A DNA stretch of 64,000 nt from Haloglycomyces albus DSM 45210 (lineage in GTDB: Bacteria; Actinomycetota; Actinomycetes; Mycobacteriales; Micromonosporaceae), in the NCBI RefSeq assembly GCF_000527155.1, contig NZ_AZUQ01000001.1:1919615-1983614 (forward strand). Reading direction: 5' to 3'. A model generated the notes under the pieces. That model was not told the origin of the DNA, ran no database searches, and saw only the letters and a program-made list of their open reading frames with translations. The position numbers and the translations under genes are program-made. Positions 1-64,000 of this stretch are shown piece after piece; position 1 is the first letter of the stretch; every line of letters begins with the position of its first letter.

Positions 1-1566
1 ATCATCCTGGGAGCGGCGGTGGTTCTCGGTACCGCTCTCGACGCGGTGGGCCCGTACCTGATGCAGCGTGCGGGGCAGAACATCATTCTCACCGTGCGGC
101 GCCGCCTGGTGTCGCATCTGATTCATTTGAAGGTCGGTGAAGTCGACCGCCTGCGCCCCGGCGATCTGGTATCCCGACTGACCTCCGATACCAATCTCCT
201 GCGCACGGTCGCCAGTACCACCGTCATCGGCGGCGTCACCGCGCTGATCATGCTGCTCGGCGGTCTGGCCATCATGGCCTGGATCGACATTGTTCTTTTC
301 GGCATCACCGTCGCCATGGCCGTCGTCGTGACACTCGTTCTGGTCTTTGTCATGCCCCGCATCGGTCGCGCCGCCGTGGCCTCTCAGACGGCATTGGGGG
401 AAATGGGCTCGATTCTGGAACGTATCTTCGGCGCCTTTCGCACCATCAAGGCCTCTGGGGCCGAAGACGCCGAAATCGAACGGCTCGACAAAGCGGCGGT
501 GACGGCACGTGACAAGGGCGTGCACGCGGCGGTGTGGGAGGCCTTGGCCGGAGTGACCGCGTTCCTCCCGGTCAACATCGCCTTTATGGTGGTACTGGGA
601 GTGGGAGGTGCCCGCGTTGCCTCCGACACCATGACCATCGGCGCGCTGATCGGTTTCCTCCTCATGCTGTTTTACCTGATGGGGCCGATCAACTCCCTCG
701 TCCAGGCCCTATCGCAATTGCAGACGGGGCTAGCGGCGGTCAAGCGCGTCGAAGAAGTGTCCCAACTGGATGAAGAGCGACCTGAAGTCGATTCTGAGCT
801 GGAGGGAAACGGCCGCGCCGCCGCCGTCGAATTCACGGACGTGTCGTTCCGTTATGCCGAGGACTTGGAGTACGTCCACCACGGTGTCAGCTTCACCGCC
901 TCCGGGCGTGGGCTCACGGCTCTCGTCGGGCCGTCCGGAGCAGGCAAGACCACGATCTTTTCCCTGATCGAACACTTCTACCCCGCGACCTCGGGCCGAG
1001 TCGTCGTGGACGGTCGGGACGTCAACGACTGGCCCTTGCACAGTCTGCGGTCGATCATCGGTTACGTGGAACAGGACGCCCCGGTCATGCACGGGACTTT
1101 GCGGGACAACCTGATCATGGCCGCGCCTGAGGCTTCGGAGGATGAGATTCAGGAAGTGGTACGCCTGGCGCGTCTGTCGGACCTGACGCGGCGACTACCC
1201 GACGGTCTGGATTCGGTGGTCGGCTACCGTGGTCTGACGCTGTCGGGCGGGGAACGGCAGCGGGTGGCCATCGCGCGAGCGCTGCTGCGACGTCCGCGTC
1301 TGCTGCTTCTGGATGAGGCGACGTCTCAGTTGGACGCTACGAACGAGGCGGCTCTCCGGCAGGTCATGTTGGAGGCGGCCGGGCGGACGAACGTTCTCGT
1401 CGTGGCACACCGGCTGTCGACGGTCACCAGTGCCGACCAGATCGTGGTCTTGGACGCGGGGGTGGTGCGTGCCAGCGGAACTCATGAGGAACTGGTCAGG
1501 TCGGACAGCCTGTATCGCGATCTCGCGGCGGAACAGTTGCTGACGCCCGAGGAGAACTCCGACTGA
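1..1566 (+). CDS. ABC transporter, fused permease and ATPase (5' end missing)
   Basis: This is the C-terminal 521 residues of an ABC exporter of the MsbA/LmrA half-transporter type; the reading frame is open from the first base, so the start lies outside the window. The first 240 visible residues form the end of the transmembrane domain with several hydrophobic segments. The ATPase follows: Walker A GPSGAGKTT near visible residue 310, signature LSGGERQ near 414, Walker B LLLLDEAT near 438 and the H-loop in VVAHRLSTV. All nucleotide-binding motifs are intact, so the pump should be active, probably as a dimer in the cell membrane. The substrate cannot be told from sequence. A nitroreductase follows on the same strand. 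Confidence 0.93.
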   Translation: MILGAAVVLGTALDAVGPYLMQRAGQNIILTVRRRLVSHLIHLKVGEVDRLRPGDLVSRLTSDTNLLRTVASTTVIGGVTALIMLLGGLAIMAWIDIVLFGITVAMAVVVTLVLVFVMPRIGRAAVASQTALGEMGSILERIFGAFRTIKASGAEDAEIERLDKAAVTARDKGVHAAVWEALAGVTAFLPVNIAFMVVLGVGGARVASDTMTIGALIGFLLMLFYLMGPINSLVQALSQLQTGLAAVKRVEEVSQLDEERPEVDSELEGNGRAAAVEFTDVSFRYAEDLEYVHHGVSFTASGRGLTALVGPSGAGKTTIFSLIEHFYPATSGRVVVDGRDVNDWPLHSLRSIIGYVEQDAPVMHGTLRDNLIMAAPEASEDEIQEVVRLARLSDLTRRLPDGLDSVVGYRGLTLSGGERQRVAIARALLRRPRLLLLDEATSQLDATNEAALRQVMLEAAGRTNVLVVAHRLSTVTSADQIVVLDAGVVRASGTHEELVRSDSLYRDLAAEQLLTPEENSD

Positions 1567-1645
1567 GTGCCTTGTAGCGACGGTGCGATAACGGTAAAGT
1601 AATCGAACCATTCATTGATGGAGCGATGACGATGAGGAGATTATC

Positions 1646-2305
1646 GTGGCCACTGGCACCTATCCCACCCGTCCCGCGCCGCGCCTGCGGCGCGATGATG
1701 CCGAAGCTGTGGAGGTCGCTCGCGCCTTTCACGACACCATGAGTCAACGCCGTTCGGTCCGCGACTTCGCCGATACCCCGGTCCCTGCCGAGGTGCTCCG
1801 GGAGGCGGTCGCTACTGCCGCGACAGCTCCTTCCGGGGCGAATCTGGAGCCGTGGCGTTTCGTCGTCGTGCGCGATCCGGAACTGAAGCGGCGTGTGCGG
1901 GAGGGCGCAGAGGAGGAGGAACGGGAGTTCTACCACCGCCGGGCCTCGGAGGAGTGGCTGGACGCCCTGGCGCCGTTGAACACCGATGAACACAAGCCGT
2001 TCCTGGAAGAGGCGCCCGCCCTTATTGTGGTGTTCGAAGTGCATAAGAGCGAGACCGAACCGCGCCCGTACTACGTGAAGGAGTCGGTCGGTATCGCGGT
2101 CGGTCTGCTCTTGGCCGGTCTACATCAAGCCGGGCTGGCGACGTTGACTCACACCCCGAGCCCCATGAAGTTCCTCGGCCCCATTCTGGGGCGTCCCGCG
2201 AACGAACGGCCCTATGTGGTGATCCCTGTGGGTTATCCGGGAGAGAACGCCACCGTGCCCGACATTTCCCGCAAGAGCGTGGAGGAAGTGATGGTGGAGC
2301 TGTAG
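1646..2305 (+). CDS. Nitroreductase family protein
   Basis: A 219-residue FMN-dependent nitroreductase-like oxidoreductase. The N-terminal FMN-binding signature is clear: SQRRSVRDFADTPVP followed by an alanine-rich helix and APSGANLEPWRFVVV. The C-terminal half has the conserved glycine-rich helix (GIAVGLLLAGLHQAGLATL) and a PVGYPGENA segment typical of this family. Translation starts at a GTG with GAGGAG about nine bases upstream. Length is normal for the family. The physiological substrate is unknown; relatives reduce nitro compounds, quinones or dehalogenate. The stop abuts the stop of the convergent downstream gene, leaving no room for a terminator. Confidence 0.9.
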   Translation: MATGTYPTRPAPRLRRDDAEAVEVARAFHDTMSQRRSVRDFADTPVPAEVLREAVATAATAPSGANLEPWRFVVVRDPELKRRVREGAEEEEREFYHRRASEEWLDALAPLNTDEHKPFLEEAPALIVVFEVHKSETEPRPYYVKESVGIAVGLLLAGLHQAGLATLTHTPSPMKFLGPILGRPANERPYVVIPVGYPGENATVPDISRKSVEEVMVEL

Positions 2306-4057
2306 TCAGCCTTCGCTGCGAAGGAACAGTAGCGCCGCCGTGGCCAGCCCGGAGGTGAACTGCGCGTTGGCCTTCATCTGCGGCTCGGCTCGGGCCAGCG
2401 CGCGCCAGGCTACGTCGCGGTAGCCGGTGTCGCCGATACGCTTCCAAGCGACGACGAACGCTTCGGCGGCCAGGGCCCATCCCGACGGGGTGGGCCCGTC
2501 ATGGACCTCGGACAGTCGGGTGATGAGACGTTCGGCATCGTCGGCGGTGTCGTAGAAGCCGCCTTCACCGTCGCTGAAGTGGCTGGTGATGTGGTGCAAC
2601 AGTTGAACGGCGCGGTCATTCCATTCGCCGCCGAGTTCGAAGTACGCGAGCGCCAAGGCGGCGTAGTCTTCCAGAACGCCGGGGTTGTCGGAGGCTTGTC
2701 CGTCCTTGCTGCTGCGGATCAAGCGGCCGGACTCGTCCTGGTGTACGGTCCGCAGGTGACCGGCGGCGGCTACGGCGGCGTTACGTACTCGGGAGTCGTT
2801 GTGTCGTTCCGCGTGGCGAACGAGCGACCGGATGGCCAGGGCGTTCCAGGCGGTGACGACCTTGTCGTCGCGGTGCGGTTGCGGGCGTTGATCCCGGGCT
2901 TCGCGGAGCAGTGATCGGATGCGCTCGAATCGGCTGCGGTCATTGACTGGACTGCGTCGCGTGGGTACGGAGGCCACACCTTCGAAATTGGGGTGTTGGT
3001 CGTCGATGCCGAACACGTGAGCGGCCCATTCGGCGTCTTCGGCGGGTAGCGCCTCGCGTAGTTGGATTTCGGTCCACACGTAGGTGAGTCCCTCTTCACC
3101 GTCGGTGTCGGCGTCGTAGGCGGCGGCGAAGGCTCCCTCGGGAGTGGTGAAGTGCGTCAGGAGGAATTCCGCGGTTTCACAGGCGATTTCGATGGTCTCA
3201 GGCGTGTCGAGACCGGTGTACAGGTCGAGGAGTTCGGCCTGGTCGTAGAGCATTTTCTCAAAGTGGGGGACGGTCCAATCGCGATCCACGCAGTAGCGGG
3301 CGAAGCCGCCCGCTAGCTGGTCGCGCAGGCCTCCGTGGGCCATGGCGTCGGCGGCATTGTGGACCACTTCTCTGCCGGCGGTTGAGCCGTATTGCCGCAG
3401 TAGCCGCAGCATCGGCACGGCGGGGAACTTCGGCGCACCGCCGAAACCGCCGTGTTCGGGATCGGCGACGCCGATGAGCTTGGTGACGGCGGAGTCGACC
3501 AGTTCGGATTTGATGGGCGGAGCCGGTGGGCACGGGCCGTCGATGGGGCAGTAGACGGTGGTGTCGGCGAATTCGCTGCCGCCCGTGGACGTCGCCTCCA
3601 CCACGGCGTTACCCTGTTTGCCGAGTTCGGAACGACGGTCGGTCCAGGCTTCGGTGACGGCGGCGAGCAACTGCATGAAATGCGGTTTGGGGTAGTAGGT
3701 TCCCGCGTAGAAGGGGGTGCCGTCGGGGAAGGCGAAGACGCTCATGGGCCAACCACCCTGCCCGAGCATGGCGAGGGTGGCGCGCATGTACACGCCGTCG
3801 ACGTCGGGGCGTTCTTCGCGGTCGACCTTGACGGAGGTGAAGTGCTCGTTGAGAAACTCGGCGACCTCGTTGTCTTCGAACGACTCGTGGGCCATCACGT
3901 GGCACCAGTGGCAGGTGGAGTATCCAATGGAGATGAACAGCGGGCGGTCGTGTGCGGCGGCGTCGGCCAGTGCCTCGGGGCCCCACGGTCGCCAGTCGAC
4001 GGGATTGTCGGCATGTTGTAGCAGGTAGGGCGAGGTTGTTTCGGCGAGTCGATTCAT
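2306..4057 (-). CDS. DUF255 thioredoxin-domain protein (YyaL/SPATA20 family)
   Basis: A 583-residue protein with an N-terminal thioredoxin-like DUF255 domain followed by an alpha-barrel region resembling six-hairpin glycosidases. The N-terminus carries the family hallmark [21 protein letters not shown] and the redox motif CHWC at residues 49-52. The family is widespread and its function is not established; a protein-folding or redox role has been suggested from the CxxC motif. Relatives are often about 650-700 residues, so this copy is somewhat short, but no frameshift is apparent. The gene is convergent with the nitroreductase and their stop codons touch. Confidence 0.9.
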
Positions 4058-4124
4058 GGCTCCATCGTGTCACAGATGACGGCGGGTCCGAGTGACTCGC
4101 GCGGGCGAGGGGTGACCGTCGCGG

Positions 4125-4805
4125 CTAGGTCGCGACGTCGGGTAGCGGAACGCCGGTGGCTTTGAGCTTCGCGGCGAGGTAATCGGCGACGAAGGCGGGG
4201 ATGCCCGGGGTGATCGCGATGTCGGGAAGCAGGTGTTGGTCGATCAGGCGGGCTCGGAAGAGCGTGGCGATGGTGATGTCGTGCTGGGGCTGGTCGAGTA
4301 TCTCGATGTCGTCTCCCGCCTGGATGGTTCCTTCCTGAAGCACTTGGAAGTACGTCCCGGGGCGCAGGGCGGCGGTAAAGGTCTTCAGCCAGCCGTTTTC
4401 GTCGATCCAGCCGCGGAAGGTGGCGCAGGGGACTCGCGGGTGGATGGCTTTAAGAACGGTGGACCCCACCCGGATGCTTTGCCCCAGTAGGAGGTCGTTG
4501 ACGTCGATTCCGGAGGTGGTGACGTTTTCGCCGAACATTCCGGGGCGTAGGGAACGACCGAGTGCCGTTTCGAAATACCGGTAGTCCTCTTCGGCGTAAG
4601 CGTATACGGCGTTGTAGCGCCCGCCGTGGGACTTAGCGTCGGCGATCCGGTCGCCGTCGACGCCGCTGGTTCCGTCGGAATACGGGCCGGGGTCGGTGAT
4701 CGGAACGGGTCCGGTCACCGGTTGCTTATCGATCCCGGTGCGTTCGAAGTCGGTTCCCCAGGGGTTGTCGTGGAGCGTGCCGATGTTGACCGAAGTGACG
4801 TTCAT
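4125..4805 (-). CDS. MOSC domain-containing protein (YiiM-like)
   Basis: A 226-residue MOSC-domain protein. MOSC proteins bind a sulfur-carrying or molybdenum cofactor through a conserved cysteine, seen here as C127 in the motif HPRVPCATFRGW; the upstream GRYNAVYAYAEEDY and GMFGENVTTSGID segments are typical of the YiiM subgroup, linked in E. coli to detoxification of N-hydroxylated base analogues. It lies nine bases downstream of the SoxR-like gene and is very probably cotranscribed with it, so a redox-responsive role is likely. The exact substrate is not known. Confidence 0.9.
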   Translation of the reverse strand: MNVTSVNIGTLHDNPWGTDFERTGIDKQPVTGPVPITDPGPYSDGTSGVDGDRIADAKSHGGRYNAVYAYAEEDYRYFETALGRSLRPGMFGENVTTSGIDVNDLLLGQSIRVGSTVLKAIHPRVPCATFRGWIDENGWLKTFTAALRPGTYFQVLQEGTIQAGDDIEILDQPQHDITIATLFRARLIDQHLLPDIAITPGIPAFVADYLAAKLKATGVPLPDVAT

Positions 4806-4814
4806 GGGGCGAGT

Positions 4815-5267
4815 TTAATGCCCCTGTGAGTGAGGCTCAAGTTCATTACATCGGTCGTTCTCCACGGCGGCCTTGTCGTCGGGATTGATCAAGCCGCAGT
4901 TCTTGGCCGACAGGCACCCACAGCCGACGCATTCGTCGAGGCGGTCGCGAATCCGTTCCAAAGTGGCGATCTTGTCCTCCAGACGTTGGTGCCAGTCGAT
5001 GGAGATGCGATTCCAGTCGGCGGGTGTGGGAGTGCGGTGGTGCGGCAGCCGGTCGAGGGCGTCTTTGATCTCCCGCAACGACATCCCGACGGCTTGGGAA
5101 GCGCGTATGAAGGCGACGCGGCGGAGTTCGCGGCGATGATAGCGGCGTTGGTTTCCGGGCGTGCGATGGGAGTGGATCAGCCCCTTTTGTTCGTAGAACC
5201 GGAGGGTGGGTGCGCTGGTTCCGCTGCGCCGGGCGAACTCGCCGATGGTCAGTTCACCGAGAGTCAT
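4815..5267 (-). CDS. soxR: SoxR-like MerR-family redox sensor
   Basis: A 150-residue MerR-family regulator. Residues 5-75 form the winged helix-turn-helix (LTIGEFARRSGTSAPTLRFYEQKGL), followed by a dimerising coiled coil and a cysteine cluster C113-x2-C116-x-C118-x5-C124, the spacing that holds the [2Fe-2S] cluster of SoxR. The chosen ATG has GAGGA ten bases upstream; a longer in-frame extension would run through the promoter. It is divergent from the transketolase genes, and the intervening promoter has the 19-base spacer that MerR activators require. In actinobacteria SoxR proteins respond mainly to redox-active metabolites. Calling it SoxR rests on the cysteine spacing. Confidence 0.88.
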   Translation of the reverse strand: MTLGELTIGEFARRSGTSAPTLRFYEQKGLIHSHRTPGNQRRYHRRELRRVAFIRASQAVGMSLREIKDALDRLPHHRTPTPADWNRISIDWHQRLEDKIATLERIRDRLDECVGCGCLSAKNCGLINPDDKAAVENDRCNELEPHSQGH

Positions 5268-5286
5268 GTGCTGTTCCTCACTTCCC

Positions 5287-5325
5287 CTTGAGTTCAAGTC
5301 AACTTTAACTTTGATACTAGGTGAC
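5287..5325 (+). promoter_or_regulatory. MerR-type promoter and operator of the split transketolase genes
   Basis: A -35 element TTGAGT (5288-5293) and a -10 element GATACT (5313-5318) are separated by 19 bases. Centred in the spacer is a dyad with arms AAGT (5296-5299) and ACTT (5308-5311), also with matching AA/TT inside. The long spacer with a central dyad is the classic layout for MerR-family activation. The -10 lies seven bases before the ATG at 5326, so the transcript should be leaderless. A second palindrome, CTTGA-GT-TCAAG (5287-5298), overlaps it and may serve the divergent soxR promoter. Confidence 0.7.
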
Positions 5326-5997
5326 ATGACATCGACCGACTTCGCCACCCTCAAGAACTTCGCTCCCGAGATCCAACCCGACGACCGCTACATCGACGAG
5401 CACCATACGCTTGACCTGCACTGGGTTATGTACGACTCCGTCCTCAACCTCACCCCCGAAACCGTCGACAGTCCGGATCGGGACCGGTACCTGATCTCCA
5501 AGGGACACCGATCGACCGCGTACTACCTCGTCCTCGCCCAGAAGGGATACATCCCATTCGCATGGATCGACGACATGTACGGCCCCGAATCTCCGCTGGG
5601 CGGACACCCGGACCGAACCCGCATACCCGCCGTGGAGATTTCGTCCGGCTCTCTCGGCCATGGGCTACCCCTTGCCCTTGGCATGCATGAAGTATTGCGT
5701 GCCCGTGGGCGGCGCCGGCCCCACGTATACGTGCTGATCGGCGACGCCGAATTGGAGGAGGGGTCCAATCACGAAGCCATTGCCTACGCGGGTTTGCGGT
5801 CGATGCGGGGATTGACCGTCATCGTCGACGACAACCGCTCCGCGCTGCGCGCCTGGGGCGGCGATATCGCCCCTAAATTCGCCGTACACGGGTGGTCGAC
5901 TCGCAGTACACCGGCCTACGACCACACGGCGCTCGCCGAGGCCGTGACCGCTCACCATCCCGATAAGCCCAATGCCGTCATAGTCGAGCAGCCCTAA
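5326..5997 (+). CDS. Transketolase-like N-terminal subunit (thiamine diphosphate binding)
   Basis: A 223-residue protein matching the pyrophosphate-binding half of split transketolases. The thiamine diphosphate/Mg motif runs from GDAELEEGSNHEA (G139-D140) to DDN (N170), and the upstream ISKGHRSTAYY and SSGSLGHGLPLALG segments are typical of the family. Known split N subunits are usually about 270-285 residues, so this one is short, mainly at the C-terminus. The ATG at 5326 follows the -10 box directly, giving a leaderless message. It must pair with the C-terminal subunit 14 bases downstream. Substrates are unknown; SoxR control would suggest a stress or specialised sugar-phosphate role rather than the central pentose pathway. 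Confidence 0.88.
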   Translation: MTSTDFATLKNFAPEIQPDDRYIDEHHTLDLHWVMYDSVLNLTPETVDSPDRDRYLISKGHRSTAYYLVLAQKGYIPFAWIDDMYGPESPLGGHPDRTRIPAVEISSGSLGHGLPLALGMHEVLRARGRRRPHVYVLIGDAELEEGSNHEAIAYAGLRSMRGLTVIVDDNRSALRAWGGDIAPKFAVHGWSTRSTPAYDHTALAEAVTAHHPDKPNAVIVEQP

Positions 5998-6011
5998 CCC
6001 GAGGAGTAACG

Positions 6012-6920
6012 ATGACCCAGGTGATAACCCGCGCCGAAATGCGCGAACAGTTCATGGAAACCACCACCGAGCTCATGGATCGCTACCGACATTTGAGTTT
6101 GGTTTTGGCGGCCATCGGAAGTGGACCCTCCGAACTCGGTCCCGTGCTGGACAGGTACCCGGAACGTGCCTTCAATGTGGGAATCCGCGAACAGCTCATG
6201 ATGGGGATGGCGGCGGGGACGGCACTGGAGGGATTGCGTCCCATCGTCCACTCCTACACCCCGTTTTTGATCGAGCGGGCCTTCGAACAGATCAAGCTGG
6301 ACTTCGGGCATCAGGGCACCAATGGAATCCTGGTGAGTACCGGAGCGTCCTATGACTGGTCCCAAGGAGGGTTTACCCACTACGGGCAGACCGACATCAG
6401 TCTGCTCAGCTCGATACCGGACTGGACCCTGCACGTCCCCGGCCACGCCGAAGAGGTGGACGCCATGCTCTGGAGCGCGGGAATCAGCAGCGACAGCGTC
6501 TACGTCAGACTGTCCACTCGCAGCAACCGGGAAGCGTTCCCGGAAGCGATCAACGGTTTCCAACGTTTTGCCGACGGGCATCAGGCGGTAGTGGTCGCCG
6601 TCGGCCCCATGCTGGACAACGTGTTGGACGCCGTGGAGGGACTCGACGTCGGCGTGGTGTACACGCCCACTCCGAGCGCACTGGACCGGTTCCCCGTCCA
6701 CGACTACGATCACGGCGTATTCATCGTGGTGGAACCGTATTTGGAAGGAAGCAGTTCGGCACGACTGACCGCTGCACTGGAACACCGCATGCACCGACTG
6801 CTGAACATCGGGGTGAAAAACGTCGATCTACATCGGTACGGCACCCCGGAGGATCACGATCGTCGACACGGCCTCGATCCCGCCGGTCTGCGGGAACGCA
6901 TTGTCGACTTTCTCTATTGA
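6012..6920 (+). CDS. Transketolase-like C-terminal subunit
   Basis: A 302-residue protein corresponding to the pyrimidine-binding and C-terminal domains of split transketolase or DXS-like enzymes. The catalytic glutamate that activates the cofactor is E60 in RAFNVGIREQLMMGMAAG. Later segments (HYGQTDISLLSSIP and the LHVPGHAEEVDAML loop) fit the family. It starts 14 bases after the N subunit with GAGGAG as ribosome binding site, so the two are cotranslated into one complex. Length is normal. The specific reaction cannot be assigned from sequence. Confidence 0.88.
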   Translation: MTQVITRAEMREQFMETTTELMDRYRHLSLVLAAIGSGPSELGPVLDRYPERAFNVGIREQLMMGMAAGTALEGLRPIVHSYTPFLIERAFEQIKLDFGHQGTNGILVSTGASYDWSQGGFTHYGQTDISLLSSIPDWTLHVPGHAEEVDAMLWSAGISSDSVYVRLSTRSNREAFPEAINGFQRFADGHQAVVVAVGPMLDNVLDAVEGLDVGVVYTPTPSALDRFPVHDYDHGVFIVVEPYLEGSSSARLTAALEHRMHRLLNIGVKNVDLHRYGTPEDHDRRHGLDPAGLRERIVDFLY

Positions 6921-6931
6921 CGCGTTGGCAC

Positions 6932-6962
6932 CGGCCTGCCGAGCAGTGAGCTCGGCAGGCCG
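6932..6962. terminator. Bidirectional hairpin between convergent genes
   Basis: A perfect 13-base stem (CGGCCTGCCGAGC with its complement) and a five-base loop separate the transketolase C subunit from the convergent membrane protein gene. There is no T-run on either side, as is common for actinobacterial terminators. Confidence 0.65.
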
Positions 6963-6969
6963 ACACGGG

Positions 6970-7611
6970 CTACTGCATGTAGTTCGGCGGGGGAGTTTCC
7001 TTACGGAAGTAGTCATTGGCCTTGGGCATGGCCAAGAAGATGATGATGAGGATCGAACCGAGCGTCAACATCAGCAAGGACACCCAGTCGATCACGTTCA
7101 ACCAGGCGGGAATCTGCGCCTCCATCTCCTCGGTGATGACCTGATCGAATTCGGCGTTCTCGCCCGTTCCGGTCATCGAATCCGGCATGGCGAAGCTGAG
7201 CATCTGCGGCAGGCCGCAGCAAAGCAGGGCGATACCGGAGAGAATCCAGCTGAGAATCCGGGCCGGGTTCTTGCCCTTGGAGTTGAACACCGCCAATATG
7301 GCGTAGGAGACGGCGAACACGATGTAGATCGCGGCGATGACGACAAAGAACATCGTCATGAATGTGGGAATGGCGTCCATGACCTCTTGCCGTTTGGCCT
7401 CGGACATCCCGTCGAAATCGGACGATTTCGGTAGTTGCTCCTGCAGGGCTTCTTCAACGCTGCTCTTGACGGCGAAGAACGCCAGAGCACTGAGAACCAA
7501 GAAGGCGGCGGTGGCGTACTGTATCCAGACCGCGGCCGATACGATGCCGGGCATCGGCTTCGGGCTGCCCGGGTCGTTACCGGGGACATTGGGTATGTTC
7601 GGTTGGGCCAT
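6970..7611 (-). CDS. Predicted four-helix membrane protein, function unknown
   Basis: A 213-residue membrane protein starting at an ATG with AAAGGAGAG just upstream. After a proline- and glycine-rich cytoplasmic N-terminus there are four hydrophobic segments at about residues 24-48, 85-112, 120-143 and 170-195. A hydrophilic loop with several acidic residues lies between the first two. No enzymatic motif is visible. It resembles the loosely defined small membrane proteins of the DUF4064-like kind in actinobacteria, but I cannot name a family with certainty. Confidence 0.75.
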   Translation of the reverse strand: MAQPNIPNVPGNDPGSPKPMPGIVSAAVWIQYATAAFLVLSALAFFAVKSSVEEALQEQLPKSSDFDGMSEAKRQEVMDAIPTFMTMFFVVIAAIYIVFAVSYAILAVFNSKGKNPARILSWILSGIALLCCGLPQMLSFAMPDSMTGTGENAEFDQVITEEMEAQIPAWLNVIDWVSLLMLTLGSILIIIFLAMPKANDYFRKETPPPNYMQ

Positions 7612-7787
7612 TCTCTCTCCTTTAGGCACGGTGGGTGTTCACCGGTCACGGGCGATCGTGTACCTGTCGTCTTGCTGCTTGCCATTCTAGGGGAGAGCGT
7701 CTTGGCGTGTCGCGTCAGATTGTTCCGGGGACAAATCGCAAGGGAAGGCGACCGTGCACCGGGCGCGTCACCCTCCCTTACGGACGG

Positions 7788-8603
7788 TTAGTGCTTAACC
7801 GGCGCGGAGGCGTTCAAAGCCGGAATGAATCCGTCGGAGTGCCCGGTCGCATTGGGGTGGTAGGACTCGGCGAGATCGCTGCTGAGGCCGTTCACATACG
7901 ACGTCGACGTGCAGACACCGTGTCCGGCGAACTCGTCGATCGGGTCGACGAAGGTGAACCCGGCGTTGGTGGCGGCCGTTTCGGTCACGTTCTTCAACGT
8001 GTACGTGGCGTCGTTGATGTGCGCCTGTTCGTTGCGGCTGATGCCTAGGCTACCCCAGCAGGTTTCATCGCTGAACAGAAGCGGGTAGCCGATGATGACG
8101 ACCTCGGCGTTCGGAGCGGCTTGGCTGATGGTGGAGTAGAGATTCCCCAGTTCTCCGGGAAGGCGACTCACCGCTTCGGCCTCGGCATCGTTCACGCGGT
8201 CGATGCAGGTGGAGTCCGACCACAGGGTGCAGTCGGTGATGACGTCGGCGAACCCGACGTCGTTGCCGCCCACCGACAGGGTAATCAGGTCGGTGTTGGA
8301 GTCGATGGTGCCCAACTGATTGGAGTGAATATCGGGAATGGTCGCTCCGCTGCAGGCCTGAAAGTCGAACTGCGCGTTCAATTGACCGGCCCACAACGGC
8401 GCGTAGGCATTAGTGGACTGATAGCAGCCGGAACCTTTCCAGCTGTTGGACTCGAAGTAGTCGCCCGCTCCGGCTCCAGAGGCGAAGGAATCGCCCATGG
8501 CTACGTAGTCGAGCGGTTCGGCACTTGAGGCGCTCGCGGGTATTGACAACGCGGCCACCACGGCGGCCACGAATGTCAGGGCAAGATATCGGAAACGTCT
8601 CAT
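7788..8603 (-). CDS. Secreted SGNH/GDSL-family esterase
   Basis: A 271-residue secreted hydrolase. The first 28 residues are a signal peptide (RRFRYLALTF then an alanine-rich core ending SASSA). The catalytic serine is S39 in MGDSFASG, the block III asparagine is N114 in VGGNDVGF, and the terminal histidine is H249 in ESYHPNATGH. Six cysteines should form disulfides, as in the extracellular lipases and esterases of Streptomyces. It is probably an extracellular lipase or ester hydrolase; substrate range cannot be told. The upstream AT-rich gap should hold its promoter. Confidence 0.92.
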   Translation of the reverse strand: MRRFRYLALTFVAAVVAALSIPASASSAEPLDYVAMGDSFASGAGAGDYFESNSWKGSGCYQSTNAYAPLWAGQLNAQFDFQACSGATIPDIHSNQLGTIDSNTDLITLSVGGNDVGFADVITDCTLWSDSTCIDRVNDAEAEAVSRLPGELGNLYSTISQAAPNAEVVIIGYPLLFSDETCWGSLGISRNEQAHINDATYTLKNVTETAATNAGFTFVDPIDEFAGHGVCTSTSYVNGLSSDLAESYHPNATGHSDGFIPALNASAPVKH

Positions 8604-9056
8604 GACGGGAACCTCCGGCGAGATAGCAGGAATTACGACAAATGCCGCTTTCGGTGCATAAGCGACATTTGAATTCTTGGAATTGAATATATCAATGTGA
8701 ATTGCCTAAGGCAATACCCAGAAGTAACCGAAGCTCGGCCGGGATAAAATAGAACAAAAAGTAAGACTTATTACTATAAACCCGGCAAAGCTCCATAAAC
8801 CTCACTTTAAAGCATGGCGGATCGGGCCTAAAACACGGTGCCGATGTCGCTCGCATGCGCTACGATCGACCGGTTCTCGAATCTCAACGGCGGAGTGGTC
8901 CCACTCGTGTGGGGACTTCACTCGCGACGAACCCACCGGCAAGGTAGGACGGAGAACCGAAAGCGATTGGTATCCTCCTCGCCAGGAGCAGCGGGAGCGA
9001 CTGCGTGAATACCACCGCATAATCCAGCAAGCGACCATCATCTCGGGAGCATTTCA
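8604..9056. other. Intergenic region between divergent esterase and mfd genes
   Basis: About 450 bases without a supported gene. The half next to the esterase is markedly AT-rich (8640-8810) with A/T runs suited to promoters. The half next to mfd is GC-rich and contains a short ribosome binding site (TCGGGAG) before the GTG of mfd. No tRNA or riboswitch fold was recognised. Confidence 0.5.
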
Positions 9057-12000
9057 GTGCCAGCCACCACATCGCCCACCACACCCGAACACGCGCCCGC
9101 CGCACTCAGCGCGCTTCTCCAAGCCGCCGCGAACAACCCCGGGTTGCGTCGGCTCACTCGGCTGGCCGAAGACCGACACTCTGATGTAGACATCGTAACC
9201 GTGCCCGCCGCACACTCCTTGACCTTCGCCCACCTCAGCGTCACCAGCGACCGCACGGTCCTAGCCGTCACCGCCACCAGCCGGGAGGCCGAAGAACTGG
9301 TCGAGGCTCTCAGCTCATATCTGCCCGAAAACGACGTGGCCTACTATCCCGCCTGGGAAACCCTGCCGCACGAACGCCTCTCACCCCGCAGCGACACCGT
9401 CGCGCAACGTCTCGACCTCCTCCACCGTCTGCACACCGGCGACACCCCACGCATCATCGTGACCCCGGTGCGCGGAGCGCTACAGCCGCAAATGAAAAAC
9501 CTCGGCCATCGCGCCCCACTCGAAGTGCGAGTGGGCGACGAAATCGACCTCACCGAACTGACCGAACAACTCACCGGCCTGGCCTACCATCGCGTCGACC
9601 TGGTGGAAAAGCGCGGCGAGTACGCCCTACGCGGCGGGATTCTCGACCTCTTCCCACCGACGGGCGCCCACCCCGTTCGTATCGAGTTCTTCGGCGACGA
9701 AATCGACACCATCCGAGAATTCTCGGTGGCGGATCAGCGCTCCCTCGACGAAGTCGACTCCGTACGTGCCCTTGCCTGCCGAGAGCTACTGCTCACCGAC
9801 GCCATCCGCTCCCGCGCCGCCGACATCGCCACCGAGACGCCCGGCCTCGCCGACATGGCCGAAAAAATCTCCCAAGGCATCCCCACCGAAGGAATGGAAT
9901 CCCTCATTCCTCTCTTGGTGGGAGCCGACCAACTCGAACTGTTCAACGAGACCCTGCCCAACGACACCCTCACCGTCGCCATCGACCCCGAACGCATCCA
10001 CACTCGCTCGGTCGACCTGGCACAGACGTCCAATGAATTCCTCGCCGCCTCCTGGGAAGCGGCGGCCGCCGGCGGTTCGGCCCCCGTGGATCTGGGCGCA
10101 GCGGTTTTCCGCGACCTCGCCGAAGCGCGCACCACGGCACTCAAATCCGGCCAAAGCTGGTGGAGCCTCTCCCCATTCGCCTCCGAACCCGACGACAACG
10201 ACCCGGTCGCCGCCGAACTGGCCGCCATCACCGGCGAAGGAGAATCCGCGTCCGTCGCCGACCACACCGCCACCGTCGACCTCAAAATCAGCTCCACACC
10301 CCGGTACCACTCCGACTCCGACAAACTCATCTCCGACATCAGCAGGTGGAAGAAGGACGGAAAGGCCATCGCCGTCGTCTACCCCGCACTCGGAGGGGCC
10401 GAACGCGCCGCCGAACAACTGCGTGACGCCGGAGTGGGCGCACACGTCGCCTCCCTACCCGAAACCTTCACCGCCGGTGAGGTCACCGCCTGCACCGGCA
10501 ACATCCAACAGGGATTCCTCGACGACAGCTCCAACCTCGTCGTCGTGACCGCCGCCGACATTCTCGGCGGCAAGGCGCTCGCGGCGGTGCGGCCCCGTAA
10601 AGGCAAGGCCGTACGGCGACGCGGCGCGGTCAATCCCCTGGAACTGAAACCGGGCGATTACGTCGTCCACGACGCCCACGGGGTCGGGAAGTTCGTGGAA
10701 ATGGTGCGCCGCAACATCGCCGGAGCCGAACGCGAATACCTGGTGCTGGAATACGCTCCCTCGAAACGCGGCCAGCCCGGAGACCGGCTCTTCGTCCCCA
10801 CCGATGCCCTCGACCAGTTGTCGCGCTACGTCGGCGGCGAAACTCCCACGGTGCACAAGCTCGGCGGCAGTGACTGGCAGAAGACGAAACGACGGGCGCG
10901 TTCGGCGGTCAAAGAAATCGCCGGCGAGCTCATCCAGCTGTACGCGCAACGCCGCGCTGCCGAAGGCTACGAATTCTCGCCCGACAGTCCCTGGCAGCGG
11001 GAACTGGAGGACGCCTTCCCCTACATCGAAACGCCCGACCAGATGTCGGCGATCATCGACACCAAGTCCGATATGGAGCATCGAATCCCGATGGACCGGC
11101 TCGTCAGCGGGGACGTCGGATACGGCAAAACCGAGATCGCGGTTCGCGCCGCGTTCAAGGCCGTACAGGACGGTAAACAGGTCGCACTGCTCGTTCCGAC
11201 CACGCTGCTGGCCAGTCAGCACTACAACACCTTCGTCGAGCGTATGGGACAGTTCCCGGTCAACATCAAACAACTGTCACGCTTCCAGACCCCCCGCCAA
11301 GGTGCGGAGATCCAGAAGGGACTCACCGACGGCAGCGTCGACATCGTCATCGGGACGCATCGCCTCCTTCAGGCCGAAACCCGCTTCAAGGACCTAGGGT
11401 TGATCATCGTCGACGAGGAACAACGCTTCGGGGTACAGCAGAAGGAACAGCTGAAGGCCCTGCGGGCGACGGTCGACGTACTGACCATGTCGGCGACGCC
11501 CATCCCGCGCACCCTGGAAATGGCGGTGACCGGCATCCGGGAGATGTCGCAGATCACCACTCCACCGGAAGAGCGTCACCCCGTCTTGACCTACGTGGGC
11601 GCGTGGGAATCCAAGCAGGTGGCCGCCGCGATCCGACGCGAACTCCTCCGCGACGGGCAGGTCTTCTATCTCCACAATCGGGTGGAAACCATCGACCGTT
11701 CCGCCCAGAGGTTGCGCGAGCTCGTCCCCGAGGCGCGGATCGTCGTAGCGCACGGCAAGATGAGCGAAAAGGAACTGGAAACCATCATGCAGGGTTTCTG
11801 GGAGGGCGAGTACGACGTCCTCGTGTCCACCACCATCATCGAATCCGGCATCGACATCCCCAACGCCAACACCTTGATCGTGGAGAGGGCCGATGTACTG
11901 GGGCTCTCCCAGCTACACCAGATCCGAGGCCGGGTCGGTCGCAGTCGCGAGCGCGCTCACGCCTACTTCCTGTACCCGTCGGAAAAGCCGCTCAGCGAGA

Positions 12001-12683
12001 CGGCACATGAACGACTGGCCACCATCGCACAGCACACCGAACTGGGCGCGGGTATGTACGTCGCCATGAAGGACCTCGAAATACGCGGAGCCGGTAACCT
12101 CCTGGGCGCCGAGCAGTCCGGGCACATCGCCGACGTGGGATTCGACCTCTATCTCCGCATGGTCGGGGAAGCGGTCGAACAGTACAAGGAGGACGGCGAA
12201 CAGCCCGCCGAGCCGGTGAAGGTGGAGTTGCCGCTCAACGCGAACGTCCCCATCGACTACATTTCGGTGGAACGTCTCCGCCTCGAGGCGTACCGCAAGA
12301 TATCGGAAGTCCGCACCGATGCGGAACTGAAGGAAGTCGAGGAAGAGCTGACCGACCGCTACGGCCCCGCGCCCGAGCAGGTGCAGAATCTCTATCACCT
12401 CGCTCGGTTCCGCATCATGACGCGCAATGTGGGGCTGCGCGACGTCAGCCTGCAGGGACGCAATCTGCGGTTCTCGCCGGTGACCCTGCCGGATTCGAAA
12501 CAGCTGCGACTCAAGCGGCTCTATCCGGAGGCCACCTATAAAGAACCGGCGCAGCTCATCTCGCTGCCTCGACCTAAGACCTCCCCGGTCGGTGGAAAAC
12601 CGATCGAGGGTATCGCGCTCCTGCAGTGGTGCGCGAACTTCATCGACGACATCCTCCCGGCGGCGGAAAAGCGGGAATCATGA
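9057..12683 (+). CDS. mfd: Transcription-repair coupling factor Mfd
   Basis: A 1208-residue Mfd protein, full length for the family. It contains the UvrB-like N-terminal region (YYPAWETLPHERLSPRSD), the RNA polymerase-interacting CarD/TRCF module near residue 525 (LKPGDYVVHDAHGVGKFVEM), and the RecG-like translocase with Walker A GDVGYGKTE near 685, DEEQ near 786 and the helicase motif VGRSRERAHAYF, then the C-terminal TRCF domain. It removes RNA polymerase stalled at DNA lesions and recruits UvrA. Translation starts at a GTG. It overlaps mazG by four bases (ATGA), so the two are translationally coupled. Confidence 0.97.
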   Translation: MPATTSPTTPEHAPAALSALLQAAANNPGLRRLTRLAEDRHSDVDIVTVPAAHSLTFAHLSVTSDRTVLAVTATSREAEELVEALSSYLPENDVAYYPAWETLPHERLSPRSDTVAQRLDLLHRLHTGDTPRIIVTPVRGALQPQMKNLGHRAPLEVRVGDEIDLTELTEQLTGLAYHRVDLVEKRGEYALRGGILDLFPPTGAHPVRIEFFGDEIDTIREFSVADQRSLDEVDSVRALACRELLLTDAIRSRAADIATETPGLADMAEKISQGIPTEGMESLIPLLVGADQLELFNETLPNDTLTVAIDPERIHTRSVDLAQTSNEFLAASWEAAAAGGSAPVDLGAAVFRDLAEARTTALKSGQSWWSLSPFASEPDDNDPVAAELAAITGEGESASVADHTATVDLKISSTPRYHSDSDKLISDISRWKKDGKAIAVVYPALGGAERAAEQLRDAGVGAHVASLPETFTAGEVTACTGNIQQGFLDDSSNLVVVTAADILGGKALAAVRPRKGKAVRRRGAVNPLELKPGDYVVHDAHGVGKFVEMVRRNIAGAEREYLVLEYAPSKRGQPGDRLFVPTDALDQLSRYVGGETPTVHKLGGSDWQKTKRRARSAVKEIAGELIQLYAQRRAAEGYEFSPDSPWQRELEDAFPYIETPDQMSAIIDTKSDMEHRIPMDRLVSGDVGYGKTEIAVRAAFKAVQDGKQVALLVPTTLLASQHYNTFVERMGQFPVNIKQLSRFQTPRQGAEIQKGLTDGSVDIVIGTHRLLQAETRFKDLGLIIVDEEQRFGVQQKEQLKALRATVDVLTMSATPIPRTLEMAVTGIREMSQITTPPEERHPVLTYVGAWESKQVAAAIRRELLRDGQVFYLHNRVETIDRSAQRLRELVPEARIVVAHGKMSEKELETIMQGFWEGEYDVLVSTTIIESGIDIPNANTLIVERADVLGLSQLHQIRGRVGRSRERAHAYFLYPSEKPLSETAHERLATIAQHTELGAGMYVAMKDLEIRGAGNLLGAEQSGHIADVGFDLYLRMVGEAVEQYKEDGEQPAEPVKVELPLNANVPIDYISVERLRLEAYRKISEVRTDAELKEVEEELTDRYGPAPEQVQNLYHLARFRIMTRNVGLRDVSLQGRNLRFSPVTLPDSKQLRLKRLYPEATYKEPAQLISLPRPKTSPVGGKPIEGIALLQWCANFIDDILPAAEKRES

Positions 12684-13579
12684 CCGACATCGTTCTCTTT
12701 CGTACCAGCCCACGCGTCTCCCCGGGCCTGTACAGCGCTGCGGCCTGGAAAGCCTTGCACGAGGCCGTGAGGGTCGCGGCGTCCTTTGCTTCGGAGACGA
12801 CCAAGGCCCTCGTGGACGCGGGAATCGACGTGCACACAGATGCCGCCGTCGAACCGTTGCGAGACGGAGGCGTTTGGATCGAGCAGGCGGGAGACGAGAG
12901 CGTCGTAGCCCGCTTTCGGGCCTGGCAGGAGGCGGGGCGGGTGACCGTCACCGAACTGCACGCCAACTGGGATCGGCCGGGCGCCCGTGTTCTCGACCTC
13001 GTCGACACCGTGGACGCTCTGCATGCCGATATCGGCGGCTGTCCCTGGCACAAGGGGCAAACGCACACCACTCTCGCGCCGTATCTGCTGGAAGAAACGC
13101 ACGAGACCTTGGAGGCCATCGACGCCAGGTCGGACGCTGACCTGCGGGAAGAACTCGGCGATCTCCTCTTCCAGCCCCTGCTGCATGCCCGCATCAATTC
13201 GGAGTTCACTCTGGACGACGTCGCCGACGACGTGGTGGAAAAGATCCGGCGCCGTCACCCCCACGTCTTCGCCGACGCCAAGCCCGACGATCTGTACGAC
13301 AATTGGGCCGCGATCAAGGGGGCCGAGAAGTCACACCGCTCCCGGCCGGACGAGGGTATTCCGCGTGATCTGCCTGCGCTTGCTTTCGCGCAGAAGCTGT
13401 TGAAACGTACCGATCCGCACTGGGCGCACGGCGATCATCCCGATAACCGCGAACGCGCCTACTCCACGGAGGAGATCGGGCAGCAGTTGCTGGAGCTGGT
13501 CGATATCGCCCGTAACAACGGTGTCGACGCGGAAACGGCGCTGCGCCGGGCCGTGCGGCGTCACAGTGAAGGCCGTTAG
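12680..13579 (+). CDS. mazG: Nucleoside triphosphate pyrophosphohydrolase MazG
   Basis: A 299-residue MazG. It hydrolyses NTPs, including damaged or non-canonical ones, to NMP and pyrophosphate. The metal-binding signature is E138-E139-x2-E142 with E157-E158-L-G-D161, preceded by CPWHKGQTHTTLAPYLLEE; a second, degenerate MazG-like repeat lies near the C-terminus. The first 95 residues are a poorly conserved extension, as in mycobacterial MazG. The ATG overlaps the mfd stop, coupling nucleotide clean-up with transcription-coupled repair in one operon. Confidence 0.93.
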   Translation: MTDIVLFRTSPRVSPGLYSAAAWKALHEAVRVAASFASETTKALVDAGIDVHTDAAVEPLRDGGVWIEQAGDESVVARFRAWQEAGRVTVTELHANWDRPGARVLDLVDTVDALHADIGGCPWHKGQTHTTLAPYLLEETHETLEAIDARSDADLREELGDLLFQPLLHARINSEFTLDDVADDVVEKIRRRHPHVFADAKPDDLYDNWAAIKGAEKSHRSRPDEGIPRDLPALAFAQKLLKRTDPHWAHGDHPDNRERAYSTEEIGQQLLELVDIARNNGVDAETALRRAVRRHSEGR

Positions 13580-13614
13580 CGTCGGGTTCGAGCTTGTTGA
13601 TGGAAAATCGGGGC

Positions 13615-13659
13615 GGCGACCCGCCGTTTTAGTTACCAGCTATGGACTGGCGGGTCGCC
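13615..13659 (+). terminator. Probable mfd-mazG terminator
   Basis: A perfect 11-base inverted repeat (GGCGACCCGCC and GGCGGGTCGCC) with a 23-base loop sits 35 bases after the mazG stop. The rest of the gap up to 14040 is AT-rich and holds no supported gene; it probably carries osmotic control elements of the ectoine operon, though none could be identified. Confidence 0.55.
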
Positions 13660-14040
13660 CAAACACTGGTCCTCATAGAGAGGGGACGTGTTCTTACTCA
13701 ATAGTAATATATCGCTCTGTGTAAATCCATGGCTGAAGCTGGGCGGTTCGTGGCGGCGCGCCGATTCAGTGTGAATATTACTCATTTGTAGATATCGACT
13801 ATAATGTGCGGTTTCGAATGCGAAGCGGCCATGACCAGGCCGCATGTGACTACCTATTGTCATTCTTTAAATCCGCACGGTGTTTTTAAGTCGATCACAT
13901 GAAAATTTTTAGTGATGTGGCTCAAGTTTTTTCGTGGGACCGCTCTCGTATTTACGGTCATTTATAACAAAAACGTAACAATTTTTCGGGCGGAGAGGCC
14001 CATTGACCGTATATCCCTTCACAATACCGTTCACAGCGGC

Positions 14041-14076
14041 TTAACAATCCCAAGAAGGTCTGCTATTCTCGTGGAC
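14041..14076 (+). promoter_or_regulatory. Promoter of ectA, leaderless
   Basis: A -35 element TTAACA (14041-14046) and a -10 element TATTCT (14064-14069) with a 17-base spacer and the extended TG (14061-14062). The expected start of transcription falls on or next to the ATG at 14077, so ectA should be translated from a leaderless message. Confidence 0.65.
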
Positions 14077-14619
14077 ATGCCACAAGGCGATACGAATACC
14101 AGTGACCCTGACAAACGTAAGCTGTCGGAGATAACGTTCGACCGTCCAACGATCAAGGACGGGCCGACTCTCTGGCAGCTGGTTCTGGATGCGGGCAACC
14201 TGGATGTCAACAGCAGGTACGCCTACCTACTCTGGTGTCGCGATTTCGCCGACACCACGATCGTGGCTCGCCACGGAGATCAGATTGCCGGTTTCATTAC
14301 CGGTTATATCCGACCTGACTCTCCCCAGACGTACTTCGTCTGGCAGGTAGCGGTAAACCCTGCGTTCCGTCGTTTGGGACTGGCCCTGCGGATGCTCGAC
14401 AATGTTTACGAGCGTCTAGGCCGCAATCAGATCCGTTTCATCGAAACGACGGTCACTCCCGATAATAAAGCGTCTTTGCGTCTGTTTGCCTCCTTCGCGG
14501 AAGCGCACGATGCAGACCTGAAGCAAGACGTGCTGTTCAATGAGCATGACCTGGGAGAAGGGCACGAGCCCGAAGTTCTCCACACCATAGGTCCCATGCC
14601 CTACGCGGATACCAAATAG
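14077..14619 (+). CDS. ectA: L-2,4-diaminobutyrate N-gamma-acetyltransferase EctA
   Basis: A 180-residue GNAT-family acetyltransferase, second enzyme of ectoine synthesis: it acetylates diaminobutyrate with acetyl-CoA. The family blocks are clear: TIKDGPTLWQLVLDAGNLDVNSRYAYLLWCRDFADT near residues 22-60, and the acetyl-CoA loop VNPAFRRLGLALRML near 95-110. The start at 14077 fits the promoter spacing; GTG at 14071, with AGAAGG 12 bases upstream, is an alternative. First gene of ectABCD. Confidence 0.95.
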   Translation: MPQGDTNTSDPDKRKLSEITFDRPTIKDGPTLWQLVLDAGNLDVNSRYAYLLWCRDFADTTIVARHGDQIAGFITGYIRPDSPQTYFVWQVAVNPAFRRLGLALRMLDNVYERLGRNQIRFIETTVTPDNKASLRLFASFAEAHDADLKQDVLFNEHDLGEGHEPEVLHTIGPMPYADTK

Positions 14620-14653
14620 CCGATCGGCGTAAGTGCCAGAGGAATCTGGAAGC

Positions 14654-15964
14654 ATGAACAGCTCAGAAGGCCGACCGAAAGTTATCATGGAAGTTTTCGA
14701 AAAGGTCGAATCACAAGTACGTTCCTACTGCCGTAGCTGGCCCACCGTCTTCACGACGGCACGGGGTAGCAAAATGAGCGACGAAGCCGGTAAGGAATAC
14801 ATCGACTTCTTTGCCGGAGCCGGCTCGCTCAACTACGGGCACAACAACCCGGAAATAAAAAAGAAGCTCCTGGAGTATTTGGCGGAAGACAACGTCATCC
14901 ACACCCTGGACACCTACAGCACGGCCAAGCGTGAGTTCCTGAAGACGTTCGACGAACTCATTCTGCAGCCGCGTGGGATGGACTACAAGATGATGTTCCC
15001 CGGTCCCGCCGGGAACAACGCGGTGGAAGGGGCCCTGAAGCTGGCCCGTAAGTACACCGGACGTGAAACCGTCATCTCCTTCACCAACGGCTTCCACGGC
15101 ATGACGCTGGGCGCACTGGCCGTCACCGGTAACTCCATGAAGCGTGGGGGTGCGGGTGTTCCACTGAACAACACCGCGACCATGCCGTTCGACGGTTACA
15201 TGGACGGTCAGACCCCCGACTTCCTCTGGCTGCGCACGCTGCTGGAAGACCCGGGCTCCGGTCTGGACAAGCCCGCCGCCGTCATCGTCGAGACCGTTCA
15301 GGGTGAAGGCGGCATCAACGTCGCCAGCCCGGAATGGTTGAAGGGTCTGCAGGAGGTCTGCCACGACCACGACGTCCTGTTGATCGTGGACGACATCCAA
15401 ATGGGTTGTGGTCGTACCGGTTCCTACTTCTCCTTCGAAGAGGCTGGTATCAAGCCCGACATCATCACCCTGTCCAAGTCCTTGTCGGGAATCGGACTTC
15501 CGCTGGCGGTCACTCTGATGCGCCGCGAGCTGGACGTCTGGGACCCGGGCGAACACAACGGAACGTTCCGTGGCTTCGCGCCCGCGTTCGTCACCGCGAC
15601 CGCCGCGCTGGAGACCTACTGGAAGAACGACGCGTTCGCCAAGTCCGTCGTCGCTCAGGGCGAGTGGCTGCACGAGCAGCTGGAGGCCATCGTGCGGGAA
15701 TTCCCCGGACTGGGGCTGTCCACTCGTGGCCGCGGACTGGCTCGTGCGCTGGAGTTCTCTGTAGCCGAGCACGCCGACGAAACCGCCGCCGAGTCGTTTA
15801 AACAGGGTCTGCTTATGGAGACCTGCGGTGCCGAGGACGAGGTCATCAAGTTCCTTCCGCCGCTGAACACCACGCAGGAAGAGTTCATCGAGGGTCTCGA
15901 CAAGCTCCGCGCCGCCCTGTCGATCGTGGCCGAAAAGCACGCGAAAGTACCGGCCGCGGTCTAA
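14654..15964 (+). CDS. ectB: L-2,4-diaminobutyrate transaminase EctB
   Basis: A 436-residue class III aminotransferase that converts aspartate semialdehyde and glutamate to diaminobutyrate, the first committed step of ectoine synthesis. The N-terminus (MEVFEKVESQVRSYCRSWP) is diagnostic for EctB; the PLP region includes DDIQMGCGRTGSYFSFEE and the Schiff-base lysine near residue 275 in TLSKSLSGIG. I chose ATG 14654 because AGAGGAA lies nine bases upstream; the internal ATG at 14687 has no ribosome binding site. It follows ectA by 34 bases. Confidence 0.95.
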   Translation: MNSSEGRPKVIMEVFEKVESQVRSYCRSWPTVFTTARGSKMSDEAGKEYIDFFAGAGSLNYGHNNPEIKKKLLEYLAEDNVIHTLDTYSTAKREFLKTFDELILQPRGMDYKMMFPGPAGNNAVEGALKLARKYTGRETVISFTNGFHGMTLGALAVTGNSMKRGGAGVPLNNTATMPFDGYMDGQTPDFLWLRTLLEDPGSGLDKPAAVIVETVQGEGGINVASPEWLKGLQEVCHDHDVLLIVDDIQMGCGRTGSYFSFEEAGIKPDIITLSKSLSGIGLPLAVTLMRRELDVWDPGEHNGTFRGFAPAFVTATAALETYWKNDAFAKSVVAQGEWLHEQLEAIVREFPGLGLSTRGRGLARALEFSVAEHADETAAESFKQGLLMETCGAEDEVIKFLPPLNTTQEEFIEGLDKLRAALSIVAEKHAKVPAAV

Positions 15965-15979
15965 AACCCAATAGTCGTC

Positions 15980-16008
15980 AGCAGCGGCAATATTTCATTG
16001 CCGCTGCT
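15980..16008 (+). terminator. Hairpin in the ectB-ectC gap, attenuator or RNA-stability element
   Basis: A perfect 12-base stem (AGCAGCGGCAAT / ATTGCCGCTGCT) with a five-base loop, 15 bases after ectB. A second small hairpin (CAGGGTC-acc-GACCCTG, 16043-16059) follows before ectC. Neither has a strong T-run, so partial termination or protection of the upstream mRNA is as likely as full termination. Confidence 0.6.
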
Positions 16009-16089
16009 CTTTCGGGTACCATTACGGTACACGACAACAACTCAGGGTCACCGACCCTGCCAGACTCGTAGACTTTAAGGAAGTACATC

Positions 16090-16509
16090 ATGCAGGTAAC
16101 CAAACTCGAAGACCTCATCGGCACGGACCGCGACGTCGAAGGCAACGACCGCGACAAGGCCAAAGGCACGTGGCGTTCGCGTCGCCTCCTGCTGGCCAAA
16201 GACCGGGTCGGTTTCTCCATGCATGACACGGTTCTGAAGGCCGGCACGTCCACCACGATGCAGTACAGCAACCACACCGAAGCTGTTTATGTCATCGAAG
16301 GGAAAGCGAAGCTGACCGACCACGAGACCGGCGATGTTCACACGCTGGCTCCCGGAACCCTGTATCTCCTCAACGGGGGTGAGAAGCACACCCTCGACAT
16401 TGAGGACGACCTGCGCTGTGTATGCGTATTCAACCCGCCGGTCACCGGAAGGGAGGTGCACGACGAGAACGGAGTCTACCCGCTACTTACGGAGGACGAC
16501 GATGTTTAA
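16090..16509 (+). CDS. ectC: Ectoine synthase EctC
   Basis: A 139-residue cupin-fold enzyme that cyclises N-gamma-acetyl-diaminobutyrate to ectoine. The N-terminal [18 protein letters not shown] and the cupin strands around [21 protein letters not shown] are characteristic. The ATG has AAGGAAG at a good distance. It overlaps ectD by eight bases, so the last two steps are translationally coupled. It is set apart from ectB by 125 bases with two hairpins. Confidence 0.95.
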
Positions 16510-17407
16510 GGAGGCACTCATTCAAACCCGTGATTATTATCCGACACGGATCGAAAAAGAACCGCGTTTGATCTACCGTTCAGAGGACCCGGTCGTTTGG
16601 GGTAACTCCGACGACGGCCCGCTGAACACCGATCAGCTTAACAATCACGAGAACAACGGGTACACCTCAATCGACAGCCTCATCGAAGGCGATGACCTGA
16701 CCAGCGCCCAGAACGAGCTGCAACGTCTGATGAGCGAACCGTCGCTCGCCGACGACGAGCGCGTGATTCGGGAGCCGAAGTCCAACCAGGTGCGTTCGGT
16801 GTTCGACGTCCACAAACTGTCGGACTTCTTCTCCGAACTCATCCGGGAAGAGCGGATCGCCGGTGTGGCGCGTCAGCTGCTGGGCTCGGACGTTTACCTG
16901 CACCAATCGCGGGTCAACTACAAGCCCGGATTCGGAGGCAAATCCTTCTACTGGCACTCCGACTTCGAAACCTGGCACGCCGAGGACGGCATGCCGCGGA
17001 TGCGTGCGGTCAGCCTGTCGATCTCCTTGACCGACAACTACGAGTACAACGGGTCGTTGATGATCATGCCTGGATCACACACCACGTTCGTGTCCTGCGT
17101 CGGTGCGACGCCGGAGGACAACTATCATCAGTCCCTTCAGGCACAGAAGGTCGGCACCCCCGACGAGACGTCGCTACGATGCCTGGCCGATAAGCACGGC
17201 ATCGATCAGCTGACCGGAAAAGCCGGTTCCGGACTGTGGTTCGACTCGAACTGCATGCACGGATCCGGCGGGAACATTACCCCGTATCCCCGTTCTAATT
17301 TGTTCCTGGTGTTCAACAGCGTCGAGAACGAGCTGGATGAACCGTTTGGGGCCGACAAGCCCCGTCCAGAATTCCTGGGTGCACGTACCTGGGACATAGT
17401 GAAGTAG
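16502..17407 (+). CDS. ectD: Ectoine hydroxylase EctD
   Basis: A 301-residue non-haem Fe(II)/2-oxoglutarate dioxygenase that turns ectoine into 5-hydroxyectoine. The iron ligands are H152 and D154 in [11 protein letters not shown] and H253 in CMHGSGGN; the family signature around the first two matches EctD closely. The ATG at 16502 has ACGGAGG upstream and overlaps the end of ectC. Its presence means the host makes hydroxyectoine as well as ectoine, which helps against heat and drying as well as salt. Confidence 0.95.
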
Positions 17408-17730
17408 GCTCCTCCGAGCGGGTGTTCCCCGGAGTAGCCGAAGGCGGGCCGACCGCGGTTCAGCGTGGAGTCGCGAGACGGCCGAGAAATGATTTCGTAA
17501 GGCGCGGTTGTGGCTTTCTTGCCCTCCGCGCCTTATTGGTCTCCTGGGCGGTGCGACCGTGGAATTCGTCGTTAGCCGAGGCGTTCCACCGCCCCTTCGT
17601 CAACCGATGCCACGGTGGCGGTTGTCATTCCAAGGTGACGGGAGACGACCACGATGCGCGTTCGGTGAGCGGTCATGGAAGAATAAGATTATTGTATTCG
17701 ATCTTAGGACATGAATAATAAGGAGTAACG
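17408..17730. other. Gap after ectD with a probable terminator and a tetR promoter region
   Basis: A hairpin with nine-base arms (AAGGCGCGG 17499-17507, CCGCGCCTT 17526-17534) may end ectABCD transcription. At the far end TAAGAT (17684-17689) and ATCTTA (17701-17706) form a perfect inverted repeat with an 11-base spacer just before the tetR start, a candidate operator for autoregulation. No gene is supported here. Confidence 0.5.
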
Positions 17731-18369
17731 GTGAGTTCCACCTCCGACGATAGAGTTCGTCTGCCGCGCAGTGAACGGCGCGCCCAACTTCTGCAGGCCG
17801 CGCAGTCGATGTTCGTCGCCAATGGATACCACGCCACCGCCATGGACGACATCGCCGACAAGGCGGGCGTGTCCAAACCGGTCCTCTATCAGCACTTCAA
17901 GTCGAAGCTGGATCTCTATCTCGCTCTGTTGGAACAGCACGCGCAGGGCCTGGTGGACAACGTCCGCACCGCCATGGCCGCCTCCGACGACAACAAAGAC
18001 CGCGTGAACCTGGCCATGAAGGCCTACTTCGACTTCGTGGACGCGCAGGGCGAGGCCTACCGGCTCCTGTTCGAGTCCGACCAGCGCAACGACCCGGCCG
18101 TCGCCAAGGTCATGGGCGATGCCGAACGCGATTGCGTCGAGGCCTTGGCCGAAACGATCATGGGCGACACCGGAGTGGACAAGGCCCGCGCAGAGCTGCT
18201 CGCCACCGGTCTTACCGGTACGGCGGAAGTGGCCGCCCGCAAATGGATGGCGACGGGCCGCCCCATCCCCAAGGAAGAAGCGGTCGGACTGCTCAGCGTC
18301 CTCGCTTGGCGAGGAATCTCGTACTTCCCCATGGAAGAAGGGCAGGCACTGCCGTTCGTCGAGCAGTAG
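17731..18369 (+). CDS. TetR-family transcriptional regulator
   Basis: A 212-residue TetR regulator. The N-terminal helix-turn-helix is clear (RRAQLLQAAQSMFVANGYHATAMDDIADKAGVSKPVLYQHFKSK cut into its usual two helices, residues 12-55); the rest is the helical ligand-binding and dimer domain. It starts at GTG with AAGGAG upstream. A perfect inverted repeat upstream could be its own operator. Pairing of a TetR gene with a DUF3107 gene is a common actinobacterial arrangement. The ligand is unknown. Confidence 0.9.
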   Translation: MSSTSDDRVRLPRSERRAQLLQAAQSMFVANGYHATAMDDIADKAGVSKPVLYQHFKSKLDLYLALLEQHAQGLVDNVRTAMAASDDNKDRVNLAMKAYFDFVDAQGEAYRLLFESDQRNDPAVAKVMGDAERDCVEALAETIMGDTGVDKARAELLATGLTGTAEVAARKWMATGRPIPKEEAVGLLSVLAWRGISYFPMEEGQALPFVEQ

Positions 18370-18576
18370 GCCCGATACCGCGACGGCTGCCGCCCATGCG
18401 GGCATGTTCGTCACCACAGGGGTTCGAGTCGGAATCGTCTCAGCAGGGTATGGGTCCGTCTATCGTGTTACGGTCCAGCGTGGGCCGTGCGTAACTTCGC
18501 CGCTCAACCGTACAAAGAGTAGTCTTAATGCTGTACTTGGACGGACGATCCTAAATTGCGTTTAAAGGAGAAGCTG

Positions 18577-18801
18577 ATGGAAGTCAAGATCGGTGTGCAG
18601 TACGCTCCCCGTGAACTCGTCGTGGAGACGGAAGAAAAAGCCGATGCACTCGCCGACTCGATCGAGAAGGCGGTGAAGGCAGGAGGAATTCTGCGCCTGT
18701 CCGACCGCCTGGGCCGTCAGGTGATCGTTCCCGTCGAAAAGCTCGGTTACGTCGAGATCGTAGGTCATGAAAAGGGCCAGGTGGGTTTCGCCGTCGATTA
18801 G
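18577..18801 (+). CDS. DUF3107 family small protein
   Basis: A 74-residue protein beginning MEVKIGVQYAPRELVVET, recognisable as DUF3107, a small actinobacterial family of unknown function. The ATG has AAAGGAG eight bases upstream; an in-frame ATG seven codons earlier lacks a site. The predicted fold is mixed alpha/beta with many charged residues. TAGTCT with a suitable distance upstream may be its -10 box. Confidence 0.88.
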   Translation: MEVKIGVQYAPRELVVETEEKADALADSIEKAVKAGGILRLSDRLGRQVIVPVEKLGYVEIVGHEKGQVGFAVD

Positions 18802-18808
18802 GGTTCTC

Positions 18809-18839
18809 CACCGGCCGCCGTTTCGCTCGGCGGCCGGTG
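18809..18839. terminator. Bidirectional terminator between DUF3107 and lpqB
   Basis: A perfect 12-base stem (CACCGGCCGCCG and complement) with a seven-base loop lies between the convergent stops of the DUF3107 gene and lpqB. Confidence 0.75.
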
Positions 18840-18843
18840 CCGA

Positions 18844-20667
18844 TTAATCGGGCAGTTCGTTCGGCACCGGTTGCAGAGCGACGAACGGCGTGCTGCCAGG
18901 GTCGGTACCGGCGTCGTTGTTCATCCAGTCCAGCGTTGTGGAATAGACCCGAACGAGCGTGTTGTCGATGACGGCCATGATCGGTTCCCCATGGGTGGCG
19001 GTCGAGCCGGTGGGATCGGCAGGCCGGGCGGCGATACTGTCGGCGGGCGTCGTCGTCGACGACGTAGCCCCCTGAGCGTTGACGACGGCATTGTCGATCG
19101 ATACTTCAAACAACCATTCCTGGCGCCCGTCCCGATGACCGGCGATCCACAGTCCCGTTTCGCTGGCCCAGTCCAAGTCGGAAATCTCGTCGATATCGTG
19201 CCCGATACGTTTGGGATTGCCCAGCGAAATATTATTGTCGCTGTCGTAGATGAGCGGGGCCAGATAGGCCGCTCCATCGTTCACGTACGCCAGGCGACGG
19301 CCGTCCGGCGCGAGACTCAGCCGTGAAATCTCGGTATCCGACAGCGGAGTCACCTCTGATTCGGTCACGTTAATCGCACTGGGCAGCCCGTCGACAATGG
19401 CAAGAACGGTCCCCGAGTCGATCCATTCCGGGTCGCGCAGCGAATCGGCCGACAAGCGTTCCTGCATATCGGTCTCGGCTTCGCCGACGGTGGCGGTGAA
19501 CAGGCGATTGTCGGCGGTGACGGCCGCGATGGAATCCACCGTAACGTCCATCTGCGTCATCCCGTTCAACTGTGTCCCGACCCAGGGAAAACTCGGGGTC
19601 CGCGTATCGGAGAGCTCATTCGAACGGGCCGAGGAATACTGCCAGACCGTACTATCGTGAACGTAAAAGGCCATCTCATTGCGGCTGGTCGGATTGCCCT
19701 CCCCGGACGGGATCGCATTCCACGAACGCAGAGTGGAAATGTCGTCCTCGCGCTTGCGCTCATCGTCGATCGACAGAAGCAGACGCTGCGACTCCGAGAT
19801 GTTCAAACTCCACACCAACTGTGCGGCAATCGCCTCTAGATAGGGTTCAATGTCGATCACCTCGGAGGTGACGAGATTGACGTGAACATCCTGACCGTCC
19901 TCCGACACGTTCAATTGCGGAGTCACCGACGAGGGAATGGCACTGCGAGCCGATTGCCGCGTGAACTCGGAAGGACCGTTCAACAGCCAGGAGAAACGCT
20001 GCGTCAGCAGTTGATCGACACTATTGGTGGACTGAAACGACTCGCGGTACGTCCAGCGTAGATCGGGAACCAGATGCTGAGCCGCGTCGCCGGTGGCCAC
20101 GAAATACAGCGGAGCCCGTTCGTAACGCGAATGGAACTGTGAGGTCAACATGGTGAGCTGTTTCGGAGCGCTTACGATCGACCAAGCGTCGGAATGATTC
20201 TCCCGAACCAGCTCGAAACTCTCCTCGTACTCCCGGGGACTGGGAGTGGCCCGAACCTGCCCGTCCGGCAAATACGAGCCGATAATACGTCCGGTGACCT
20301 CCACCGTGGCCTTCAACCCCGAATTACTCGTGGGAGCGACGTTCTCCGACTGCAGCAAGGCGATCCCATCGGCGGGGTTCGAATAACTCAAGTCCTCGTC
20401 GGTGAAGTTGTTCAGACGCGAAATCCGGTTCTTATCGTTACCGGCGGCGGCTCGAAGGAAATTCTCCACCGAATCCTCCGCGTCCGTCGACGGCTCGGGA
20501 GTGCGCAGCTCCTCGTTGTTCTGACTCGAACGAATCGGGTCGTCCTGGACGACCTCTACCGAGGAATCGGACGGAACCCCACAGGAGGTGACCGTCAAAC
20601 CCGCCAAGAGACCGAAGGCGACGATCGCGCCGCGCCTACCGTGAACCATCAGAGTCCCCCTCATCAT
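18844..20667 (-). CDS. lpqB: Lipoprotein LpqB
   Basis: A 607-residue lipoprotein of the MtrAB-associated LpqB family. The signal peptide ends in TVTSC, with the lipidated cysteine at residue 29 (23 if the second ATG, which has better signal-peptide proportions, is used). Downstream are an N-terminal helical domain, a GerMN-like domain near residues 220-310 and a C-terminal beta-propeller-like region. In mycobacteria LpqB interacts with MtrB and modulates its signalling and cell-wall homeostasis. The start overlaps the end of mtrB. Confidence 0.92.
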   Translation of the reverse strand: MMRGTLMVHGRRGAIVAFGLLAGLTVTSCGVPSDSSVEVVQDDPIRSSQNNEELRTPEPSTDAEDSVENFLRAAAGNDKNRISRLNNFTDEDLSYSNPADGIALLQSENVAPTSNSGLKATVEVTGRIIGSYLPDGQVRATPSPREYEESFELVRENHSDAWSIVSAPKQLTMLTSQFHSRYERAPLYFVATGDAAQHLVPDLRWTYRESFQSTNSVDQLLTQRFSWLLNGPSEFTRQSARSAIPSSVTPQLNVSEDGQDVHVNLVTSEVIDIEPYLEAIAAQLVWSLNISESQRLLLSIDDERKREDDISTLRSWNAIPSGEGNPTSRNEMAFYVHDSTVWQYSSARSNELSDTRTPSFPWVGTQLNGMTQMDVTVDSIAAVTADNRLFTATVGEAETDMQERLSADSLRDPEWIDSGTVLAIVDGLPSAINVTESEVTPLSDTEISRLSLAPDGRRLAYVNDGAAYLAPLIYDSDNNISLGNPKRIGHDIDEISDLDWASETGLWIAGHRDGRQEWLFEVSIDNAVVNAQGATSSTTTPADSIAARPADPTGSTATHGEPIMAVIDNTLVRVYSTTLDWMNNDAGTDPGSTPFVALQPVPNELPD

Positions 20668-22279
20668 CGTCCAACGCCAAGGCGATCGGGGAGTTGACCG
20701 CCCGATTGCCCTTCTGCAACGGCAAAGTCAACAAAAACAGCGTGCCCCGTCCCGGCTCGCCGACCGCCTGCAAAGTACCGTTGTGCAACTTGGCGTCCTC
20801 CGAACTGATCGCCAAACCCAAGCCGGTCCCGCCGGTCTTACGATTACGCGACGGATCAGCCCTCCAGAACCGATCAAAGACCCGCTCGGCCTCCCCCGGT
20901 TTCAAACCGATACCACGGTCACGCACCGACAACGCCACACAGGTGTCATTGTCGCGAATCGTCACCGTCACCGGCCGCGCCTCCGCGTGCTCAATCGCGT
21001 TACCCACCAGATTACGAACGATCCGAGTAAAGCGAGGAACATCCACCTCCGCCACGACATGGTGCGATGGAGCGTCCAACTCGATCTCGACGCCGCACTC
21101 CTCCGCCAAAGCGGAGAACCCGGCGATCACCTCCGCCACGATCGGCTCCAAATCCACCGCCTCGGTGTCCAACTGCGCGAAACCCGAATCGAACCGAGAG
21201 ATCTCCAACAGCTCCGACAGCAGATCCTCAAAACGATTCAACTCCGTCGCCAACAACTCGGTCGAACGCCGCGTCGGCTCATCGAAGTCCTCCCTACCCG
21301 CATACAGCAAGTCCGCTGCCATACGGATAGTCGACAACGGAGTCCGCAACTCATGGCTGACATCGGACGTAAACCGCCGCTGCATCACCGACAGCGTCTC
21401 CAAACGCCGAATCTGAGTCTGCAGATTAGCCGCCATCAAATTAAACGACCCGGCCAAGCGCGCCAAATCATCCTTACCCCGCACCGCCATGCGCTCATGC
21501 AGCAAACCGGCGGCGAGACGATGCGCGGTAGCGGCGGCCTGCCGCACCGGGCTCACCACCAGACGAGTCACCAAACCCGCGATGACGCCCAGAAGAAGCA
21601 CCAACGTACCCCCGGCGACCACCAAGGACGTCCGCAGCAGATTGACCGCCTCGTTCTGGTTGGTCAACGGATAATAGGCGTACAGCTCGTACTCCACCGC
21701 AAGATTATCGATCGGCACCCCGACCACCAGATACGGCGTCTCACCATCGTCCAAGCTCAACGTCTGATACTGAGTCGCCATGTAGCCGCCGTTGACGCTG
21801 TCGGCCAACTCCGGCGACACCGTCGTATCGGCCTCCACCGGACGCGTCTGCGCCACCGTCCCATCCGAGGTCGACAGCGTATAAGCAGTCGCGGAATTGG
21901 TCTGATCCAACAGATTCGTCAAATAAGTGGAAAAAGCGTTGCTCAAAGCCGCGTCACGCGGCGACGTGTAATCACTCAGATTGTCCGCAAGCGTGACCGC
22001 CGCGTCCCGAGCGTCCTGCACCGACACCTCACGCTGATCGGACAACAGCCCGTTGGTCACCGTAGCGGCCACAACGAAGCCGAAGATCACCACCAACGAC
22101 GCCGACGCCGCCAACGTGGCCGTTACGACCCGCAGCTGCAGGGAAGCCCGGAAACGTTCAACGACAGGGCGAGCCAGGCGCTTGCAGAGGCGATGAGCCC
22201 GGCTGCGAGGGCGTCGCGAAGGACGTGGCGCGGCATCGCCGGTCGCCTCCTCGCCCTCCAACGGCGTCTCCTCGCTCAT
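20636..22279 (-). CDS. mtrB: Sensor histidine kinase MtrB
   Basis: A 547-residue membrane histidine kinase. Transmembrane helices lie near residues 50-75 and 217-240, enclosing an extracellular sensor domain of about 140 residues; a HAMP domain follows (VVSPVRQAAATAHRLAAG). The phosphorylated histidine is H309 in DVSHELRTPLS, with N, G1, F and G2 ATP-binding boxes after it (NLVGNAIEHA, DRGIGLKPGEAERVFDRF, GTGLGLAIS). With MtrA it controls cell division and peptidoglycan remodelling and responds to osmotic and envelope stress. Confidence 0.95.
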   Translation of the reverse strand: MSEETPLEGEEATGDAAPRPSRRPRSRAHRLCKRLARPVVERFRASLQLRVVTATLAASASLVVIFGFVVAATVTNGLLSDQREVSVQDARDAAVTLADNLSDYTSPRDAALSNAFSTYLTNLLDQTNSATAYTLSTSDGTVAQTRPVEADTTVSPELADSVNGGYMATQYQTLSLDDGETPYLVVGVPIDNLAVEYELYAYYPLTNQNEAVNLLRTSLVVAGGTLVLLLGVIAGLVTRLVVSPVRQAAATAHRLAAGLLHERMAVRGKDDLARLAGSFNLMAANLQTQIRRLETLSVMQRRFTSDVSHELRTPLSTIRMAADLLYAGREDFDEPTRRSTELLATELNRFEDLLSELLEISRFDSGFAQLDTEAVDLEPIVAEVIAGFSALAEECGVEIELDAPSHHVVAEVDVPRFTRIVRNLVGNAIEHAEARPVTVTIRDNDTCVALSVRDRGIGLKPGEAERVFDRFWRADPSRNRKTGGTGLGLAISSEDAKLHNGTLQAVGEPGRGTLFLLTLPLQKGNRAVNSPIALALDDDEGDSDGSR

Positions 22280-22366
22280 GGCGCGGTCCTCTCGACGGCG
22301 GCGCGCGGAACCTGGTCCACACGCCGGTCGGCCAATACGGTGAAGCTGCGGATACGCGGCACGTCG

Positions 22367-23056
22367 CTATCCCAGTCCGGCTTTGTACCCAACCCCTCGC
22401 ACGGTTTGAATGAGCTGAGGTCGTTCGGGGTCGGGCTCGATCTTGGCGCGGAGGCGCTGCACGTGGACGTTGACCAACCGCGTATCGGCACTGCGGTTGT
22501 ATCCCCACACGTTCTGCAGCAGGACTTGGCGAGTGAACACCTGACGGGGTTTACGGGCCAGGGTCACCAGCAGGTCGAATTCCAGTGGGGTCAGCTTGAC
22601 CTCTTCTTCGTTCAACATGACCTGGTGACCCGGTACGTCGATGGTGACCTGCAGCCCCGGGCGACCGATCTCCAGGCGTTCCGGAGTGACGTCATCACCT
22701 CGGCGCAGACGCGCACGGATACGGGCGACCAGCTCTTTGGGCTTGAACGGTTTGACGATGTAGTCGTCGGCCCCGGATTCGAGTCCCAGCACGACGTCCA
22801 CGGTGTCGGACTTGGCCGTCAGCATGACGATGGGCACCCCGGATTCGGCGCGAATCGCCTTGGCGACGTCGAGCCCGCTCATGCCGGGCAGCATCAGGTC
22901 AAGGAGGACGATATCGGGGCGATGCTCCTTGAAGGCGGCCAAAGCCTCTTCGCCGTCGGATACGAAGGTGGGAGAAAAACCGTCGTTGCGCAGGATAATC
23001 CCCAGCATTTCGGCCAAGGCCGGATCGTCGTCTACGACAAGTACTCGTGCTCTCAT
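22367..23056 (-). CDS. mtrA: Response regulator MtrA
   Basis: A 229-residue OmpR/PhoB-family response regulator. The receiver has D9-D10-D11 as acidic pocket, the phosphorylated D53 in LLDLMLPGMSG and the usual threonine and lysine (MLTAKS, IVKPFKPKEL). The C-terminal winged helix ends RLRAKIEPDPERPQLIQTVRGVGY in family style. It is the first gene of the mtrA-mtrB-lpqB operon and is separated from mtrB by 87 bases. In actinobacteria it is essential or nearly so and regulates cell-wall hydrolases. Confidence 0.96.
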   Translation of the reverse strand: MRARVLVVDDDPALAEMLGIILRNDGFSPTFVSDGEEALAAFKEHRPDIVLLDLMLPGMSGLDVAKAIRAESGVPIVMLTAKSDTVDVVLGLESGADDYIVKPFKPKELVARIRARLRRGDDVTPERLEIGRPGLQVTIDVPGHQVMLNEEEVKLTPLEFDLLVTLARKPRQVFTRQVLLQNVWGYNRSADTRLVNVHVQRLRAKIEPDPERPQLIQTVRGVGYKAGLG

Positions 23057-23086
23057 ACGACTAGTCTTCCACCTATAGGAATTGCA

Positions 23087-23117
23087 AAAGCACCACGGGT
23101 GGTACCCGCGGTGCTTT
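23087..23117 (-). terminator. Terminator of ndh
   Basis: Fourteen-base arms (AAAGCACCACGGGT and ACCCGCGGTGCTTT, one mismatch) with a three-base loop lie between the ndh stop and mtrA. Read on the minus strand the right arm is followed by a T-rich end, as expected for an intrinsic terminator. Confidence 0.8.
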
Positions 23118-23187
23118 CCAGGTTAGCGACTAACTTCCGAGCGCAACGCTCTTCTGTGTTGTCGGTTACATTTGACACTATTTCGGC

Positions 23188-24594
23188 TTAGTCGGTTCCG
23201 TGGTCCACGGGACGGTACGGCTTTCCACCCGAAGCGATGGCCTCGAAGGGACGCCGTCCCTCCTCGATCTCGCTCAGCTGAGCCATCTCACGACTCGACA
23301 GCGACGTCACGATCCAGTCCACGAGAATACGGGCCTTACGGCTCGTTCCGGGAACCTTCATCAAGTGGTAGCCACGGTGCATCAGCCAGGCCATGAAACC
23401 ACGGACCTTCATGCCGTACACGTGAGCGACGCCCTTGTACAGTCCCAGACCGGCGACCGAACCGATGTACTTGTGCTCATAGGCCTTGAGCTCGGTGTTG
23501 ATGTACTTGGCGTAGACGTTGTCGGCCAAGACCTGCGCCTGCCGGACGGCGTGCTGCGCCGACGGCGTGCAGTAGGGAATGGGGAAATCGGAGGTGTCAG
23601 GGATCTGCGCACTGTCACCGGCGGCCCAAGCGCCCTCGATGGGACGACCGAAGTCGTTCTTCGGATCTTCCACGTCCTCTTCGATGACCTGCAGACGAGT
23701 GTTCCCCATGATGTGGCCCTTCGGGCCGAGCGGGAAGTCGGTGTCCTTCAGCATCGGCGTGGGCATGACGCCGGCGGTCCAGATGATGGTGTCACAGTCG
23801 AACTCGTCCCCGTCGGCCAAAACCACATGGCCGTTCTCGCAGGACTTCATGACCGTTTCCAAACGGACGTCGACACCGCGCTTGGTCAGCTGACGGGCGG
23901 CATAGGCACCCATCTCCGGGCCGACCTCGGGCATGATGCGCCCGGTGGCCTCGATGAGGTACCACTCCATCTCGTCGGGATCCAGCTCGGGATAGCGCTT
24001 CTTAATGATCGCGTTACACGCGTCCTGCATCTCGGCCATCGCCTCGCAGCCCGCAAAGCCCCCACCGATCGTGACGAAGCGCAAGGCCGCTTTACGGACC
24101 TCGGGGTCTTCGGTCGATGCGGCGACGTCAAAGCGAGACAGAATGTGACTGCGCAGCCAGATGGCCTCACCAATGGACTTGAAACCAATGGCGTTCTCAG
24201 CCAGACCTGGAACCGGCAGCGGGCGGGAAACCGAACCGGGGGCGACAACGATGTCGTCGTATTCGATTTCGCGGGCAGGACCCGTGGCGGGCTGGACGGT
24301 GACGGTCTTGTCGGAATGCTGAATCCGAGTGACCTCACCGGTAACAAGCGTGCAACTTTTCAGTACGGAACGTAGAGGAATAATCGCGTGACGGGGCGAC
24401 AGTGACCCGGCGGCGGCTTCAGGTAGAAGCGGTTGGTAGGTCATGTGCTGGTTACGGTCGATGACCATAACCTCGACTTGACCCTTCTTTATTTCACTTT
24501 TGAGTTTTTTGCCCAATCGTTCGGCAACGTAAAGACCGACGTGACCGGCACCTATCACGACTATACGTTTCACTCGTTCAATTCTGCCGATCAA
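23188..24594 (-). CDS. ndh: Type II NADH:quinone oxidoreductase
   Basis: A 468-residue FAD-dependent NADH dehydrogenase that passes electrons from NADH to quinone without pumping protons. The N-terminal FAD fold IVVIGAGHVGLYVAERL, the NAD fold FVTIGGGFAGCEA and the C-terminal FAD contact WAAGDSAQIPD are present; the C-terminus carries amphipathic helices for membrane attachment. The start given is a TTG with AGGA six bases upstream; GTG at 24573, directly before KRIVVIGAG, is an alternative. It has its own terminator. Confidence 0.92.
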   Translation of the reverse strand: MIGRIERVKRIVVIGAGHVGLYVAERLGKKLKSEIKKGQVEVMVIDRNQHMTYQPLLPEAAAGSLSPRHAIIPLRSVLKSCTLVTGEVTRIQHSDKTVTVQPATGPAREIEYDDIVVAPGSVSRPLPVPGLAENAIGFKSIGEAIWLRSHILSRFDVAASTEDPEVRKAALRFVTIGGGFAGCEAMAEMQDACNAIIKKRYPELDPDEMEWYLIEATGRIMPEVGPEMGAYAARQLTKRGVDVRLETVMKSCENGHVVLADGDEFDCDTIIWTAGVMPTPMLKDTDFPLGPKGHIMGNTRLQVIEEDVEDPKNDFGRPIEGAWAAGDSAQIPDTSDFPIPYCTPSAQHAVRQAQVLADNVYAKYINTELKAYEHKYIGSVAGLGLYKGVAHVYGMKVRGFMAWLMHRGYHLMKVPGTSRKARILVDWIVTSLSSREMAQLSEIEEGRRPFEAIASGGKPYRPVDHGTD

Positions 24595-24783
24595 AGTCGG
24601 TCCTGTGTAGCGAATACGTAAGGAGGTACATCACGTTTCCTCCACGTTGCATAAGGTGTTTCCCCGGTTACGTTGAGGTGAACGCCGAAAACACTGGCAA
24701 AAGCGCAATCAAGCGCGACGAGAGGGTTACAACGATGCACCGACCCCAAAGAACGAACAACCCGTGAGTAACCTCTCAACGTT

Positions 24784-25005
24784 GGTTGGTGGGTGACCGC
24801 TGCGGGCGGCTGAGGCACTACGCCTTCGCGCTCCGGGGGATTCTCACGACCTGAAGGTCGCTACGAATCCTCCTCGCACGAATTCGCAGCACCTCAGCCG
24901 CCCGCAGCTCCTCTCCAGCTCTACCGCCGCTGCACTCCGCGCCTGCGGCGCGTTGTTAGCGGCTCGCCAGTTGCGTTAGGGCTGATGTGGTGGGTCGAGA
25001 TATCG
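24784..25005. repeat. Structured dispersed repeat, copy A
   Basis: A roughly 220-base noncoding element related in sequence to 47570-47787, where it lies in the opposite orientation. It is highly structured: perfect 17-base outer arms (24799-24815 with 24892-24908, GCTGCGGGCGGCTGAGG), an inner stem GGGGGATTC/GAATCCTCC (24835-24843 with 24865-24873, one G-T pair), a central CGACC-TGAA-GGTCG hairpin (24847-24860), and a separate CGCGCC-TGC-GGCGCG hairpin (24938-24952). The conserved stretch continues to about 25005. No open frame or transposase is associated. The rest of the 24595-25240 gap shows nothing I can name. Confidence 0.75.
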
Positions 25006-25240
25006 GAAACGCTAGGCCAATACGGTTCCTCCGCTGTTTCGGAGCTGCCCGGTTTTCAGCCTGCGTCTCCTGAAAATTTAGAGGTGGCCCTATCGGAGTT
25101 GCCCACCTTCCAGAGCTCCGACAGGGCCTGGTTCCCCTCTCCCGCAGCGCCGGTTGTCAGGAGAAGGAAACCGGAGTAAAGACAATGCACGCCTCACGGC
25201 TCGTTCGATTTGTGGTGCCGTGTGACGTGGACCGGTGCGA

Positions 25241-25693
25241 TCACTTGGGCCGCAACATCCGACGCGGTCGAGGTGGGCTGCCCGTGCGGGGAACCCTTGC
25301 TCGTTGGGGGTCAAGATGCGGCCCAACCGTCTTCTGGAGCGTGGCCGATAGACGGTGTAGCCAGTTGGGATCGGTGACGGTACGTTGAAACAGTTCGTCG
25401 TCGTAGAGCACGATGGTGGGTTTGATCAGATCGGCACAGTTGGCCAACACGTCCGGAGGCTCGCGTTCAAACGACATATCGACGTAGCCCTGGCCTGTAC
25501 CTGAACCGCCATTGGCGCCCGTACGTGCGCTTGATCTTCGAGCATAATCACGTGAACCACAGCCATCCGCTTCATCGATGTGGAACAGGAACACGTTCGA
25601 AGAACAGACGTCCAAGCGTCCATGGAAGCGATACTCCTCATGCGCGATGGTGCCTAGATTGAACGTACCGATCGGCATATAACGCACTGGCAT
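25241..25693 (-). CDS. Unrecognised protein, last of a three-gene minus-strand set
   Basis: A 150-residue predicted protein beginning MPVRYMPIGTFNLG. The middle part (ADLIKPTIVLYDDELFQRTV) looks like a folded alpha/beta segment, while residues 50-70 and the C-terminus are rich in Gly, Arg and Pro. No known domain is recognised. It overlaps the preceding gene by about 50 bases, or 41 if the second ATG is the start. The overlap and shared direction suggest one operon, but the coding status is not certain. Confidence 0.5.
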   Translation of the reverse strand: MPVRYMPIGTFNLGTIAHEEYRFHGRLDVCSSNVFLFHIDEADGCGSRDYARRSSARTGANGGSGTGQGYVDMSFEREPPDVLANCADLIKPTIVLYDDELFQRTVTDPNWLHRLSATLQKTVGPHLDPQRARVPRTGSPPRPRRMLRPK

Positions 25694-26696
25694 GGTTAGC
25701 CGTCACCTCCCTGGGATCCGAGACCACCGATGCTGGCCGGGTGCGGTCGTGGAAGACCTCCTCCACCCGAGCAATGAGGCGTTCGTTGAGCCAGAAGTAG
25801 TTGAAACTCCCATTCGGCACGAGACTCTGACGGGCTGGCGTGTCGGCCCAGAGGACATGATCGGCATACTTCGCGTCCCACAAGATCGAACCCAACACGA
25901 TCCTCTGCGCAGTAGTGGGGTAGACGGCAACGATCGTGGCCGACATGAGCGACACACGCCGCACCTCCACCCGGTAGCCGAGGAAGTCCAGACCCGTCAT
26001 CAATGGCCCGTTCATGGACCGGTGTGGGTCGGTGTGCGGAGTCAACCACCGCCGACGCGACCCCACAAACTGAGCCCGACCATCCACCGACCAATCAACC
26101 ACCAGCGGGTGGGATACAGACCGGTGGGCCGTCGCTCGTCGGGTGGTGTATCGGTGGGAGACGTGACGGCGACCGGTTACCTTTCTGCCGGTTTGGTGGG
26201 AGTAGGAGTCCGACCGACGCGCCGCCCGATGACGACCCGGGCTCTGCTTCTGACGGCCCGCACCCCAGTCGCGATAAACCGAACCCCAGACCCCGTCGGC
26301 TGAACCCCGAGACTGGCCGACTGCACGCTGCAGGCCGGCTGACCGGTGTTGCTGTTGCCCCGCAGTAGACTCCGGGCGCGGATCTGTAACACTTGCCCTC
26401 TCCCGGCGCTGTGAGGGCTGAGCGGTGACAGTGGAGTCGTCGGGCCAGGTGGATCGACCCATCGGCACTTGATCGTGGGTATCGCTGCGGCGCAGCCGCT
26501 CCCAGAGTTGCCGAGACCAGGTGGCACTTCCCAAACCTCTGCTGTGGTTGGGTTGCTGACCTCCGGAGGCTGCCCCAGCGGTCGCGGGCTGTGCTTCCCA
26601 GGCTCGCGCGCGGAATAGCACGAGTGGGACCGCCAAGAGGTAAGCAATGAGCAAGACCTCGTAGATGGCGAAGAGTGTGGAGGTGTTGGTGTTCAT
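25638..26696 (-). CDS. Predicted membrane-anchored protein of unknown function
   Basis: A 352-residue predicted protein. Residues 6-28 are a clear transmembrane segment (TLFAIYEVLLIAYLLAVPLV) followed by a long, low-complexity arginine-, serine- and glutamine-rich linker (about 35-220). The last 120 residues look globular, with LDFLGYRVEVRRVSLMSATI and a NYFWLNERLIARVEEVFHD helix. No known domain is recognised. Its ATG overlaps the stop of the upstream gene by four bases (ATGA), a sign of real coupled translation. It could be a membrane component of an uncharacterised mobile or conjugative module, but this is only a guess. Confidence 0.6.
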   Translation of the reverse strand: MNTNTSTLFAIYEVLLIAYLLAVPLVLFRARAWEAQPATAGAASGGQQPNHSRGLGSATWSRQLWERLRRSDTHDQVPMGRSTWPDDSTVTAQPSQRRERASVTDPRPESTAGQQQHRSAGLQRAVGQSRGSADGVWGSVYRDWGAGRQKQSPGRHRAARRSDSYSHQTGRKVTGRRHVSHRYTTRRATAHRSVSHPLVVDWSVDGRAQFVGSRRRWLTPHTDPHRSMNGPLMTGLDFLGYRVEVRRVSLMSATIVAVYPTTAQRIVLGSILWDAKYADHVLWADTPARQSLVPNGSFNYFWLNERLIARVEEVFHDRTRPASVVSDPREVTANHASALYADRYVQSRHHRA

Positions 26697-26944
26697 TGGT
26701 CCGCCTCCTCACCGGTGCGGTGGAAGGATTGGAGAATATGCGCGGCGATGGCTTCGCGTAGTAGCCAGATTTGGATGTCGTTGGGGATGGTCCGGCTATT
26801 GTGTGGACGGATAAACTGGCCTGTCACATGCACCAGTGCGGCCAGTTCCTGATCGATGGTGATCCAGACGGTGTCGCGTCCGAACCGTTGAATAATATCG
26901 ACACGAGAGTCGCCCCATGTCAGTGTGCCCAAGAGTTGAGGCAT
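26693..26944 (-). CDS. Small unrecognised protein, first of a three-gene set
   Basis: An 83-residue predicted protein starting MPQLLGTLTWGDSRVDIIQ at an ATG with GGAG about nine bases upstream. It looks like a compact alpha/beta domain (DTVWITIDQELAALVHVTGQ, then a helix ending AAHILQSFHRT). No family is recognised. It overlaps the next gene by an ATGA junction. About 300 bases upstream on the same strand lies a 26-codon frame with a very strong ribosome binding site that may be its leader. Confidence 0.6.
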   Translation of the reverse strand: MPQLLGTLTWGDSRVDIIQRFGRDTVWITIDQELAALVHVTGQFIRPHNSRTIPNDIQIWLLREAIAAHILQSFHRTGEEADQ

Positions 26945-27249
26945 GACGGTGGGTCTCCATTCTCCCCGGGGATCGGGGGATAGGTGAGAAACGATGAAAA
27001 AGCACAAAACAGCCTGCCGAGACCGGCCACCACACACACCGAATCAACCCCAGCTAATGACCACCCACGATTGGTGCCATTCGTTCCGCTCCAGGCGCTG
27101 CCTACTGACGCAACGGCTTGCTTTAAGGCATGACGGGGTAGACGAGTGCCCCCAACGGCGACCACGGTCGACCGTTTCTAGACACACGCGGATACGGAAT
27201 TAGCTGGTATCAGTAGCGAATGCGGTGAAAACGCCGGTCAGGCGATCGG

Positions 27250-27330
27250 TCAGTAGTAACTGACGCGCCCAGCGACACCGGCTCGTGACTGGAAAAGACG
27301 CGCACGATGCATTACGATGTGTGAGAACAC
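27250..27330 (-). CDS. Possible 26-residue leader peptide
   Basis: A short frame from GTG to TGA. It is preceded by AAAGGAGG four to five bases upstream, the strongest ribosome binding site in this part of the window. The site sits in a small hairpin (CTCC and GGAG arms around TCGAAA), so its access could be regulated. The peptide is basic and ends SYY. The 300 bases that follow before the next minus-strand gene hold no other frame. Whether it is translated is unproven. Confidence 0.35.
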   Translation of the reverse strand: MFSHIVMHRARLFQSRAGVAGRVSYY

Positions 27331-27363
27331 GAAACCTCCTTTCGAGGAGTTGGTGTTTTGGCG

Positions 27364-27430
27364 GCGGCTTGCCAGTCACAGTTGCTAGCTAGTTCTGGCA
27401 AGCCGCTGATTCAGACAAACTGGATGTCTG
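27364..27430. repeat. Two adjacent inverted repeats in an accessory gap
   Basis: A perfect 12-base inverted repeat (GCGGCTTGCCAG 27364-27375, CTGGCAAGCCGC 27395-27406, 19-base loop) is followed six bases later by CAGACA/TGTCTG (27412-27417, 27425-27430). They separate the GC-rich minus-strand genes from the AT-rich plus-strand stretch. They could be terminators, protein-binding sites or the edge of an acquired segment. The remainder of 26945-27748 holds no well-supported gene. Confidence 0.5.
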
Positions 27431-27748
27431 TCTAAGAATCCCTGGATGACCATCGGGATCACCCAGCGTGCGTTAGTGTCGCGCATTGCTAACTTAAAGT
27501 CAACAACCATGATCGCGTGTCGGATAGTTTGGCTCAAGCGTCTAGGCCTCCAATCACCGGACAATTACCAACTTGTTCCATTCGCACGAAGTGAACGTGA
27601 TCAAAGGAGTTGGGATCCAACGATGGATGCAATGGGTATCGTATGGCAGTGCAAAATATTCATTTAATACCATGTTGCTAATCGGTTACGTTTACATAGT
27701 GCTGCCCCTTCTTGTGTACGAAAACCGATGTATTTGGTAAGGATCAGG

Positions 27749-28361
27749 ATGGTAGATGAGGTAAAACTGGGTAACCTGCTTTCGGAAGTCGATTGGCTAT
27801 CGATGAAAGATCCCTGTGGATATAGGATCGACCTGGGTCAAGCTATCTATCGTGTTGCCACTGACGATTTGACAGTGACGGAACGAAGGTATTTTGGCAC
27901 AATCCTATATACGCACGTGTCGAACCAAGGATCGTTGGGGGGAAATATCTCCGGCTGCTGCAAAGTCGATAATCGATATTCTTGATATGCGACTTTGCAA
28001 GGTGCCAGAGTATTTCTACCAGGTGCTGGTTGCTCTGATGGAAGGTTGGGGAAATGGGACTTGCATTAATGGGGAAACTGGATTCAAAGAACCCCTTTGG
28101 AAACCAGTCAGGCGTATCATCTTCAATAATTCAGCCGTCTTCGAACGAGATTTGTACGACTACAGGGCGATTGATGTTCCCTCGTTGCTTGAACTTACTG
28201 AGTGGATCGCTCCAAAAATCCCAAAGATTCGTAGTGTACTTTCATTGCTGGGCGAGACGGCGGACATTGAGTCAAAGAGGCTCATCACTGAAGCGATACA
28301 AAACTGTGAAGATGCCATCGCAGAGAATAAATCTGATCCTGATGAGCGATTTGAAGTATAA
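27749..28361 (+). pseudogene. Frameshifted orphan gene, possibly immunity-type
   Basis: Two overlapping frames make one protein if one base is removed from a run of six G (27937-27942): the first frame, starting MVDEVKLGNLLSEVDWL at an ATG with AAGG upstream, then continues as GEISPAAAKSIIDILDM into the second frame, which ends in an acidic tail. The joined product would have about 203 residues and be largely helical. AT-rich composition differs from its surroundings and suggests transfer. The helical build and position before a type VII secretion module are reminiscent of immunity proteins, but no family is recognised. The shift may be a real inactivation, slippage or a sequencing error. Confidence 0.5.
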
Positions 28362-28560
28362 AACTTCAGTATCTACTTGTGATGTAATTTGCACGAACTA
28401 TCTAGTGAGGGATGCGCAAATTATTCGTCTTGAAACGGCCTAGTCTCCTATATGCTTAACTAAATCCACTAATTTCAATAAAGCTGTTAATCTAATGAAG
28501 AAGCGTCTCATTGCTCGGTATTTTTCGATAGTGTCAAGCTAATATAGAGGTGATTTAGCT

Positions 28561-29046
28561 ATGAATTGCAATTTTGTTCGATCTTGGGAAATATTCATTC
28601 TGCATTTTATAATTGAAATAGGTGATCCGGAGGGTCTGGAATATCCAGAGTCTGGAAATGGCCATGAACCATATATTGCTAGTGATGAAATGCTATGTAT
28701 TAATGTGCCAGAATGGGTGAAAATTAGTAACGGAGTTGAAGTTGTCCCAATGCATCTCGTTCCATTTGGAGGGCGCTATCAGGGATTCACTAGTCTTTTC
28801 AAGGGAGAGCTCCGATTTGATTCAGGTAAACTACAATTTGGAAACGAAGTTAGCACTGATACGTATACAATTACGCTTCCTGAGCCTGGATGGAGAGGAA
28901 TCGAAGTAGCAGTTAAAGATAGGTATGCAGACTTTCAAGTAGCATTCATGATCGAAGGAATTAGTCGAAATGAGATTGAATATCTGAATGTAGAGCCAAG
29001 ATTTAATGACCAAAATCTTCCAGAATTAGACGTAAGCTACGTTTAA
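28561..29046 (+). CDS. AT-rich orphan protein, 161 residues
   Basis: A predicted protein with a good ribosome binding site (AGAGGTGA) and TAATAT as a possible -10 box. The sequence is acidic and mostly beta-like, with a glycine-containing strand pattern (RFDSGKLQFGNEVSTDTYTI) followed by LPEPGWRGIEVAVKDRY. No domain is recognised. Codon and base use are strikingly AT-rich compared with neighbouring genes, pointing to recent transfer. It may be an immunity-like or phage-derived protein; this is inference from location only. Confidence 0.6.
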   Translation: MNCNFVRSWEIFILHFIIEIGDPEGLEYPESGNGHEPYIASDEMLCINVPEWVKISNGVEVVPMHLVPFGGRYQGFTSLFKGELRFDSGKLQFGNEVSTDTYTITLPEPGWRGIEVAVKDRYADFQVAFMIEGISRNEIEYLNVEPRFNDQNLPELDVSYV

Positions 29047-29208
29047 CCAATATTGACAGGGTACTCAGAGGTCACCGATGAAATCTACTGCAATATCAGT
29101 TCACAGTCTTGCAAGTTGGAAACCCTTCCAGTACTCCGTCAATATGTGCCAGGCCCTGTGGATCATACCGATACACCGCGTACGCGAAGGAAGCGAGAGC
29201 TTAACCTG

Positions 29209-29673
29209 ATGACAGACCCGCTACATTACAGAAAACTCGTTGAAGCGATTGCCTCCCAGGATTTTGCGATGGTTGATGAGCTGCATCAGTCTCTACCCGT
29301 CGAGCAGGCGGAGCAATACGAGAAGTATCTTGCCGCTCTCTTCGCTGTCCTGTTGGAGGACAAGTTTAAGGACGGTCTCGACCACGAGGCGATCATCGCG
29401 TTCGTCGATGAGCTGCGTGAACGGTTCCGTGACTCCGAACCGCGTTTCAAAGCATTCGTGGTCGAAGGCGTTATTCGCGCGAGCGCGGGTGAGACCCATA
29501 TATTCGATGACCTTCCGCAGGAGGAGATCATTCCGTCGCGGGTTCAGGTTATCGGAACATTGGCTATGGACGGTACATCGGTGCGGTCGGATCTTTCCAA
29601 GCTGCTTACCGTGGCAGACGAGCTAATGAACGATTTAGGTTTAGTCGGTGGTGAACCGATAATTCGTCGGTAG
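29209..29673 (+). CDS. Unrecognised helical protein upstream of the secretion module
   Basis: A 154-residue acidic, helical protein beginning MTDPLHYRKLVEAIASQDF. It has no signal peptide or membrane segment and no domain I can name. Base composition is closer to the chromosome than that of the two preceding genes. I chose this ATG because the frame upstream looks non-coding. It may be cotranscribed with neither side: 550 bases separate it from the next gene, which has its own promoter. Confidence 0.55.
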   Translation: MTDPLHYRKLVEAIASQDFAMVDELHQSLPVEQAEQYEKYLAALFAVLLEDKFKDGLDHEAIIAFVDELRERFRDSEPRFKAFVVEGVIRASAGETHIFDDLPQEEIIPSRVQVIGTLAMDGTSVRSDLSKLLTVADELMNDLGLVGGEPIIRR

Positions 29674-30209
29674 TCATCGCCCATGCCGGTTTAGAAGCGT
29701 CGGTAGAATTCGTGGTCGGGTAGTGGCACAGTGAACCGCGATTAAGCCGGCTGTCAAGCGGTGTGGGGAAGCAGGGATTAAACCGTCTACCCGCCGCGAC
29801 ACTGTTCAGACGGTTCACCTGAGTGGTTGAGCATCGAGTACTGTTTCCTCCCGTACTTGCCATGAGCGGTTAATTCCGTTGGCCTCTGCCAGAGATTGAC
29901 GATTCTCGGTGACTGACGTTCCGTTAGCGTGCTTTTTGTATCTCTCAAACGCAGTGTTATCCACGTGATCCCCTCCACTGCAATAGAACTCACTGTGGAA
30001 CTATTCCTTGCCGATGTTTTCCCTACTGCTGTAATAGTCATACCTCCTGTGCCGCAGTAATACTGCTGGATTGGGCTGGATCAGTGTTCATTGCCTGGAG
30101 AAGTCCACTGTTTTTATCGCCCTCGTTCTGTATCTCGGGGCTTGCTTTTGTCGGCCATGGGATGACGTGAGTGCGGGGAACAGGGTTGGAAGGGCTGGAG
30201 GGGAAACCG
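29674..30209. other. Noncoding gap before the type VII-associated module
   Basis: About 540 bases with frequent stops in all frames and mixed composition. I see no tRNA, no clear terminator and no riboswitch. The last 40 bases contain the promoter of the following operon. Confidence 0.5.
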
Positions 30210-30221
30210 TAAAATACTCGC
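30186..30221 (+). promoter_or_regulatory. Promoter of the YbaB/EspC-like operon, leaderless
   Basis: TTGGAA (30186-30191) and TAAAAT (30210-30215) are separated by 18 bases. The -10 box ends six bases before the ATG at 30222, so transcription should begin at the start codon. Confidence 0.65.
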
Positions 30222-30509
30222 ATGGAGGGAAGCGACTTCAACAATCAGGCAGCGCGCATGCGAGAAGCGGCGGCGGATGTTCGCGCGGAGGCGCAGTCGG
30301 ACGATTTGGCCGTGAAGGTGATTGCCTCACCGGGCGGCGGAATCGTGGACATGGAGCTATCGCATCGTGCATTTCAAATGTCGGGTAGAGAATTGGGCTC
30401 GACGATGGTCGAGGTAATCGGTCGAGCTCGGATTGAGGCGGATCAGCAGCTCTCCGCGGAAGTTCAGCGAATCATGGGGGTTGATCTCCCGGGGCAAGGA
30501 GGGGCTTGA
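30222..30509 (+). CDS. YbaB/EbfC-family DNA-binding protein
   Basis: A 95-residue YbaB/EbfC-like protein with the typical helix-sheet-helix plan: a helix at residues 3-28, strands around LAVKVIASPGGGIVDMELS, and a C-terminal helix. Members bind DNA as dimers with a tweezer shape. In actinobacteria, YbaB-like genes are frequent in type VII secretion loci, as here. The message appears leaderless. It ends two bases before the start of a second, distinct YbaB-like gene. Confidence 0.8.
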   Translation: MEGSDFNNQAARMREAAADVRAEAQSDDLAVKVIASPGGGIVDMELSHRAFQMSGRELGSTMVEVIGRARIEADQQLSAEVQRIMGVDLPGQGGA

Positions 30510-30510
30510 G

Positions 30511-30903
30511 ATGGCTGATGAACAGCCTAAAAGTTTGGGCGAGGTTTTGGCCAAGCTGGAGCAGATTCAGGAAAACGCCCAAGGCACATTGGACAAAATG
30601 TCCGAAATGGAAGAAGAGTTCGGTGGGAGCGAGACGGTATCCAGTTCGCCGGACGGATCGGTAACCGTCACGTTGAACAGCGACGCGGTCATAACCGACA
30701 TCGACATCCAAGACTCCGCACTGCGGTTGCGCGGCAACCTTGTAAACGTGGTGCTGGAGACCATCAAGGAAGCTCAAGCCACCCACGCGATGAAACTCGC
30801 GAAGATGGCCGATCAAGCCGTTCCAGAGGGCAACCTCTCGCGGCTCGTTGAGGGCCACATGTCTTCGACGGTCCGCGACCGGGCACGCGACAACTTCGAT
30901 TAG
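30511..30903 (+). CDS. Second YbaB/EbfC-like protein
   Basis: A 130-residue protein with a helical N-terminus (LGEVLAKLEQIQENAQGTLDKM), a two-strand core (VSSSPDGSVTVTLNSDAVITDIDI) and a long helix, the YbaB/EbfC plan with a longer C-terminal tail. The ATG has AAGGAGG upstream. It is only distantly similar to the preceding gene product, so the pair may form a heterodimer. Second gene of the operon. Confidence 0.78.
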   Translation: MADEQPKSLGEVLAKLEQIQENAQGTLDKMSEMEEEFGGSETVSSSPDGSVTVTLNSDAVITDIDIQDSALRLRGNLVNVVLETIKEAQATHAMKLAKMADQAVPEGNLSRLVEGHMSSTVRDRARDNFD

Positions 30904-30912
30904 GGGACTGAA

Positions 30913-31251
30913 ATGACGAACGTTCAAGACATTGACGCGATCGACGATGCGAAGAAACGATTGCAAGACTTGGCGAAGGATTCAGAAAAGCTGAAAGAAG
31001 CCGCTGCAAACGCCGATCCGGGACCGACCACCTGGGGAGTGATTCTGGGACTCATCATCGGCATCGCCTACGAAACGACAGTCGGTGAGGACGTCGAAGC
31101 CACCCTCGAGGACCTGCCACTCGCCCTTGAAGGCAACGCGATGCGGCTCGAAGCGTGCGCCAGGAACTACGAGAGCACGGACGAAAGCATTGCGGCGGCT
31201 CTTACCGCGATTAATGGGGAACTCAGCGTCCATACTTCCGGGCCTTGCTGA
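30913..31251 (+). CDS. EspC-like type VII secretion target
   Basis: A 112-residue protein fitting the EspC/excreted-target family (DUF2580-like): two helices with the end motif of an alpha-helical hairpin, and NYESTDESIAAAL near the C-terminus, where this family has a tyrosine-x-x-x-aspartate secretion signal. The central TTWGVILGLIIGIAY segment is hydrophobic. Such proteins are exported by ESX systems, often together with a partner encoded next door. No ESX core component is in this window. Confidence 0.7.
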   Translation: MTNVQDIDAIDDAKKRLQDLAKDSEKLKEAAANADPGPTTWGVILGLIIGIAYETTVGEDVEATLEDLPLALEGNAMRLEACARNYESTDESIAAALTAINGELSVHTSGPC

Positions 31252-31265
31252 AGGAGTAACACATC

Positions 31266-32348
31266 ATGGCAGAGACAGACTACGACTCCGCAATGAGTAG
31301 TTTGGACGATCCGGCAAGCCGGAGCGTATTCCAGACTAACGGAGTGGACTCCGGGGTTGGCGCTACCGCATGGGGTACCGGCAGCAACATCATCAGTGGT
31401 GCGGAGGAAGGCGACATCACCCAGGTCGTCGCCTCAAGCACCGAAATGTTCGCTCAGGGTTATGGAGCTGTCGACGACCCCTTGAGCTGGTTGATTGGAA
31501 ACGGAGTCGATTTCCTTGTCGCCTATATCCAACCACTGCAGGATATTTTGGGTCTGGTCGCCGGGAATCCCGAGCGTTTCGACGACGCTATTAGTCGTTG
31601 GTCCGACATTGAACAAGCCGCTTACGCTCTCGGGGAGGAAGTCCAATCGATCTTCGACGGTGGAATCGGCGATTGGCACGATCAGGCCTCTCAAGCCGCC
31701 GAAAACCGACTGGCCGAACTCGGAGAGGCGATCGGTGCCATCGGGATCAAAGCAGGTACCAGCCAAAAGTGGCTGGGTGCGGCACAGTTGTTGGCGGAAG
31801 TGTTGATGGCCGTGATCAAGGGCATCATCACTGAAATCGTCAAGGAATTGATCCTTACCTGGACGGCAGCTCTGGCGTCGGCAGTAGTCACCGCCGGTGC
31901 GTCCACCGCCGCAGCTGGAACGTGGACGGTAAAAGCGATTGCGCAAGCTACCTTGAAAGCCACCGCAAAAGTCCTCAGAGGAAAGGAACTTGCCGAGATC
32001 CTCAAGAAGGCAATGTCGAATTTTGGCAAGGACATGAACATGATCAAGAACCCTCTTGATTGGGCCAAGAACGTCAAGAAAATAGACGGTTTGGCAGGTA
32101 AGGCAGGCGAAGTTGGCAAGCAACTCGGCGAAGTCGCACCGTTCGTCACCAGCGGGTCGAACAACTACTTCGCCAGGGACCATAGAGATAACGATCCTGA
32201 TGCGGTTTCCCCCGACGACCTCGGATACGAATCCCAGTCGGAAGACGAGATCCAAGACGTCATCGACGACAACTCGGCGACGTATTACCACAACGGTCGG
32301 CAAGTGGATCCGGAGTTTTACGACGTTCGACCAATGGAGCAGGAGTAG
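31266..32348 (+). CDS. Putative type VII secretion-associated substrate
   Basis: A 360-residue protein. The N-terminal half is helical and glycine-containing with a WHDQASQAAENRLAELGEAI hairpin-like segment; residues 180-235 are hydrophobic and alanine-rich and could insert in a membrane; the C-terminus (about 300-360) is acidic and disordered. No toxin domain is recognised. Its position after an EspC-like gene, with 14 bases between, suggests that it is the cognate partner or effector. The assignment is based on context and general shape. Confidence 0.6.
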   Translation: MAETDYDSAMSSLDDPASRSVFQTNGVDSGVGATAWGTGSNIISGAEEGDITQVVASSTEMFAQGYGAVDDPLSWLIGNGVDFLVAYIQPLQDILGLVAGNPERFDDAISRWSDIEQAAYALGEEVQSIFDGGIGDWHDQASQAAENRLAELGEAIGAIGIKAGTSQKWLGAAQLLAEVLMAVIKGIITEIVKELILTWTAALASAVVTAGASTAAAGTWTVKAIAQATLKATAKVLRGKELAEILKKAMSNFGKDMNMIKNPLDWAKNVKKIDGLAGKAGEVGKQLGEVAPFVTSGSNNYFARDHRDNDPDAVSPDDLGYESQSEDEIQDVIDDNSATYYHNGRQVDPEFYDVRPMEQE

Positions 32349-32356
32349 ACCCTCCC

Positions 32357-33562
32357 GTGTTCGAAGGGCAATGGAAGATTGCGCGGCATCCAGCGGCGAC
32401 GGTGGACGTTCATTTCAACAAACCCCATCGTCGCCCTGGATTCGGTCGCGTCAACTTCGTCATAGAGAGCCGAAAGCCCGACCGGGCGGGCTTCAAGCGA
32501 ATGGCCCCGGTCGTTCCCTACCCCAACACCCCGGTTCTCCTGGTAGACGGCGAGCCGGTATCACAAGGTATCGGGTCCATTTGGCTGGAGCTGGCACCCG
32601 GACGTCATCTGGCCGAAGTGCAGGCGGGACGGACATCGGGGTATTGGATATTGGATGTCGAGGAAGACAACGACTATTCGGTGCGCGAGTTTACGCGGTA
32701 CGGCACCAATTCAATTCGTCAGGACCAGCTTCTCTCGGAGTACGCACTGGGAAATACCGGCGGCCACATTCGCGGTAAACTCCGCACGATCGTAATGATC
32801 ATGTTTGGATTGCCGATGATCATCAGTCTTCCGTATCTGCTCTACATGGTCGTGGTTGATACCGTATTCGGCTCTGGCAATCCACAGTCCGACCAATGGT
32901 TGATGACCGGTCTCTGGTACTTTCCGATCGCACTGTCCCTGCTCGGATTGTGGTTGTTCCGGACATACCGGAAATCGAAAACATCGACTCGCGATCCATT
33001 GCCATGTCTTGAGAAGAACGGAATGACTCTGGTTCCCTACCTGCCACAGGCCCTTCCAGAGGGACAGACCGGAGTCGCTATAGATCTGCGTTGGGCCATC
33101 ACCGAACAGGTTCTCTACGGTGAGGCGTACGAATTTCTGGACCTCAGAGAACACGGTCAGCCGTTCATGCCTGACTGTCTTTATTGGATGCGTGAACCGC
33201 GGGTTCGGATCGGCGAATGGGAGGCCGAGGCGTTTTGGGGGCGCGTGTGGCTGACTTTGGCACCGGGCGTGTATGAGATGAGTGTGGGGGTTCCGTCGCG
33301 AACCAACCTTGATAATAAGAAGCTGAAACCGGATTACGTCTGGAGCAGCCTCTCGATCGATGTCGGTCCGGATCGGATCGCTTACGTTCAGGCGCAAGCG
33401 GCCATGCGACACGATGTCTTCAATAAGCGATACGAGGTTTCCACCACCGACCTGGACGTCAGTGTCGACTCGGTGGAACGTGGGGCGGAGTTGCCGATGT
33501 TTTTCGGACCGGATCTCCCCGAACGATCCGCTCGTGACATCGAGGAGAATCGGGTCAAATAA
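32357..33562 (+). CDS. Membrane protein of the type VII-associated operon
   Basis: A 401-residue protein with two transmembrane segments near residues 145-170 and 190-210. The soluble domains on either side are beta-rich and similar in plan: each contains a segment of the type LELAPGRHLAEVQAG and LTLAPGVYEMSVGVP, suggesting an internal duplication. No domain is recognised. It starts eight bases after the preceding gene and ends the operon. It might anchor or assist the secreted partner. Confidence 0.6.
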   Translation: MFEGQWKIARHPAATVDVHFNKPHRRPGFGRVNFVIESRKPDRAGFKRMAPVVPYPNTPVLLVDGEPVSQGIGSIWLELAPGRHLAEVQAGRTSGYWILDVEEDNDYSVREFTRYGTNSIRQDQLLSEYALGNTGGHIRGKLRTIVMIMFGLPMIISLPYLLYMVVVDTVFGSGNPQSDQWLMTGLWYFPIALSLLGLWLFRTYRKSKTSTRDPLPCLEKNGMTLVPYLPQALPEGQTGVAIDLRWAITEQVLYGEAYEFLDLREHGQPFMPDCLYWMREPRVRIGEWEAEAFWGRVWLTLAPGVYEMSVGVPSRTNLDNKKLKPDYVWSSLSIDVGPDRIAYVQAQAAMRHDVFNKRYEVSTTDLDVSVDSVERGAELPMFFGPDLPERSARDIEENRVK

Positions 33563-33729
33563 CGTATCGGCGCAGCATCCATGATCCGGAAAAGTCTGCG
33601 GTCACAAGCGGATCGCTGGCCGTCGTTGTGGATATGTTGACGGACGCCCGACGGTGGCTGATCGCCGCCGGGTACGAGTAAGGTGCGCCGACTGCTCTTG
33701 GTCGACGCACCCATTGGTTTCGAGATTGC

Positions 33730-33750
33730 CGGCGGCCATCGTGGCCGCCG
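33730..33750 (-). terminator. Terminator of amtB
   Basis: A perfect nine-base stem (CGGCGGCCA / TGGCCGCCG) with a three-base loop lies just beyond the amtB stop. The 200-base gap between the convergent genes holds no other feature. Confidence 0.65.
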
Positions 33751-33762
33751 ACTCAAAGGATT

Positions 33763-35079
<1,317 letters not shown>

Positions 35080-35188
35080 GGGCGTGCCGCCTCCTTCCGG
35101 TCTGTAGATGGTACTGAGTCCGGGACTGGTCAGGTGGGCACCGTCGCCGCGTGAGAAGTTCTACTTCCGTACCAGTCTTACGAGTCCG

Positions 35189-35268
35189 CCGGATAGGTAG
35201 ATCGGTACGAGGAGGGGCCGATACCCTCCTGCGGATATCGGCCCCTCCTGTGGACTCCTACCTACCGG
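35189..35268 (-). terminator. Long two-tier hairpin after the MBL-fold gene
   Basis: A perfect 14-base inner stem (AGGAGGGGCCGATA 35210-35223 with 35236-35249) is enclosed by an outer stem (CCGGATAGGTAG 35189-35200 with CTACCTACCGG 35258-35268, one bulge). It lies between the MBL-fold gene and amtB on the minus strand. It is longer than an ordinary terminator and may protect or process the RNA. Confidence 0.55.
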
Positions 35269-35364
35269 AGTGTTCTCCAGTGTGGTGGTCCGGTGTTTCA
35301 GTTATGCGGCACGCCTATTACATCCACGTCGCCAATTGTTTCAAGACTGTGAATTCTTGCGAAT

Positions 35365-36123
35365 TCACACTTGGTAGGTTTCTCCCGGTTTGACGATCGA
35401 GGTGGGCCCGGAGTAGGCACTGCGGGCTTCGTTGAGCGTCGTGTCGGCCGACCCCCAGGGTTCGACGAGGTGAGTCAGCAGGAGCTGGCGGGCACCGGCT
35501 TTGGCGGCGAATTCGCCCGCTTCCTTCCCGGTGAGGTGAACATCCGGCGGGTTGACGCGACCTTCCAGGTACGACGCCTCCGCCAGGAGGGTGTCGCTCT
35601 GGTAGGCGAGTTTCTCCAGCGATTCACAGGGACCGGAGTCCGAGGTATAGGTGAGCGAGGAACCGTTGTGCTCCACACGAACCCCGAACGTTTCGACCGG
35701 GTGCGCGACTCGGTCGACGCGAATGGAGAACGGCCCGAGGTGGAAACCTCCCGGCTGTAGCGTGTGGAAGTCGTACACGTCGGTCATGCACGGGCTCTTC
35801 AGTTCACCGTGGCCGCCGTAGGACTGCCGAATTCGGTCGGCGGTGGCGGAGGGCCCGTACAGCGGAACGGGATGGTCGGGCGCGTTGGGCCCGTAGCGAC
35901 GCATGACCGCGTAGGCGCAGGCGTCGAAGAAGTGGTCGGCATGCAGATGCGTGATGATGATGGCATCGATGCTGTTGGGATCCGTGTACTTTTGGAGTTC
36001 ACCGAGCGCCCCCGTGCCGTAGTCCAGTAGGAGCTTGTATCCATCGGCTTCTACCAGGTACGCCGAGCATGGGGTGTCAGGCGCGGGGAATGAGCCCGCA
36101 CAACCGATAATCGTCAGTTTCAT
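35365..36123 (-). CDS. MBL-fold metallohydrolase (RNase Z/phosphodiesterase-like)
   Basis: A 252-residue metallo-beta-lactamase-fold hydrolase. The metal motif HxHxDH is H59-L-H61-A-D63-H64, and later histidines are in VAHPVETFGVRVEH and LLLTHLVEPWG. The plan resembles the ElaC/RNase Z and cyclic-nucleotide phosphodiesterase-like group. In actinobacteria this gene commonly sits beside murI, as here (14 bases apart), so they are one operon. The substrate is unknown. Confidence 0.88.
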   Translation of the reverse strand: MKLTIIGCAGSFPAPDTPCSAYLVEADGYKLLLDYGTGALGELQKYTDPNSIDAIIITHLHADHFFDACAYAVMRRYGPNAPDHPVPLYGPSATADRIRQSYGGHGELKSPCMTDVYDFHTLQPGGFHLGPFSIRVDRVAHPVETFGVRVEHNGSSLTYTSDSGPCESLEKLAYQSDTLLAEASYLEGRVNPPDVHLTGKEAGEFAAKAGARQLLLTHLVEPWGSADTTLNEARSAYSGPTSIVKPGETYQV

Positions 36124-36137
36124 GGGAGTGGCACCTC

Positions 36138-37040
36138 TTAAGTGTCGGCTGAACCGTCGCCGTCGGGTTCAGTCTGTCCTATAGAGTCAGTCGCCCGTTT
36201 GGAGGCCGGGACACCTGCGTCTGTTTCGGGGATGAGCTCGGGGAGATCCTCCAATGGTTTTGCTTGCTGGACAAATGAGCCGCCTAGATACCGTTGCGCG
36301 TTTCGAGTGAAGGCGTCGGGATCGGCGGTACAGCGGAACTCGTGGTGGCCCACTTCGCCGGGAGCGGCCAACAGGTCGTGTTCGGTGAGGAGTCGATACA
36401 GCTCGCGGGCGCATTCGGTCGCCGACGACACCAAGGTGACATCGTCGCCGAGTACCAATCCGATCAGCCCTTCCAGGAGCGGATAGTGTGTGCACCCCAG
36501 TACGACCGTATCGACGTCGGCCTCCTGTAGGGGGCTGAGGTAATTCTGAGCCAGCCCCAGTAGCTGTCGCCCGGTCGTGATGCCGCGTTCGACGAAGTCG
36601 ACGAACGCGGGGGCGGACACTGCGGTGAGATCGATGTCGGGAATAGCGTTGAACGCGTCGAAGTAGGCCCCTGAGGAAATGGTCGACTGCGTGCCGATGA
36701 CTCCGACCCGTCCGGTGGACGAGGCCGCGACGGCACGGCGAACGGCGGGGCGAATGACTTCGACGACCGGGATGTCGTAACGGTCGCGGATGTCGGCCAG
36801 GGAGGCTGAGGAGGCGCTGTTGCAGGCGACGACCAGAGCTTTGACCCCTTGGGCCACGAGATTGTCACAGATGTTCAACGACAGTGCCCTGACCTCGGAT
36901 ATGGACCGAGGCCCGTACGGCAGGTGGGCAGTATCGCCCACGTAAAGGAGGTTTTCGGAGGGAAGAAGATCGGCGACCGCTCGGGCTACGGTCAGTCCCC
37001 CAATACCAGAGTCGAAAATCCCGACAGGCGCGTTGTTCAT
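36138..37040 (-). CDS. murI: Glutamate racemase
   Basis: A 300-residue glutamate racemase that supplies D-glutamate for peptidoglycan. The two catalytic cysteines are C73 in [11 protein letters not shown] and C183 in [10 protein letters not shown]; the N-terminal [12 protein letters not shown] is the standard family start. It has a hydrophilic C-terminal extension of about 30 residues rich in Asp, Thr and Gly. It is followed by the MBL-fold gene in the same operon. Confidence 0.95.
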
Positions 37041-37147
37041 CAGATTGTAAGCCTACGTCTACAACGGGCCTGTTCGCCGCCGCCAACCCATACAATGTCA
37101 TCAAAATGACATCGTGTCCATGACCACATATCCAATGAATTACCTGG

Positions 37148-37474
37148 TCACGTCAGTGAAATGAGCATGAAGGCCACCAGCAGGGTGATGGTGGACGCAA
37201 TCAAAAAAAGCCACGGAATCCCCCGAAAGCGTGCCGTGGCGAACGCCATCATGGTCAGCAGCATGCCGATGATGCCGGTTGTGGTGAAGACGGTGAAAAA
37301 CCAGTCTGGAGCGCCCCGAATCATGGCGACGACGGCGAAAACGGAGGTCGCGACCCCTCCGAGCACGAGAATCAGCGCCCAGGTCGCGATCCCGGCCAAG
37401 GACGGGAGCCCGGCGGGCCGCGCCGTTGGGGAGGCCGTAGCCGTCTCTGACGGAGATCCATGTGGGTTGTTCAT
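37148..37474 (-). CDS. Small three-helix membrane protein
   Basis: A 108-residue protein beginning MNNPHGSPSETATASP: a short disordered N-terminus and three hydrophobic segments (about residues 32-52, 61-78 and 85-107). No family is recognised. It sits between murI and the cysteine operon on the same strand, as small membrane proteins often do in this actinobacterial neighbourhood. The longer upstream frame is Arg/Pro-rich and looks non-coding. Confidence 0.65.
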   Translation of the reverse strand: MNNPHGSPSETATASPTARPAGLPSLAGIATWALILVLGGVATSVFAVVAMIRGAPDWFFTVFTTTGIIGMLLTMMAFATARFRGIPWLFLIASTITLLVAFMLISLT

Positions 37475-37550
37475 GAACCTAGAGTACCGATGCCGGGACA
37501 CGGGACTCTGAGTGAGGTGGGCGGGACGTAGACCGCCCACCTCTATTGCC

Positions 37551-38788
<1,238 letters not shown>

Positions 38789-38848
38789 AGCAATCTCCTG
38801 AAAAGACAAAAAGGCAGAATAAAGCCGGAATGATGTAATGAAGGAAAA

Positions 38849-39370
38849 TCAGCGACAGTCGTAAACGGTGCGCTCAGGAGTATGAGCGAACTTATAAGTC
38901 TGCACGGCGTCAGGCGCGCCCACGACCTCAATCGGTTCCTCTGAAACGTCGGCGTTCGCTGAAATCGTAAAGGAACGGACCTCGGCGATTTCAGGATCAC
39001 GGGTGGTCACCAGTACGTAGTGAGCCCCTGGCAAGCCCATCTGGGCGGCGATACCGGCATCCGAGCGCGACGGATAGGCCTCGGTGGCGGTATGCGAATG
39101 ATAGGCCACGACGACCTCTTCGTCATTGGCCCACATCTGGTCATAGACCTGCTTCCACTCCTGAGCGTCGAACTCGTAGAAAGTGGTGGATCGTGCCGCA
39201 TTCGTCATAGGAACATGGCGCAGCGCCTCACCCGAACCTTCGGGCCCCACAAGCAGGCCACAGGCCTCCTCGGGGTGGTCGGCCCGAGCATGGGCGACCA
39301 TCGCTTCAACCATCTCATGCGCTATTCGCAACACGTCCCCAAGACTACACGGCTCTCTGAAATCCGCCAT
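38849..39370 (-). CDS. mec: CysO-cysteine metalloprotease Mec (JAMM)
   Basis: A JAMM/MPN-domain zinc protease that cleaves cysteine from CysO. The motif is the family's glutamate in DHPEEACGLL, then HSHTATEAYPSRSD with H-x-H-x10-D metal ligands. The domain begins at LRIAHEMVEAMVAHARADHP. The start is unsure: ATG 39370 has no ribosome binding site, and GTG 39334 or the following TTG lie directly before the domain. First gene of the cysteine operon. Confidence 0.9.
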   Translation of the reverse strand: MADFREPCSLGDVLRIAHEMVEAMVAHARADHPEEACGLLVGPEGSGEALRHVPMTNAARSTTFYEFDAQEWKQVYDQMWANDEEVVVAYHSHTATEAYPSRSDAGIAAQMGLPGAHYVLVTTRDPEIAEVRSFTISANADVSEEPIEVVGAPDAVQTYKFAHTPERTVYDCR

Positions 39371-39404
39371 GAAGGTGTTCACGTTCTGAGAAAAACGCGG
39401 AATG

Positions 39405-40700
39405 CTAACCGGCGTCTGCGTGGTCGCTTTGCGTAGTGGCCGTAGCGATGTGTTCCGCGTAATAGCGGGGGAGGGGAACGACGACCGCAGCCACCAGAAC
39501 CAGGAGCGGAATGAGCGCCGAGTACCACAGTACGGAGGTAAAGGAGCCGGTCCAGTCATGGAATTTGGAGTACAGCAGTGGTGCCACCGATGTTCCGGCG
39601 ATCATCACCGAAGCCATAACGCCACGGATGGAGGCGATATTGGCCGTTCCGAAATAACGCGGCGTCATACCCGCCTCGATCGCCTTGGGGGCGTTCATTC
39701 CGGCCCCGAAGACGAGACCGAAACCGATGGCCGCCCAGCCGGGAGTGACGAAAGTGGCCAGCACCAGTCCAGCGGACAATAGGAACATCGACGTGACCAG
39801 AAGAATACGCGGCCCCATGCGATCGACCAGGTAGCCGGTCAACAAGGTCGCGGTCGTACCGGCGATCGTTTGCGGCAAGAAGTTCGAGGCCGCCTCAACC
39901 GTGGACAGACCCTGCTCGCCCAACAGCGCGATCTGGTGGAACCCGATCGAGGTGCCGAAGAATCCGGCAGCGGCGACGGCCGACACCAAAACCCAATAGA
40001 AGGGAGTACGAATGGCCTCGCCGCGCGTCGCTCCCGTTTCCGTTCGTGACTCAGCTGCTTTATCGGGATCGCCGTCCACATACTGGTCCACGTCGGCGGG
40101 GCGGTTACGGATTCCAATGAGAGCCATGGGAATGAGGATGAGCACGACGAGCACCGCCTCCACGGCCATGGCCAGACGCCAGTCACCGAAGTAGGAGATG
40201 AGCCGCTCCAACGCCACCGGCGACAGCGAGATCAGGCCCGCGCCGAGAGCGGCTTGAATCCCCAGCATGAAGCCGCGTCGCTTGTCGTACCAGCGCGACA
40301 CCAAAGCCGAGGCGGCCAAGGTCAACGAGCCCTGGCCGAGCATGCGAATGCCGATGAACCCGACCGCCAAGCCGAAAATGCTTGACGCCATCGCCAAGAT
40401 TGCCAGAGCCGCGCCAAGACCCGCGCCGATACAGGCGGTAGCGGTGCGGACTCCGAAACGATCCACCAATCGCCCAATACTGGGCAAAGCTATGGCTCCG
40501 ATAAGAGTCCCCACCAGGTAGGCCGTCGAGATCGCCGTACGGCTGACACCGATGTCGGCGATCATGGGGTCCAGGAAGACCGAGATCGTGGCCGTCTGGC
40601 CCGGCGCGGAAAGGCCGTACATCATGATGGCGATGACGACCATGCGAGGACCGAAGAAACGACGATTGGCTTCAGCCGGTGGAGACGTAACGGCAGACAC
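39405..40700 (-). CDS. Major facilitator superfamily transporter
   Basis: A 431-residue transporter with twelve predicted helices in two sets of six, separated by a hydrophilic loop (about residues 195-225). The motif GRLVDRFGVRTAT in the loop between helices 2 and 3 and YLVDRMGPRILL in the second half are MFS motif A variants. It resembles the monocarboxylate/oxalate-formate branch (RFFGPRMVVIAIMMYG start). The substrate is not known. It is divergent from pncB. Confidence 0.88.
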   Translation of the reverse strand: MSAVTSPPAEANRRFFGPRMVVIAIMMYGLSAPGQTATISVFLDPMIADIGVSRTAISTAYLVGTLIGAIALPSIGRLVDRFGVRTATACIGAGLGAALAILAMASSIFGLAVGFIGIRMLGQGSLTLAASALVSRWYDKRRGFMLGIQAALGAGLISLSPVALERLISYFGDWRLAMAVEAVLVVLILIPMALIGIRNRPADVDQYVDGDPDKAAESRTETGATRGEAIRTPFYWVLVSAVAAAGFFGTSIGFHQIALLGEQGLSTVEAASNFLPQTIAGTTATLLTGYLVDRMGPRILLVTSMFLLSAGLVLATFVTPGWAAIGFGLVFGAGMNAPKAIEAGMTPRYFGTANIASIRGVMASVMIAGTSVAPLLYSKFHDWTGSFTSVLWYSALIPLLVLVAAVVVPLPRYYAEHIATATTQSDHADAG

Positions 40701-40842
40701 ACAACACCTCTATACGGATTTGGACAACCCTTCCAGGCTACGTCGCGATGAAAGGCGATGATCGTTCGTATCCGATCTGTAGGAGTGGAACGTGCCACGC
40801 CGAAGGTCGCGGAGGTGCGAGACGCCCACTGTCGCCGATTCC

Positions 40843-40880
40843 TTGCGAGCAGGGAAGCCCGACGGGTTAATCTGTTAATC
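40843..40880 (+). promoter_or_regulatory. Candidate promoter of pncB, leaderless
   Basis: TTGCGA (40843-40848) and TAATCT (40868-40873) lie 19 bases apart, and the -10 box ends seven bases before the ATG at 40881. There is no ribosome binding site before this ATG, which fits a leaderless start. Confidence 0.5.
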
Positions 40881-42173
40881 ATGCCTTTCCTCGACGAAAC
40901 GGTCGCACCGGTTCCCACCCGCACCGACCACTATGAATACACTATGGTCGATGCGTCGCTGCAGGACGGAACCGCCGACCGACAGTGCGCCTTCGAAGTC
41001 TTCGCACGACGCCTCCCCACCGGACGCCGCTACGGAGTCGTCAGCGGAATCGGGCGCCTGGCCGAAGGCGTCGCTCGCTTCCGCTTCGACGACGACACCC
41101 TCGCGGGCCTCGTGGAACGAGAAGTCATAGGAACCCAGGCGGCGGAATGGCTCGCCGACTACCGGTTCTCCGGCGACATCGACGTCTACCCCGAAGGGGA
41201 ACTGTACTTTCCCAACTCGCCGATCGTGACCGTACGCGGTTCCTTCGCCGAATGCGTCGTCCTGGAAACACTGGTACTGTCCATCCTCAACCACGACAGC
41301 GCCGTCGCCTCCGCCGCCGCCCGCATGGTCACCGCCGCACGCGGACGCCCCATCCTCGAAATGGGAACCCGACGCACCCACGAAGAAGCCGCCGTCGCCT
41401 CCGCTCGCGCCTCCTACATCGCCGGATTCGCCGCCACCTCCAATCTCGAAGCCGGACGACGCTGGGGAGTACCGACCGGAGGAACAGCCGCCCACGCCTT
41501 CACCCTCCTACACGACACCGAACTGGAAGCCTTCCAAGCCCAGATCGAACGTTTCGGCCCCAACACCACCCTGTTGGTCGACACCTACGACATCACCAAA
41601 GGAATCGACAACGCCATCGCCGCCGCCGGAACCGGCCTACGCGCCATACGCATCGATTCCGGCGACCTGGACGTCATGGCACACAGCGCCCGCGAACAAC
41701 TCGATTCACTCGGCGCCAACGAAACCAAGATCGTCGTCTCCGGAGATCTCGACGAGTACTCCATCGCCGCGCTCGCCGCCGCACCCGTCGACTCCTATGG
41801 AGCCGGGACATCGGTGGTGATCGGATCCGGGCACCCCACCGCACAGCTGGTGTACAAACTAGTCGAGGTGGACGGAAAACCGGTCGCCAAGCGCTCCGAG
41901 AACAAAGGAACGGTCGGAGGCCACAAAACAGCCGTCCGGCGGCACAAACCCACCGGAACGGCCACCGAGGAAATCGTGGTGTCCCAAGGTGAACCCGAAT
42001 CTCAACCGGGTGACCTCAACCTTCAGGTACCGCTCTATCGCGGTGGCGAACTGGTCCACACCACCAGTATGGACGCCGCGCGGGAACGCCTGCGTAAACG
42101 CCTCATCTCCATCCCCTGGGAAGGATTGAAACTCTCACCCGGCGACCCCGCCATTCCCGTCATCGCGTACTAG
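40881..42173 (+). CDS. pncB: Nicotinate phosphoribosyltransferase
   Basis: A 430-residue enzyme of NAD salvage: nicotinate plus PRPP and ATP give nicotinate mononucleotide. Family segments include TDHYEYTMVDASLQDG near the N-terminus, the catalytic histidine region MGTRRTHEEAAVASARASYIAG and the phosphate-binding GTSVVIGSG near the C-terminus. The ATG chosen starts MPFLDETVAP; a longer frame upstream shows no coding signal. Length is normal. Confidence 0.95.
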   Translation: MPFLDETVAPVPTRTDHYEYTMVDASLQDGTADRQCAFEVFARRLPTGRRYGVVSGIGRLAEGVARFRFDDDTLAGLVEREVIGTQAAEWLADYRFSGDIDVYPEGELYFPNSPIVTVRGSFAECVVLETLVLSILNHDSAVASAAARMVTAARGRPILEMGTRRTHEEAAVASARASYIAGFAATSNLEAGRRWGVPTGGTAAHAFTLLHDTELEAFQAQIERFGPNTTLLVDTYDITKGIDNAIAAAGTGLRAIRIDSGDLDVMAHSAREQLDSLGANETKIVVSGDLDEYSIAALAAAPVDSYGAGTSVVIGSGHPTAQLVYKLVEVDGKPVAKRSENKGTVGGHKTAVRRHKPTGTATEEIVVSQGEPESQPGDLNLQVPLYRGGELVHTTSMDAARERLRKRLISIPWEGLKLSPGDPAIPVIAY

Positions 42174-42273
42174 TCGATACGCGTCGGGCCGCTTCCGGTT
42201 ATGGAGCCTGGAGCGCTGCCAGTTCGTTGTATGTATTCGGATTGAAGCGCCGTACGGGTAGAGACGCCGGGCG

Positions 42274-42789
42274 TCAAACCGTCCGGGCACGGGCAACGGC
42301 AATTCCCGCCACTGCCAACGCACCCGCCCCTACGACGAGAGCGATATCCGCCCCCGCCTTACCGTTCCCGGTGTCGTAACCACCCGCCGAATAGTAGGCA
42401 TGCAGCGCGGCGACAACCATTCCCACTACGCTCAACCCGACGGCGCTCCAGGCCAGAGTCCGAACCCGAGCGGCAGAGTGACGCCGAATCCCACGGAGCG
42501 CCACCATGCTCACCACGGCGGCCGTCACCACCAAAATCAGTGCGGCAAACGCCCACTCACGCCCTACCCCAAAACCGAGCGGACCGGACGAACCCTGGGA
42601 AACGTCCATCGAGACCGGAGCCGTCCGGCCCGCAACCATATTCGATCCAGCGGAGCTACGGCCTACTCCAGCACTCGGCGGAACGCTCGATGGCGAAGCC
42701 GCAGCGATCAGAACCAAACCCAGCACGGCCATTCCCGAAACGGCGAGCATACGCCGGATCACCTGACCGGCGGTCGATGCGATGAACAT
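42274..42789 (-). CDS. Predicted membrane protein, 171 residues
   Basis: A predicted protein with four hydrophobic segments: one at the N-terminus (residues 12-31), then, after a Ser/Gly/Pro-rich external stretch, ones near 80-98, 110-132 and 145-168. The first may be a signal anchor. No domain is recognised. It lies alone on the minus strand between pncB and a divergent sensor kinase, whose regulator might control it; this is a guess from position. Confidence 0.6.
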   Translation of the reverse strand: MFIASTAGQVIRRMLAVSGMAVLGLVLIAAASPSSVPPSAGVGRSSAGSNMVAGRTAPVSMDVSQGSSGPLGFGVGREWAFAALILVVTAAVVSMVALRGIRRHSAARVRTLAWSAVGLSVVGMVVAALHAYYSAGGYDTGNGKAGADIALVVGAGALAVAGIAVARARTV

Positions 42790-42981
42790 GACGTCCTCCT
42801 AGACGAAGTATCGGAATTTCGAAGGGATACGTGCACATCATGGTCGGAATATCAGCGGGATACATCGGTCGTACGCAGACACTTCCCCATGCCGCCATCG
42901 CGGTAGGGAGCGTCGGCACTTGATGCGGATCGACCGGAACTACTGCGCTCGCGGTAGGAAACCGATGGTCCCGTCGCTGGA

Positions 42982-43015
42982 TTACGAATTCGCCGTGGTT
43001 CGATAGTCTGTGTCA
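42982..43015 (+). promoter_or_regulatory. Candidate leaderless promoter of the two-component genes
   Basis: TTACGA (42982-42987), 16 bases, then TAGTCT (43004-43009), six bases before the ATG at 43016. No ribosome binding site precedes this ATG. Confidence 0.45.
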
Positions 43016-44140
43016 ATGCGCGCATGGCTGTCCACGGCTTGGCACCGGAGCATGACCTGGACGATCCCCCTTGGGGTGACAGCGGTTTTGATCGCTGTCG
43101 CTTTGGCCGACGACGTCACCGACGTGCGGTTTGCTCCAGTGGCGATGACGGTGGTTGTAGGCAGTGGGCTCGCCTTGGCCGCCCAGCGCACTTGGCCTCG
43201 AACGGTGTTGGTGGTGACGGGACTGTGCGCCGTCGTATACCAGTCCTTGGGGGTCGACCTACCGGCGATCGCCTTTCTGTTTGCCGTATACGCCGCCATG
43301 CGTGCCGGTCGTCGTGGGTTTACCGTCGCCGTTTCAATCGTGATTGTGGCGGCGTTTCCCCTCATCATGCTGGCATCGGGATCGGATGTGGGATCAGCGA
43401 TCGCCCGGGCGCGGGACATTCTGGAGATCGCGTGGGTGGTGGCGGCTGCTGCGGCCGGTGAGGCGGTACGGCAGGCCGAACGGCGCGCTGACGAAGCAGA
43501 AAGGACGCGGGAAGAGGCACTGCGGCGTCGTGCCAATGAGGAACGGCTGCATATCGCGCGAGAACTGCATGACTCTCTTATCCATCAGATATCGGTCATC
43601 AAAATCCAGTCCGATGTGGTGGTGCAGACCGCCGATAAGCAGGGAACCGCGGTGTCTGATTCCGTGCGGGCCATCCACGAAGCGAGCCGCGAGGCCGACC
43701 GGGAGCTGCGGGCGACGCTGGAAATGTTGCGCGACAAGCATAACGAGTGCTCCTATGGCTTGGATGATCTGCCTGATCTGGTGCGGCGGGTGACGACGAC
43801 CGGGCCACAAACGCGCTTGACGGTGCGAGGCGAACCGTACGACGTATCGCCGGAGGTCGGTCTCACGTCGTATCGCATTGTTCAAGAGGCACTGACCAAT
43901 GCCTCCCGTCACGCGAGCGCCGCGAATGCCGACGTCTACGTCGATTATCGGACCGATGGACTGGCGCTTCTCATTGAGGACGACGGTGATGGCACACCAG
44001 GCTCACCGGTTGTGTTCGGTACGGGATTGACGGGAATGCGGGAACGGGTCCACTCGCTGGGAGGCGGTTTCGTGGCGGGTCCACGAGACGAAGGGGGCTT
44101 CAGGGTGCGGGCGGATCGGCTCAGGAAGGGTGGCTCATGA
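43016..44140 (+). CDS. NarL-type sensor histidine kinase
   Basis: A 374-residue kinase of the HisKA_3 type. The N-terminal 150 residues contain about five transmembrane helices with little outside the membrane, so it is probably an intramembrane-sensing kinase. A coiled coil leads to the phosphorylated histidine H185 in IARELHDSLIHQISV, and the ATPase boxes EALTNASRHA and FGTGLTGMRERVHSLGG follow. It overlaps the response regulator gene by four bases. An in-frame GTG two codons upstream is an alternative start. The signal is unknown. Confidence 0.9.
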   Translation: MRAWLSTAWHRSMTWTIPLGVTAVLIAVALADDVTDVRFAPVAMTVVVGSGLALAAQRTWPRTVLVVTGLCAVVYQSLGVDLPAIAFLFAVYAAMRAGRRGFTVAVSIVIVAAFPLIMLASGSDVGSAIARARDILEIAWVVAAAAAGEAVRQAERRADEAERTREEALRRRANEERLHIARELHDSLIHQISVIKIQSDVVVQTADKQGTAVSDSVRAIHEASREADRELRATLEMLRDKHNECSYGLDDLPDLVRRVTTTGPQTRLTVRGEPYDVSPEVGLTSYRIVQEALTNASRHASAANADVYVDYRTDGLALLIEDDGDGTPGSPVVFGTGLTGMRERVHSLGGGFVAGPRDEGGFRVRADRLRKGGS

Positions 44141-44802
44141 TTCGGGTGGTTTTGGTTGACGACCAGGCTCTGGTGCGCAGTGGTTTTCGTGCGCTGCTTG
44201 ATCTGAACGACTCGATCGAGGTGGTTGCGGAGGCGGCGGACGGAGTTGCGGGATTGAGCGCGATCCGCGAGTTCGACCCTGACGTCGCTCTGATCGATAT
44301 TCGGATGCCGGAGATGGACGGCATTGAGTTGACTCGGTGTGTCGCGGCGGATGACGCCTTGTCGGGTGTGCGCGTGGTGATGTTGACGAATTACGGATTT
44401 GACGAATATGTCTTCAATGCTTTGAAGGCCGGTGCGGCCGGATTCCTGGTCAAGGATATCGAGCCCGAAGACTTGGGCGCTTCGGTTCGTGTCGCGGCGC
44501 GTGGAGATGCCTTGCTCGCGCCCTCTATCACGCGGAAGCTCATCCGACAGTTCACGGCGCGGCCGCCGGTGGGTGACGTTGACGTTGTCATGCGTCGGCT
44601 GACGGATCGGGAACGGGAGTCGGTCACCTTGGTGGCGGCGGGAATGTCGAACGACGATATCGCCGCTCGGATGGTGATCAGTCCCGTGACTGCGAAAACA
44701 CACGTCAATCGGGCCATGATGAAACTCGGGGTGCGCGACCGGGCACAGTTGGTGGTGCTGGCGTACGAATCCGGTCTGGTGGTGCCGCGCGGTCGCACGT
44801 GA
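44137..44802 (+). CDS. NarL/FixJ-family response regulator
   Basis: A 221-residue regulator with a receiver domain (phosphorylated D54 in LIDIRMPEMDG) and a LuxR-type helix-turn-helix at residues 150-210 (LTDRERESVTLVAAGMSNDD, then KTHVNRAMMKLGVRDRAQ). Translation is coupled to the kinase gene by an ATGA overlap. Target genes are not evident; no transporter gene is adjacent, unlike in many such pairs. Confidence 0.93.
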   Translation: MIRVVLVDDQALVRSGFRALLDLNDSIEVVAEAADGVAGLSAIREFDPDVALIDIRMPEMDGIELTRCVAADDALSGVRVVMLTNYGFDEYVFNALKAGAAGFLVKDIEPEDLGASVRVAARGDALLAPSITRKLIRQFTARPPVGDVDVVMRRLTDRERESVTLVAAGMSNDDIAARMVISPVTAKTHVNRAMMKLGVRDRAQLVVLAYESGLVVPRGRT

Positions 44803-44819
44803 TCGCCTGACGGCGCATG

Positions 44820-44846
44820 GTGGGCGAGTGTGGAACACTCGCCCAC
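44820..44846. terminator. Bidirectional terminator after the two-component genes
   Basis: A perfect 12-base stem (GTGGGCGAGTGT and complement) with a three-base loop, between the convergent response regulator and M28 peptidase genes. Confidence 0.8.
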
Positions 44847-44873
44847 GCGACTCCATGATTGTCGACGAGGCGA

Positions 44874-47264
44874 TCAGTCCTCGTTCGTCTCCTCATCGTC
44901 GGCTTTGACTTCGCGCATCAGGACGATGGTGTCGCTGTGGCTTCCGGATTGACGTTCGATACCTTCGGGTCGGGGTTCAAACCCCGGCACGTCCTCCAGA
45001 CCGACACTGGAATCGAACACCGTGATCGAATCCAGGGGCACATCGAGCGTGACGGTGACGCCGTCTTCAGGAGGATCGAAGAACCGGACGATCGTGGTGT
45101 CGGCGTCCGTTTCGTCGTCAGCCTCAATGGTGACGGGTTCTCCGTCTCCGTAGTCGGCGGTGATGCGTCCCGGGCTTCTACTGAGTGACAGGCCCAGATG
45201 GTTGACGTCGCGTTGGGCGGTCAGACGCACGGTCACCTTGTAGGCGGAGGCGTCGACGATGTCGTATTCGGGCGGGAGGAGATCCACTGCGGGTGTGGGG
45301 GAGCTCCTGGTGATGGAACCGTAAGCGTCATAAGCTTCGGGGACACCACTACGTGTTCCCTCGCGGGAGGCGAACCGTCGGGACCAATCGGTGTCGGCCC
45401 GGTCGGTGGTCACCCAGAACGCCGTTCCACCGGACTGTACGTAGCTTAGATGGGTCCGCTGTGGTTCGGATTCGTCGTAGCGATTGACGGCGATGCCGAC
45501 GGCCGCCACCGCCACGCCGACGGTGAGCAGTGCGGCGGGAATGCCAGCGTTCCAACGCCAGGACAGAGGGGTGTTCTCCTGTCCAGCAAGGGAATCGAAG
45601 AGGGGAATCATGACGGCAAAAGCCAGGGTGTACATCGGAACGGCAATGTCCAATCCCGGTACACCGAACAGCGTCAAGGTGCTCCACCCGGTCCAGGCGT
45701 AAATCGCGACTGCCGGGACGAGGGCGAGCGTTACCAATCCGACGGCCGTCCAACGCACTCCAGGGCGGTCCACCCGGCGGCGTCGTATAACGAGAGCGAT
45801 CACGAATGCGATTGCGATGGTCATGGCGGGCACGGCTGTCAAGAACGATATGCCCGGCATGGTCACGGCACTGAGGATGGCGGCGACCGTCATCCAGGTG
45901 AGAACGCCACTGGACAGCGCCAGACCGCCGAGTCGGCGGCGCAGGAGGAGATACCAGGCGGAGATGCTCACGAGGGCCAGGATGACGGCCATGACGGTAA
46001 AGACTACCGGGTGATAGACGAGGCCGCCGCTGTCGACGAAGTCGGGGCGCAGTGTGCTGAGAGCCTTCCAACTACCCCAGCCGATTCCAAAGGAGAGCAG
46101 GATGGGAACGGGGAAGGAGGCGACGGCGCCGAGGAGGCGGGGGAGGCTGAGCAGGCGTTGGGCGCGTCCGATGAGGATCGCGGCGAACAGGGCGATGGCG
46201 GCGAGAATTCCTGGGGCCAAAGCCCATTGTGCGCTGTAGACGATCTGGAAGCCGAACAGGTGGAAGTACACGGCGTCGTGGTCGGACTTCATGCTCGTCA
46301 GGTCGGTGCCGCCCAGGGCTTGGGTGAGCGCGAGGGTGTTGTCGCCGTGGTGCTGCAGGCTGGCTTCGTCCAGGTGCTCGACCGAGTCTCCGGGGGTGTG
46401 GTACCACTCGGGCGATTCCACGAAGGCCGAGTTCAAGCCCGCATAGCCGGATTCGAGGAAGCGGGTGAAGTCGGTGTCGTTGGGCATCGTGCGATAGATT
46501 TCGACCGTGGAGGAGTCCCCACGGGGAACCGGGGCGGTCTCGGTGAACAATTTGGCGAGTTCGTAGTTGTCGCGAGAGGTCTCGAACATGACCGAGGCAC
46601 CGCTGGAACCGCGTGCTTCCAAATTGAGGACCACGGTGGGCTGTTCGGGCGGGTTGTCCCGGGTGTAGGCCTCCGCTCCGAGGAGCCCGGACTCTTCTCC
46701 GTCGGTGAAGAGGACGACCAGGTCATTGCGAAGTGGGTCCCCTTTGTCAATGGCACGAACCACTTCGACGACGGAGGCGACGGCACTGGCGGCGTCGGCC
46801 GCGCCCGGCCCGGCCGGAACCGAGTCGTAGTGCGCCACCAAAATGACCTGACCGGTCGGGTCGGTGCCTTCCTTGGTGGCGACGATGTTGTCCACCTGAC
46901 CGAAACCGCGTTGGTTGCCGAAGGTGGCCATGCCGATTTCCGACTGGGACTCTACGGTGAAGCCAAGCCCGTCGAGTTCATCGCTCAAGTAGGTGAATGT
47001 TTCGTCGGAGGCCTCGGAACCGATGGGGCGCGGCTGATCGGCCAGCGTTCGTACCGTGTCCATGGCGCGGGCGGAACTGAAGTCCGTGGCCGCCACCGTG
47101 CTTGGTTGCGGTTCGGGGCTGGAGCCGTCAATGGTGATGTGGAGCCAACCGGCGAGAATCAGTACGATGGCGCCGAGAGCGGCAGCGCCGCGTCCGTGCC
47201 CGGTGGGGAAGAGCGATCCAATCACAGCACACCTGCGTTCGAGTCGAGGTAAATCCAGGGGCAT
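44874..47264 (-). CDS. M28-family zinc aminopeptidase with a polytopic membrane domain
   Basis: A 796-residue protein with a signal anchor near residues 28-46, an extracytoplasmic M28 peptidase domain (about 65-310) and a membrane domain with about eight helices (335-590), then a beta-rich C-terminal domain. Zinc ligands are seen in VAHYDSVPAGPGAADAAS, in FTDGEESGLLGAEAY and in the late WYHTPGDSVEHLD segment. The plan matches ER metallopeptidase 1-like proteins found in bacteria. It should trim peptides outside the cell membrane. Substrates are unknown. Confidence 0.9.
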   Translation of the reverse strand: MPLDLPRLERRCAVIGSLFPTGHGRGAAALGAIVLILAGWLHITIDGSSPEPQPSTVAATDFSSARAMDTVRTLADQPRPIGSEASDETFTYLSDELDGLGFTVESQSEIGMATFGNQRGFGQVDNIVATKEGTDPTGQVILVAHYDSVPAGPGAADAASAVASVVEVVRAIDKGDPLRNDLVVLFTDGEESGLLGAEAYTRDNPPEQPTVVLNLEARGSSGASVMFETSRDNYELAKLFTETAPVPRGDSSTVEIYRTMPNDTDFTRFLESGYAGLNSAFVESPEWYHTPGDSVEHLDEASLQHHGDNTLALTQALGGTDLTSMKSDHDAVYFHLFGFQIVYSAQWALAPGILAAIALFAAILIGRAQRLLSLPRLLGAVASFPVPILLSFGIGWGSWKALSTLRPDFVDSGGLVYHPVVFTVMAVILALVSISAWYLLLRRRLGGLALSSGVLTWMTVAAILSAVTMPGISFLTAVPAMTIAIAFVIALVIRRRRVDRPGVRWTAVGLVTLALVPAVAIYAWTGWSTLTLFGVPGLDIAVPMYTLAFAVMIPLFDSLAGQENTPLSWRWNAGIPAALLTVGVAVAAVGIAVNRYDESEPQRTHLSYVQSGGTAFWVTTDRADTDWSRRFASREGTRSGVPEAYDAYGSITRSSPTPAVDLLPPEYDIVDASAYKVTVRLTAQRDVNHLGLSLSRSPGRITADYGDGEPVTIEADDETDADTTIVRFFDPPEDGVTVTLDVPLDSITVFDSSVGLEDVPGFEPRPEGIERQSGSHSDTIVLMREVKADDEETNED

Positions 47265-47399
47265 GAGTCCATGCCTGGAAACATCATAATCTGACCGATC
47301 AATATGATTACCAGGTACTCCGACCGAATACTTTACGACGACGTGCTGACCTCGATTAAACCGCGATACGGCTGCGCCACGTTGTCACCCCGAATGGAA

Positions 47400-47790
47400 C
47401 GTTGAAATTTCCTTCCCGTTCTTCCAGCGCGGTAGGTCGCATCGTGCGTATGCGGTGGTAGAGCTGCCTGTACCTTCAGAAAACTCGACCACCACGTACG
47501 TCCCTGACGAAACCGGCGAGCTTCGAGCGCAGTGCAGCGGCGGTAGAGCTGCCTGTGATCCCTAAAGAGCTCAACCACCGCACAGTTCCCACAGATAAAC
47601 CAACTGGCGAGCCGCGAACGAAGCGCCACAGGCGCAAGTGCAGCGGCGGTAGAGCTGGAGAAGAGCTCAGGTTGTTCCAGGTGCTGCAGATTTGCGCGAG
47701 GAGGATTCGTCGCGACCTTCAGGTCGTGAGAATCCCCCGCAGCGGAAATATGGAGTGCCTGGGGCAAGCTGAGCGGTCACCTCACCACAA
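47400..47790. repeat. Structured dispersed repeat, copy B with tandem partial units
   Basis: Read on the minus strand from 47787, this element follows the order of copy A at 24.8 kb: GGTGACCGCT start, outer arms (47755-47774 with 47665-47684, 15 of 20 pairs), the conserved core with CGACC-TGAA-GGTCG and the flanking GGGGGATTC/GAATCCTCC stem, then CTCTACCGCCGCTGCAC and a GCGCC-TGT-GGCGC hairpin. The part containing GGTAGAGCT recurs at 47457, 47542 and 47649, giving tandem degenerate units of about 85-107 bases. The outer arms differ from copy A in sequence yet still pair. It also supplies the last 40 or so codons of the neighbouring lysozyme-like gene. Confidence 0.75.
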
Positions 47791-48467
47791 AATAAGTACC
47801 AGCCGGCGGCTTCGCTTTGTTGCCACGCTCCGCAGGGGCTGGCGTATTTGCCTTCGATGTAGCCCAGGCCCCATTCGATCTGTGTGACGGGGTTGGTTTC
47901 CCAGTCCGAGCCTTCCGACGACATCTTGGAACCGGGGTTGGCCTGCGGAATGCCGTAGGCGTTGCTGGCGGGGTTGGCGGCGGTTTCGTTCCAGCCGGAT
48001 TCACGGCTCCAGAGGGCCTCTAGGCAAGCGAACTCTTCCAGATCGAAGCCGTGCTCCAGAGTTATGGCGCAGCCGGTGGCCCGGTTGCCGCTGAACTCGT
48101 CGCAGGATCCGGGAATCGGCACGTTGACGGGGTTGGTGTTGGCCTCTTCGATGGCCTGTTGCTCTTCGGCCTCGGACTGGTAGGTCTCTAGTGATTCGGA
48201 TTTGTCCGCCGCGTAGGTCGCCAGGGCGGCCGCTTTGGTGTCCGCGTCGGCTCCTGCGGTGGCGGGGATGTAATCGGCATGGCCGACTTGCAGTTCGGCG
48301 TACGCCTCCTCGGCGCGACGTTCCTGGTCCAGTGCCGCTTGGCGTGGATCCGCCTGTTCGATGTCGTTGAGGTCTGTGTCGTTGAGCTGTACGACGACGA
48401 ATGCGGCCAGAATCAGGACGGCCACGGCAGCGAGGCGAGCGCCGTATTTTGTCAGAAGCGGGATCAT
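47667..48467 (-). CDS. Lysozyme-like (transglycosylase-fold) exported protein with repeat-derived tail
   Basis: A 266-residue protein. Residues 8-27 are a membrane anchor or signal segment (ARLAAVAVLILAAFVVVQL), followed by a helical, charged stretch. Residues 130-225 match the aggregation-promoting-factor-like lysozyme fold: ACLEALWSRESGWNETAANPASNAYGIPQANPGSKM, with the likely catalytic glutamate in SRESGW, ending QQSEAAGWY. Relatives stop right after GWY. Here the frame runs on for about 43 codons into the dispersed repeat, which gives an unrelated basic tail. It probably cuts or binds peptidoglycan. Confidence 0.82.
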   Translation of the reverse strand: MIPLLTKYGARLAAVAVLILAAFVVVQLNDTDLNDIEQADPRQAALDQERRAEEAYAELQVGHADYIPATAGADADTKAAALATYAADKSESLETYQSEAEEQQAIEEANTNPVNVPIPGSCDEFSGNRATGCAITLEHGFDLEEFACLEALWSRESGWNETAANPASNAYGIPQANPGSKMSSEGSDWETNPVTQIEWGLGYIEGKYASPCGAWQQSEAAGWYLFCGEVTAQLAPGTPYFRCGGFSRPEGRDESSSRKSAAPGTT

Positions 48468-48553
48468 GTCAATCAGGTCCTCTTGTCTTCCTTTCTGACA
48501 GACAGAATGCCAGACGAGGTTTTCTCCGGTGAGGGAGGGGCGGTGACAAGGTG

Positions 48554-49384
48554 TTATTCGCTCGGGATGTAATCGTCCAGGAGCGCCGGGGTGAGGCCGG
48601 CTTCGTCGATGGCTTCCAGCGCCGCGATGTAGTCGTCGACGAATTCGTCTCTGAAGTGCATGAGAATGATGTCGCCCGGCTGTACGGTATCCCCCTCTTG
48701 GAAGTGCACCGTGCCGTCCTTGACGGCCTGCCGCCAGTGCAGGACGGCGTCCATGCCGCATTCGGCCGCCGCGCGTAGCGTGTCGTCGTCGTATTCGCCG
48801 AACGGCGGTCGGAAGAGTCGCGGACGGATGTCGTAGAGCTCGGCCAGGGTCTCGCTGGACGAACAGATCTCTCGTTTCTGTTCGGTGTAATCGAGATCGG
48901 GGAGTGAACGATGGGAATCGGTGTGCGGGTGGATGGTGGCTCCGGTTTCGGCGATCTCGGCGAAGTATTCGGGATGGTCTTCGGCCACCGGTCCGAGTAG
49001 GAAGAGCGTGTTGGGGACGTCGGCCTCGGCGAGCAGTTCGATCGCGTCGGGGTTCTGGACCCAGCCGTCGTCGATCGTGATGAAGGCGACGGGGTCGTCG
49101 GTGGGGATGCTGAAGTACAGCGGTGCGTCGTCACTGGGGACGTGGCCGGTGGTGGGATTGGCGGGGGGATCGTCGAAGTCGGGAATGCGATCGTCGAACC
49201 GTCCGGGAGTGGGGGACGGTTCAGGGCTGGGAGACGGATCGGGTTCGGTCGACCGAATCGGGTCGCCGGATTCGGCGGCGTCGGTTTCATTCGGTGTGGC
49301 GTCTTGGCAGGCCGTCAGGGCGATGAGACAGGAGGATAGCAGTCCGAACCAGACGCGTTGCGACCGTGACGGAAAAGATGTCAT
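48554..49384 (-). CDS. Polysaccharide deacetylase-like lipoprotein
   Basis: A 276-residue lipoprotein. The signal peptide ends in a lipobox (ALTAC, cysteine at residue 26); a Pro/Ser/Asp-rich linker follows, then a NodB-type deacetylase domain from about residue 95. Motif 1 is FITIDDGW instead of the usual TFDDG, with both aspartates kept; motif 2 is HTDSHRSL with the two metal-binding histidines; RPPFGEYDDDTL and LMHF complete the active site. It should remove acetyl groups from peptidoglycan or another polymer. The lysozyme-like gene lies about 85 bases downstream on the same strand. Confidence 0.88.
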   Translation of the reverse strand: MTSFPSRSQRVWFGLLSSCLIALTACQDATPNETDAAESGDPIRSTEPDPSPSPEPSPTPGRFDDRIPDFDDPPANPTTGHVPSDDAPLYFSIPTDDPVAFITIDDGWVQNPDAIELLAEADVPNTLFLLGPVAEDHPEYFAEIAETGATIHPHTDSHRSLPDLDYTEQKREICSSSETLAELYDIRPRLFRPPFGEYDDDTLRAAAECGMDAVLHWRQAVKDGTVHFQEGDTVQPGDIILMHFRDEFVDDYIAALEAIDEAGLTPALLDDYIPSE

Positions 49385-49452
49385 GAGCTCAGGTTAACGA
49401 TCATCGGGGGATATTCCTAGGTGCCACGAGGGCTGAATCGAGGGAATTCTGT

Positions 49453-49482
49453 GGTGGGGCAAGGTTGTGACCTCACCCCACC
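49453..49482 (-). terminator. Terminator of the PIN-PhoH gene
   Basis: Arms GGTGGGG (49453-49459) and CCCCACC (49476-49482) plus an inner AGGT/ACCT pair form a hairpin directly after the stop codon on the minus strand. Confidence 0.6.
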
Positions 49483-49490
49483 GATTCCGG

Positions 49491-50762
49491 TTAGGTTTCG
49501 AGAAGATTGGTGACCATCTCGGCGATGGGGGATCGCTCGGATCTGGTGAGCGTTACGTGTGCGAAGAGGGGGTGTCCTTTAAAGGATTCGATAACGCTGG
49601 TGACACCGTCATGGCGACCTACTCGCAGATTGTCCCGCTGAGCCACGTCGTGGGTGAGGACCACGCGTGAGCCACTGCCGATTCGCGACAGAACAGTGAG
49701 GAGGACACCACGTTCCAGGCTCTGTGCTTCGTCGACGATGACGAAACTGTCATGGAGCGAACGCCCTCGGATATGGGTCAGCGGCAGTACTTCCAACATC
49801 CCTTGATGAATAACTTCATCGATGACGTTCTCACTGGTGAGTGCCCCGAGAGTGTCGTGTACCGCCTGGGCCCACGGTTCCATCTTCTCCGATTCGGAAC
49901 CGGGCAGGTATCCCAGGTTCTGCCCGCCGACGGCGTACAACGGCCGGAAAACCACGACCTTCTTGTGGCGCTGCTGCTCCAGCGTTTTCTCCAGGCCCGC
50001 GCACAGGGCCAAGGCCGATTTTCCGGTACCGGCCTTGCCGCCCAAGCTGATGATTCCGACGTCGTCGTCCAACAGGAGATCCAGGGCGATCCGCTGTTCG
50101 GCCGAACGTCCGTGCAGTCCAAAAGCATTGGAATCTCCCTTGACGGGAGTGATGCTCTTGTCGACCGCGACTCTTCCGAGTCCGGACGAGCCGGGAGCAC
50201 TGAGGATGACCCCGGAATGGCACGGCAGATCGTGTTGGACGTCCAAACCCTTGTCACTGAAGAGTTCCGACATCTCCTGATCGGTGACCGACAGTTCGGC
50301 GGTTCCCGTCCACGTTGGATCGAGAGCTTGGCCGTGGCGGTATTCTTGGGTCTCCACTCCGACGGTGGAGGCCTTGACCCGCAACGGCATGTCCTTGGTT
50401 ACCAGGATCGCCTGGTCACCGAGGTTGGCCGCTACCGCGAGAATACGGCTGTCATTGGTATTGACGGCCATGTCGGGCGGTAGATTACTGGTATCGATGG
50501 AGTTGATTTCAACTCGGAGATCACCCCCTTCGTCCCCGATGGGAACGGGCTCATCGAGACGCCGGTACTTGATGCGGAGGTCGTCAAGGCGGCGAAGCGT
50601 TTCACGGGCGAACCATCCCAGTTCGGGATGATGACGTTTTCCTTCCAGCTCGGTGATGACGATCAATGGAATGACGACGTGGTGCTCATTGAATCGTGAG
50701 AAAGCGCCCGGATCGGAGAGAAGGACGCTGGTGTCGAGGACATAGGTGCGTTGGTCTGGCAC
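49491..50762 (-). CDS. PIN-PhoH protein (PhoH2-like RNA helicase/RNase)
   Basis: A 423-residue fusion of an N-terminal PIN RNase domain ([15 protein letters not shown], then [12 protein letters not shown] and a late [12 protein letters not shown]) and a C-terminal PhoH ATPase domain with Walker [16 protein letters not shown] near residue 240 and Walker [12 protein letters not shown]. In mycobacteria PhoH2 proteins unwind and cut RNA and belong to toxin-antitoxin-like loci; no clear antitoxin frame precedes this one. The four PIN acidic residues seem present. Confidence 0.92.
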
Positions 50763-51073
50763 GGGTGCCTCCTCGCTGCTCTTCGTCGCTCTATGTGAGC
50801 GACTCTCGGCTTAGCGTTTGCTAATCCTTTAATGACCTCACTGTAGTCGGTTTATGTGACATTTTCCAGAGAGCGAGGTTTAAAGGCTCACATGGGGTAG
50901 CGAAGTGCGAACGATTTGTGTGAGGCGGCGAATGTGACTCAATCTTCATGAGGGATACTTTTATTCGATCAAGGTGAATATGGAGTTACCGGTGAGAATG
51001 CGGACGACGAACCCTGGAACCGGTAAGAGTCAGAAATCCGACAAATCAGACAGCTGAACTCACGAAAACGACC
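50763..51073. other. Divergent gap between PIN-PhoH and the FtsK cassette
   Basis: About 310 bases, fairly AT-rich, with promoters expected for both directions. ATGTGA and TCACAT pairs recur near 50850-50900 and could be a regulator site. No gene or structured RNA was recognised. Confidence 0.45.
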
Positions 51074-51373
51074 GTGTCGCCACTTGATGTCAGTGACAAT
51101 ACCCCCGTGTCTACAGTTAGTGTTTCCGAACTCAAAGTCGCCATCAACTCCGCACTCGAGCAGGTGCGCGGTGGTCAAGCAGCGATCAACGCCGCCTCAC
51201 AGAACATCGAAGAGGCCCAGAGCCGACTCGGGGCCGTCTGCAATGGAACCGGGCATCAGTCGGTCGTCAATGCGCAAGCCGCGCTCGCACAAGCGGCGAG
51301 TGAGCTGGAACAGTCGTTGGCCGCCACCAACGCCGCCACCGAACAAGCCGAAACCTACGCCACCAGCCTCTAG
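51074..51373 (+). CDS. Small helical protein of the FtsK cassette (WXG100-like shape)
   Basis: A 99-residue protein with two long helices: VSELKVAINSALEQVRGGQ onward to about residue 55, and a second from about 64 to 96, joined by CNGTGHQ. Size and the helix-turn-helix hairpin resemble WXG100 proteins of type VII secretion, but the W-x-G is replaced by G-T-G, so homology is unproven. The start is taken as GTG 51074; GTG 51107 is an alternative that would begin at the first helix. Eight bases separate it from the next gene. First gene of a four-gene cassette. Confidence 0.65.
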   Translation: MSPLDVSDNTPVSTVSVSELKVAINSALEQVRGGQAAINAASQNIEEAQSRLGAVCNGTGHQSVVNAQAALAQAASELEQSLAATNAATEQAETYATSL

Positions 51374-51381
51374 GAGCCACA

Positions 51382-52146
51382 GTGGATATCGCCACCCTCG
51401 CCACCCGCCTCCATCAATTGATCGACGAGCTGCCCCAAGCCGGTCTTGCCGCCGCCGACGAGCACCTGGAAACCGCGTACTGCGAACTGACCGAGGCAGC
51501 AAGGGAATCCAGCCATGACCCCGGTCTGACAAGTCTGAGCCAAAGTCGCCATCACCTGGACGCCGGTCGCCGGAAACTCGTCGAGACGGTCCAGTCGATT
51601 GAGGAATACCTCGCGGCGATCGGGGTCGGGATCGCCGCGACGGCTCCGGCTCAAACCGCGAAGCGACAGGACGCCTCGGATCAAGTCGCTCCGGATCCCG
51701 ACGCCTGGTGGCTGGACCGCGTCAGTGAACTGTGCCAACGCAAGGGTCGCCCGAATCCGCACAATCTGACCCCGACTCGTTTGGTCAACGAGTTGACCTA
51801 CAGCGCCGTGGACGTCAACGCCGGACGCTATTGGCAGCAATTGCGTGACACCCGCCCGGCCACGGCCGCCAAACTGCCCGCGCTCACCTGGCCGACCGTA
51901 CGGAGCCTCACCGAAGACCGACTGGGAGGGGCGCCAAACGACAAGCAGCTCAAAGAACTCGCCAAGCGCACCCACAGTCCACTGAAGTCCCTGCTGCCCG
52001 GAGTGGAGCTGGACGACGTCCATACCAGCCTCGCACGAGCATGCAACCACGTCGACGAGTCGACCGCCTCCGACCCGGCCACCCATGCCGTGCTCGGCCC
52101 CGCGCTCATCGCCGAACTGCACCGCCTCACCGCCGCCACCCGCTGA
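51382..52146 (+). CDS. FtsK cassette protein 2, function unknown
   Basis: A 254-residue protein beginning MDIATLATRLHQLIDELPQ. Residues 1-80 are helical and contain regularly spaced charged residues; a TAPAQTAKRQDASDQ linker follows; the second half (about 105-250) is a predicted helical domain with WWLDRVSELCQRKG. No signal peptide or membrane segment is visible and no domain is recognised. Tight spacing on both sides (8 and 21 bases) places it in one operon with the ATPase gene. Confidence 0.65.
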   Translation: MDIATLATRLHQLIDELPQAGLAAADEHLETAYCELTEAARESSHDPGLTSLSQSRHHLDAGRRKLVETVQSIEEYLAAIGVGIAATAPAQTAKRQDASDQVAPDPDAWWLDRVSELCQRKGRPNPHNLTPTRLVNELTYSAVDVNAGRYWQQLRDTRPATAAKLPALTWPTVRSLTEDRLGGAPNDKQLKELAKRTHSPLKSLLPGVELDDVHTSLARACNHVDESTASDPATHAVLGPALIAELHRLTAATR

Positions 52147-52167
52147 ACCAGCAAAGGACCAGCCCCT

Positions 52168-54768
52168 ATGACCGCATGGAAACGACGTCTCGTCTCGGCC
52201 GCCGCCCGCCGCATCGCCACTCTACGAGCACAATCCCGCGACCTCACCGGGCGTCGCCGCGCGGTGCTCCAGACCGTCGGAGCCGAATCCGCCGCCGTGA
52301 CGGAGGAAGGGGAACGCACGCTCGACAGTCTGGCCGACATTCATCGGCGTGCCAAGACCACCATGCGGCAGCGCCACGTCGAACAACTGCGGCATCAAGC
52401 CGACCGGGTCCATCGTCTGGCCGCCCTACACAGTGGGGGCGCGGCAGGGTATCCCTGGAACATCTGGGAGTCCGACGCCGACCACTATCCCGCGACGGCA
52501 CCGCTCTACCGCGTGGGACACCTCAACGGGCCACATCGCCTGCCCGCGCTCGTAGAACTTCTCGACCGCTCCCACCTCAGTCTCGCTCCCGACGCGATCC
52601 CGGCATTGCCGGGCCTCCTGCTGCGCGCCATCGGATCGGCCAAACCAGGTGACGTGCGTATACATATTTACGATCCCGACTCGCTCGGGCAGACCCTCGC
52701 CGCCTTCGCCCCCTTGACCCGCTCCGGCCTCCTGCGCTTCATCGGTCCGGCCGGACTACGCGACACCCTCGACGAATTGGTCGAACACGTTCGTCGCGTC
52801 AATGCCGACGTACTCGGGGGAGAATACCAATCCCTCGCCGAACTGACCGCGCACAATGGAACCGGGCCCGAACCGCGCCATCTCCTGGTTCTGCACAAGG
52901 CGGGAATCCACGGTTGGAACGAGCACGATGACGCACAACTCAAACGCCTGCAACGCACGGGAATCCCCGCCGGAGTCACTCTCCTGATCGCCGGAGAGTC
53001 GCTGGAGGGTACTCCGGTTCTCGATTCCACCTCGTACAGCTCACTGCCCAAAGCCGCGCTGACATTGGACGCACCGCCTCCCACCCAACTGATCACCGAC
53101 ACCGCCCGAACCGTCGGCGAGCGATACGATTCCGGCGACGAACTGCACCTGAACGATCTACTGCCGCGCGACTACGGCACCAAACAGTCCACCCACGGGC
53201 TGTCGGTCCCCATCGGACGCCGCCGCGACGGCTCCATCGCCGCCCTAACGTTGGGAGACAACCCCCCACACGCTCTCATCGGAGGGCCGTCCGGATCGGG
53301 GAAAACGAATCTCATCTACACCTGGATCGCCGGTCTGACCACCGGTTACGACCCCTCCGAACTCGAGATGCACCTCCTCGACTTCAAAGAAGGCGTTTCC
53401 TTTGCCCGATACGCCGAAGGACGCCGCGATCGAACCTGGCTGCCCCACGCCAAACTCGTCGGCATCAACATCAACGACGACCGCGAATTCGGTCTGGCAC
53501 TCCTGCGACACCTCAAAGAAGAACTGCGCCGCAGAGCCGACGCCGCCAAACACCACGAAGCCACCAAACTCTCCGAACTGCGCGCCGCCGATCCCGGCAA
53601 CACCTGGCCCCGCATCGTCGCCGTCATCGACGAATTCCAGATACTGCTGGAAAACCGCGACAGCGTCACCGACGAAGCCGTAGCGCTCCTCGACGACCTC
53701 GCCCGCCGGGGACGCAGCCAAGGCATTCACCTCATTCTCGCCAGTCAGGACGTCGCCGGAATCGAGGCCCTCTGGGGACGCCCCAGCCTTGTGGCCCAAT
53801 TCAGCCTACGCATCGCCCTGCCTAAAGCCCGCCGAGTCCTCGCCGACAACAATCACGCCGCCGACACGCTCCCCAAACACCACGCCATCATCAATTCCGA
53901 ATCCGGCCAGAACGACGCCAATCACGTCATCGCCCTTCCCAACGCCGGAGCCAACGACACCTGGCAACCGATCCAGGAACAACTCTGGAACCAACACCCC
54001 CACAGCGGGCCACCACGCCTGTTCGACGGTGAGGACACCCCCAGACTTCCCACCGCCCCGCCACCGAAACAACACGTCTACGTCGGTCAAACCATCGACG
54101 TCCGCCAACGACCGGCGACCTTCGACCTGCGCCGCTCACCCGGCCGCAACCTCGCCGTCATCGGGACCCGCACCGCCGACGCACACGACCTGATCGCCAC
54201 CACCGCCCTCCATCTGCGCGACGCCACGGTCAACATCTGCAGCTGCGATATCGACAGCGACTCACACGCCATGCGGCTCGCCGAAACCCTGGAAAACCAC
54301 GGCACCACCGTCGCCTGGTACGAACAACTACACGACCTCGTCAACGAGAGACATCGACGTCCCGCTACGACAACGGTGAACCTCCTCTACGCCGTCGACG
54401 CCATCTCGACTCGACTGGACCACCGTGACCGAGAAGCGTTCCGCACCCTGCTGGTCGACGGGCCGGAAAACCACGTGCACACCGTCGGCTGGTGGCGATC
54501 GGTGCCACGCCTCCGAGACGACCTCGGCGGATACAATCCCCGATTCGACGCCATCGACGCCTGGGTCGCACTCGACTGCCACGGCAACGACCTCGCTCCA
54601 CTGACCCCGGGAAACCACACACCACAGTGGTATCCACGGACTCGGCGCGCCCTGTACTTCGACCGCGCCCACGATCGCGAACCCGGTGTCATCATTCCCT
54701 ACGACCCGCACGAACAGCTCCACGAGGCACCCGCCAGTCCACTGATCGAGGTCACCCATGCGCAATAG
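52168..54768 (+). CDS. FtsK/SpoIIIE-type ATPase with flanking degenerate ATPase-like domains
   Basis: An 866-residue soluble ATPase. Residues 1-100 are an arginine-rich coiled coil; about 110-330 look like a degenerate ATPase-like domain; about 340-600 are the active FtsK/HerA-type core with Walker A IGGPSGSGKTN near 375, Walker B IVAVIDEFQ near 488 and the sensor segment LILASQDVAG; about 640-866 resemble another ATPase-like unit lacking a Walker A. No membrane helix is seen, unlike FtsK or EccC. A role in pumping DNA or protein is expected; the small helical neighbour hints at protein. Its stop overlaps the next gene by 11 bases. Confidence 0.85.
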   Translation: MTAWKRRLVSAAARRIATLRAQSRDLTGRRRAVLQTVGAESAAVTEEGERTLDSLADIHRRAKTTMRQRHVEQLRHQADRVHRLAALHSGGAAGYPWNIWESDADHYPATAPLYRVGHLNGPHRLPALVELLDRSHLSLAPDAIPALPGLLLRAIGSAKPGDVRIHIYDPDSLGQTLAAFAPLTRSGLLRFIGPAGLRDTLDELVEHVRRVNADVLGGEYQSLAELTAHNGTGPEPRHLLVLHKAGIHGWNEHDDAQLKRLQRTGIPAGVTLLIAGESLEGTPVLDSTSYSSLPKAALTLDAPPPTQLITDTARTVGERYDSGDELHLNDLLPRDYGTKQSTHGLSVPIGRRRDGSIAALTLGDNPPHALIGGPSGSGKTNLIYTWIAGLTTGYDPSELEMHLLDFKEGVSFARYAEGRRDRTWLPHAKLVGININDDREFGLALLRHLKEELRRRADAAKHHEATKLSELRAADPGNTWPRIVAVIDEFQILLENRDSVTDEAVALLDDLARRGRSQGIHLILASQDVAGIEALWGRPSLVAQFSLRIALPKARRVLADNNHAADTLPKHHAIINSESGQNDANHVIALPNAGANDTWQPIQEQLWNQHPHSGPPRLFDGEDTPRLPTAPPPKQHVYVGQTIDVRQRPATFDLRRSPGRNLAVIGTRTADAHDLIATTALHLRDATVNICSCDIDSDSHAMRLAETLENHGTTVAWYEQLHDLVNERHRRPATTTVNLLYAVDAISTRLDHRDREAFRTLLVDGPENHVHTVGWWRSVPRLRDDLGGYNPRFDAIDAWVALDCHGNDLAPLTPGNHTPQWYPRTRRALYFDRAHDREPGVIIPYDPHEQLHEAPASPLIEVTHAQ

Positions 54769-55438
54769 TTACGTCAGTGCCGTCAGCGACTACCTGGAAC
54801 TCGACGGAGTCACCCAGGAGGAAGCCACCACGCTGCACGACGAATACGAGCGCGACCGCACCCGTGTCGAAAACCGGATACACCAGGCACAACAGCGAGA
54901 ACAAGCCGCTCGGCGCGACCTTGCCGAAGCCGAAGAACTCCAAGACGACCTCGACCGCCGTACGACCAGGCTGTGGGACCGGCTCGCCGCCCTCGTGGGC
55001 CCCGGCACAACCGGAGACTTCCCGCAAGCCGTGCATCGATTCAACGCCCCGTCAAGTGAACCGACACGACTCCGCGCCGACCTCGCCGATCTCGAAAGAC
55101 TGGTCGCCACCGCCAAACGCGGCGAGCTTCCCTTCGAACCACCCGTGATGAGCAGCATCGTAGCGGGAGTCATCGGTCTCTGCTGCGGAAGCGCGGGGGT
55201 ATACGGCGCGCTCGCGCTCCTGGGCATCGACAGTTCCAGTCCGATGTGGAATGCTTTGCAGCCGGCCGCCGCGACCGTATGCGTCCTCGCGAGCGCCGGG
55301 GTCGCGCCGATCGCCTGGGGAATGTGGCAAGCGGCCTGGTATCGAGTGCGGCCGCGACCGCAAGGTGTACTACTGGCGGTGAGTCTCGCCGCGGTGGCCA
55401 TAGTCGTCGGTTCGGTCCTTTTCCTACGCGGGTATTAA
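54758..55438 (+). CDS. Coiled-coil membrane protein of the FtsK cassette
   Basis: A 226-residue protein. Residues 20-85 form a highly charged coiled coil (DEYERDRTRVENRIHQAQQ and on), and three hydrophobic segments follow near 130-155, 165-188 and 203-223. It overlaps the ATPase gene by 11 bases, so translation is coupled. With the only membrane anchor in the cassette it could dock the soluble ATPase at the cell membrane through the coiled coil. No family is recognised. Confidence 0.7.
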   Translation: MRNSYVSAVSDYLELDGVTQEEATTLHDEYERDRTRVENRIHQAQQREQAARRDLAEAEELQDDLDRRTTRLWDRLAALVGPGTTGDFPQAVHRFNAPSSEPTRLRADLADLERLVATAKRGELPFEPPVMSSIVAGVIGLCCGSAGVYGALALLGIDSSSPMWNALQPAAATVCVLASAGVAPIAWGMWQAAWYRVRPRPQGVLLAVSLAAVAIVVGSVLFLRGY

Positions 55439-55824
55439 TTCGTCGTTCGTGAATCTCGGCGGTAACCGGGCGGTACGCCTAGCGTCCGAGTTCGAACTCG
55501 CCAATACGACCGAGGGTCGCCTCGCCTACTATTCGGGAAGCCCGGCGACGACCTCGGTGGAGGGCGATAGTCGTTCGGCGAGCGCCGCGCAACGGTGCTG
55601 AGGCCCGACCGAGTGGTATGGCGCTGTGCCGCCGTACAATGCGGCGTGGCGCCTTTCACCGGACACGATCTGCTGTGTGAGTGGTGAGGCGTTAACCTTG
55701 TAGGGAGCATGCCTCACTCAACCGCGTCGCGGTGCCGATCGCGCCGAACGACGTGTTGTGGAGGGGCGGAATGTACACCCGATCACTTATAAAAATAACC
55801 ACCGACATTGCGAGGGGATAACCA
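55439..55824. other. Gap between the FtsK cassette and ffh
   Basis: About 385 bases. The first half is GC-rich with scattered short inverted repeats; near the end ACTTATAAAAATAACC provides a TATAAA-like -10 region for ffh, followed by the ribosome binding site AGGGGA. I looked for the 4.5S RNA gene, which can lie near ffh, and did not find it. Confidence 0.45.
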
Positions 55825-57369
55825 GTGTTCGACGCACTGTCAGACCGGCTGTCAGGGATTTTCGCTTCAATCCGGTCAAAGGGCCGCCTGACCGATGCCG
55901 ACATTGACGCCACCGCCCGCGAGATCCGCCTCGCGCTGTTGGAAGCCGACGTCGCTCTGCCGGTCGTCAAGGCCTTTATCGCGCAGCTGAAGTCGCGCGC
56001 GAAGGGAACGGAGGTTTCCAAGGCCCTCAATCCCGAACAGCAGATCATTAAGATCGTCAATGAAGAGCTCATTGCCATTCTGGGTGGGGAGACCCGCCGC
56101 GTCAACTATGCCAAGCAACCGCCGACGGTCATCATGCTCGCCGGTCTCCAGGGTGCCGGTAAGACGACCCTGGCGGGCAAGCTCGCCCGGTGGCTGAAGA
56201 AGGACGGGCATTCGCCCTTGCTGGTCGCCGCCGACCTGCAGCGCCCGAACGCCGTGGATCAGTTGAAGGTCAACGGGGAACGCGCCGAGGTTTCGGTCTA
56301 CGCACCGGAGCCGGGCTCCGGAGTCGGTGACCCGGTCAAGGTCGCTTCCGATTCCATCGAAGAAGCCAAACACACCGGGCGTGACGTGGTCATCATCGAC
56401 ACCGCCGGTCGTCTCGGTATCGACGAGGAAATGATGCAGCAGGCCCGCGACATCCGCGAGGCCACCAACCCCGACGAAGTCCTGTTCGTCATTGACGCCA
56501 TGATCGGTCAGGACGCCGTGACCACCGCCGAAGCCTTCCGCGACGGAGTGGGAATCAGCGGTGTCGTACTGTCCAAGCTTGACGGTGACGCCCGTGGCGG
56601 TGCCGCCCTGTCGGTTCGTCACGTCACCGGTCAGCCGATCATGTTCGCCTCCACGGGTGAGAAGTTGGCCGACTTCGACCTCTTCCATCCCGACCGCATG
56701 GCTTCGCGCATTCTCGGCATGGGCGATATGCTCACCCTCATCGAGCAGGCCGAAGAGGCCTTCGATGCGGACCAGAAAGAGGAGATGACCCAGAAGCTAC
56801 TCGAGGGTGAGGACTTCACCCTGGAGGACTTCCTGGAGCAGATGCAGTCGCTGCGCAAGATGGGTCCGATCGCCAACGTCATCAAGATGATGCCCGGTGC
56901 CGGTCAGATGAAGGATCAGCTCGAGCAGATCGACGATAAGCAGCTCGATAAGACCACCGCCATCATTCGGTCGATGACCCCGGAGGAACGACGCAATTCC
57001 AAGGTCATCAACGGCTCGCGTCGTCTGCGCATCGCCAACGGTTCGGGCGTCACGGTCAATGACGTCAATCAGCTTCTGAACCGCTTCAAGGAAGCACAGA
57101 AGATGATGAAGAACATGCCCGGCATGATGGGTATGGGCGGTGGTGGAACCAAGGCCACCAAGTCCAATAAGATCAAGCGCAAGGGCAAAAAGGGCAAGAA
57201 GAAGTCGATCAAGCGCGGCGGCGGCTCGGCCCGCAAACAGGGGATGCCGCAGCTGCCCGGTGGAATGCCGGGGGCCGGGGAGATGCCGGACCTCAGCCAG
57301 ACGAAAGCGTCCGACCTGCCCGACATCGACATCGATAAGTGGATGAAAGAGCAGGGTAAAGGTCAATAG
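55825..57369 (+). CDS. ffh: Signal recognition particle protein Ffh
   Basis: A 514-residue SRP54 GTPase. The N domain is followed by the G domain with P-loop GLQGAGKTTLAGKLA, the DTAGRL motif and TKLD-like SKLDGDARGG, then the methionine-rich M domain (KMMKNMPGMMGMGGGG) which binds signal peptides and SRP RNA. The C-terminus has a basic Lys/Gly stretch. It guides nascent membrane proteins to the FtsY/Sec pathway. Translation starts at a GTG with AGGGGA upstream. Confidence 0.96.
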   Translation: MFDALSDRLSGIFASIRSKGRLTDADIDATAREIRLALLEADVALPVVKAFIAQLKSRAKGTEVSKALNPEQQIIKIVNEELIAILGGETRRVNYAKQPPTVIMLAGLQGAGKTTLAGKLARWLKKDGHSPLLVAADLQRPNAVDQLKVNGERAEVSVYAPEPGSGVGDPVKVASDSIEEAKHTGRDVVIIDTAGRLGIDEEMMQQARDIREATNPDEVLFVIDAMIGQDAVTTAEAFRDGVGISGVVLSKLDGDARGGAALSVRHVTGQPIMFASTGEKLADFDLFHPDRMASRILGMGDMLTLIEQAEEAFDADQKEEMTQKLLEGEDFTLEDFLEQMQSLRKMGPIANVIKMMPGAGQMKDQLEQIDDKQLDKTTAIIRSMTPEERRNSKVINGSRRLRIANGSGVTVNDVNQLLNRFKEAQKMMKNMPGMMGMGGGGTKATKSNKIKRKGKKGKKKSIKRGGGSARKQGMPQLPGGMPGAGEMPDLSQTKASDLPDIDIDKWMKEQGKGQ

Positions 57370-57444
57370 TCGCCGGAGGCGGCCGGGTTCGGCGTCGGTA
57401 TCGTATAAGACGAATGGTCCGCCGATTGTGAATCGAGGTCAACG

Positions 57445-58668
57445 ATGACGACTCCCGGCCCTCTCCACATCCGAGCCGTATGGTTGCCGGATGATCGTGA
57501 GCGCGATATCTACATCGACGGCGATCGCCTGGGGTTCACCCCGGTGCCGAACGCCGAGACCGTCGCCGACGGCGGTTACGCGCTCCCCGGCTTGGTGGAC
57601 GCTCACTGCCATATTGGAATCCGGCGCGGTGCCTCACCGATCGAGTCGCTGGATGAGGCCCGTGAACTGGCGTATCAGGATCGCGACGCGGGAGTTCTGG
57701 CGATTCGGGATGCGGGCTCTCCCTATCCTTATCCCGAACTGGTCGGGGAAGACGGTATTCCGCGGCTGATTCGCGCCGGACAGCACATTGCCGCCTCCAA
57801 ACGGTATCTGCGGGGAATCGGCCTGGAATGTGAGCCCGAGGAAGCGGTGGCGGCTCTGGCTCGTCAGGCGCACGAGGGTGACGGCTGGGTCAAACTGGTG
57901 GGCGATTGGATCGATCGTTCACAGGGCGATCTGGCGCCGAGCTTTGAACCCGAGGTCCTCACGGCGGCGATCAAGGCCGCTCAACGTGAAGGTGCCAAGG
58001 TCGCCGTCCACACCTTCAGCGAGGAGGCCGTGGAGTGCGTGGTGCGGGCCGGAGTCGATTCGGTGGAGCACGGTACCGGGTTGTCGGTTGACGTCATCGA
58101 CACGATGGCCCGGCAGGGAACGGCACTGGTGCCCACCATGATCAATATCGAGACGTTCGACGACATCGCCGATCAGGCGGAGAGTAAGTTTTCCACCTAT
58201 GCCGCCCATATGCGTGATTTGAAGCGTCGTTTCCCGGAAGTCGTGGCGCAAGCGGTGGAAGCCGGGGTTCCCGTCTTCGTCGGTACGGACGCGGGAGGCG
58301 GAATCAACCACGGCCTGGCGGCGCGGGAGATGCGTTTGCTGCGGGACAAGGCCGGTCTCGCGGCGGAGGACGTGGTGGGGGCGTCGTCGTGGCGTGCCCG
58401 TGAATGGCTGGGCTTGCCCGAGGGATTGGGTGACATCGTCGTTTACGATCGGGATCCGCGAGTCGATCTGGATACGGTGTTCGATCCGCGGCGTATTGTG
58501 CTACGCGGTCGGGTAGTGCGCTTAGGTGGCGTCGTCGTAGCGGGTCGCGTCTCCGGTACTGCCGGTGTCGCCGCCGGCGGCGGGGGTTTCCGAGTCGCCG
58601 CCGCCGGACCGGAACGATCGCCGAACCGAGTTCTTGGTCTCGCCGATATCGCGATTGAGACGGCGTGA
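57445..58668 (+). CDS. Metal-dependent amidohydrolase with an antisense-derived tail
   Basis: A 407-residue amidohydrolase-superfamily protein. The metal motif DAHCHIGI, the carboxylated-lysine-type region GWVKLVGDW, later ligands VAVHTFSEEAV and SVEHGTG, and the final aspartate in FVGTDAGGG are intact. It resembles imidazolonepropionase/prolidase-like hydrolases; the substrate is unknown. The conserved domain ends at VLRGRVVR near residue 358. The last 49 residues are Gly/Ala-rich and are encoded opposite the 3' end of tatB, which they overlap by 147 bases. Confidence 0.88.
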   Translation: MTTPGPLHIRAVWLPDDRERDIYIDGDRLGFTPVPNAETVADGGYALPGLVDAHCHIGIRRGASPIESLDEARELAYQDRDAGVLAIRDAGSPYPYPELVGEDGIPRLIRAGQHIAASKRYLRGIGLECEPEEAVAALARQAHEGDGWVKLVGDWIDRSQGDLAPSFEPEVLTAAIKAAQREGAKVAVHTFSEEAVECVVRAGVDSVEHGTGLSVDVIDTMARQGTALVPTMINIETFDDIADQAESKFSTYAAHMRDLKRRFPEVVAQAVEAGVPVFVGTDAGGGINHGLAAREMRLLRDKAGLAAEDVVGASSWRAREWLGLPEGLGDIVVYDRDPRVDLDTVFDPRRIVLRGRVVRLGGVVVAGRVSGTAGVAAGGGGFRVAAAGPERSPNRVLGLADIAIETA

Positions 58669-58980
58669 TTCCTCCGACAGCGGTTCGGTGGTCTTTTTGA
58701 GGTCGTCGACGGTACTCTTCAGCGGATTGGACAGCAGCTGCTGGTCTTCCTCGCTGAGGACGTGCTTACGCACGAAGGAGCGGGGATTGAGGTCTTCGGG
58801 TTTGACCTCGGTGCCGATTTCCTTACTGAGCGAGTCGGCGGCGTTGCCGGCCATGCCCCGGATTTTGGTGATGAATTTACGCAGGTTGGCGAGCGCCTGG
58901 GGTATCTTGTCCGGCCCCCACAGGAGGAGCAGGAGAAGCAGGAGGATGATGAATCCCGGGGTACCTATGTTGGAAAGCAC
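58522..58980 (-). CDS. tatB: Sec-independent translocase protein TatB
   Basis: A 152-residue TatB. It starts MLSNIGTPGFIILLLLLLLLWGPDKIPQAL: a short N-tail, one membrane helix, a Gly-Pro hinge and an amphipathic helix (LANLRKFITKIRGMAG), then an acidic, disordered tail. With TatC it recognises twin-arginine signal peptides and exports folded proteins. The last 147 bases overlap the convergent amidohydrolase gene. In actinobacteria, tatB is often near an htrA-type gene, as here. Confidence 0.9.
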   Translation of the reverse strand: MLSNIGTPGFIILLLLLLLLWGPDKIPQALANLRKFITKIRGMAGNAADSLSKEIGTEVKPEDLNPRSFVRKHVLSEEDQQLLSNPLKSTVDDLKKTTEPLSEESRRLNRDIGETKNSVRRSFRSGGGDSETPAAGGDTGSTGDATRYDDAT

Positions 58981-59103
58981 GTCTACCTCGATATTTACTG
59001 CGTCGTCGACGCCGGTGCGCCGACGTGGGAGGGCATCGCCGTGCGGGCGACCAGTACCAGACTATGTCGTCGACGGCGGCCTTGGCAATGTGGGGACATA
59101 CTC

Positions 59104-59133
59104 GGGGACCGCGCCGGGGCGGCCCCCGCTTTT
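59104..59133 (+). terminator. Plus-strand terminator beyond the tatB start
   Basis: Arms GGGGACCGC and GCGGCCCCC (one mismatch, six-base loop) followed by CTTTTAT. The T-run is on the plus strand, yet the next plus-strand gene upstream is the amidohydrolase, which ends 435 bases earlier. A transcript from there would run antisense through all of tatB before stopping here. Confidence 0.55.
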
Positions 59134-59179
59134 ATCACTTTACTTTATTGAATATAATTTGCAGGCCGGAGCCCGGGCG

Positions 59180-60433
59180 TCAATCGTCCTTCGATTTTGC
59201 CGCGAGGGTGACCTGTGCGCTCTGTTCCTGCCCGTCGCGTTCGAATGTGACGGTGACGGTGTCACCGGGGGCGAATTTACGCACCAAGGCGACCAGTTCG
59301 GTGTTGTCCGAGACCGTGCGGTCGGCGAAACTGGTCAGTACGTCGCCGTCGCGCAGGCCGGCATCGTCGGCCGGTGAACCCGGAACCACTTCCTCGAGTT
59401 CGACGCCGATGCCCACCTTGGTAGTGCCCAGGCTCGCTCCGAAGACGGTGTGGCTGGCCTGGCCGGTGTCGATGATTTCATCGGCGATGCGCTTGGCCTG
59501 GTTGATGGGGATGGCGAAGCCGATGCCGATGTTTCCCGCTTCGCCTTGCTCGTTGGCGAATCCGGCGATCGCGGTGTTGACCCCGATGACCTGGCCTGCG
59601 GCATCGGTCAGTGCCCCTCCGGAGTTCCCGGGGTTGATGGCAGCGTCGGTCTGAATGGCGGCCATGACCGATTCGGTGTTACCGTCCAGGCTTTCGGTGA
59701 CCACCGGCCGATCGAGGGCCGATACGATCCCGAGGGTGACCGTCGAGGTCAGTCCCAGGGGCGCTCCGACGGCGATGACCGGGTCGCCGACCGCGAGCTC
59801 GTCCGAATCGGCGATGGCGACCGGTTGATGGTCGTCCCCCGCGATCTTGATGACGGCGACGTCCGACTGCGGGTCGCTGCCGACGACCTCGGCGTCGCTG
59901 ACCTCACCGTTGGAGAGGCGTACCTGCAGTTGGGAGGCTGAGTTCTCCCCGCCCATCGCCACGACGTGATGATTGGTCATGATGTAGCCGTCCTCGGAGA
60001 CGATGAACCCCGAGCCGTTGCCGCCGTCCGGGGTGAAAATCGTAACGACGCTGGGAAGCAACTCGTCGACCACGCCTGAGACCGATTCGGGGTCCCGATC
60101 GACCACGGGGGAATTGGCGTCTCCGATGGAGCTGGAAAACCGGACGTCCCCCAGCAGGAGACTGCTCACGACCGTTCCCGTGATTCCGGCCAGAAGCGCC
60201 GTGATCGCACAGATCACGGTGACCATGCCGAGCCCGACGCCCTGCCGAGGCGGAGACGTGGGGGGCAGGGCCTCCGTCGCGGGAGGCGGCGGAGCGGGAT
60301 AGCGCACGTAGGCCTGGCTGTGGGGATTGCGCCACGGGTCGTGGGCCGCGTTGGGGTTCCAGGTCGCTTCGGACAGTGGTGGCTGAGGTCGGGGCTGGTG
60401 GTGTGAAGGTGTTGCGTCGTTACCAGAGCTCAT
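59180..60433 (-). CDS. HtrA/DegP-like membrane-anchored serine protease
   Basis: A 417-residue protein with a long Pro/His-rich cytoplasmic N-terminus (1-70), one membrane helix near 68-92, an extracytoplasmic trypsin-like domain and a C-terminal PDZ domain. The triad is in MTNHHVVA (His), SDVAVIKI (Asp) and NPGNSGGAL (Ser). It degrades or refolds damaged envelope proteins. The start MSSGNDATPS is chosen because the frame upstream is not conserved in kind. Transcribed towards tatB. Confidence 0.93.
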   Translation of the reverse strand: MSSGNDATPSHHQPRPQPPLSEATWNPNAAHDPWRNPHSQAYVRYPAPPPPATEALPPTSPPRQGVGLGMVTVICAITALLAGITGTVVSSLLLGDVRFSSSIGDANSPVVDRDPESVSGVVDELLPSVVTIFTPDGGNGSGFIVSEDGYIMTNHHVVAMGGENSASQLQVRLSNGEVSDAEVVGSDPQSDVAVIKIAGDDHQPVAIADSDELAVGDPVIAVGAPLGLTSTVTLGIVSALDRPVVTESLDGNTESVMAAIQTDAAINPGNSGGALTDAAGQVIGVNTAIAGFANEQGEAGNIGIGFAIPINQAKRIADEIIDTGQASHTVFGASLGTTKVGIGVELEEVVPGSPADDAGLRDGDVLTSFADRTVSDNTELVALVRKFAPGDTVTVTFERDGQEQSAQVTLAAKSKDD

Positions 60434-60943
60434 AGTGGAATTCTCATCATCTCTGTGGTCCGGCGGGCTGTCGTACGCGAAGGCGAGAGCTGGAGTCGGT
60501 TCTCGTCGTCTTCGGCCCCTCACTCGAGGCTCTCTTGTTCAAGCGATTATGTCGGTCGATTGCACCATATGTTCGCCACTCGACGTGGAGAGTGCCGCCG
60601 CGCCCTGAGACACGGCCGTCACCGGTGGCGCTCACGGAATCGTCGTCCCATATGAGGCAATGACTGGTTTTGGTAACTCCAGTCTGCCTTACGCGCGCGA
60701 CAACGGCACTGGGATGGGCGATAGAGTTCGTTGTGGAACGGAGCGGTGGGCCGAAGCGTGCGCGGAACGCTCCGATTGTTAATGGAGGGACGGTCGGCCT
60801 GCTCTGTCGTATGGCAGACCGACCTCGGGTTAAAGGGGTGCGCAGGAAATCGATGAAAGCGGCGTGGGGACGGGGCACCCGACGGCGATGACGGTCGCAT
60901 CGCTCAGGGGCCGACCGCTGAGACGGGTCAGTACTCGGCAGGA
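60434..60943. other. Gap between htrA and the DUF3117 gene
   Basis: About 510 GC-rich bases upstream of htrA. A plus-strand frame of 73 codons (60670-60891) crosses it but has an unconvincing, Arg-rich product. No terminator or RNA element was recognised with confidence. Confidence 0.4.
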
Positions 60944-61114
60944 CTATTCGACCAGTGAATCGTGCAGCTGCTTGTTGAGCGATTCGGCTTCTTCTTCGGT
61001 CATCTCCACAACAAGACGTCCGCCGCCTTCCAGTGGCAAACGCAAGATGATTCCGCGACCTTCTTGAGCAACCTCCAGCGGGCCGTCGCTCGTTCGCGGT
61101 TTCATGGCCGCCAT
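60944..61114 (-). CDS. DUF3117 family small protein
   Basis: A 56-residue protein starting MAAMKPRTSDGPLEV and ending in a short helix (EEEAESLNKQLHDSLVE). It is recognisable as DUF3117, a strongly conserved actinobacterial family of unknown function, and is full length. AGGGGAG precedes the ATG. The 250 bases upstream hold its promoter and no other gene. Confidence 0.9.
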   Translation of the reverse strand: MAAMKPRTSDGPLEVAQEGRGIILRLPLEGGGRLVVEMTEEEAESLNKQLHDSLVE

Positions 61115-61366
61115 ATCTGTCTCCCCTCGGTGAGCAATGTCGCGATCGCGACCTGACGTAGCTGCTCCCAATTTTCCCCTACCGAGGTGACACGGTCGAA
61201 CCCGCCCCTGAGTGTTAGGGCGAAATCTTCCCGTGCCCGCCTCCGGAGACGCCGTTTCCGGCCGAAACGACATGGTGGAACACGAGATCGACCCCGTACG
61301 CATCGTGAGTGCGGTATTTCACAGCATGGCCGTCGGGGCGTCCACGTGCTTGCGACCCGGTCCGCG

Positions 61367-63745
61367 CTAACGCAGGTGTTTGGGGCGAATGACCAGCCAG
61401 AGGACGAGAGCGGCAACGCCCGCACCGGCCGCGACCGCAGCCACGATGGTGTTGAACACTCCGGGGAGGCTCAGGTCGAACAGCCAGGAACCGACCGGAG
61501 TGAACAGAGCCAGTGAGAAGGCACCCCCGCACGCGGCCACCAGGCCGAACTTCCACAGGCGGTAGGGGCGCGACACGATGGCCAAGGCCGTCAGAGCCAC
61601 TGTGAACAATACGATCGCCGAGGTCGTTTGACCGGCCAGTTCATCGGCGCCGTGCCATCGGACGGTGACATAGGCGACGAAGGTCGCCAGAGAGCAGGCG
61701 ATTCCGGCGGGTATGGCGAACTTCAGGACGCGCTGCACGAACCCCGGTCGGGCCCGATCAAAGGTCGGAGCCAAGGCCAGGAAGAACGCGGGAATCCCGA
61801 TGGTCAACGAACCGATGAGCGTCACGTGAATCGGCAGGAAGGGATACGGCAGGGGATCGTTGTCGGTTCCCCAGGCGAGGACGGCGCCGACGGCGACGAA
61901 CAGCGCGAGACAGATCGAATAGATCGTCTTGGTCAAAAACAGGTTGGAGACGCGTTCGATGTTGCCGAGGACGCGTCGCCCTTCGGCGACCACATGGGGC
62001 ATGGTGGCGAACTCGTCGTCCAGAAGAACGATCTGAGCCACCGAGCGGGCGGCCGGTGAACCCGACCCCATGGCGATCCCCAGGTCGGCGTCCTTGAGGG
62101 CGAGCACGTCGTTGACGCCGTCGCCGGTCATCGCGACGGTGTGGCCCCGGCTTTGCAGGGCCCGCACGAACGAGCGTTTCTGGTGGGGATTGACGCGACC
62201 GAAAATCGTATTCTCTTCCAGTGCGTCGGCCAAGGCACGTTCGTCATCGTCCGGCAAGGTGCGCGCGTCCACCGTTTGCCCCGCACTGTCGACGCCGAGC
62301 TGCGAGGCGACCGCTCCCACGGCCGCCGGAGAGTCGCCCGAAATGATCTTGACGTCGACGTCCTGGTCGGCGAAGTACGCCAAGGTCTCCTCCGCCGTCG
62401 AACGCAGACGTTGCTTCAAGATCACGAGGGCCCGGGCCCGGACTCCTTCGACTCCACCGGTGGTGCTGGCACTGTCGGCAGTGGCCAGGACCAACACCCG
62501 CAGCCCTTGAGCCGAGAGCATGTCGGCGTCCAAGGCGGCGTCGTCGTCACGGGACAGCAGTACGTCGGGGGCACCGAGCAACCAGTTCCCATGGTCGGTG
62601 AAGCGAACCCCGCTCCACTTTCGGGCCGACGAAAACGGCATGGTGTCGATGACCCGCCAAGCGGGGTCGGGGACGTCATTGGACTCCAGATACTCGGCCA
62701 CCGCCGTCATGGTGGGATTGGGGCTGTCGTCGCTGTGCGACAAGGCCGCCAAGGCGGTCTCGACGTCCACGTCCGAACCCTCGCCGACCGGGCGGATCTT
62801 CTCGACGTCCATTCCGCCTTCGGTCAGGGTCCCCGTCTTATCCAGACAGAGCACACTGGTACGTGCCAGGCCCTCGATGGCCGGTAGTTCCTGTACCAGG
62901 CATTTGCGTTGGCCGAGACGTATGACGCCCACCGCGAACGCGATGGAGGTGAGCAGCACGAGGCCCTCGGGAATCATGGGAACGATACCGGCGACCGTGG
63001 AGAGAATCGACTCCGATATCCGGGAACCGCTGACCAGCAACTGGCCGACGATCAGCAAAAGTCCGATAGGGATGATCAGCCATGTGACGACCTTGATGAA
63101 ACGATTGATGCCGTCCCGTAGGTCGGAGTGAGCCAGCGTGAACTGACTGGCCTCCTCGATCAGGCGAGCCGCGTAGGAATCCTCGCCGACCCGCTCGGCA
63201 CGGAAGACACCCGAGCCCGCCACCACAAAGGAGCCGCTCTTGACCTCATCGTCCGGTTCCTTGGCCACGGGATCGGCCTCCCCGGTGAGCAGGGATTCGT
63301 CGACTTCCAAATTAGAGGACTCCACGACGGGACCGTCGACGGGAATCCGATCCCCGGGCGACAGCTGGATCAGGTCGTCCTGCACCAGTTCGGCGGGATC
63401 GATGTCGACCTTCTCGCCGCCCCGGATCACCGTGGTCTTCGCCAGATTGACCAGTGACAGCTTATCGAGTGTGCGCTTGGCCCGCAGCTCCTGAAAGGTC
63501 CCGATTCCAGCGTTGAATACGATCACGAGGCCGAAAAGGCCCTGCTTGAATCCACCGAAGGTGATGGCGATGACGGCGAGGACGCCGATGACGGTGTTGA
63601 AAAGAGTGAAGAAGTTTCCGCGCAGAATGGCGGACAGGGGGCGTGAGGTACGGCGTTTAACGTGATTGACCAGGCCGGACGACTGTCTTTCGCTGACTTC
63701 GTCAGGAGTCAAACCGGTGTGGGAATCAAGAACGGGTGTGGTCAC
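61367..63745 (-). CDS. Cation-transporting P-type ATPase
   Basis: A 792-residue P-type ATPase. It has the actuator motif LLTGEADPVAKEP, the phosphorylation motif CLDKTGTLTEGG near residue 302 and the hinge MTGDGVNDVLALKDADLGIAMG, with about ten membrane helices (two pairs before the phosphorylation domain, six after). Membership is closest to the type II/MgtA-like HAD-IC ATPases of actinobacteria (CtpE-like); Ca or Mg are possible substrates. The GTG start gives TTPVLDSHTGLTPDEVSERQ; longer frames upstream run through the promoter. Confidence 0.9.
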   Translation of the reverse strand: MTTPVLDSHTGLTPDEVSERQSSGLVNHVKRRTSRPLSAILRGNFFTLFNTVIGVLAVIAITFGGFKQGLFGLVIVFNAGIGTFQELRAKRTLDKLSLVNLAKTTVIRGGEKVDIDPAELVQDDLIQLSPGDRIPVDGPVVESSNLEVDESLLTGEADPVAKEPDDEVKSGSFVVAGSGVFRAERVGEDSYAARLIEEASQFTLAHSDLRDGINRFIKVVTWLIIPIGLLLIVGQLLVSGSRISESILSTVAGIVPMIPEGLVLLTSIAFAVGVIRLGQRKCLVQELPAIEGLARTSVLCLDKTGTLTEGGMDVEKIRPVGEGSDVDVETALAALSHSDDSPNPTMTAVAEYLESNDVPDPAWRVIDTMPFSSARKWSGVRFTDHGNWLLGAPDVLLSRDDDAALDADMLSAQGLRVLVLATADSASTTGGVEGVRARALVILKQRLRSTAEETLAYFADQDVDVKIISGDSPAAVGAVASQLGVDSAGQTVDARTLPDDDERALADALEENTIFGRVNPHQKRSFVRALQSRGHTVAMTGDGVNDVLALKDADLGIAMGSGSPAARSVAQIVLLDDEFATMPHVVAEGRRVLGNIERVSNLFLTKTIYSICLALFVAVGAVLAWGTDNDPLPYPFLPIHVTLIGSLTIGIPAFFLALAPTFDRARPGFVQRVLKFAIPAGIACSLATFVAYVTVRWHGADELAGQTTSAIVLFTVALTALAIVSRPYRLWKFGLVAACGGAFSLALFTPVGSWLFDLSLPGVFNTIVAAVAAGAGVAALVLWLVIRPKHLR

Positions 63746-63896
63746 AATTGAGAGTTTAAAGTATGTCCTCAAACAAGTGGACGTGGTCGTCAACCTAGCG
63801 TCACGAGCGCGACGATGCTCGGAATCGATCGCGACGCACGCTCGTACCCGGCACACGAGCCGCTCAACCGGTTCGACGGCCGCTGGAACATACCCG

Positions 63897-63910
63897 TAAG
63901 ATGTATAACC
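63897..63910 (+). promoter_or_regulatory. Candidate -10 box of proS
   Basis: TAAGAT (63897-63902) lies eight bases before the ATG at 63911, and no ribosome binding site lies between them. A convincing -35 was not found. Confidence 0.35.
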
Positions 63911-64000
63911 ATGGCCAAAGTACTCACAAGTCAAGCCGAGGATTTTCCTCGCTGGTATCAAGATGTCGTCGCAAAAGCTCAACTGGCCGAGAACGGCCCG
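63911..64000 (+). CDS. proS: Prolyl-tRNA synthetase, N-terminal 30 codons
   Basis: The first 30 codons of a gene cut by the window edge. The start MAKVLTSQAEDFPRWYQDVV is the typical N-terminus of the short, eukaryote/archaeal-type prolyl-tRNA synthetase found in many actinobacteria. The enzyme charges tRNA(Pro). It is divergent from the P-type ATPase. Only the N-terminus can be judged, but this sequence is very distinctive. Confidence 0.85.
   Translation, partial: MAKVLTSQAEDFPRWYQDVVAKAQLAENGP

What the first reader, a model, noticed from the sequence alone, without database searches (positions are those of the whole stretch)
51074..55438. Four-gene cassette around a soluble FtsK/HerA-type ATPase
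Seen: four tightly spaced or overlapping plus-strand genes encode a 99-residue helical hairpin protein, a 254-residue unknown, an 866-residue ATPase with one intact FtsK-type core flanked by two ATPase-like but degenerate regions, and a coiled-coil protein with three membrane helices. Known: type VII secretion combines WXG100 helical hairpins with a multi-ATPase FtsK-like EccC, but EccC is membrane-anchored and needs EccB, D and E, none of which is here. Inference: this could be a minimal export or DNA-translocation machine in which the membrane anchor is a separate protein, or a conflict (defence) system built on a HerA/FtsK motor. It is the strongest candidate for an undescribed system in the window.
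Basis: partly seen in the sequence, partly recalled or inferred. Interest (0 to 1): 0.78.

Follow-up and report, generated by a model that had tools for sequence, protein, structure and literature searches.

The report
Soluble type VII-like export cassette
Four adjacent genes encode what looks like a stand-alone relative of the bacterial type VII protein export machine, with a motor that floats free in the cell instead of sitting in the membrane; related small helical proteins in sister bacteria carry toxins, so it probably moves toxin-like cargo.

Summary
In detail: four tight plus-strand genes, A-B-C-D, with one correction (A probably starts at 51107, 88 aa). C is a soluble three-RecA-domain ATPase in which only the central site is intact. 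Its best whole-chain match is the type VII secretion motor EccC. The cassette is conserved with different neighbours in Glycomyces, Stackebrandtia, Phytomonospora, Micromonospora-type genomes and Pseudonocardiaceae-like genomes, with looser versions in Frankia-like and Jiangella-like genomes. A is a WXG100-like hairpin whose tail is aromatic-x-x-x-Leu/Ile-COOH, not the classical YxxxD/E. In 249 genomes A-type hairpins occur in 102 of 105 genomes with the ATPase and in none without it. Twelve ATPase-positive genomes lack EccB and EccD, so the system does not depend on canonical ESX. A-type hairpins elsewhere are fused to DddA-like and EndoU toxin domains, one with an Imm1 immunity gene. Best reading: a stand-alone, type VII-like system trafficking hairpin-tagged proteins. 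Soluble EssC-like ATPase plus WXG100 operons were sketched before (CoCoNuT paper; H. pylori 'WXG100 secretion system'), so it is a new variant of a known kind. Export itself is inferred. In Pseudonocardiaceae-like genomes D has no membrane helix, so the membrane step is unsolved.

The parts
51107..51373 (+).
   Evidence: Homologous start and length, alignment of 32 relatives; profile similarity to WXG100
51356..51370 (+). C-terminal tail Y-A-T-S-L-COOH of A, proposed targeting signal
   Evidence: Tail [YFW]xxx[hydrophobic](G)-COOH in 107 of 112 C-terminal hairpins
51382..52146 (+). Gene B: 254 aa, N-terminal hairpin (about residues 1-81, ends Y-L-A-A-I-G) plus helical C-domain (106-253) of unknown family
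   Evidence: Model pLDDT 81; hairpin related to A; no Pfam or clear fold match for the C-domain
52168..54768 (+). Gene C: soluble EccC-like ATPase, 866 aa, no transmembrane helix
52168..52431 (+). C: N-terminal long helix / coiled coil (residues 1-88)
   Evidence: Model
52540..53067 (+). C: degenerate RecA-like domain 1 (about residues 125-300)
   Evidence: comparable to the degenerate DUF domain of EccC5 described in PMC11154593 (abstract)
53281..53307 (+). C: Walker A GGPSGSGKT (residues 372-380)
   Evidence: Invariant G376, G378, K379 in alignments
53614..53637 (+). C: Walker B region (residues 483-490, ending DEF)
   Evidence: Invariant D488, E489, F490
54115..54702 (+). C: degenerate C-terminal RecA-like domain (about residues 650-845), candidate receptor of the hairpin tail
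   Evidence: core plus this domain align with EccC ATPases 2 and 3
54758..55438 (+). Gene D: coiled coil plus C-terminal membrane helices, 226 aa, proposed adaptor or anchor

Best explanation
The cassette is a stand-alone, type VII-like protein trafficking system with a soluble motor. A and the N-terminal hairpin of B are WXG100-like hairpins that carry an aromatic-x-x-x-hydrophobic signal at the end of the second helix (in A at the very C-terminus). C, an EccC-like ATPase with one working site between two degenerate RecA-like domains, would bind that signal, probably through its C-terminal degenerate domain as EccC ATPase3 binds the EsxB tail, and drive unfolding or threading of hairpin-tagged proteins. 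D would tether the motor to the membrane through its coiled coil. Hairpin-tagged toxins encoded elsewhere (DddA-like, EndoU) are likely cargo in some genomes; A/B would be the core co-substrate pair, like EsxA/EsxB. Shown: gene conservation, architecture, tail motif, co-occurrence, independence from EccB/EccD, toxin fusions. Inferred: tail-ATPase binding, the role of D, transport across the membrane.
For: C: NCBIfam EccCa 88 bits against FtsK about 10 bits; best solved relative by sequence and by whole-chain fold is EccC 4nh0. A: hairpin profile similar to WXG100 (probability 71%, E 3.6e-5, single-pair comparison), to B's hairpin (82%) and to the second hairpin of Pseudonocardiaceae-like loci (96%); coiled-coil controls at most 7%. 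A-type hairpin within about 2 kb of the ATPase in 23/24 window-type, 21/21 Pseudonocardiaceae-like, 7/7 Frankia-like and 6/7 f53/f51 loci. ATPase in 105 and hairpin in 102 of 249 genomes, none hairpin-only (lists compared by eye). Twelve of 32 ATPase-positive genomes lack both EccB and EccD. Tail motif 107/112 against 5 of 767 other predicted proteins over 110 aa at the same loci; canonical WXG100 proteins instead show [YHF]xxx[DE] in 12 of 17. Hairpin-toxin fusions: DddA-like E 1.4e-17, 8e-28 and 2.1e-18, EndoU E 1.5e-8, Imm1 immunity E 1.4e-22 beside one.
Against: No secretion was shown. In Pseudonocardiaceae-like loci the D-position protein has no membrane helix, so no membrane component is known there. 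D homology across lineages is only partly supported (94.6% to the paralogue D, 57% to the Pseudonocardiaceae-like D, under 1% to the f53/f51 version). Frankia-like genomes carry a single hairpin and no toxin fusion, and several paralogue clades have no adjacent hairpin. The toxin-fusion genes are not next to an ATPase, and related toxin-bearing genomes of these families mostly also encode canonical ESX, so ESX export of those toxins is not excluded.
Confidence: 0.58

Rival explanations
1. A cytoplasmic chaperone-linked remodelling motor: C pulls apart or loads hairpin complexes with Hsp70/Clp-type chaperones and nothing is exported; the membrane part of D is optional.
For: Hsp70 and J-domain genes directly upstream of the cassette in f53/f51 loci; Hsp70, TPR protein and GrpE upstream on a Rhodococcus plasmid; own paralogue 3 lies about 3 kb from dnaK-grpE-dnaJ; a Clp-like gene flanks the cassette in Micromonospora-type loci (naming by eye); no TM in the Pseudonocardiaceae-like cassette.
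Against: Toxin fusions with an immunity gene are hard to explain unless hairpin proteins leave the cell or reach another compartment; D has three TM helices in most lineages.
Confidence: 0.22
2. A DNA translocase (chromosome segregation or conjugation), in the manner of SffA/SmeA or TraB, with D as septal membrane anchor.
For: The motor core superposes as well on the FtsK motor (Z 26); SffA/SmeA is a precedent for an FtsK-like protein with a small membrane partner (papers listed; mechanism from general knowledge).
Against: No FtsK gamma domain match; sequence and whole-chain fold favour EccC; does not explain hairpins and toxin fusions.
Confidence: 0.08
3. An anti-phage conflict system related to the CoCoNuT/TerY-P-associated EssC-like ATPase modules.
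For: Same ATPase architecture and WXG100-like partners as described in PMC11090510; a Caballeronia plasmid relative sits among VWA, CARF, kinase and phosphatase genes.
Against: No such genes among the flanking genes scanned here; PADLOC matches only at FtsK-domain level; the ATPase family was found in every sampled genome of the window's family, unlike typical defence islands.
Confidence: 0.07

Closest known systems
Soluble EssC-like ATPase + WXG100 operon ('minimal type VII' module; CoCoNuT type III-A extension, PMC11090510; H. pylori WXG100 secretion system HP0062/HP0066, PMC4978471)
   Same: Three ATPase domains with only the central one active, N-terminal coiled coil, no transmembrane helix, two WXG100-like hairpins; H. 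pylori version also with a DnaK homologue and a nuclease
   Different: Actinobacterial stand-alone cassette with gene D (coiled coil with 0, 1 or 3 TM), no VWA/kinase/phosphatase/CARF genes seen, aromatic-xxx-L/I carboxyl tail, near-universal in whole families
T7SSa / ESX (EccB-EccC-EccD-EccE-MycP)
   Same: EccC-like motor with degenerate RecA domains, hairpin proteins with a signal after helix 2, hairpin-toxin fusions
   Different: Motor is soluble and shorter (three RecA-like domains, not four), no EccB/EccD, hairpin lacks W-x-G, tail YxxxL/I instead of YxxxD/E
T7SSc-T7SSj (PMC11217815)
   Same: EccC/EssC relative plus WXG100 protein
   Different: All described with a membrane-bound ATPase and four NTPase domains
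FtsK/SpoIIIE/TraB DNA translocases
   Same: Motor core fold
   Different: No gamma domain match, no N-terminal membrane domain, hairpin partners

Membership tests
T7SSa (ESX) | Membrane-anchored EccC with N-terminal TM helices | tested here: not met
   No TM segment in C by hydropathy
T7SSa (ESX) | Four NTPase domains in EccC | tested here: not met
   Model and alignments show three RecA-like domains
T7SSa (ESX) | EccB and EccD encoded with the system | tested here: not met
   The genome's only EccB and EccD matches lie at 797-800 kb, far from the window (1919-1984 kb); 12 of 32 system-positive genomes lack both
T7SSa (ESX) | WXG100 family match and W-x-G motif in the hairpin | tested here: not met
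   PF06013 12.8 bits against cut-off 27.3; no conserved WxG in the alignment of 32; profile-profile similarity 71%
T7SSa (ESX) | YxxxD/E signal after helix 2 | tested here: not met
   A5 set: tail [YFW]xxx[LI] in 29 of 32, [YHF]xxx[DE] in 5
Soluble EssC-like/WXG100 module | Three ATPase domains, only the central one active, no TM, N-terminal coiled coil | tested here: met
Soluble EssC-like/WXG100 module | Paired WXG100-like hairpins in the operon | tested here: met
   A plus hairpin of B; A plus second hairpin in Pseudonocardiaceae-like loci; likeness to WXG100 is by profile, without the motif
Soluble EssC-like/WXG100 module | VWA/TerY-P/CARF neighbours (CoCoNuT-associated form) | tested here: not met
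   Flanks scanned are PhoH, polysaccharide deacetylase, transglycosylase; ffh and amidohydrolase identified by reading
Soluble EssC-like/WXG100 module | Direct sequence clade with the H. pylori or CoCoNuT ATPases | not tested
   Relatives seen on plasmids at about 32% identity; no joint tree built
FtsK/SpoIIIE DNA translocase | FtsK gamma (DNA-reading) domain | tested here: not met
   No gamma-domain match up to E 1
Known anti-phage system | System-specific PADLOC protein set | tested here: not met
   Only FtsK-domain-level matches to mad8/SspH and weak coiled-coil matches

The most novel reading that the evidence does not exclude
A distinct protein export system of filamentous actinobacteria: soluble EccC-like motor, adaptor D and hairpin signal aromatic-xxx-L/I-COOH, running in parallel to ESX, present even where ESX is absent, and delivering its own hairpin-tagged toxins.
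Probability: 0.45. Interest if true: 0.82.

Novelty: new variant of a known kind. Interest (0 to 1): 0.66.

Why it matters
If right, Micromonospora-like, Glycomyces, Amycolatopsis-like and Frankia-like bacteria carry a second type VII-like trafficking system that has been overlooked because its motor is soluble and its hairpins fall below WXG100 cut-offs. It gives a minimal set (A-B-C-D) for testing how an EccC-type motor recognises substrates, without EccB/D/E, and a simple sequence rule (aromatic-xxx-L/I at the end of the hairpin) to find its cargo, including interbacterial toxins.

Tried and rejected
Defence system: PADLOC gave only FtsK-domain matches. DNA translocase: see rivals. Pfam, Foldseek and VIA-align for B's C-domain: nothing above noise; the VIA list mostly tested the hairpin, and the C-domain was not folded alone. 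Tree of motor cores did not resolve EccC ATPase1 against the family (support 52/20), so kinship to EccC rests on scores and fold. A-hairpin versus WXG100 by hhalign is suggestive, not proof; single-pair E-values are optimistic. Phylum-wide ATPase search failed and was not repeated. Reading the C-terminal domain of a hairpin protein in L246 as TNT-like was by eye; Pfam gave nothing. Species and family names for G genomes were guessed from genome size and one contig length and are leads only; names with '-like' rest on that.

Full report
What is there. The window (G000:C1:1919615-1983614 of a 3.54 Mb single-contig actinobacterial genome) has four adjacent plus-strand genes at 51074-55438; a codon-usage gene finder recovers the same four. 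A is a helical hairpin; by homology its start is GTG 51107 (88 aa). B is a hairpin fused to a helical domain of unknown family (model pLDDT 81). C is the ATPase. D is a coiled coil with C-terminal membrane helices.

The ATPase. Pfam gives FtsK_SpoIIIE (E 8e-19, residues 345-529). NCBIfam places it nearest EccCa (88 bits, cut-off 509), far above FtsK. PDB sequence search gives EccC of Thermomonospora curvata first. The AlphaFold model (mean pLDDT 69, moderate) shows a long N-terminal helix, then three RecA-like domains. Foldseek's best whole-chain match is EccC 4nh0 (E 3.7e-26), although the central motor alone superposes as well on FtsK (Z 26). Only the central domain keeps Walker A and B, whose key residues are invariant in the relatives aligned. 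The first degenerate domain is comparable to the DUF domain of EccC5, described as a degenerated ATPase (PMC11154593, abstract). No transmembrane helix is found in C.

Conservation of the cassette. A scan of genome contigs gave 23 relatives. A-B-C-D is syntenic in Glycomyces and in Stackebrandtia, Phytomonospora and Actinorhabdospora, the last three with other neighbours. Whole-genome searches found the ATPase in 51 of 394 genomes of the class and 105 of 249 genomes of the order, including every genome of the window's family that was listed. The window's genome has three copies: the window, 128.5 kb and 1125.6 kb. In 58 of 89 loci the ATPase is followed by a protein with at least two transmembrane segments, often with a 4-bp overlap. 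Pseudonocardiaceae-like loci instead have a 120-140 aa coiled coil without a membrane helix, and f53/f51 loci a version with one. Profile comparison supports homology of D within the window's family (94.6%), weakly with the Pseudonocardiaceae-like version (57%) and not with f53/f51.

The hairpins. An iterative profile found A-type hairpins beside most ATPases. By clade: 23/24 window-type, 21/21 Pseudonocardiaceae-like (most with a second hairpin), 7/7 Frankia-like (downstream of D), 6/7 f53/f51; the clades of own paralogues 2 and 3 and two other clades have C-D only. Profile-profile comparison links A to the second hairpin (96%), to B's N-terminus (82%) and to WXG100 proteins (71%, E 3.6e-5), with coiled-coil controls at most 7%. 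Of 112 hairpins at a protein's C-terminus, 107 end aromatic-xxx-hydrophobic with at most one further glycine; 5 of 767 other predicted proteins over 110 aa at those loci do (strict pattern). Canonical WXG100 proteins of related genomes show [YHF]xxx[DE] instead (12 of 17). B and most toxin fusions keep the motif inside the chain at the end of the hairpin.

Link and independence. In the 249-genome sample the hairpin occurs in 102 genomes, all of them among the 105 with the ATPase; the three exceptions are G440, G432 and G043 (lists compared by eye; genomes are related, so this is not 102 independent events). Twelve of 32 ATPase-positive genomes, among them single-contig Frankia-like and Jiangella-like chromosomes, have neither EccB nor EccD. 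So the system does not need the ESX membrane complex.

Cargo. The window's genome has about a dozen further A-type hairpins in dispersed repeated cassettes, some with a glycine-rich segment before a C-terminal hairpin. In genomes that carry the soluble ATPase, hairpins are fused to DddA-like deaminase domains (two more) and to EndoU nuclease; one is followed by an Imm1 immunity protein. None of these genes lies next to an ATPase. On a Helicobacter plasmid a distant soluble ATPase sits beside a WXG-type hairpin, a WHH/colicin-DNase protein and a SUKH immunity protein. These facts point to hairpins as trafficking tags of polymorphic toxins. Frankia-like genomes have just one hairpin, so toxin delivery cannot be the only role.

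Chaperones. Hsp70 and J-domain genes precede the cassette in f53/f51 loci, and Hsp70, a TPR protein and GrpE do on a Rhodococcus plasmid that carries C, D (one TM), A and a hairpin fusion. A Clp-like gene flanks Micromonospora-type loci. This suggests unfolding of substrates but also supports a purely cytoplasmic rival.

Known before. Garrett et al. 2024 (PMC11217815) list T7SSa-j, all with a membrane-bound ATPase. The CoCoNuT paper (PMC11090510, section 10) describes EssC-like ATPases with three ATPase domains, only the central active, an N-terminal coiled coil and no transmembrane helix, next to two WXG100-like proteins; it predicts secretion by 'a different mechanism' and cites Anantharaman et al. 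2012 for a stand-alone form. A Helicobacter pylori pan-genome study (PMC4978471) names a 'WXG100 secretion system' with a DnaK homologue, WXG100 protein, FtsK and a nuclease. The window's cassette is an actinobacterial variant of this kind. I found no description of it, of gene D, of the YxxxL/I carboxyl tail or of the toxin fusions in the library searched, which lacks most subscription papers.

Verdict. Observation confirmed, interpretation partly supported; best reading a stand-alone type VII-like trafficking system (0.58), with actual membrane transport unproven.

Noticed in passing
G000:C1 ~1107-1111, 1255-1260, 1814-1820, 819-822, 942-947, 505-508 kb (loci L186-L192): Dispersed repeated cassettes with A-type hairpins, a ~200 aa 'IIPVGxSLG' protein, a glycine-rich protein with a C-terminal hairpin, an ~83 aa 'MPELLGTLTW' protein and 'MPVRYMPIGTFNLG' proteins; no Pfam family above cut-off.
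   Followed up: partly
G474 loci L237, L242; G574 L243; G503 L244: A-type hairpins fused to DddA-like or EndoU toxin domains, with an Imm1 gene in L244.
   Followed up: yes
L131-L137, L239, L071: Hsp70 (with J-domain or GrpE/TPR genes) upstream of the soluble ATPase.
   Followed up: partly
L065, L074: Distant soluble ATPases beside proteins that look like true WXG100 hairpins (W present) and coiled-coil proteins.
   Followed up: no
L225, L234, L235: A-type hairpins in what looks like integrative conjugative elements; L234 and L235 carry TraB/FtsK-like genes that match the motor profile weakly.
   Followed up: no
L009, L013, L014 near residue 120 of C: In many Glycomyces species C has an extra low-complexity Ser/Pro/Ala-rich insert of up to ~200 residues between the N-terminal helix and the first RecA-like domain.
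   Followed up: no
L068-L070: Jiangella-like genomes have a C-D pair beside trxA, with no A-type hairpin detected but two coiled-coil proteins downstream.
   Followed up: no
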